Shown here piece by piece: positions 1 through 24,967 of a stretch of 24,967 bases of DNA (position 1 is the stretch's first letter; each line of letters begins with the position of its first letter). Made by a program: the position numbers and the translations under genes. Source of the DNA: a virus; IMG/VR virus record IMGVR_UViG_3300032285_002091, positions 1 to 24,967 of that record; one strand, written 5' to 3'. The notes under the pieces were generated by a model. It saw only the letters and a list, made by a program, of their open reading frames with translations, made no database searches and was not told the DNA's origin.

Positions 1-272
1 AAATATTGTTTGAGTGCGAAAGCGGCGCAGGGGATTCTCAGGCGAGCGAACCGCAGGGGCAAGGTATTGCCGGAACCGCTACAACAAGCGTTGGAAACAG
101 TGGCGGAATCGGCACAGACTGTTGGTGGGATGGGTCAGATAAAGCAGCAACTCTGACAGTGAAATCAAACGACCAACGGATGCTGGATAAAAATCAAATG
201 CCATTAGTGCTAACAACCAACACGAGTGAAAATGATGTGGTTTACAAAGTCACGCCGAGCGCAAACCAATGA
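1..272 (+). CDS. Cytosine-5 DNA methyltransferase, middle part (5' end off window, frame broken)
   Basis: This is the upstream part of a C5-cytosine DNA methyltransferase, an enzyme that transfers a methyl group from S-adenosylmethionine to cytosine in DNA. The frame is open to the left window edge, so the N-terminal catalytic half lies outside. The visible part holds the phrases LFECESGAG, IGTDCWWDGSDKAATLT and QMPLVLTT, which resemble the variable region between the catalytic motifs and motif IX in phage and prophage enzymes (family knowledge). The frame stops at TGA 270-272, but the same protein clearly continues in frame 1 from about position 245. Either the gene is broken, or a sequencing or assembly indel is present. 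It is the only gene here on the plus strand. The TTG at 6 is an internal codon, not a start. Confidence 0.75.
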   Translation, partial: ILFECESGAGDSQASEPQGQGIAGTATTSVGNSGGIGTDCWWDGSDKAATLTVKSNDQRMLDKNQMPLVLTTNTSENDVVYKVTPSANQ

Positions 273-1170
273 CGATTACGAAACATGGAATGAAGGCGGT
301 GTCACACCAACATTGAACATTTTTGATAACGGTGGCGACACAAGAGCCACTGTGTTGATTCTTATGCGTTGGCGTGAAGGTAAACCAGGGGGGGGCAAAG
401 GAGCATTGTTGAGTGAGAACAAATCATTGACGCTAGGAACAGGAAACGATCAAGTGCTATTTGAACCGATTGGTTTCAGTCACACTCAAGGACTTGATGC
501 GCAACCATCCACAACAGTATTCCCAACTTTACGAAAAAATGGAGCAGGCATGGCCGTAGCAGAATCAGCAAACGCATATTCAATTCGTGAGGATGCTAAC
601 GCCAACACTTTCAGTGCAACACCAATAGAAACGAGTCGAGCATTGCAAGCACAACAACCATCCGTACAATCACATCACGCGCAAACATTCATAGCGCAGG
701 TGGTGACTAATCCCAAAAATTGCCATGAATGCGCCACACACATCACAAGTGATTTTTATTACAGCAATGGCGACATTTCTGCCATTTGCACAAATTGTTA
801 CAACGGGCAACCGGCGCAGCCGCTGGCATTTGACGGTTACAACCAGACTCTCAATACCACCACACAAACTATTCGCTCCGATAAAAGCGATGGAGATCAT
901 GTTGGAATGGTGATGAATCAGACCATTGTTCGCCGTTTGACACCAATCGAATGTGAACGGTTACAAGGATTCCCCGACAACTGGACAGCCAACCGCATTG
1001 ATGTCAAAAACGGTGGTGTCGTGGAACAAAAAGACTCAGCGCGTTACAAACAAATGGGCAACGCCGTAGCCGTACCAGTAGCCCAATGGTTACTCAACCG
1101 AATCATTTCTGCTTATCATCCTGATGAAACGCCCGCTCAATCTCAGGCTCATCCAACACCCCATCATTAA
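226..1170 (+). CDS. Cytosine-5 DNA methyltransferase, C-terminal part
   Basis: This is the C-terminal half of the methyltransferase begun to the left, in a different frame. It carries GVTPTLNIFDNGGDTRATVLI-like sequence, WREGKPGGGKGALLSENKSL, AYSIREDANANTFSA and SVQSHHAQTFIAQ, all familiar from phage Dcm-type enzymes. RRLTPIECERLQGFPDNW (about residues 236-253) and YKQMGNAVAVPVAQWL (about 275-290) are motifs IX and X of the family. Two CxxC pairs (residues 166/169 and 188/191) look like a small zinc ribbon placed in the target-recognition region. The ATG at 226 is probably not a real start: the reading frame makes sense only as a continuation of the upstream part. The last 68 nt overlap the convergent holin-like gene. 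Likely role: protection of phage DNA from restriction (inference). Confidence 0.85.
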   Translation: MKMMWFTKSRRAQTNDDYETWNEGGVTPTLNIFDNGGDTRATVLILMRWREGKPGGGKGALLSENKSLTLGTGNDQVLFEPIGFSHTQGLDAQPSTTVFPTLRKNGAGMAVAESANAYSIREDANANTFSATPIETSRALQAQQPSVQSHHAQTFIAQVVTNPKNCHECATHITSDFYYSNGDISAICTNCYNGQPAQPLAFDGYNQTLNTTTQTIRSDKSDGDHVGMVMNQTIVRRLTPIECERLQGFPDNWTANRIDVKNGGVVEQKDSARYKQMGNAVAVPVAQWLLNRIISAYHPDETPAQSQAHPTPHH

Positions 1171-1357
1171 CAAACTCGCGGGCCAACCGCTCAACCACAG
1201 CAGCAACCCCCGTCAAACCCGCAATCAAAACAGACTTAAAAACCCCAATACCAACAATCGCACCCGCACCAATAACAGACAAACCACTAGCCACAAACAC
1301 CGCACCAATGCGCAACAAAACCTTAGACCACACACGCCCCCTAGGGACTGGTGTCAC
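1103..1357 (-). CDS. Holin-like small membrane protein
   Basis: This 84-residue protein has two hydrophobic segments (about residues 13-37 and 39-55) rich in Ala, Gly, Val and Ile, then a charged tail with VVERLAREFVNDGVLDEPEIERAF. Size, topology and its place directly after the endolysin fit a phage holin, which would permeabilise the inner membrane so that the endolysin can reach peptidoglycan. Similar small membrane proteins sit beside endolysins in actinophages. The start is GTG 1357-1355 and overlaps the endolysin stop as GTGA, which implies translational coupling. The 3' end runs 68 nt into the convergent methyltransferase gene. The holin function is inferred from context; a generic membrane protein is the alternative. 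Confidence 0.65.
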   Translation of the reverse strand: MTPVPRGRVWSKVLLRIGAVFVASGLSVIGAGAIVGIGVFKSVLIAGLTGVAAVVERLAREFVNDGVLDEPEIERAFHQDDKQK

Positions 1358-1857
1358 TTAACCGCAGCAGGAATTTTGTCACCAGCAACATAACGGATGT
1401 GCCAGTTCTCCGACTGCGCTTCCCACGAAAAACCAAACTTGTCAACATTCGCAAGCAACCATGTCAACTTTGCGCTGTTCATGGACGCAACATCAACAGC
1501 CAAACCCCAACCATGATTCGAAGTGCCAGGAACAGCTGCACCAGCAACCTTAGGTTTCAACCACCAATCCTTACCCTGATACTTCTCATGCCGAGTGTCG
1601 CGTTTAGTGTTGTCATACCTTTTAAAAAAAGTTTTTTCCTGAACGGCAAGGGTGCGGTACGCATCCGCTGGGCTGGTTGGTTTCAACTCCAAGCCGGCTT
1701 TTTTTGCTTCCGCAACCATGGCAAGCCATGCTTTAGCGGCAAGGTGATGTGCTTTCCCACCGGGAATATCAACAAGTAGTTTTGGATCCAGTTGACCGTT
1801 TTTTTGGTTTTTCAGGTCAGCGGGAAGAACCACTGGTTTGATGGGAAGTTGTGTCAT
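1354..1857 (-). CDS. Endolysin, M15 D-Ala-D-Ala carboxypeptidase family
   Basis: This 167-residue protein belongs to the zinc peptidase M15 (VanY/D-alanyl-D-alanine carboxypeptidase) family used by many phages as endolysins to cut peptide bonds in peptidoglycan. The zinc and catalytic residues are visible: SNHGWGLAVD gives His115 and Asp122 (HxxxxxxD), and ENWHIRY gives Glu150 and His153 (ExxH). The substrate-side AYR motif is at residues 66-68. There is no signal peptide, which fits release through a holin encoded immediately downstream. No separate cell-wall-binding domain is visible, although the first 60 residues are less typical of the catalytic core. It begins at ATG 1857 inside an ATGA overlap with the preceding gene. 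Confidence 0.9.
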   Translation of the reverse strand: MTQLPIKPVVLPADLKNQKNGQLDPKLLVDIPGGKAHHLAAKAWLAMVAEAKKAGLELKPTSPADAYRTLAVQEKTFFKRYDNTKRDTRHEKYQGKDWWLKPKVAGAAVPGTSNHGWGLAVDVASMNSAKLTWLLANVDKFGFSWEAQSENWHIRYVAGDKIPAAVK

Positions 1858-2135
1858 GGGTTTATTGTACCGAACCCCAATGCTGCGTAAGCTGAACCGT
1901 CAACCCAGTTGTCCCTGTGTTCGGGGCTTATTTGTGATCGAACAAGTTTCATTCCCGCTAGCATTGCGGCAACTGTGTGTGGGGGAATTGGGTTGGGCAT
2001 GTCAAGTAGTGCTGACCACACTTCACCGATGCGACGGAAATCATGCACAGCGTCACCGTAGGTTGCGTTGCGGTCGTAGGACAACAAATGCCCTGCTTCT
2101 TTCAACACTCTGACAGCGGTTTCAGCGGTTGACAT
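1854..2135 (-). CDS. DUF6378-like phage protein
   Basis: This 93-residue protein contains the pattern DRNATYGD, then FRRIGEVWSALLD, HTVAAMLAGMKLVRS and DNWVDGSAYAAL. This matches my memory of a small phage protein family often labelled DUF6378, with a conserved R-ATYGD element, a helical middle and a C-terminal D-W-D-AYA element. The biochemical role is unknown to me; the overall pattern recalls small all-helical proteins related to MazG-like pyrophosphatases, but that is only a resemblance. The start ATG 2135 is preceded by TAGGAGAATGA, where the TAG is the stop codon of the upstream phosphoesterase gene, 8 nt away. It overlaps the endolysin by ATGA. Confidence 0.7.
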   Translation of the reverse strand: MSTAETAVRVLKEAGHLLSYDRNATYGDAVHDFRRIGEVWSALLDMPNPIPPHTVAAMLAGMKLVRSQISPEHRDNWVDGSAYAALGFGTINP

Positions 2136-2143
2136 TCATTCTC

Positions 2144-3310
2144 CTAAACAACAGCAATATCGGAAACGAAACGGGAATCATCTAAACCTACAACAAAAGT
2201 TAATGTTCCCGCTGTTGACCATGAACCTGAAGTGTCCTCAAACCATTTAGAGCCACCATCGTTTGATGGGCATTGCAATCTCCACCACGGCCCCATGTCT
2301 TCAACTTTCAAATGGTGCCGGTGCGCTGTTACCCATACTCGTGGTTCGCGGCCATGTTCGCGCAACAATCGAATGGACTGCCCACGCAACCATTCAAGTT
2401 CACGGTTAGCGCTAGGAATCTTATGACCGTGGGTGAACGCAACAGGGACAGCTGACAAGTCATGCAACACAGTCATTTCATCATGCGGTGTCACCCATTC
2501 AATTGGTTCATCCACCAGGATGCGTTGTAAAGCATCCGCAAGGAACCCGTCAGCGGAATCGGAATCGGATGTGACTGATTTGTTTCCAGCGCGTCGCATC
2601 CATTCGCCGTGGTTGGATAGCACTGTTACCACGGTTAGTTTGTTTGCTAACGGTAGAAGTGTTCTGATGCCTTCTACATACAAATCTAAAGCTGCGAGTA
2701 GTTGTTGCCGCAAGGTTAGTTCCACTGTGAACAGTTGTGACTCGTAATGCCCCATGCACCCCTCAATGGGGTCACCCATGAGCGCAACACAAATGTTGGA
2801 AATGGGTACACCTTGTTTGCGCAACGCTTGGATTCTGCGCTCGGTGTCACGGAACGACTTCCTGACACGCTCAAGAACGCCCTCAAAGCCACCACCAGCG
2901 GATTTACCTATCTGCCAGTCAGCCCAACACACAACAAAGGTTCCGGCGCCTGAGAACGGCTCCTGTGGCTTCCTAGGGGCATTCCTACCCGAGTTCATTA
3001 TTGCGAGAAAATCATCATCTGATAACAACGCTTTAGTGCAGCGCGTGAACTGTGCTTTATACGAATACAACCACAACACATCACGGTCACCATTCTCCAA
3101 CCGTTTTGACTGCTGCCACTTAGACATGCGCACAGTGTCATTAGCAACCTGAAAAACCTCAGGATCTAAACCAAAGGAACGCAAAATAGGTGACCAATCA
3201 GCACCAATCGGCTCATCCAACGGCCCTGTTTCCAAAACCCCACCATCAAGCCCAATCTCAGCGCGGGCTTTAGGCTCATCATGTTTCGTTAGTTTCTCCG
3301 ACAGGCTCAT
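2144..3310 (-). CDS. Calcineurin-like metallophosphoesterase
   Basis: This 388-residue protein has the motif ladder of the calcineurin-like metallophosphoesterase superfamily. ADWQIGKS supplies Asp131 and Gln133, MGDPIEG supplies Asp180, LSNHGEW supplies Asn233 and His234, THGHK supplies His294 and His296, and TAHRHH (329-333) is the final metal-binding element. It should bind two metal ions and hydrolyse a phosphoester; the substrate may be nucleic acid or a nucleotide and cannot be told from sequence. The first 120 residues are a less conserved N-terminal region. I chose ATG 3310, not GTG 3316, because it forms an ATGA overlap with the upstream gene and lies at proper distance from AAGGG. 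Such genes recur near virion genes of actinophages, with no known role that I can cite. Confidence 0.88.
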   Translation of the reverse strand: MSLSEKLTKHDEPKARAEIGLDGGVLETGPLDEPIGADWSPILRSFGLDPEVFQVANDTVRMSKWQQSKRLENGDRDVLWLYSYKAQFTRCTKALLSDDDFLAIMNSGRNAPRKPQEPFSGAGTFVVCWADWQIGKSAGGGFEGVLERVRKSFRDTERRIQALRKQGVPISNICVALMGDPIEGCMGHYESQLFTVELTLRQQLLAALDLYVEGIRTLLPLANKLTVVTVLSNHGEWMRRAGNKSVTSDSDSADGFLADALQRILVDEPIEWVTPHDEMTVLHDLSAVPVAFTHGHKIPSANRELEWLRGQSIRLLREHGREPRVWVTAHRHHLKVEDMGPWWRLQCPSNDGGSKWFEDTSGSWSTAGTLTFVVGLDDSRFVSDIAVV

Positions 3311-3531
3311 AAACACACCCTTGAATGCGCTGCCAAAGTGTGCCGGTGAACGGGGTAACCCTCAGCAGTCAAAATTTCGGAAAGTTTCTGCAAACCAATA
3401 CGCCCAACAGAGTTTTTATCAAACTGGGAAACAACAAGTTCCCGGTCATGTTCAGGCAAGGAAGCAATAATGATGCAAACTTTGCATTCTTTTACAGGTT
3501 TCGCAACAGCAATACGCTCAGAAATAGACAC
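3307..3531 (-). CDS. Small Cys/His-rich protein, possibly DNA-binding
   Basis: This 74-residue protein shows ECKVC near residues 15-19, SLPEHDRELV in the middle, a helix-turn-helix-like stretch (VGRIGLQKLSEILTAEGYPV), and an ending of HRHTLAAHSRVCL. Similar small proteins occur just upstream of the phosphoesterase in actinophages and are sometimes labelled helix-turn-helix. The CxxC pair with the terminal His and Cys residues could bind zinc; this is inferred from spacing only. The start is GTG 3531 after a strong GGAGGT. It overlaps the phosphoesterase by ATGA, so the two are probably translated together. Function unknown. Confidence 0.6.
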   Translation of the reverse strand: MSISERIAVAKPVKECKVCIIIASLPEHDRELVVSQFDKNSVGRIGLQKLSEILTAEGYPVHRHTLAAHSRVCL

Positions 3532-3550
3532 GACACCTCCAGCGACAAGG

Positions 3551-3568
3551 CTAGCGACAAACCGCTAG
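3551..3568. other. Intergenic hairpin
   Basis: CTAGCG (3551-3556) and CGCTAG (3563-3568) form a perfect 6-bp stem around a 6-nt loop. It sits in the 49-nt gap between the XhlA-like gene and the small Cys/His-rich gene. The sequence AGCGACAA also occurs twice here as a direct repeat. It could be an mRNA processing or stabilising structure. No T-tract follows, so a classical terminator is unlikely. Confidence 0.4.
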
Positions 3569-3580
3569 ACAACTTGTGTG

Positions 3581-3817
3581 CTAGCGTAGCATCTGATACA
3601 GCAACGAACAGACCGCCACAATTGTTGCCAGTGAAGGTAACGCCCACACCCGCCGTTCCACATAACGCAAACGCTTCTCATGGTCAGCAAGTTTCTCAGT
3701 CTGATTATCAACCGCATCCCCCATGCGGTCAATGCGGGTGGCAATAGAGTGCAGGATTTCTTTCTGTTCCTTCAACTCTTCCCACACATCAGATAGTGTG
3801 ACCAACACTTGATCCAT
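3581..3817 (-). CDS. XhlA-like coiled-coil membrane protein
   Basis: This 78-residue protein has an N-terminal helical, charged region with heptad spacing (about residues 5-55, for example LKEQKEILHSIATRIDRM and LADHEKRLRYVERRV). A single hydrophobic segment follows near the C-terminus (about 58-76, ALPSLATIVAVCSLLYQML). This topology matches the haemolysin XhlA family, accessory proteins that act with holins in host lysis. No enzyme motif is present. It starts at ATG 3817 in a TAATG junction with the tail-fibre-like gene. It may be a second lysis membrane protein besides the one next to the endolysin; a virion-associated membrane protein is the alternative. Confidence 0.6.
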   Translation of the reverse strand: MDQVLVTLSDVWEELKEQKEILHSIATRIDRMGDAVDNQTEKLADHEKRLRYVERRVWALPSLATIVAVCSLLYQMLR

Positions 3818-4737
3818 TACTGCATGGTTCCCGCAACATACGCGCTAGAAGTCTGCTGGATGGCAAACACACGCACCGTAACCGAATTAGTAAACGAACC
3901 ACCACTGTACTTCACACCAATATCGCAACCAGTTGATGTGAGATTACTAACAGTTGCAATGTAATCAGAGTTACCAGTATCGGCAACCACAACAGGGATT
4001 TGCGTGAACCGGCTTGACGGGAAAGTTATAGAAGTTGAAGCAGTGGAACTGCCATTACCAGTAACACTGATAACACCCGATGAGAAAGCCAGCGGCAAAG
4101 TTTTGCTGTTGTGTTGCAAAGTTGTGGCATTAACTGTTCCACCAGAAATGGTTCCACTGTTCGTGGTTGTTCCCGCTAAAGTTTTACCAGTCAAAGTGGT
4201 GTCAAGCATTGTTGAAGTGACAGTGCCAGTATCAGCCAAAGTGACAGCTGTTCCAGTGACAGAAGTTTTAGCAATTGAAGTGAAAGTGTTAGATGAACCA
4301 CTAATAGTTTTGTTTGTCAAAGTTTGTGTATCACTTGTACCCACAACACTTGACCCAACAGCCAAACCATGAACATTCACATCAGCGGTGGAAGCAGACG
4401 ATGACACATGCGCGTTAGCCTCATCAGCGTCCGTAGCTGACCACGACACCCACACACTGTCCCCTGCGTTGTGCGTGGTGGCTGTTGTCCCATCCTGACC
4501 TCGACCACTTGAAGCAACCGTCACAGTATTGCCACTAGTACCTGAACACAAGATGCGTTCCTCGGTGGCTGTACCCGCACCAATGGTCACCCAAAAATTG
4601 GTGCCAGTGGAGGCAGGCCAGTTAGTGCCGGAAGCCACAGTGAAAGTGGTGGCACTTGAATCAAGGGAAGTGGCAAGTGTGGTCACCACCGGGGCGTTAG
4701 TGAACTTGTAACGCCTACGGGTAGGTAAAGAAGCCAT
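3817..4737 (-). CDS. Tail fibre-like protein
   Basis: This 306-residue protein is rich in Ser, Thr and Gly and has the look of a trimeric phage fibre. It has an N-terminal domain with a TEERILCSGTSGNTVTVA element and GRGQDGTTATTHNAGD (about residues 56-92). The fibre phrase SDTQTLTNKTISG (about 134-146) follows, then beta-repeat segments (TVTSTMLDTTLTGKTLAG, SGTISGGTVNATTL). The C-terminal domain (about 230-293) has FTQIPVVVADTG and a closing VTVRVFAIQ strand, reminiscent of H-type-lectin-like fibre tips. It may contact the host surface. The start ATG 4737 follows TAAGGACAAAC, where the TAA is the upstream stop. The fold of the tip is inferred from pattern only. Confidence 0.75.
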   Translation of the reverse strand: MASLPTRRRYKFTNAPVVTTLATSLDSSATTFTVASGTNWPASTGTNFWVTIGAGTATEERILCSGTSGNTVTVASSGRGQDGTTATTHNAGDSVWVSWSATDADEANAHVSSSASTADVNVHGLAVGSSVVGTSDTQTLTNKTISGSSNTFTSIAKTSVTGTAVTLADTGTVTSTMLDTTLTGKTLAGTTTNSGTISGGTVNATTLQHNSKTLPLAFSSGVISVTGNGSSTASTSITFPSSRFTQIPVVVADTGNSDYIATVSNLTSTGCDIGVKYSGGSFTNSVTVRVFAIQQTSSAYVAGTMQ

Positions 4738-4745
4738 GTTTGTCC

Positions 4746-6662
4746 TTAAGCAATCTGTCGTAAAACCAACACAAGTGTACCCTGAAAACGCCTAGATTTT
4801 GTGGAATACTTTTCAGGAATCCACGAGAAATCATCCACCACCACCGAGTAAGTTGATTCCCCTTCCTGGTACGCCACAATTGTTTGATCCGAATGCAGTT
4901 TTGTTAAAGCGTCATACTCCACCCCAACATCGAGTGGGTAGTCGCGCTGGTTCAGGGCGTTCACCGAGTCGTATAGAAGCACCGGCACTGTGAACCTTGT
5001 GAGCCTGCGGGGGGATGGGTATGAGCGCATCAGGAACCCTGCAAGGTTGCAGGTGCCGTTGATGACTAGTTTTGTTTCAATGAAAGTGTTGCGTTTGCCG
5101 ACATAAAAATCTGATGACTGTAACGAACCAATGGTGTTGGATGACCCGAGTTGCACATACGAGTCACCGTCAATGGAGTTGTATACAGCTACTGAGTCAG
5201 TTGAGGTGAGCGCGGAGTGGCGCACCTTCTGAAACACAGCCACCTTCTCATCGGTGATGCCGTGGGTGATTTGCCCTGATGTGGCAAAACCTGAAGCAAC
5301 TGGGGTTGCGGTTTCCGCATAAATGCCACTACCCACCACCATGAAAGCCCTGCGGTTGTCGGAAGTGGTGACAACTGATGACACATTCCCTGTCGTTGAG
5401 GACATCAAATCTGTGGCATACGCTGGTTGCAAAGGTTTGTTGAAAACAGTTAAATCAATGCGACCTAAACCTGAGAAACCACTATCAGTGTTGTTTGACC
5501 AACCAAACCACACAAACCTATCCTGACCTTCAGCGCACAACACGCTGCCACTGGTGGCAATCAAAGCACCCAAAACAAGGTTCCCACCCGAATCCTGCTC
5601 GGCCATGCGCAACCCACGGGAAGTACCAATAAACATGTACCCCAAATACGAGTACAAACAAGTCACATACTCACCATCAGGCATGTCCAGCGCAATTGAA
5701 CCGGGATCAAGTTTCAGTGCGTTGTTAGCGGAAATGGTGGTTTTGTACACACTTGACTTGTCACCGTAGTAGCCAGCAAAATAATGGTAGTTGCCTAGCG
5801 CATCACTACTTGTCCAAACCCAGTTTGGAATTTTGTTGGCAATGTTTGTTGCGCTAGACAAATCAACAAGAACAGGGTTCGCGGTAGCGGTGAAAGTTGT
5901 GGCAAGGTAATTACCTGAAACAGAATTTATTTCGTTTAAAAAACCATCATTTTGCGCAGCAAACAATCTACCCTTGTTAAACCACACCCCTGTGCAGGTA
6001 CGACTGCTATACATGTAGGCAAGTTGACTCATTGAACCGGGACTGGTTACATCAATTTGGTACACACCACTAGCCCCAGCGCTGACCCACACAAACCGAC
6101 CATTCGTGGCAATGCCAGTGAACGCCACACCAGGGCCACCTGTGAGTGTTGTGGTTGAACCCCAAGTGGAACCACTCAACAACGAATACTTCACATCAGT
6201 GTTGTCCAACCAAAACACATACGAACCAGCCACAACCATTTTCGCATTAGTGTTGCTGGTGGTTTTTTTAACCGCAACATCATTCAGCAAAGACAATTCA
6301 CCGAAAGTCCACGGGTCAACACCAACACTTGTGTTGAAACGGTACGGGTCAGAATCGTCACGATCGTAATGGGACTGGCCGGCACCGTGATGCCATGAGT
6401 CAATGCTTCTGCGCCAAAAGTTTTCAGGGGACACACTTGACTCACCTGAGGTTCTAGCGTTATCGGCTTGGGTGCGCAACAAAGGCAACGAGTCGCGTGA
6501 GAAACGAATACCCAAACTGAACTGTGGGTCAAGGTTCACAAGATACGGTCTGCCACCCACAGCAACAGGGAATAAACCGGGAACAGATGAGTTCACTGCG
6601 CTCGCTGACGCGGAAAGACTAGCCCCGAAATGTGAACCAAGACTAATCGAGTAATACGACAT
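4746..6662 (-). CDS. Large tail/virion structural protein, beta-propeller-like
   Basis: This 638-residue protein lacks enzyme motifs. The middle (about residues 120-480) has repeated short beta-strand units such as GSYVFWLDN, NGRFVWVSAG, GYMFIGTSRGLRMAE and DRFVWFGW, separated by loops, as in beta-propeller or beta-repeat phage tail proteins. The C-terminal third (about 490-638) holds FVGK-like and YSVVVDDFSWIP segments that I associate with actinophage minor tail proteins. It lies between the connector-like gene and the fibre-like gene, so it is probably a tail tube, nozzle or baseplate-like component of a short tail. The start ATG 6662 overlaps the preceding stop as TAATG. The propeller is inferred by eye. 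Confidence 0.65.
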   Translation of the reverse strand: MSYYSISLGSHFGASLSASASAVNSSVPGLFPVAVGGRPYLVNLDPQFSLGIRFSRDSLPLLRTQADNARTSGESSVSPENFWRRSIDSWHHGAGQSHYDRDDSDPYRFNTSVGVDPWTFGELSLLNDVAVKKTTSNTNAKMVVAGSYVFWLDNTDVKYSLLSGSTWGSTTTLTGGPGVAFTGIATNGRFVWVSAGASGVYQIDVTSPGSMSQLAYMYSSRTCTGVWFNKGRLFAAQNDGFLNEINSVSGNYLATTFTATANPVLVDLSSATNIANKIPNWVWTSSDALGNYHYFAGYYGDKSSVYKTTISANNALKLDPGSIALDMPDGEYVTCLYSYLGYMFIGTSRGLRMAEQDSGGNLVLGALIATSGSVLCAEGQDRFVWFGWSNNTDSGFSGLGRIDLTVFNKPLQPAYATDLMSSTTGNVSSVVTTSDNRRAFMVVGSGIYAETATPVASGFATSGQITHGITDEKVAVFQKVRHSALTSTDSVAVYNSIDGDSYVQLGSSNTIGSLQSSDFYVGKRNTFIETKLVINGTCNLAGFLMRSYPSPRRLTRFTVPVLLYDSVNALNQRDYPLDVGVEYDALTKLHSDQTIVAYQEGESTYSVVVDDFSWIPEKYSTKSRRFQGTLVLVLRQIA

Positions 6663-7558
6663 TAAGCATCCTTGATGATTGGGTAGAACGCATCAAGGCG
6701 TTGCTTCTCAGCTTCAATGCGCTGCGCCCGCAAACCACGCAAACCATTCATGGACGCTGTGGTGGCACCAACAGGAACCTCAACCGCGCGACGGGTATCA
6801 CCCTGTGACTCCGTGAACGCCCGTTTCACCTCACGACCAGACATCAAAATAATAGCCGCACCAAGCGGAGGCAAATCGTAAGCGGTTGTGGGAAGGTTCG
6901 TTGTGGACACATCCGTTGTTGTGGACGCTAACGCAGTGAACCCCTTCTTGTAAGTCACCCAAATTGGGTAACCCGCATACATGTCCTCATAAATGAACAA
7001 CGCTTTACCCGAAGCAAACCCATTCGACCCTGTTGGTGCGGTTTGCATAACCCTAAACTTCTGCGTGTTCACACGCGGCCAATCCTTATAAATACCCGGT
7101 GTTTGACCACGAATCTCAATAATAGAAATAAGGTCAGTAACCCCATCAAGATCATAACCAGTCAGCAACGGGTTGTAAGTCAAGTTTTCTGTACCAACCT
7201 GATACAAACCATGCGCTGGGCTAGACAAATCCACCAAATCAGTGTTCAACGCTTCAAGGATTTGCGCTGCAGGGAACCGTGGGTTCACAGTAGCAATCGC
7301 ACCCGATGATGCGTTAGCGTCAACGGAACCCTCCCAACCACCAGTCACCGTGGCAGTTTTACCGTTCACCTCCCACACATACAAAAGGTTCGTGCCAATC
7401 TCAATGCGTGTACCCGGCTGAATACCCATAAGGTCGTAAGTGAAACTCAAAGTTCCACTGCCAGCGGTGTACGCGGAAGCGAGTTTGTTTTTCTCCTCCT
7501 GAACACCAGACAACAAATATGTCTTAGTGCGTTCAATCCAATCCGAAGCGAGAGTCAC
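6662..7558 (-). CDS. Head-tail connector / tail adaptor-like protein
   Basis: This 298-residue protein begins with a helical segment (WIERTKTYLLSGVQEEKNKL) and continues with a compact beta domain (GTRIEIGTNLLYVWEV, TATVTGGWEGS, about residues 48-90). After a helix with FPAAQILEALNTDL, a second beta region includes YPIWVTYKKGF, and a basic helical C-terminus follows (LRAQRIEAEKQRL). I recognise this arrangement from actinophage genes placed between capsid and tail genes, usually called head-tail connector or neck proteins. It would link the portal to the tail in the particle. The start is GTG 7558 in a GTGA overlap with the 121-aa gene. The exact part of the neck cannot be assigned. Confidence 0.6.
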   Translation of the reverse strand: MTLASDWIERTKTYLLSGVQEEKNKLASAYTAGSGTLSFTYDLMGIQPGTRIEIGTNLLYVWEVNGKTATVTGGWEGSVDANASSGAIATVNPRFPAAQILEALNTDLVDLSSPAHGLYQVGTENLTYNPLLTGYDLDGVTDLISIIEIRGQTPGIYKDWPRVNTQKFRVMQTAPTGSNGFASGKALFIYEDMYAGYPIWVTYKKGFTALASTTTDVSTTNLPTTAYDLPPLGAAIILMSGREVKRAFTESQGDTRRAVEVPVGATTASMNGLRGLRAQRIEAEKQRLDAFYPIIKDA

Positions 7559-7920
7559 TGCGCTGCCTTTGCTGGTTCAAAAACGGAACGACCAATACTT
7601 TCCTGAACAAAGGATACCGCGTCAGCAACCTTCTTCTCCTGCCCAGGGAACGCTTTCCCGGACTCAATTTCAAACCGTGACGAAGCCTGCGATTCCAGCG
7701 CTGCTGACCCGTCGATGCGTGGTGGTTGGTAGCCCTGTTCACGCAAACGCTTATACGCCGGCATGTCAGTTGCCCAGCGTTTTTCCCTAGCCTTGTCACG
7801 CAACGCTGCCTGCCCACCCGCTGTGGACGCGGCAACACTTGGGGCGAGCATCAAAGTTCCAACTTTGCAACCAAAACAACCCTCAACATACTCGGGGTGG
7901 GTTCTGTAGTGAAGTGACAT
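7555..7920 (-). CDS. Conserved actinophage virion-region protein with CxxC
   Basis: This 121-residue protein opens with LHYRTHPEYVEGCFGCKVGTL, a signature I recognise from small proteins in actinophage structural regions. It has a CxxC pair at residues 15 and 18. The remainder is polar and helical, with SRFEIESGKAFPGQEKKVADAV. No enzyme motif or membrane segment is visible. The start ATG 7920 follows TAGGAGTCACC, where the TAG is the upstream stop. It is coupled to the connector gene by a GTGA overlap, which suggests a role in neck or tail assembly. Function unknown. Confidence 0.6.
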   Translation of the reverse strand: MSLHYRTHPEYVEGCFGCKVGTLMLAPSVAASTAGGQAALRDKAREKRWATDMPAYKRLREQGYQPPRIDGSAALESQASSRFEIESGKAFPGQEKKVADAVSFVQESIGRSVFEPAKAAQ

Positions 7921-7928
7921 GGTGACTC

Positions 7929-8531
7929 CTAAACCTGTGTTGCGGTGATGATGAGGGACGCTGTGGTTGGTGTTGTTGGTGTTGTGCCAGCTGGGGAAGC
8001 AGCCAAAGTCACCGCTGTGCTAGAAGCAGCCCACACAAACTCAATCCAATCCTCAGCATTCACTTGCAAAATGTAATTCCACCCAACAATGATTGCACCA
8101 CTGTTACCACCATGCGCGTTAGGAACACTCACCAAACCAGTGGAACCAGTGACATCGGAACCATTCTTACGCAACCACACACTCACATCACGAATGGAAA
8201 CATTTGAGTTCTCAAACTGACCAGACCATTGAATGTTGTACACACCACTGTTTTGGAACACAACCCGGGAATTAGCTGGCCCTGTTGGGTTACTTTCAAC
8301 AGTCACACCGTTTGAGTAATCAACAGTGTTCAAAGTCATCACATACGCCACAGTTGTACTTGCAATGGTTTGGGTGGTTGTGTCTTGAAACGCCCCACAA
8401 TAGTTAATGGAACCGTTAGCAAGTTTGCTTGTGTTTCCGTCAACAAGCCGTGACTTTTTAGAAACCGCGTTCCATGTGTAACCAGTTTTCTGCCAAGTAG
8501 TGCCACCACTGGATTCAAAAATTTCTGACAC
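7929..8531 (-). CDS. C1q-like (jelly-roll) virion surface protein
   Basis: This 200-residue protein shows the order of strands I associate with C1q/TNF-like trimeric domains of aquatic phages: QDTTTQTIASTTVAYVMTLN, SRVVFQNSGVYNIQWSGQFE, DVSVWLRKNGSDV, IIVGWNYILQVNAEDWIEFVW, and a closing ASLIITATQV strand. Such domains cap fibres or decorate capsids and may bind host ligands. The start is GTG 8531, 8 nt after the upstream stop, with TAGGAGGGTTTGTG giving a strong Shine-Dalgarno. The frame stays open upstream to 8711, but that extension overlaps the neighbouring gene, is Cys/His-rich and unlike the rest, so I left it out. The fold is inferred by motif. Confidence 0.7.
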   Translation of the reverse strand: MSEIFESSGGTTWQKTGYTWNAVSKKSRLVDGNTSKLANGSINYCGAFQDTTTQTIASTTVAYVMTLNTVDYSNGVTVESNPTGPANSRVVFQNSGVYNIQWSGQFENSNVSIRDVSVWLRKNGSDVTGSTGLVSVPNAHGGNSGAIIVGWNYILQVNAEDWIEFVWAASSTAVTLAASPAGTTPTTPTTASLIITATQV

Positions 8532-8539
8532 AAACCCTC

Positions 8540-9073
8540 CTACGGTGTGTAAACAAACTGAAAAACATTCCCCGAATTGGCGGCATTTGCGGGGGTCAAA
8601 CTGATGGTGTAAGTGGTTCCCGCAACCCAAGTGACACCACTGATGGTGACTGTTGACGCGCCCTGCGCCCAACCCTGCGACCCTTTTTGCGTTGACGGTG
8701 AAACAGACCAAGTGATATTCGCTGTACCAGTTGCCCCAACACCACGAGAATAAGTCCCCGCAACCACTTGCACAACAATGTCAGTACCAACAACACTAGC
8801 GCCAATAATGTCATCAGGGTAAAGAGAATAACCCGCTGCCAACAAATTCGAGGCAACCGTATCAGTCACAGCAGAAGGTTGATGCCCACCCAAAAACTCG
8901 TACTTAGCACGATCCGTTGGCGGGTTGTAATTCTCCGCAACCCTACCGTCATCCCACACAAACACATTCGGTGCTTTCGCGGTTCCTTTGTAATACTTGA
9001 AAGGTGCGGTTGTGCGCTGCTTATCCAGCACAGGTGGGTTACGCAAACTTGTGGGCGGTGTGAACGAAGGCAT
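8540..9073 (-). CDS. Virion structural protein with conserved N-terminal module
   Basis: This 177-residue protein has an N-terminal module (about residues 1-80) with RTTAPFKYYKGTAKAPNVFV, WDDGRVAENYNPPTDR and FLGGHQPSAVTD, which I recall in actinophage minor virion proteins. The C-terminal half is beta-rich (VVQVVAGTYSRGV, TANITWSVSP, TVTISGVTWVAGTTYTISLTP) and looks like an Ig-like or beta-sandwich surface domain. No catalytic motif is seen. It begins at ATG 9073 in a TAATG junction with the preceding 50-aa gene and is followed after 8 nt by the C1q-like gene. It is probably part of the tail or head surface. Confidence 0.6.
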   Translation of the reverse strand: MPSFTPPTSLRNPPVLDKQRTTAPFKYYKGTAKAPNVFVWDDGRVAENYNPPTDRAKYEFLGGHQPSAVTDTVASNLLAAGYSLYPDDIIGASVVGTDIVVQVVAGTYSRGVGATGTANITWSVSPSTQKGSQGWAQGASTVTISGVTWVAGTTYTISLTPANAANSGNVFQFVYTP

Positions 9074-9225
9074 TACTTGCCCTTTTGAGCCGCGCGCATG
9101 TTATCAACAAGATTAGGGTAACGCCTGCCAGCTTTAGCGGCAGCAGTTTTAGCGGAACGCTTCTGCCCCGTTGTCAACGGGGTTGACTTCTTTTTAGGGT
9201 TAGGGGTTTCCCACACCTTCTTCAC
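9073..9225 (-). CDS. Small basic virion-region protein (50 aa)
   Basis: This 50-codon frame begins at GTG 9225 in a GTGA overlap with the upstream gene and ends at TAA 9075-9073, one base into the start of the next gene. The product is very basic (PKKKSTP, TTGQKRSAKTAAAKAGRR) and ends RYPNLVDNMRAAQKGK. The phrase YPNLVDNMRAA is one I recognise from small actinophage proteins, which supports a real gene despite its size. Perfect coupling at both ends is strong support. Function unknown; DNA or capsid-interior binding is a guess from charge. Confidence 0.75.
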   Translation of the reverse strand: MKKVWETPNPKKKSTPLTTGQKRSAKTAAAKAGRRYPNLVDNMRAAQKGK

Positions 9226-9521
9226 TTTGCACCCTTGTTTCTTTTAGAAATAGCCGCTGCTTTCTTTTTCGCATCCGCTTTACTTGACGCACCCCACGCA
9301 TTCAAAGACAACAACAAACGAGTTGGTTCACCATTAGGTTTGCGTTCCGGCCCTGGCATGTTACCCATACGCGCAAGAAACGAAGCGCGGCGAGGATTGT
9401 CACCCGATTTGACTGGTGCTTTCAGGTTCATGCCTTGTGCGTGAGCGGATGCTCGACCTTTAGCGTTCAACCCGCCTTGAGGGTTTTTGCCTTCTTTGCG
9501 TTGCCATGCGGGGGTTGCCAT
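9222..9521 (-). CDS. Conserved small basic phage protein (DUF6321-like)
   Basis: This 99-residue basic protein has a strongly conserved look: WQRKEGKNPQGGLNAKGRAS, then KSGDNPRRASFLARMGNMPG, LLLSLNAWGASSKADAKKKA and a Lys-rich end. I recall this as a phage family of unknown function (DUF6321, stated from memory). The start is ATG 9521, which forms a TAATG junction with the LamG-like gene; the longer frame to 9557 would add 12 residues inside that gene and is rejected. Size, charge and position suggest a minor virion component. Function unknown. Confidence 0.75.
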   Translation of the reverse strand: MATPAWQRKEGKNPQGGLNAKGRASAHAQGMNLKAPVKSGDNPRRASFLARMGNMPGPERKPNGEPTRLLLSLNAWGASSKADAKKKAAAISKRNKGAK

Positions 9522-10870
9522 TACGCCACCGTGATTCCGTATTTTGCACCAAGCCACCGTTCAATGGATTGGCGTGTAGTGGTGTCATGCGCTGCGCTGT
9601 AAATCAACACAGCAAAAATGCGACCACTGAGTGTTCCTGCTAAACCCAAACCACCAACATAAATTTGGCTAGACGCAGAAGTCATCAGCGCTGTGCTTGA
9701 ACTGCTTGTCATTGTTCCATTAAAACCTGCTGCAATGTTTGACAACTGCAAACTTGTTCCCGAATAAATGCTTGTAAAAACATACGGTGTTCCCAGTGCG
9801 GAACTTGCAGTTGTTGCTGATGTTGGTGTTCCTGATGTTGCAACAACTGCCCCCTGCCATGTACTTGTTGTGCTTGTTGAGGTGGTAAGCAAACCACGCA
9901 AACCATTCTTACCAGCATCACGCAACGACCACAAATACTGCTCATTACCACTAACCGCAATACCATCCCTAGCGGCAACAACATACACAGAATAAGGAAC
10001 ACCATTTTGGTATGTTGTTCCCGAAGTTAAAGAATCATTGCTGCCATCAAATTGCACTGTTGGGAGGCTATTCAACAAAGTAACAGGGGGAACCCAAGTG
10101 GTGACTGTGCCATCAAACAAACCAAATTGGTCGGCGTAATGAATATCAGTTGTTGCCGTAATAGCATCAACACGCAAAGCAACAGTTGCATACGCTGCAT
10201 CAGAAGGCGCACTATCAGTAACCGTATACTGAGTCCACGCGCTAGTTGAATTATTGGTTTGAGTACCAGAACTGCTTGCTTTCACCGTTGATGCTGAACC
10301 ATTAGATTTCCACCAATAAATACGACACAAACAACCACGCACATTTAAACCAGAACGCGCTGAAACCATGCCAGTGTAAGTTTGACCAGCAACAACAGGG
10401 GTGCCTGTTGTCCCATCACCAAAAGTTCTCAAAGTGCCAACTTGTGAGTTACCTGAAGCCACCTGTGGTGTTATCAAAACAGAATAATTACCGTAAAGTG
10501 CTTGTGTTGTTGAAGCAGTTACGGTTGCATTTAAAGCATATTGCAAACTATTTGTAATAGTTCCATCTTCACAAGTAGCACCCTGATTGTAAGACAACAA
10601 GTTCCGTGAAGCATTACGGAACAAAGGTTGATACGCAGCAGTAGCTTGCGCTAGGTCACGACCATTGCCTGACAAATCTTTCCACGCAGACAACGCCGAA
10701 CCATCCGATGTTGGGTTAGCAGCAAACAAACCATTCACAGCAGAAGCGTCATACCACGCATACAAATTACTAGTCACAGGAGGTTGAGCCACACCACCAC
10801 TAAACCCGGCACGAAAACGGCGCTCACTACGCGCCCCACGACCAGCCCAACCAAACCTAGCGCGCGACAT
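9521..10870 (-). CDS. LamG/concanavalin-like surface protein with inserted CBM-like domain
   Basis: This 449-residue protein starts with a basic tail (residues 1-24). A concanavalin A/LamG-like fold is split in two. Residues 36-85 carry LYAWYDAS, AWKDLSGNGRDLAQ and YQPLFRN. The fold resumes at about 266 with LNSLPTVQFDGSNDSL and ends GRIFAVLIYSAAHD, SIERWLGAKYGI. In ordinary members these halves are nearly contiguous. Here about 175 residues (88-262) intervene and resemble a CBM4/9-type carbohydrate-binding domain: YALNATVTAS, YSVLITPQVASG, AGQTYTGMVSARSG, WTQYTVTDSAPSDAAYATVALRV and IHYADQFGLFDG. The protein probably binds host or environmental glycans from the particle surface. I prefer ATG 10870 (TGATG junction) to TTG 10873. 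Confidence 0.8.
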   Translation of the reverse strand: MSRARFGWAGRGARSERRFRAGFSGGVAQPPVTSNLYAWYDASAVNGLFAANPTSDGSALSAWKDLSGNGRDLAQATAAYQPLFRNASRNLLSYNQGATCEDGTITNSLQYALNATVTASTTQALYGNYSVLITPQVASGNSQVGTLRTFGDGTTGTPVVAGQTYTGMVSARSGLNVRGCLCRIYWWKSNGSASTVKASSSGTQTNNSTSAWTQYTVTDSAPSDAAYATVALRVDAITATTDIHYADQFGLFDGTVTTWVPPVTLLNSLPTVQFDGSNDSLTSGTTYQNGVPYSVYVVAARDGIAVSGNEQYLWSLRDAGKNGLRGLLTTSTSTTSTWQGAVVATSGTPTSATTASSALGTPYVFTSIYSGTSLQLSNIAAGFNGTMTSSSSTALMTSASSQIYVGGLGLAGTLSGRIFAVLIYSAAHDTTTRQSIERWLGAKYGITVA

Positions 10871-11136
10871 CAAACACCCTGAGTAAGAGTATTCACAGTC
10901 AAAGAACTAGAAGCAACCACACCAAACAAACCCTCCGCAACAGTCAACTGCAAAGTAAACGACTGACCAGGGCCAAGCGCATACCCATACGAAGAAGTCG
11001 TCACACCCGACCCACCCAAATACACAGTCACCGTCGAATCAGGATTCTGCACAACCACAGTCTGATCAACAAGCGCAGTGGACGACAAACGAGTAGCAGT
11101 CGTACCAACAGAAACCCTAGAATGACCAACAGCCAC
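10870..11136 (-). CDS. Small beta-rich virion protein
   Basis: This 88-residue protein has the pattern RVSVGTTATRLSS, VVVQNPDSTVTVYLGGSGVT, SYGYALGPGQSFTLQL and GLFGVVASSSLTVNTL. I recognise this compact beta-sandwich type as a common small protein beside capsid genes in actinophages, perhaps a decoration or minor tail protein. The start is GTG 11136, without a clear Shine-Dalgarno sequence, downstream of a 61-nt gap that holds a hairpin. Its stop overlaps the LamG-like start as TGATG, so the two may be made in step. The role is inferred. Confidence 0.65.
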   Translation of the reverse strand: MAVGHSRVSVGTTATRLSSTALVDQTVVVQNPDSTVTVYLGGSGVTTSSYGYALGPGQSFTLQLTVAEGLFGVVASSSLTVNTLTQGV

Positions 11137-11159
11137 AACAAATCCAATCTGTCAAGTGA

Positions 11160-11190
11160 GCGGTGCCAACCACAACCGGCTGGTCACCGC
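11160..11190. other. Intergenic hairpin
   Basis: On the minus strand, GCGGTG-A-CCA pairs with TGG-CACCGC, giving a 9-bp stem with one bulged A and a 12-nt loop. It lies in the gap between the 68-aa and 88-aa genes. No T-tract follows on the minus strand, so it may be a weak terminator, a processing site or a translational separator. Confidence 0.4.
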
Positions 11191-11197
11191 CCACACA

Positions 11198-11404
11198 CTA
11201 TTTTGCCTTACGGCGAGGTGCCTTAGACATGGGGGGCATACCACTAACCTTATTCAAACGAGGGTTAGCTTTACGCGCCGCCGCACTTGACTTACGCGCA
11301 CCGGCAGCAACAATTGCACCGGCACGATCCATGCTGATACCTTGCTTCTTACTGATTTCTTTCTGAACCGCAGCAAACCCACGGTGGGCTTTCTTAGCGG
11401 CCAT
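11198..11404 (-). CDS. Small basic phage protein (68 aa)
   Basis: This 68-residue protein is Lys/Arg/Ala-rich, with FAAVQKEISKKQGISMDRAG, AIVAAGARKSSAAARKANP and a C-terminal PPMSKAPRRKAK. The segment AVQKxIxxKQGxSMxRAGAIxAAGAR is a pattern I recall from many small actinophage proteins near capsid genes. The start ATG 11404 overlaps the previous stop as TGATG. There is no signal or membrane segment. Its net positive charge suggests contact with DNA or an acidic capsid surface, but this is inference. Confidence 0.75.
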   Translation of the reverse strand: MAAKKAHRGFAAVQKEISKKQGISMDRAGAIVAAGARKSSAAARKANPRLNKVSGMPPMSKAPRRKAK

Positions 11405-11544
11405 CAGCAGTTCTTACCGTTCACAACCTTAGGGTTAGATGCAACCCCAAAATGCTTGCTGTTCATCACACCAGTGTTGGTCTTTGAAAGCATGTCATGC
11501 TTCTTGCCAGCCAACTTGTGGCTAGCGGCGTTGCTCTTCTTCAC
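11404..11544 (-). CDS. Miniprotein with HKLAGxK motif (46 aa)
   Basis: This 46-residue product starts at GTG 11544 in a GTGA overlap with the preceding gene and ends at TGA 11406-11404, overlapping the next start as TGATG. It reads MKKSNAASHKLAGKKHDMLS, then TNTGVMNSKHFGVAS and ends VVNGKNC. The stretch HKLAGKKHDMLSKTNTGV closely matches HKLAGNKLDPLSSTHSAV in the adjacent upstream miniprotein, so the pair probably arose by tandem duplication. Function unknown. Coupling on both sides supports translation. Confidence 0.7.
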   Translation of the reverse strand: MKKSNAASHKLAGKKHDMLSKTNTGVMNSKHFGVASNPKVVNGKNC

Positions 11545-11723
11545 TGTAACCCCTTATAGGTTGGAATTTCGCGGGCCTGCTGGGTAGCAGACTCACCTGC
11601 CTCATGCTTAGCCATAGCAGTTGCGTTTGCGTAACGCTCACCTGTTTGAACCTCAAACACTGCGCTGTGCGTCGATGACAACGGATCAAGTTTGTTGCCA
11701 GCAAGTTTGTGGAACTTACTCAT
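11541..11723 (-). CDS. Miniprotein with HKLAGxK motif (60 aa)
   Basis: This 60-residue protein begins MSKFHKLAGNKLDPLSSTHS and continues AVFEVQTGERYANATAMAKHEAGESATQQAREIPTYKGLQ. It shares its N-terminal motif with the 46-aa miniprotein downstream. The start ATG 11723 overlaps the previous stop as TGATG; a GTG at 11726 directly before it would also give a GTGA overlap, so the start is uncertain by one codon. No known domain is recognised. It lies in the run of small proteins after the capsid gene. Confidence 0.65.
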   Translation of the reverse strand: MSKFHKLAGNKLDPLSSTHSAVFEVQTGERYANATAMAKHEAGESATQQAREIPTYKGLQ

Positions 11724-12229
11724 CACATACCAGTTTTCTTGGCGCGCGCACGAGCAGCCATGTTCTTCACGTTTTCCTTGGCATACGCGCTGTAATCGGA
11801 ACGGGTGGCGTTAGGGTTCTTCTTCAAATAATTTTGATACCCGCGTTCACCCATGGTTTTAATTTGGTCACGCAAGTATGAGCGGTAAGTGTCAGCGTTA
11901 GCACCAGTGTTTTTTGCGGCGTAACGCGCGTAACCTGCACCTGAAGTGAGTTTTGTGTCAGCAGCAGACTTACGCGCTGCGGTAGCCATTGTGTTAGCGG
12001 CAGTGCGGTCAGCGGCAGCCTTTTTACGGGCAACAGCCTTCTCCTGATTCGCAGCATTCCTAGCAGCTGTGCGGGCAGCAGCAGCCTTCACACGGTCACC
12101 CGCAGCCTTCACACGGTCACCCGAAGCTTTGATGCTAGCGGTAACTTGCGCAGACTTACCAGTGTTGCGCAAAGAAGACGCACCCTTAATGGACTTAGTA
12201 GTGGAACCACTCTTTTTCATAGCAGCCAT
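11723..12229 (-). CDS. Ala/Lys-rich basic protein after the capsid gene
   Basis: This 168-residue protein is dominated by Ala, Lys, Arg and Thr. Residues 35-92 resemble histone-H1-like tails (KASGDRVKAAGDRVKAAAARTA, AVARKKAAADRTAANTM), and the C-terminal half (about 112-168) is a more ordinary helical domain with YRSYLRDQIKTMGERGYQNYL and DYSAYAKENVKN. GDRVKAA is repeated exactly at the DNA level. It could be an internal head or DNA-condensing protein, given its position after the capsid gene; that is inference. ATG 12229 is spaced 6 nt from AAAGG; the adjacent ATG 12232 is also possible. Confidence 0.65.
   Translation of the reverse strand: MAAMKKSGSTTKSIKGASSLRNTGKSAQVTASIKASGDRVKAAGDRVKAAAARTAARNAANQEKAVARKKAAADRTAANTMATAARKSAADTKLTSGAGYARYAAKNTGANADTYRSYLRDQIKTMGERGYQNYLKKNPNATRSDYSAYAKENVKNMAARARAKKTGM
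12081..12122. repeat. Perfect 21-bp tandem duplication
   Basis: The 21-bp unit from 12081 to 12101 is repeated exactly at 12102-12122. Each copy encodes GDRVKAA on the minus strand, in frame, within the Ala/Lys-rich protein. Exact identity including silent positions points to recent slippage or duplication. Confidence 0.9.
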
Positions 12230-12256
12230 CATTGACCTTTCATCGTAAGGATGAGA

Positions 12257-12280
12257 TGGGGGAAGCCGCCACTTCCCCCA
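12257..12280 (-). terminator. Strong hairpin after the capsid gene
   Basis: On the minus strand TGGGGGAAG pairs perfectly with CTTCCCCCA around a 6-nt loop (TGGCGG), 7 nt after the capsid stop. No T-tract follows (ATCTCATCC), so it may act as a partial terminator or an mRNA-stabilising 3' hairpin that keeps capsid message above that of downstream genes. Confidence 0.45.
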
Positions 12281-12286
12281 CCATCA

Positions 12287-13600
12287 TCAGGAAGCGTTCG
12301 AACCGATGGACGAAACAGACTCAACACGACGCAACGCGGTCTGACGGAACACCGAGTAACCAACAAGGTGCTTCCAACCCATACCCTCGAAACGGCGCAA
12401 AGCGTCAGTCACAGGCACATCAACCATCACAGGCTGCTCACCGTAACCACCACCAACAGAGAAACCCTTAGCAAGAGCCTGACGGCCCATGAACAAGGTT
12501 CCGTACACATCGTTCGTTCCACCAAGAATGACCTTCACAGCAGCCGAACCTGACACCGTGGTGTCAGTCAAAGTGTTACCAGGAAGCAGGTCAAAGATGA
12601 GCGTGGAACCAGTGGTACCAGCCTTAGCAACAAAGTCACCGTTCAGTGCCGAGTTACCAGTTGCCGCGTTACCTGCAACGGAGAAGAAACCACCAGAAAC
12701 AATACCGTGTGATGCCGCTGTGGTTGCCGTCACCGTTGTGGTGTTACCAGAAGTGGCAACAGTGATGGATGAGATGGATGTTGCGGCAGTACCGGCAGTC
12801 GTACCCGATGCACCAGCGTTAGCGAACAACGGGGCGCGTGGGGTTTCAATGAACTGCGCACCACCAAACACACCAATGACACCGTTCCAAATACCCGACG
12901 GGTCAGAGTATGCGTGAGGGTCAGCCCAACCGTTCGTACCCGTGGTTTGACGCAAATCATACGAAACATCCGGGTGAATGTAAGACTTGTACAAACCGTT
13001 GAAGGTAGGCACATTTGCACCACGCAACGCAGCAACCTGACGCAACACCTGCGCTGCGCTCAAAGTGTTAGCGGTACCAAGGTTCGTACGAACCTGCGAA
13101 CCAGTCGCATCCACATACGGTTGAAAAGTAGTGTTCTTAGAAACACCAAGAGTGTTGAACGCATAGTTCTGACCAATCTGCGCAACATTTCGGGCAATAC
13201 CATCAACAGAAATACCGGCGTTAAAACCAAGCACATTTGCAATGATGGGGTTAACCTGCATGAACGCAACAGACCGCAAACGAGCCGAAGTCTGAATGGC
13301 GTTACCGTACTCAAGAAGGCTCACAGTAATCTGCGAATCATCCAAAGTAGTTGGGGTAATATCCACAGTTTCAGACAACGCTGTCGTAGCGGCAGCAATG
13401 TCATTGAAAATGGTGAACTTTAGGGTTGCACCAGGGTTAGTTAGGTCAGTTGCCTTAACCTCAGCAACCGAGTCGTAGTACAACTCTGGACGCAAAGAAA
13501 AATACGCCAACTTCTCATACGCCGTCTGTACAAGATCAAAGTTACCAGTCGTTGTGTTCTGAATAGGCGAATAAGTACCAAGTTGAGATTGTGTAGCCAT
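12287..13600 (-). CDS. Major capsid protein, N4-gp56-like
   Basis: This 437-residue protein is the shell-forming capsid subunit. It matches what I know of the N4-gp56 family (HK97 fold): YFSLRPELYYDSVAEVKATD (about residues 33-52), LKFTIFNDIAAATTALSE, SQITVSLLEYGNAI (89-102), YIHPDVSYDLR (207-217) and FIETPRAPLF (250-259). The C-terminal end has GWKHLVGYSVFRQTALRRVES. Between residues about 261 and 363 a beta-rich domain is inserted, with TVTATTAASHGIVSGGFFSV and LNGDFVAKAG, resembling surface beta modules of tail proteins. The start ATG 13600 has AAAGGG at good distance and follows the scaffold gene by 25 nt, the usual gene order. Confidence 0.92.
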   Translation of the reverse strand: MATQSQLGTYSPIQNTTTGNFDLVQTAYEKLAYFSLRPELYYDSVAEVKATDLTNPGATLKFTIFNDIAAATTALSETVDITPTTLDDSQITVSLLEYGNAIQTSARLRSVAFMQVNPIIANVLGFNAGISVDGIARNVAQIGQNYAFNTLGVSKNTTFQPYVDATGSQVRTNLGTANTLSAAQVLRQVAALRGANVPTFNGLYKSYIHPDVSYDLRQTTGTNGWADPHAYSDPSGIWNGVIGVFGGAQFIETPRAPLFANAGASGTTAGTAATSISSITVATSGNTTTVTATTAASHGIVSGGFFSVAGNAATGNSALNGDFVAKAGTTGSTLIFDLLPGNTLTDTTVSGSAAVKVILGGTNDVYGTLFMGRQALAKGFSVGGGYGEQPVMVDVPVTDALRRFEGMGWKHLVGYSVFRQTALRRVESVSSIGSNAS

Positions 13601-13625
13601 GTCACACCCTTTCTAGGTGTAGTAG

Positions 13626-14120
13626 TTAGATGGCTTTCCAATGACCAGGGGCCGAATAATCCAACGACACACCAGCCTTCTGAAGTATCGCAAAAACAGC
13701 ATCAGGGGTGTCAGCTGCGTTGATTTCGGCTGCGTAATCCACCGGGTCATTCACCTGACCGCCAGCAGCAGCGCTGCCAATGCGGTTAATAGCAGCGAAC
13801 TCATCAGCCGGGATTTGTGTCTTGGGTTGATCCAAAACACCGTACTCCTGTGCCGCTGACCTCACCGCATCAAGTGATGCTTCACCGTCATACGCCTTAG
13901 CGAACAACTTGCCTGTAGGGGAATCCAAATCAATTCCTGCCTTCATGAAAGCCAGTTCGCGTTTAGCCGACTCCGCTTCAGCTTTCACCCTGTCAGCATC
14001 CTTAGCGCGCTTCTCCAAATCCCGCACCCACTTACGGTCACGGTTTGGGGTTTCCTGCTGTTGCTGTTGGGGTTCATCCTGGGTATCGAAATCGTCATCT
14101 TCAAAAAAGTTTTCGGACAT
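13626..14120 (-). CDS. Capsid scaffolding protein
   Basis: This 164-residue protein starts with an acidic tail (SENFFEDDDFDTQDEP), has a Gln-rich linker, and then a charged coiled-coil-like helix (KWVRDLEKRAKDADRVKAEAESAKRE, split here only by eye, about residues 30-56). The phrase FMKAGIDLDSPTGKLFAKAY and the ending AGVSLDYSAPGHWKAI are ones I recognise from actinophage scaffolding proteins. It would guide capsid assembly and then leave the head. It sits directly upstream of the capsid gene, as expected. I chose ATG 14120 (MSENFFED) because family members begin this way; the open frame to 14159 adds an unlikely leader. Confidence 0.85.
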   Translation of the reverse strand: MSENFFEDDDFDTQDEPQQQQQETPNRDRKWVRDLEKRAKDADRVKAEAESAKRELAFMKAGIDLDSPTGKLFAKAYDGEASLDAVRSAAQEYGVLDQPKTQIPADEFAAINRIGSAAAGGQVNDPVDYAAEINAADTPDAVFAILQKAGVSLDYSAPGHWKAI

Positions 14121-14363
14121 TGTTCTCGTTTCCAATCTCTCGCCACATCCGAGAAACATGGCGGTGGGGTAGAAGTTTCGGTTGTTTGCAGCGAGGCTGC
14201 TGGAATGAATACCGCGCTACCACGCGGGTCACTGCCACATCGGACTTTTGTTGGTCTAAATCACACCGTCCGGTAGGTGACTACACATCTGCGGAACCAA
14301 CAACCCCATGATAGCACAAGACCCCCACAGAAGGAGGCGGTCTGTGGGGGCTTGCTAAGGGTA
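14121..14363 (-). promoter_or_regulatory. Structured intergenic leader upstream of scaffold and capsid genes
   Basis: This 243-bp gap is the largest in the minus-strand gene block. Read on the minus strand, it holds a strong hairpin (14322-14350), then CCGCG/CGCGG around a 6-nt loop (14212-14227), then GCAGC/GCTGC around a 3-nt loop (14188-14200), before the scaffold start. No convincing -35/-10 promoter was found, but this is where a capsid-operon promoter or processing site would be expected. Confidence 0.45.
14322..14350 (-). terminator. Strong hairpin after the 767-aa internal protein gene
   Basis: CCCCCACAG and CTGTGGGGG form a perfect 9-bp GC-rich stem with an 11-nt loop, 13 nt after the stop codon of the upstream gene. 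On the minus strand it is followed by TCTTGTGCTATC, a weak T-rich tail. It is probably a transcription terminator or attenuator separating internal-protein genes from scaffold and capsid genes. Confidence 0.5.
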
Positions 14364-16667
14364 TCAGTTGTTTGCTTTACCCAACCCAATAACACCCTTA
14401 TCGGTTGCTGCAATGGAACCGCCAGACTCATACTTCTTGCGCTTCACCGTCATACCTGTTTCAAGTGCTTTCTGTGCCTCATAATCAGGGTTACCCTTGT
14501 TGCCTTGCGCACCCGCAATAAGCACATTAGCAACCTGCTGTTGGCTCACTACAGCCTTCTCGCCGGCCACAGTTCCCTGAGCCAAACCAAGGTTTTCATT
14601 TGCAAGTGTTTTCAAATACGATACATTCACATTAGCCGGAACCGCATTCTGCGCTGCCTGCGCAATAACATCACCAGAAATACCCGCCGTTAACAACGCA
14701 GCCTCATTGAACTGCCTCACAAGATCATTAGTTCTCTTAGCAGTAACCTCACGGGCCTTATTTGGGTCAAGGAAAAACGCTGTCAAATCACCCTCACCAA
14801 TACCAAACTGGTTCTGCAACTGGTCACGCAAATCAGCATTCGATTGCAGCGCTGCCTGCTGCGCCATATCAATACGGGTTGTGTACTCATCAGGAGACAC
14901 ATCATTCGTAATAAGAGTAGTGAAATCGGAAGGATTATCGTAAAACCCCACAGGCAAACCAGCTTGCTTAGCCAAATCAGAATACTGCTTCTCCAAAGCC
15001 AACTGGTCACCCTCAGAAATGGGTTGCATCATTGTTGTTTGACCCGCTTGACCGGCAGCCTGAATAGCAGCATCACGGCTCAACTTCGCGGCGAAACGAT
15101 TCTTATACGACGGTTGCTCACGCAAATCCTGCATCACAAGAAAATCATCAAGTTTCCCTGTGGCATCCTTGAACTTAGGATCAGTTTGATACTTGGACAC
15201 TGATGCAGCCAAATCCTGCAAACCATACTGCGCAAACATTGTTCGAAGAATTGAAAGCGAATCAGGCAAATCCATTGCAGTAACCACAGTAGTGTCCTTT
15301 GTTGTGTCTTTCGGTTCAGTTAAAGATTGCAAAACATCCCACGCTATTTTGCTTATCCAACTTTTACCATTCCAGTACTGATTATTCCAAATGTCCCCAA
15401 CCTTGGGATCCTTAGGTGCGTCACTTGGGTTTGTTGTGTTGCTGTTACCCGAATTAATATCCGGCCCTGGTTGCCCATCAACACCCGTAACAGGCGCACC
15501 AGTTGTGTTGTTTGTTGTGCCACCACCTGGGTTCCATTCACCAGATTTAACAAGTTTAGTTTTAAGGGTTGCTTGGCTAGTTGTGATGCTTTGAATGTTT
15601 TTGGGGTCATACTTTTTAACCCAAGCCATGTACTCCGCACCAGCATCCCATTTCTGTTGACTGTTGGCTGGTGCGTTAGCCCACACATCATGCAACCGCT
15701 TACCTTCAACTTTATTGGCAGCCGCATCGTAAGTTGTTTTGTCAACCCATTTTTTTCCATCATAAAACTTGTCACCAGCAGAAGAACCCCACTTGTCACC
15801 CATTTTGGGATTAGCAGGTGGAACAACTTTGTCGTACTCGCTTTGAACCAACCATTTTTTAGATTTAGCGTCGTAAAGTTTTTCACCATCAGCAGAGTTC
15901 CACTTGTCACCCTGCGCTGGACTGGTGGGGGGAACAAGTTTGTTGTATTCCTCTTCCGTTACAAACCCAGTACCTTTGTGCCAAATTTTGTTTGATTCAG
16001 GATCAACTTGGCCCTCTACAAATGCATTTACAGAAGTTGACCCAGTTGAGTTAGTTGTATTAGATGAACTATTTGTAGTAGCCGTTTGGTTTGCTTTATC
16101 AATTCTTGCTTGCGCTTCTTTGACCTTAGAAACATAATTGTTGTAATCAGTGCGGTTGACATTCTTAAAATAATCAGCTGCCGCTTGACCCCATTTGACT
16201 TTATCCGCATCAGTTTTAGCATTAGTGAATTTATTTTTGTAATAGTTAGGTTCAGTTTCCCAACTTTTACCATTCCAAATTTGTTTTCCAGTAGAAGAAT
16301 TCCACTTAGTTCCATCAACAGGATCCTTAGGTGGAACAACCTTGTCATATTCGTTTTGAATCAACCACTTTTTAGACTTGGCATCCCAAAGTTTTTCACC
16401 ATCAGAAGAACCCCATTTGTCACCCTGCGCTGGGTTAACAGGAGGAACAACTTTGTTATACGCATCCTCAAGCAGCCAAGACTTAGATTTAGCATCCCAA
16501 AGTTTTTTGCCATCAGAAGAATTCCACAAGTCGCCTTGCGCTGGTTTAGCAGGGGGAACAAGTTTGTTGTACTCTTCTTCAGTTATAAACCCAACACCAT
16601 TATGCCAAATTTTGTTCGGATTCTCAGGATCAACCTGACCCTCTTTGGGCATTTGAACAAGAGCCAT
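14364..16667 (-). CDS. Internal virion protein with expanded GDxW repeats
   Basis: This 767-residue protein has two parts. The N-terminal 450 residues contain six modules of the type P-x-x-P-x-x-GD-x-W-x(2-4)-DG-x-KLWDAKSK-x-W, at about residues 39-75, 76-112, 113-145, 247-283, 284-313 and 419-444. A Ser/Thr/Asn linker (195-213) separates two copies of a larger block that begins EGQVDPE (9-76 and 218-284). The C-terminal part (about 465-767) has PISEGDQLALEKQYSDLAKQ, AGLPVGFYDNPSDF, ITNDVSPDEYTTRI, GIGEGDLTAFFLDP and an ending GVIGLGKANN. I recognise these from actinophage internal virion proteins, likely ejected with DNA. It starts at ATG 16667 in a TAATG junction with the next internal protein gene. 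Confidence 0.75.
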   Translation of the reverse strand: MALVQMPKEGQVDPENPNKIWHNGVGFITEEEYNKLVPPAKPAQGDLWNSSDGKKLWDAKSKSWLLEDAYNKVVPPVNPAQGDKWGSSDGEKLWDAKSKKWLIQNEYDKVVPPKDPVDGTKWNSSTGKQIWNGKSWETEPNYYKNKFTNAKTDADKVKWGQAAADYFKNVNRTDYNNYVSKVKEAQARIDKANQTATTNSSSNTTNSTGSTSVNAFVEGQVDPESNKIWHKGTGFVTEEEYNKLVPPTSPAQGDKWNSADGEKLYDAKSKKWLVQSEYDKVVPPANPKMGDKWGSSAGDKFYDGKKWVDKTTYDAAANKVEGKRLHDVWANAPANSQQKWDAGAEYMAWVKKYDPKNIQSITTSQATLKTKLVKSGEWNPGGGTTNNTTGAPVTGVDGQPGPDINSGNSNTTNPSDAPKDPKVGDIWNNQYWNGKSWISKIAWDVLQSLTEPKDTTKDTTVVTAMDLPDSLSILRTMFAQYGLQDLAASVSKYQTDPKFKDATGKLDDFLVMQDLREQPSYKNRFAAKLSRDAAIQAAGQAGQTTMMQPISEGDQLALEKQYSDLAKQAGLPVGFYDNPSDFTTLITNDVSPDEYTTRIDMAQQAALQSNADLRDQLQNQFGIGEGDLTAFFLDPNKAREVTAKRTNDLVRQFNEAALLTAGISGDVIAQAAQNAVPANVNVSYLKTLANENLGLAQGTVAGEKAVVSQQQVANVLIAGAQGNKGNPDYEAQKALETGMTVKRKKYESGGSIAATDKGVIGLGKANN
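15336..16553. repeat. Degenerate GDxW module repeats
   Basis: Six DNA segments encode related modules: 16443-16553, 16332-16442, 16233-16331, 15819-15929, 15729-15818 and 15336-15413. The first two are directly adjacent and each 111 bp long. The larger duplicated block spans 16440-16643 and 15816-16013. Copies differ by silent and coding changes, so the expansion is not brand new. Confidence 0.8.
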
Positions 16668-17881
16668 TACTTCACCAAACCAAACTTAGACAAAATAGAA
16701 TTAGCCAAACCATAAGCCTCAGTTTTAGCCATAGAAGTTTTAGACCACGACGGATCCTGACGCAACTTATTAGAAAACTCCGTACCAGTCAACAAACGCT
16801 GCTGACCCTGGTCATCCGTAGTAGCCAAAGCAGCAATATCATGCACATTCAAAGTGTTTGCATTCTTATCCATCATTTGTGCATAAGTGTCCGTGTACTC
16901 CTTCATCAACTGTCGAACAGTCACACCATTATCAATAGCCTGCGCAACATTCGCCCCATACTTAGCTTTAGCCATGCCCTGAACATGCTGGTCAAAGTTT
17001 TCCTGCGTCAAAGTGCCATCCATCAAATAACGCACCGAGTTCATCACAAGAGAATCATCAGGTTTAATACCATAATCTTCAAGGGTTCGTTTCACTGTGT
17101 CCTGATACTGGCCTGCTGTGCCTTGAACATCAGCGGCTTTGCTTTCCTTAGGAACCAACCCTGACATGTAACCCGCTGACCATGCCTTCAAATTGAACCC
17201 ACCCAAACTGGTTGTGTCCGTTCCACCACCAGCAAGTTTTGTGGTTTTTGTGATTTTAGGTGCGGCAGCAGCAGCCTTAATTAATGCTTTCTTGTACGCC
17301 GCTGTTTCCTTATCCGATGGGGCGCGACCAAACGCAGCCTGAAACGCACCCTTAGCAATAAGGGTTGCCTGCTGGTCAGTGAAACCAGTGCGGTTGATTT
17401 GTGTTTGCACATCATTACTTGCCGTAGTGAACCTGGCAATGACTTGCTGGTTGTGGGCAAAATTGTTGTACGGGTCAACCTTTTTGCCTTTACCACCGTT
17501 GTAAACATTCGCTGCATCGATGAAAATTCGGCGCATCACAGTGGTCATGGCTTGCGGGTCGTTGAAAGTTTTATCTTTACCGAAAACCCCTGCGTTGAGA
17601 AGGGTGGTTGCTATTGCCCAGTTCTTAGCATGATTGGGGGAGTTGGCATCAAAAATTGATCTAGTGAAACTTTCTGCCGCGTCCTTCACAGTGGATGTCA
17701 TTGGTTTGCCGTTTCTGTCACCAAACCACACAATTTTCATGTCATCTTGTTGCTGCTGAAATGTGATACCAGATGAACTGAAACCTTGAACTTCCCACGC
17801 TGTTCCATTCCAACTTTGACCATTCCAAGTGTCCCCGATGCGCGGATTAGATGGTGGGGTGGAACCAGTGTAATCAGTCAT
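16667..17881 (-). CDS. Internal virion protein (404 aa)
   Basis: This 404-residue protein begins with one GDxW module (residues 9-31, PPSNPRIGDTWNGQSWNGTAW) of the same type that is expanded in the next gene. The rest is mainly helical, with SPNHAKNWAIATTLLNAGVFG, GFTDQQATLIAKGAFQAAFGR and an Ala/Lys-rich stretch (about 205-222). A C-terminal half follows with YGIKPDDSLVMNSVRYLMDG, TVRQLMKEYTDTYAQMMDKN and AYGLANSILSKFGLVK. It matches my memory of actinophage internal proteins located between the giant protein and the second internal protein. No lysozyme or transglycosylase motif is seen. The start ATG 17881 overlaps the giant gene's stop as TGATG, so the three internal proteins are coupled. 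Likely role: assembly in the head and ejection with DNA. Confidence 0.65.
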   Translation of the reverse strand: MTDYTGSTPPSNPRIGDTWNGQSWNGTAWEVQGFSSSGITFQQQQDDMKIVWFGDRNGKPMTSTVKDAAESFTRSIFDANSPNHAKNWAIATTLLNAGVFGKDKTFNDPQAMTTVMRRIFIDAANVYNGGKGKKVDPYNNFAHNQQVIARFTTASNDVQTQINRTGFTDQQATLIAKGAFQAAFGRAPSDKETAAYKKALIKAAAAAPKITKTTKLAGGGTDTTSLGGFNLKAWSAGYMSGLVPKESKAADVQGTAGQYQDTVKRTLEDYGIKPDDSLVMNSVRYLMDGTLTQENFDQHVQGMAKAKYGANVAQAIDNGVTVRQLMKEYTDTYAQMMDKNANTLNVHDIAALATTDDQGQQRLLTGTEFSNKLRQDPSWSKTSMAKTEAYGLANSILSKFGLVK

Positions 17882-20800
17882 CAGTTTTCTCCTTCAGGAA
17901 CATAAGTGAACTGGTCAGAATCAAGCCAACGGTCATAAAACTGTGCAAACATTGGATTCAATTTCAAATGCTTCACATAAGCGTCACGCTCAACACGCAA
18001 CGACTCCGCAATCTTAGAATCAATACGCGGTGAGTTAGCATGAATCTCAGCTAAAGTTGGTGGGCGGCCATATGTTGCTGTCAACATGTCACGGGTGTAA
18101 TTTTCCAACTGTTTTTGAATATTGTCACGCATACTGAAATACGCTCGAACAAACTTCATATGCTCATAATCCTTACCATTTCTGACAACGGCAGGGTTGA
18201 ACGCAACCTCACGGGCAGCCTGAACATTCTTAATCCAAGCTTTCGTCAACACATTGTTGTAAGCGTCATACCACTCAGGGTTAGATTCCTTCAACTGTTG
18301 AATGTAGGTGCGCTGCCTGTCAGCCAACTCGGGGGCCTGCTGAATGGAAGTCAAATTGTTTTGCGCAAGGAACCCGTTAATATTTTCTTTCATTTTGTGG
18401 TAATCCAACCAGCCCTTAGCAACCTTCGCTAACTTCAAAGCCTCCAAAGGGTTCTTGCGCGCTGTGAAACCTGAACCACGCTTCCACAAGTTAGAAGCAA
18501 CATCAAACTTGCCATTAGTTTCAGTGTCCGTCACCATGGACACATACTCCTCACCAAGACCAGCAACCCTATCCACAAGATCCTTGTGGCGTTTAGCCAA
18601 AAATACGGACTTAGTGGTGGAGTCCATGCCCGATGGGTTTGATGTAAGTGAAGCGTTCAAATACCACATTTGTGGATTTTCTTCCACAAACTTAGCAAAA
18701 CCCTCACGGTTGCCAAACTTGTTTTGGTAATCACGCAACTGTGTTATGTATGGTTGCAACGCTGTTTCGTACCGTGGAACAATAGGAAGCACAAGGTTCG
18801 CTGCTGTTCGAACAAACATGAACATGGTTGCCTCATGTTCCGATTCCTTATAAATTTGGTTCAACGATTTCACTGGTTCATCACCAAGGTTTTGGCGGCG
18901 CAACTTGTTCATAGAAATCGTCAACACCGCTTCAGCGAAACGGTACGAGTCATCACCCTGCGCTGCGGCAGTCAAGTTACGCATCCAAGCCGGACTCAAC
19001 GGGTTAGTGATGGCAGCCAACCAATTGTTTTCACGCGGCAACTGGTCATCAGGAACGAACTTAGACAAAATTTCCCGAGCAGGAAGATGTTGCCCAGTTA
19101 AACGGTACAAGTCCTGGTCAATTTGTGGGTTGCTGCGAATCCACCAACCAACAGGGATTTGCACCACAGGCCCAATACCAGTGGTTTGAATGAGTTGAGT
19201 TGTCAAGTCATCGCCACGCCAGCCGGCTGCAAGCAAATTGATACCAGCTTTAGGCAAAGCCCAAGTGCTGTAAGTTTTCAAAGCCTCAGCCATAGCAGGT
19301 GACACATGGCGAATGGCATTCTCAATGGGTTTGAATACTCTGAAAGTGAGCATTGTTTCACCAGTGTTTGGGTCTTTTTCAACAGTTCCAAGTTTGTCAA
19401 GGTTACGCCATGCTTGTTCAAGTCTGCCAATTTGTTCAGGGTTTTCGTACAACAACCGTGACCATGTGAGCAACGAATTGTTTTGCGCCTGAATGAACGG
19501 GGACAACCAGCTCACTTTTTGACCAACAGCACTTTTACGCATAATGGTGTACAAAGTTTTACGCACATCATTCAACGCTATTTGGCGCGCTGTGGACACC
19601 ATTGTGTCCATCATTTCCTGCGTAATCGTCACATTCTGTGCCATGAGTCGTTCACTTTGTTCAGCCAGTGAACGGTTGTACGACAGTTGCGCAAACGGGT
19701 GACGAACCAGTGTGTCCTCAGGTAAAGACCCCAAATACTTGAAAGCCTTCTGAACAATAGTGTTGTAACCCGCTTTGAAAGTGGTGTAATAACCCCTACC
19801 GTTTTTGATTTCACGCAAAGTTTGAATCTGCTGACCGTGAACAGGAACAGTGTTCTCATTGTTGAACAAATCCCTACGCAACTGGCTACCAAGGATACGG
19901 TTCTTATCCGTAGCCATCTGTCGAATGATTGCATCCTCACCCGCAGCGTGGTCAAAGATTTGTTGCATCCGTTCAGACGCAACCGCTTGCGGTGTCATTG
20001 TTGGGTCAAACTCGCCAATGCTTTTCACACGATCAATGTACGAACGACCCTCAGCTTTGGTTAGCCACTTTTCGCCCGCTGTGATAGCCGCATCAATAGC
20101 ATCATCCGCATTAGGGTGCTTTGCGTATTCGCGTAACAAAACCTCACCAAGGCTGTCGTTACGCAACTGGTGAATGGCCCGTTCCAAAGATGACCAGTAC
20201 GCTTGGTGACCTGTTATTTCTTCAGGGGTGCGACCAGTGTTGAAACGCGGTGGGTCGTGGCGTTCCCAGCGGTCACCAACGGCACGAATTGAATCAAGAG
20301 ATATCACAGATTCAGTGTTGGAATCCAAAATGTTACGCGAATCCGCTGATACTTCACCACGCGCAGCCCTACCCGCTGTGTCAGAGTAAATGCCAGGGAA
20401 GTCGTAATGCCCAATAGGGACATCTTCCACACCACCATAAGCACGGTTCTCTTTGCTGCCAAGTTTTGTCATTTGGGTGTTCCAGTCACGGAACTTTTGC
20501 ATAGTGAAATCAAGGCGCGCTTGGTTAGCGTCAATGATGTCACCGGCAATCCACAAAGAATCATCTTCCGCATCAGCAAGACGCTGCTTAGCGATTTTCA
20601 GTTTGTTTCTGTGATCCCTCAAAGACTCCGTGAGGTCAGCCTCAACTGGCATTCCGGCTTTCTTCTTGGAATCAATAATGTGTTTGATACCAGTAATGGC
20701 ATCTTCAGCGTCAGCAATGTCAGCCAAAGCTTCATCTTTAGTTGCTTGTTGCAACGATTCATGCCACATGCGTTGCTGTGCAAGTTCTTCCTGCTGCATG

Positions 20801-23478
20801 ACCATTGTGTCTTCAAGGTGCGCTGACCACAACTTTGAACGACCCCACACAAACGGTGGAACCTTAGGAATATCAATCCCGTTTTGTGCAAACTCTTTCC
20901 ACTGCTGCAACGAAAAAAGCCGTTCATCAAAACGCGACCAGCGGTTCAAAGCAAAATTTTTGGCACCCTTAGCAACATACGGTGCCATGAACACCATTTG
21001 CCCACCGAAATGGGTTGCTGTGCGTAACCATGCTTCCATAACATTTCGTTGCGTGTACCCAAGTCGAAGCAGAACCGCTGGCCGCCACACCCTGTCCATT
21101 GCGGTGTACAAGGCTTCCGCTGCTTTCGTTGCGGCAACCTTAGGTGGCATGTATTTCAAAGTGTCAATGACACCAAGCAGGTTGTCGGAGAATGCTTTCT
21201 CACCTAACGCTTGGGTGAGTTCACCGATGTGAAGCATTGGGTGTGAAAACTCAAGTTGCGAATCAAGGACGGGTGCGCGCAAAATTTTGCCATCTTCGCT
21301 AATGCCGTAACCTTTTTTGCCCGGCAGTTTTGATTCCTTGAACGCCCGGATTTGTGCTGCCCGTTTGCTTTGGTACGCATCCCAAATTTCATCCGCATAC
21401 ACCCTGACACTGCCGTCAGCGTTGCGTAAAATTTTCCCATCAGCACCACGCAAAGCCCTAGCCCACTGTGGGTTGAAACTTTTAGCGGTAGCAATCACTG
21501 CTTCCCGTTCATGGTTCAACAAAATTTGGCTACGCAAATCACCAATAGACATTTCTCTGCGCAACCTATTCTGGCCCGCTGCAATGAACTCATTCAAAAA
21601 CTGTTCACGCTGCTGCGGGGTGAACTCCCGCACCGATTGCAGCCACGCTTTGTGTTCCAAAATGCCTTCAGATTCGTTCATACCATGCGTGGCAACCCAA
21701 CCATGCGGCAAAGTTTTACCAAACTCGGAACCAATCCACTGCAAATGCACCACAGGTCGAGCCAAATGGTGCAAACGGTACTCCTTGGAAACCCAACCAA
21801 GTTGCGCTGTTGCAGGTGTGTAACCCATTTCAAGGGCAGCAGATGAACGCGCACGATTAGCGCGAAACTCCTCAATGTTCCCATACCTGGCAAACCCGCG
21901 ACGCAACTGGTTACGCATCAACGGCGTGTACTTACCTTCACTCATCACCGCCTCGGACAAAAACTTGTCACGAATCAGCAAATCATCAAGTTCCTTACCA
22001 ATGCGGGCCTGCATTTGCTTATTCTCGGCAACATAATGGGCGATATCCCCACCATGAATTTTCATTGACTCCAGCACGGTTTGCAAATAACTCAAATCGC
22101 CTTGCGACCGGCGAATCATTTCATGCACAACAGGTGCCTGGTCAAACAAACGGGCATACGAATTCACATCACCATACATGGCGTTCACAGCATCCATCAC
22201 CAGTGCTTTATCACCACCCTTAGCGGCGGCAGCGATGATGCTTGAAGCGTTACCAGCGTTCGTCCCAAACCGTTTAATGATGTAATGGTTCATAATCTGC
22301 GACTCGGACATGTTGAAATTGACAACTTGATTTACGAACTCCGCTGGCCCAGCAGCAGCAGTCGGAACACCCTTAGCTTTGACTTCTTCAACTTTCAAAC
22401 CGCTTTTGTAAAAATCTTTTTGCAGTTTTCCGCGCTCAGTTTCAAGTGCTTTGCGTTGCAAATTCAAATCATCTAAAGTTTTTTGCAACGCTTCCGCATC
22501 AAGGCCAGCGAACAAATCACCACTAGCTTTGATTTCATTGATTTGTGCTTCAACAGCGCGCATTTGGTTTGATGTTTCAGCAATGCCCATGCGGTTTGTG
22601 TGCAACGCATCCTGTGCATTGAGGTGAACTGTTTCCGCTTCAACTGTTGCTTGACGCATTTGGTCAAAAAGTGTTTTCTGTTCAGCATCCAAAAAGATGC
22701 CACGGGTTGCATCAATTTTTGGTGCCAATGTTGCAAGGCGCGCTGTTTTCAACACTTTCCCACCAACAACTGTTGGGTCAGCAAAAATGTATCCAGCCAA
22801 ATCAAGCGCACCAGTTGACCATTTCAACAACGGGTTTGTTTTATATTTTTCCCGCTCAAAAGGGTCAAAAATGTTTTCAACATGCGCCACATGCGGAACA
22901 ATGAGTTGTCGAACACCCGGGATTTGGGACATGAAAAACTCGGTTGCTTGACCGGGTGTGATGGGGTTGAAAGAGGAACGGTCAGCTTGATCCCATGCGC
23001 GTTGCCACACATCCCCTGGGTTCAGGAAGTTGCCGTCCTGCAACGCCCCAAGTTCTGCTGCCCCGGTTGTGATTGTGGTGGCGAGGGCTTTGCTCCATGG
23101 TTTCCAAATGTGTTCATCGTAAGCGGTTGCCGCTGCAAGTATTGGCCCGGCTGCTTTGTTGAGTGCTTTTCCAACAAGTTGCGCACCCTGCTGAACAGGG
23201 ATAGCGGTCATCTGATTGCTTTGGTATTGGATGGGTGTTGCTGAGGAAATTGCTTGACCAGTGAAATATGCGGCATATGGTGCAGCAAAATTGGTGACAC
23301 TGTTGACAACACCACCGGTAAACGATTTGAAATGGTCAGCCAAACTGCCATGCGCAGGTTGCGCCCAACCTTTGTTTGCTACACCACCACGACCCTGCCC
23401 TGCTTGTGGTTGAAACTTAGGTGGCGGTGGGTTTTTGTGTTCGTCACGGCTGTGACCAATGCGGGTGTTATCAGCCAC
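17881..23478 (-). CDS. Giant internal virion (ejection) protein, 1865 aa
   Basis: This is the largest gene in the window. The N-terminus is Gly/Pro/Gln-rich, followed by Ala-rich helices with ALDLAGYIFADPTVVGGKVLK (about residues 224-244), a type seen in actinophage internal proteins. A long coiled coil runs from about 265 to 365 and a second from about 885 to 970. LRLGYTQRNVMEAWLR (about 803-818) is another phrase I recall from this group. No RNA polymerase, peptidase or muramidase motif was found by eye. In podoviruses, proteins of this size and position form the internal core and enter the cell to help DNA pass the envelope. The start is GTG 23478, fixed by an in-frame TGA just upstream; it overlaps the 48-aa gene by 8 nt. 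Confidence 0.75.
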   Translation of the reverse strand: MADNTRIGHSRDEHKNPPPPKFQPQAGQGRGGVANKGWAQPAHGSLADHFKSFTGGVVNSVTNFAAPYAAYFTGQAISSATPIQYQSNQMTAIPVQQGAQLVGKALNKAAGPILAAATAYDEHIWKPWSKALATTITTGAAELGALQDGNFLNPGDVWQRAWDQADRSSFNPITPGQATEFFMSQIPGVRQLIVPHVAHVENIFDPFEREKYKTNPLLKWSTGALDLAGYIFADPTVVGGKVLKTARLATLAPKIDATRGIFLDAEQKTLFDQMRQATVEAETVHLNAQDALHTNRMGIAETSNQMRAVEAQINEIKASGDLFAGLDAEALQKTLDDLNLQRKALETERGKLQKDFYKSGLKVEEVKAKGVPTAAAGPAEFVNQVVNFNMSESQIMNHYIIKRFGTNAGNASSIIAAAAKGGDKALVMDAVNAMYGDVNSYARLFDQAPVVHEMIRRSQGDLSYLQTVLESMKIHGGDIAHYVAENKQMQARIGKELDDLLIRDKFLSEAVMSEGKYTPLMRNQLRRGFARYGNIEEFRANRARSSAALEMGYTPATAQLGWVSKEYRLHHLARPVVHLQWIGSEFGKTLPHGWVATHGMNESEGILEHKAWLQSVREFTPQQREQFLNEFIAAGQNRLRREMSIGDLRSQILLNHEREAVIATAKSFNPQWARALRGADGKILRNADGSVRVYADEIWDAYQSKRAAQIRAFKESKLPGKKGYGISEDGKILRAPVLDSQLEFSHPMLHIGELTQALGEKAFSDNLLGVIDTLKYMPPKVAATKAAEALYTAMDRVWRPAVLLRLGYTQRNVMEAWLRTATHFGGQMVFMAPYVAKGAKNFALNRWSRFDERLFSLQQWKEFAQNGIDIPKVPPFVWGRSKLWSAHLEDTMVMQQEELAQQRMWHESLQQATKDEALADIADAEDAITGIKHIIDSKKKAGMPVEADLTESLRDHRNKLKIAKQRLADAEDDSLWIAGDIIDANQARLDFTMQKFRDWNTQMTKLGSKENRAYGGVEDVPIGHYDFPGIYSDTAGRAARGEVSADSRNILDSNTESVISLDSIRAVGDRWERHDPPRFNTGRTPEEITGHQAYWSSLERAIHQLRNDSLGEVLLREYAKHPNADDAIDAAITAGEKWLTKAEGRSYIDRVKSIGEFDPTMTPQAVASERMQQIFDHAAGEDAIIRQMATDKNRILGSQLRRDLFNNENTVPVHGQQIQTLREIKNGRGYYTTFKAGYNTIVQKAFKYLGSLPEDTLVRHPFAQLSYNRSLAEQSERLMAQNVTITQEMMDTMVSTARQIALNDVRKTLYTIMRKSAVGQKVSWLSPFIQAQNNSLLTWSRLLYENPEQIGRLEQAWRNLDKLGTVEKDPNTGETMLTFRVFKPIENAIRHVSPAMAEALKTYSTWALPKAGINLLAAGWRGDDLTTQLIQTTGIGPVVQIPVGWWIRSNPQIDQDLYRLTGQHLPAREILSKFVPDDQLPRENNWLAAITNPLSPAWMRNLTAAAQGDDSYRFAEAVLTISMNKLRRQNLGDEPVKSLNQIYKESEHEATMFMFVRTAANLVLPIVPRYETALQPYITQLRDYQNKFGNREGFAKFVEENPQMWYLNASLTSNPSGMDSTTKSVFLAKRHKDLVDRVAGLGEEYVSMVTDTETNGKFDVASNLWKRGSGFTARKNPLEALKLAKVAKGWLDYHKMKENINGFLAQNNLTSIQQAPELADRQRTYIQQLKESNPEWYDAYNNVLTKAWIKNVQAAREVAFNPAVVRNGKDYEHMKFVRAYFSMRDNIQKQLENYTRDMLTATYGRPPTLAEIHANSPRIDSKIAESLRVERDAYVKHLKLNPMFAQFYDRWLDSDQFTYVPEGEN

Positions 23479-23617
23479 TCACATCACTTCCCAACAGTTT
23501 AATAATTTCTGTGTGTTGCTCATCCGCTAAAGGCATCCCAGAAATGTGCCACGCCAAAGGTGCCAAATCAAAACCCAACGGGTCAAGGTATTTAGAAAAA
23601 ATTTGGATACGGGTCAT
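23471..23617 (-). CDS. Small virion-region protein (48 aa)
   Basis: This 48-residue product begins at ATG 23617 in an ATGA overlap with the previous gene and ends at TGA 23473-23471, 8 nt inside the start of the giant gene. It reads MTRIQIFSKYLDPLGFDLAP, then LAWHISGMPLADEQHTEIIKLLGSDVSG. No domain is recognised. Overlaps at both ends and the lack of any other explanation for this gap support a real gene. It could be an assembly partner of the giant protein or portal, but nothing in the sequence proves this. Confidence 0.7.
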   Translation of the reverse strand: MTRIQIFSKYLDPLGFDLAPLAWHISGMPLADEQHTEIIKLLGSDVSG

Positions 23618-24027
23618 TGGTTCCGCAACCACATAACAAAATTGTTGAACTGTTCAGGAACATCAGCGCCACGGGTAGCGTCCTGAAAATACGACAAATA
23701 GTTGTTCTTCAACTGTTGAATCTCATTCGCAGGTGCGCTGCTATTCACACCAGTCATAATGGGTTCACTTGGGCGTTGCGTTGGTGCGGTCAGTGGGGTT
23801 ACCGCCGCATTAGTTGGGACAACGGGGGCAGCATTAGCAGCAGGGGTTGCAGGTGCGGCAGCAGGAGGCTTAGGTGCCGAAGTGCCAGCCATAGGAACCT
23901 TGCGCTGCGCGTCACGCAACGCTTTATTGTCCCCATACGGCATCCCTGTCGGTGCTGAAACAGGCATCGGTTTGCCCATTTGCAAATCAGTTCGATTCGT
24001 GTACCCCTTAGACCTGCCCCTAGGCAT
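23614..24027 (-). CDS. Small Pro/Ala-rich protein next to portal
   Basis: This 137-residue protein starts MPRGRSKGYTNRTDLQMGKP, then PTGMPYGDNKALRDAQRKVPM, a low-complexity Pro/Ala linker (about residues 48-85), and a helical C-terminal end (EIQQLKNNYLSYFQDATRGADVPEQF). Proteins beginning with PRGRS...YTNRTDL and containing TGxPYG follow the portal in many actinophages that I know. ATG 24027 gives an 8-nt overlap with the portal gene; GTG 24036 would add three residues and is less likely. It may be an internal assembly protein. Function unknown. Confidence 0.65.
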   Translation of the reverse strand: MPRGRSKGYTNRTDLQMGKPMPVSAPTGMPYGDNKALRDAQRKVPMAGTSAPKPPAAAPATPAANAAPVVPTNAAVTPLTAPTQRPSEPIMTGVNSSAPANEIQQLKNNYLSYFQDATRGADVPEQFNNFVMWLRNQ

Positions 24028-24967
24028 TACCACCAACCCCTAACTGGCTCAACAAATCCTGCATAGTTGGTTGACCCGGTGCTGCAGGTGACTGCGCAGG
24101 TAAAGTACCCGGCTGCTCAGCACCCATCTGTGGTTGCGCAATACCCGGCATGGTGGCAGGTGACCCTGCCGGTGCCGGTGTTGCCTGCCGTTCCTGTGCC
24201 TTCTTATGAATCTTGTCAACAGCCTCAGCCAAAGTCATTTTATCCGACACCACAAGTTGCATGATCTGAGCCAAATCCGCTGGTGGAATTTGACCTTGCT
24301 GTGCCTGCTGCTGCACGCTCAGAAGAAGGGCCTGTTCAAGAGACTCGGCAATAACCCGGTCATGTTCCAGTTCGGGGTCGGCAACCAACGGGTCGATTTC
24401 TTGAGCAGAACGCTTAGAGAGAGTTCCCAAACCAACACGCTGACCAAGGCTGACAACCAAAGAATTAGCATCAGCACCCGCGTACGAGTAAGTAACAACA
24501 TTGTCATCCGTTTCAAAATCTTTATTCGGGGTGTAATCAACATGCCCCTTAGCGCCACGAAACGACACATAAAACGAGCGCCTGTCCTCACCAAAATATG
24601 TTTTAGCAATAGCAATGGCGCGTTTGTTTTCCTCAACCAGCGACTCGGCAAGCAGTTCTTGTGCTTCCTGCACAGGGAAATCAACCACAGCGGAAAGAAT
24701 TGCGTCACCACGCTTACCCGTACGAATGTTTGAATTGGATTCACCACCATACTCGGCAGGAATACCACTAGTGATACGCATGTTCCGTTCAAGACGGTCA
24801 ATGGTTTGCTGCGGGCCTTGCCCCTGCGTCATGCCCGCTTCACGCAAATCACCACCAGCAATCACATTCACCATGCCTGTTCGACCATCCCACGGGCCGG
24901 ACACAAACTTGGCGGTTTCACCGGGGCGTGACACAAGGTAAGTGTCAGGGAAAATGCCACGCTCAAC
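24020..24967 (-). CDS. Portal protein, C-terminal part (5' end off window)
   Basis: The frame is open to the right window edge, and 315 residues are visible, starting VERGIFPDTYLVSRPGETAK. It shows RLERNMRITSGIPAEYGGES, then RTGKRGDAILSAVVDFPVQE, and a beta segment with FYVSFRGAKGHVDYTPNKDF. Helical regions follow (LEHDRVIAESLEQALLLSVQQQAQ, KMTLAEAVDKIHKKAQERQ), and then a Pro/Ala/Gln-rich tail. I recognise this from actinophage portal proteins, which form the dodecameric ring for DNA packaging and tail attachment. The apparent start at 24934 (GTG) is internal. The terminase genes probably lie to the right, outside the window. Confidence 0.8.
   Translation of the reverse strand, partial: VERGIFPDTYLVSRPGETAKFVSGPWDGRTGMVNVIAGGDLREAGMTQGQGPQQTIDRLERNMRITSGIPAEYGGESNSNIRTGKRGDAILSAVVDFPVQEAQELLAESLVEENKRAIAIAKTYFGEDRRSFYVSFRGAKGHVDYTPNKDFETDDNVVTYSYAGADANSLVVSLGQRVGLGTLSKRSAQEIDPLVADPELEHDRVIAESLEQALLLSVQQQAQQGQIPPADLAQIMQLVVSDKMTLAEAVDKIHKKAQERQATPAPAGSPATMPGIAQPQMGAEQPGTLPAQSPAAPGQPTMQDLLSQLGVGGNA

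Follow-up and report, generated by a model that had tools for sequence, protein, structure and literature searches.

A putative I-domain-like beta-barrel inserted in an N4-gp56-family major capsid protein

The window, i.e., the whole stretch of 24,967 nucleotides analysed here (positions 1 to 24,967 of IMG/VR virus record IMGVR_UViG_3300032285_002091), carries on its minus strand an open reading frame at 12287-13600 that encodes a protein of 437 amino acids. The protein scores 97.5 bits against TIGR04387 N4-gp56 (cut-off 60) and 84.2 bits against PF13252 (cut-off 23), and matches phrog_1357 with an E-value of 7e-58. By these profile matches, it belongs to the N4-gp56 / Phage_capsid_3 family of major capsid proteins (MCPs); the TIGR04387 score above the cut-off bears out the assignment made in an earlier note on this DNA. 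A predicted model of the MCP aligns in VIA-align with the solved N4 capsid structure 9e99 with a Z of 14.7 and an rmsd of 4.2 over 186 residues, the model core being of low confidence, and points to an HK97 fold like that of the N4 capsid. In Pfam the MCP matches PF13252 only, and the P22 coat protein matches PF11651 (P22_CoatProtein); the PF11651 match typical of P22-type coats is not seen in the Pfam search of the window MCP.

The gene just upstream of the MCP gene (13626-14159, minus strand) is kept next to it in relatives and encodes a 177-aa protein of phrog_7813, a family of unknown function; its position and charged make-up suggest a candidate scaffold protein. In general, the gene order around the MCP is conserved in relatives. 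Directly after the MCP gene lies that of a 169-aa Ala/Lys/Arg-rich protein (11723-12232, minus strand) with a 21-base repeat at 12081-12127 (GDRVKAA units). Between the MCP gene and a huge gene at 17881-23478, a 767-aa protein of phrog_8424, also of unknown function, is encoded on the minus strand at 14364-16667 and bears at 16372-16572 a repeat of the type PANPAQGDKWGSSDGEKLWDAKSKKWL with a DNA period of 111 bases.

The MCP contains an extra segment, A256-N363 (12512-12835, minus strand), delimited by alignments and a length survey. The segment is located between the motifs ETPR and DVYGT, where relatives have a loop of 12-21 amino acids. The ETPR-DVYGT stretch comprises 108 residues in the window MCP and in the MCP of one viral contig, L001, vs. 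17-19 in typical close relatives. Insert-less relatives that are 57-63% identical to the window MCP show at this place a 17-19 aa loop such as APLFANAGDGLNGTGTI; in viral contigs, relatives at this level of identity are shorter, mostly 316-326 aa, and most of the difference falls, by the alignment, between ETPR and DVYGT. Among 210 distinct MCPs, gathered by similarity so that the counts do not reflect frequencies in nature, the stretch is 12-21 aa long in 128 and 89-108 aa long in 82, with no intermediate length. Since the length is two-state, the insert is no part of the core fold of the family, and since relatives without it are numerous, the family in general can do without it. These data agree with the earlier note, which placed an inserted domain at 12512-12820 (residues 261-363), within five residues of the alignment boundaries: the segment is missing from most relatives found, and the family alignment gives no sign that it forms part of the core in typical members. 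The motif quoted there is present in substance, the real letters being TVTATTAASHGIVSGGFFSVAG...ALNGDFV. Used as a query against viral contigs, the window insert detected a single relative, that of L001.

A second insertion of 16 residues (residues 153-168; 13097-13144, minus strand), with the sequence VSKNTTFQPYVDATGS, turned up in the same alignment. It is common to the window and L001 and does not occur in the aligned insert-less relatives, save for 4 residues in L019. No part of the MCP changes faster: the window and L001 are 63% identical here, although few sites are involved.

AlphaFold models predict that about residues 272-360 of the insert (12521-12787, minus strand) form a six-stranded beta-barrel. 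The whole-MCP model is poor over much of the core (mean pLDDT 49.5), whereas the insert, with pLDDT mostly 65-84, is among the better parts; its strands span residues 274-284, 287-294, 305-309, 321-324, 333-337, and 354-358. Folded alone, the insert again yields six strands (mean pLDDT 70.7, pTM 0.68). The structural neighbours are barrel domains, among them the E1-FCCH domain, which matches the insert of the whole model with a Z of 9.5 and an rmsd of 2.1 over 79 residues, and the insert-alone model with a Z of 8.2. The insert-alone model also resembles the barrels of phage endosialidases, namely that of phi92 (4hiz, Z 8.1) and 3gvj (Z 6.9), and further fold neighbours are FAD-reductase and riboflavin-synthase barrels. 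The earlier proposal of a beta domain is thereby supported at the level of the models. The resemblance to the FCCH barrel is one of fold only: the E1_FCCH-like barrels (Uba1/Uba6, FAD reductases, riboflavin synthase, phage endosialidase) share the predicted fold with Z of about 7-9.5, but differ from the insert in having other functions and no sequence-family match to it, a Pfam search at E ≤ 10 giving no match, E1_FCCH included. In a Foldseek search with the whole model, Sf6 and P22 coat proteins occupy ranks 11, 13, 17, and 18. No P22-type chain is among the 50 structural matches listed for the insert-alone model.

The position of the insert on the capsid can be approached by means of solved structures. 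Profile alignment with the solved N4 capsid protein puts the insertion point at N4 residues ~299-328, and cryo-EM places the A-domain loop 300-328 of N4 gp56 on the outer capsid surface (PMC11768535). The insert therefore likely projects from each capsomer, as the earlier note had it; by analogy with the N4 loop, every MCP subunit is likely to bear it on its outer side. The I-domain of phage P22 comprises residues 222-345 and lies within the A-domain as well (PMC9965877). In a forced alignment from the A-domain to the C-terminus, with low local confidence outside the barrel, the P22 entry junction VLRSPKLP falls opposite METPRAPFF of the N4-gp56-family MCPs. The best reading is that the insert occupies the A-domain position at which P22-type coat proteins carry their I-domain. 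The idea of a hot spot is not new, since a review of 2015 pointed out that P22 and herpesviruses share an insertion site (PMC5701804); the new element is the repeated use of the hot spot within the N4-gp56 family.

Four types of insert, W, B, C, and D, are found at this one site. Type W consists of the window and L001, whose 108-aa inserts are 71% identical to each other. Type B occurs in 47 freshwater-type viral loci and is ~97 aa long (TLTTSAAHGLAVGDTLTISGATA...). Type C belongs to the ct2KA10 group of viral contigs (L275-L354), all examined members of which have an insert at this site (89-92 aa, 71 distinct sequences). Type D is represented by 10 of the 15 MCPs examined from Clostridia genomes, with an insert of ~80-110 aa, different in sequence and in the same place; the remaining 5 have a short loop. 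Clostridia contigs with N4-gp56-type MCPs include L402, L404, L407, L408, L410, L412-L416, and L418, and the reading frames in L404 and L413 are ~497 aa long. Profile comparison of the hhalign type reveals no sequence kinship of group D to groups W, B, and C or to the P22 I-domain; the Clostridia inserts are an independent use of the hot spot. By the same comparison, group C shows no kinship to W and a marginal one to B, with 24% identity and a score above those of 100 shuffles.

A tree of W, B, C, and insert-less sequences, calculated without the insert columns, contains three changes of insert state, of which well supported branches force at least two, gains and losses being not distinguishable. 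Insert-less sequences share one supported group with types W and B, for which a single gain followed by losses is therefore possible. Replacement of a downstream decoration gene by the insert was considered as well. The distance from the MCP to the next conserved gene is 375-535 bp in group B and 313-345 bp in 22 of the 51 insert-less loci; because of the latter gaps, there is no simple replacement.

A profile of 26 W and B inserts (A7) was searched against 177,635 PDB sequences. Its top two matches are the I-domains of CUS-3 (6mnt, E 0.02) and P22 (2m5s, E 0.027), followed by the P22 coat protein 2xyy at residues 252-309 (E 0.23) and the MCP 8gn5 at 249-306 (E 0.31). Each of these E-values is weak by itself; taken as profile evidence, the fact that the top four are all coat proteins matched at one place, which in P22 and CUS-3 is the I-domain, is not weak. 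In hhalign, the group B inserts match the P22-family I-domain with a probability of 95% and an E-value of 1.6e-8, the score being 49.8, whereas none of 100 column shuffles scored above 18.4. They also match phrog_283, the P22 coat family. The P22-family profile was built from ten phage records, a scan of viral contigs with P22 having given near-copies of P22 only. Profile comparison thus argues strongly that the group B inserts are homologous to the P22-type I-domain. The matches of the window insert itself are weaker: the window/L001 insert aligns with the P22 I-domain at a probability of 8.6% (score 21.9, maximum 17.8 in 100 shuffles) and with group B at 35% (score 26.2 vs. a maximum of 20.4 in 100 shuffles, 34% identity). 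The window insert alone finds phrog_283 only among the PHROGs (E 3.9), and a tblastn search of phages with it gave nothing useful. Its kinship to P22 is for this reason deduced through group B.

Related modules also appear in tails. A major tail protein, that of Microbacterium phage A3Wally, carries a module detected by A7 with an E-value of 3e-7. The PHROGs matched by the group B inserts comprise virion families and tail-fibre families, the latter with E-values down to 3e-5. The earlier suggestion of a module of the kind found in tail proteins was therefore right in kind. At the level of sequence, the window insert appears weakly akin to both the P22 I-domain and phage tail modules. It is quite possible, though less likely than not, that the P22 I-domain, the N4-gp56-family inserts, and many tail-fibre and tail-tube modules make up one mobile family of phage beta-barrels, captured repeatedly and independently at a single hot spot of the HK97 A-domain. 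In favour of this reading, P22 and group B resemble each other in sequence more closely in their inserted modules than in the capsid cores around them; the insert-less cores of the P22-type and N4-gp56-family proteins show no significant profile similarity.

Among the known extra domains of capsid proteins, the nearest precedent in function is the P22-type I-domain (P22, CUS-3, Sf6); the earlier note mentions neither this domain nor the beta inserts that other lineages carry at the site. Like the window insert by prediction, it is rich in beta structure, measures ~100-125 aa, and interrupts the A-domain of an HK97-fold coat protein. The P22-type domain is an antiparallel Greek-key beta-barrel of six strands, and six strands are predicted for the window insert; the entry junctions co-align, albeit in the forced alignment of low confidence. 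The differences are that the window insert lacks a D-loop and has a shorter S-loop region, that its host protein belongs to N4-gp56/PF13252 rather than to PF11651, and that its own similarity is weak. In P22 the D-loop (residues 239-254) makes inter-capsomer contacts across two-fold axes; the model of the window MCP has at this point a 2-residue turn between strands 274-284 and 287-294. Since the D-loop is missing, the coat family differs, and direct homology is weak (8.6%), the window insert is best described as a domain that probably works and sits like a P22 I-domain without being classed as one. In the crAss001 MCP, the I-domain is likewise a beta-barrel inserted in an HK97-fold protein and resembles that of P22 (DALI Z 6.1), but it is in the E-loop, not in the A-domain, and assembles with an auxiliary protein (PMC10172136). 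Loop 300-328 of N4 gp56 is in the same place of the same MCP family; it is, however, a loop of ~28 residues rather than a domain and helps to orient a separate Ig-like decoration protein. The BIG2-like domain of the phi29 MCP, an extra beta-domain of an HK97-fold protein at a position described as similar to that of the P22 I-domain (PMC5701804), differs in its Ig-like fold. Within the open-licence literature, no published I-domain in an N4-gp56-family MCP was found, an earlier description elsewhere being possible.

As for the function, P22-type I-domains are characterised by their support of coat folding, assembly, and size control. Roles in folding, assembly, and stability have been proposed for the domain of P22 (PMC5701804). 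It is fairly probable that the insert is an autonomous six-stranded I-domain-like barrel on the capsid exterior, at the position of the P22 I-domain, that most likely stabilises the shell or the subunit. By extension from P22, the outward barrel would help the subunit to fold and stabilise the shell, and it might act as a built-in decoration, packed on its own subunit and on adjacent ones. Because the D-loop is absent and the S-loop region is short, contacts, if any, would be made differently from those in P22.

The comparison of the window with L001 yields a dN/dS of about 0.27 for the insert vs. 0.13 for the N-terminal and 0.065 for the C-terminal core, a two- to fourfold higher rate of change in the insert. 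Group B pairs with a core identity of 0.52, which were misaligned, are not part of this rate comparison. The insert is under purifying selection, yet evolves faster than the core, as expected for an exposed, less constrained domain. The same rate could be read in favour of an adhesion module borrowed from tail proteins, in which the barrels on each capsomer weakly bind host or environmental glycans. Such a role, put forward in the earlier note, seems unlikely. It would be in line with the probable exposure of the site, with the matches of group B to tail-fibre PHROGs and of A7 to a major tail protein, and with the likeness of the insert-alone model to phage endosialidase barrels (4hiz, 3gvj), which is the only lead. 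However, among the fold neighbours, enzymes without such a role score as well or better, a domain that is exposed and less constrained would evolve faster in any case, and no conserved aromatic or acidic patch emerged. Pfam and PHROGs give no carbohydrate-binding family match for the insert, which leaves the claim of glycan adhesion unsupported.

Alternatively, the insert could serve not as the stabiliser itself but as a docking platform for a separate decoration protein, which we consider rather unlikely. There are precedents: the N4 loop at this site contributes to the orientation of DIII, a domain of decoration protein gp17 (PMC11768535), the crAss001 I-domain has its auxiliary partner (PMC10172136), and several small uncharacterised genes lie downstream of the window MCP. 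Yet no decoration protein has been identified, and the downstream gene content does not simply track the insert. Very improbable is a near-neutral passenger tolerated at a permissive surface loop, which would suit the absence of the insert from most relatives, its faster evolution, and the unrelated sequences at the same site in other lineages, but is opposed by the constraint that a dN/dS of ~0.27 implies and by the retention of the insert in at least 47 loci of group B and in at least 71 distinct sequences of group C.

Stabilisation by an I-domain-like barrel, our preferred reading, lends itself to experiment, since capsids that are 57-63% identical, with and without the barrel, constitute a natural experiment on folding, size, and stability. 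The outward-facing loop of this common capsid family is one that nature has repeatedly used for the insertion of whole domains. The open-licence literature searched offers no explanation of the origin of the P22 I-domain; homologous modules at the equivalent site of another capsid family and in tail proteins would provide a testable case for the modular swapping of capsid surface domains.

Other genes of the window deserve mention. A VanY-type D-Ala-D-Ala carboxypeptidase (PF02557), probably a lysin, is encoded at 1354-1857 on the minus strand. On the plus strand, opposite to that of the VanY gene, 226-1170 encodes a C5 cytosine DNA methylase (PF00145), of which the C-terminal part is present. 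The 450-aa protein encoded at 9521-10873 (minus strand), which starts YAWYDASAVNG..., matches phrog_10356, a virion structural protein, with an E-value of 3e-14 and has no Pfam match. By eye, it looks like a LamG/lectin-type virion protein, and glycan binding is more plausible for it than for the capsid insert.
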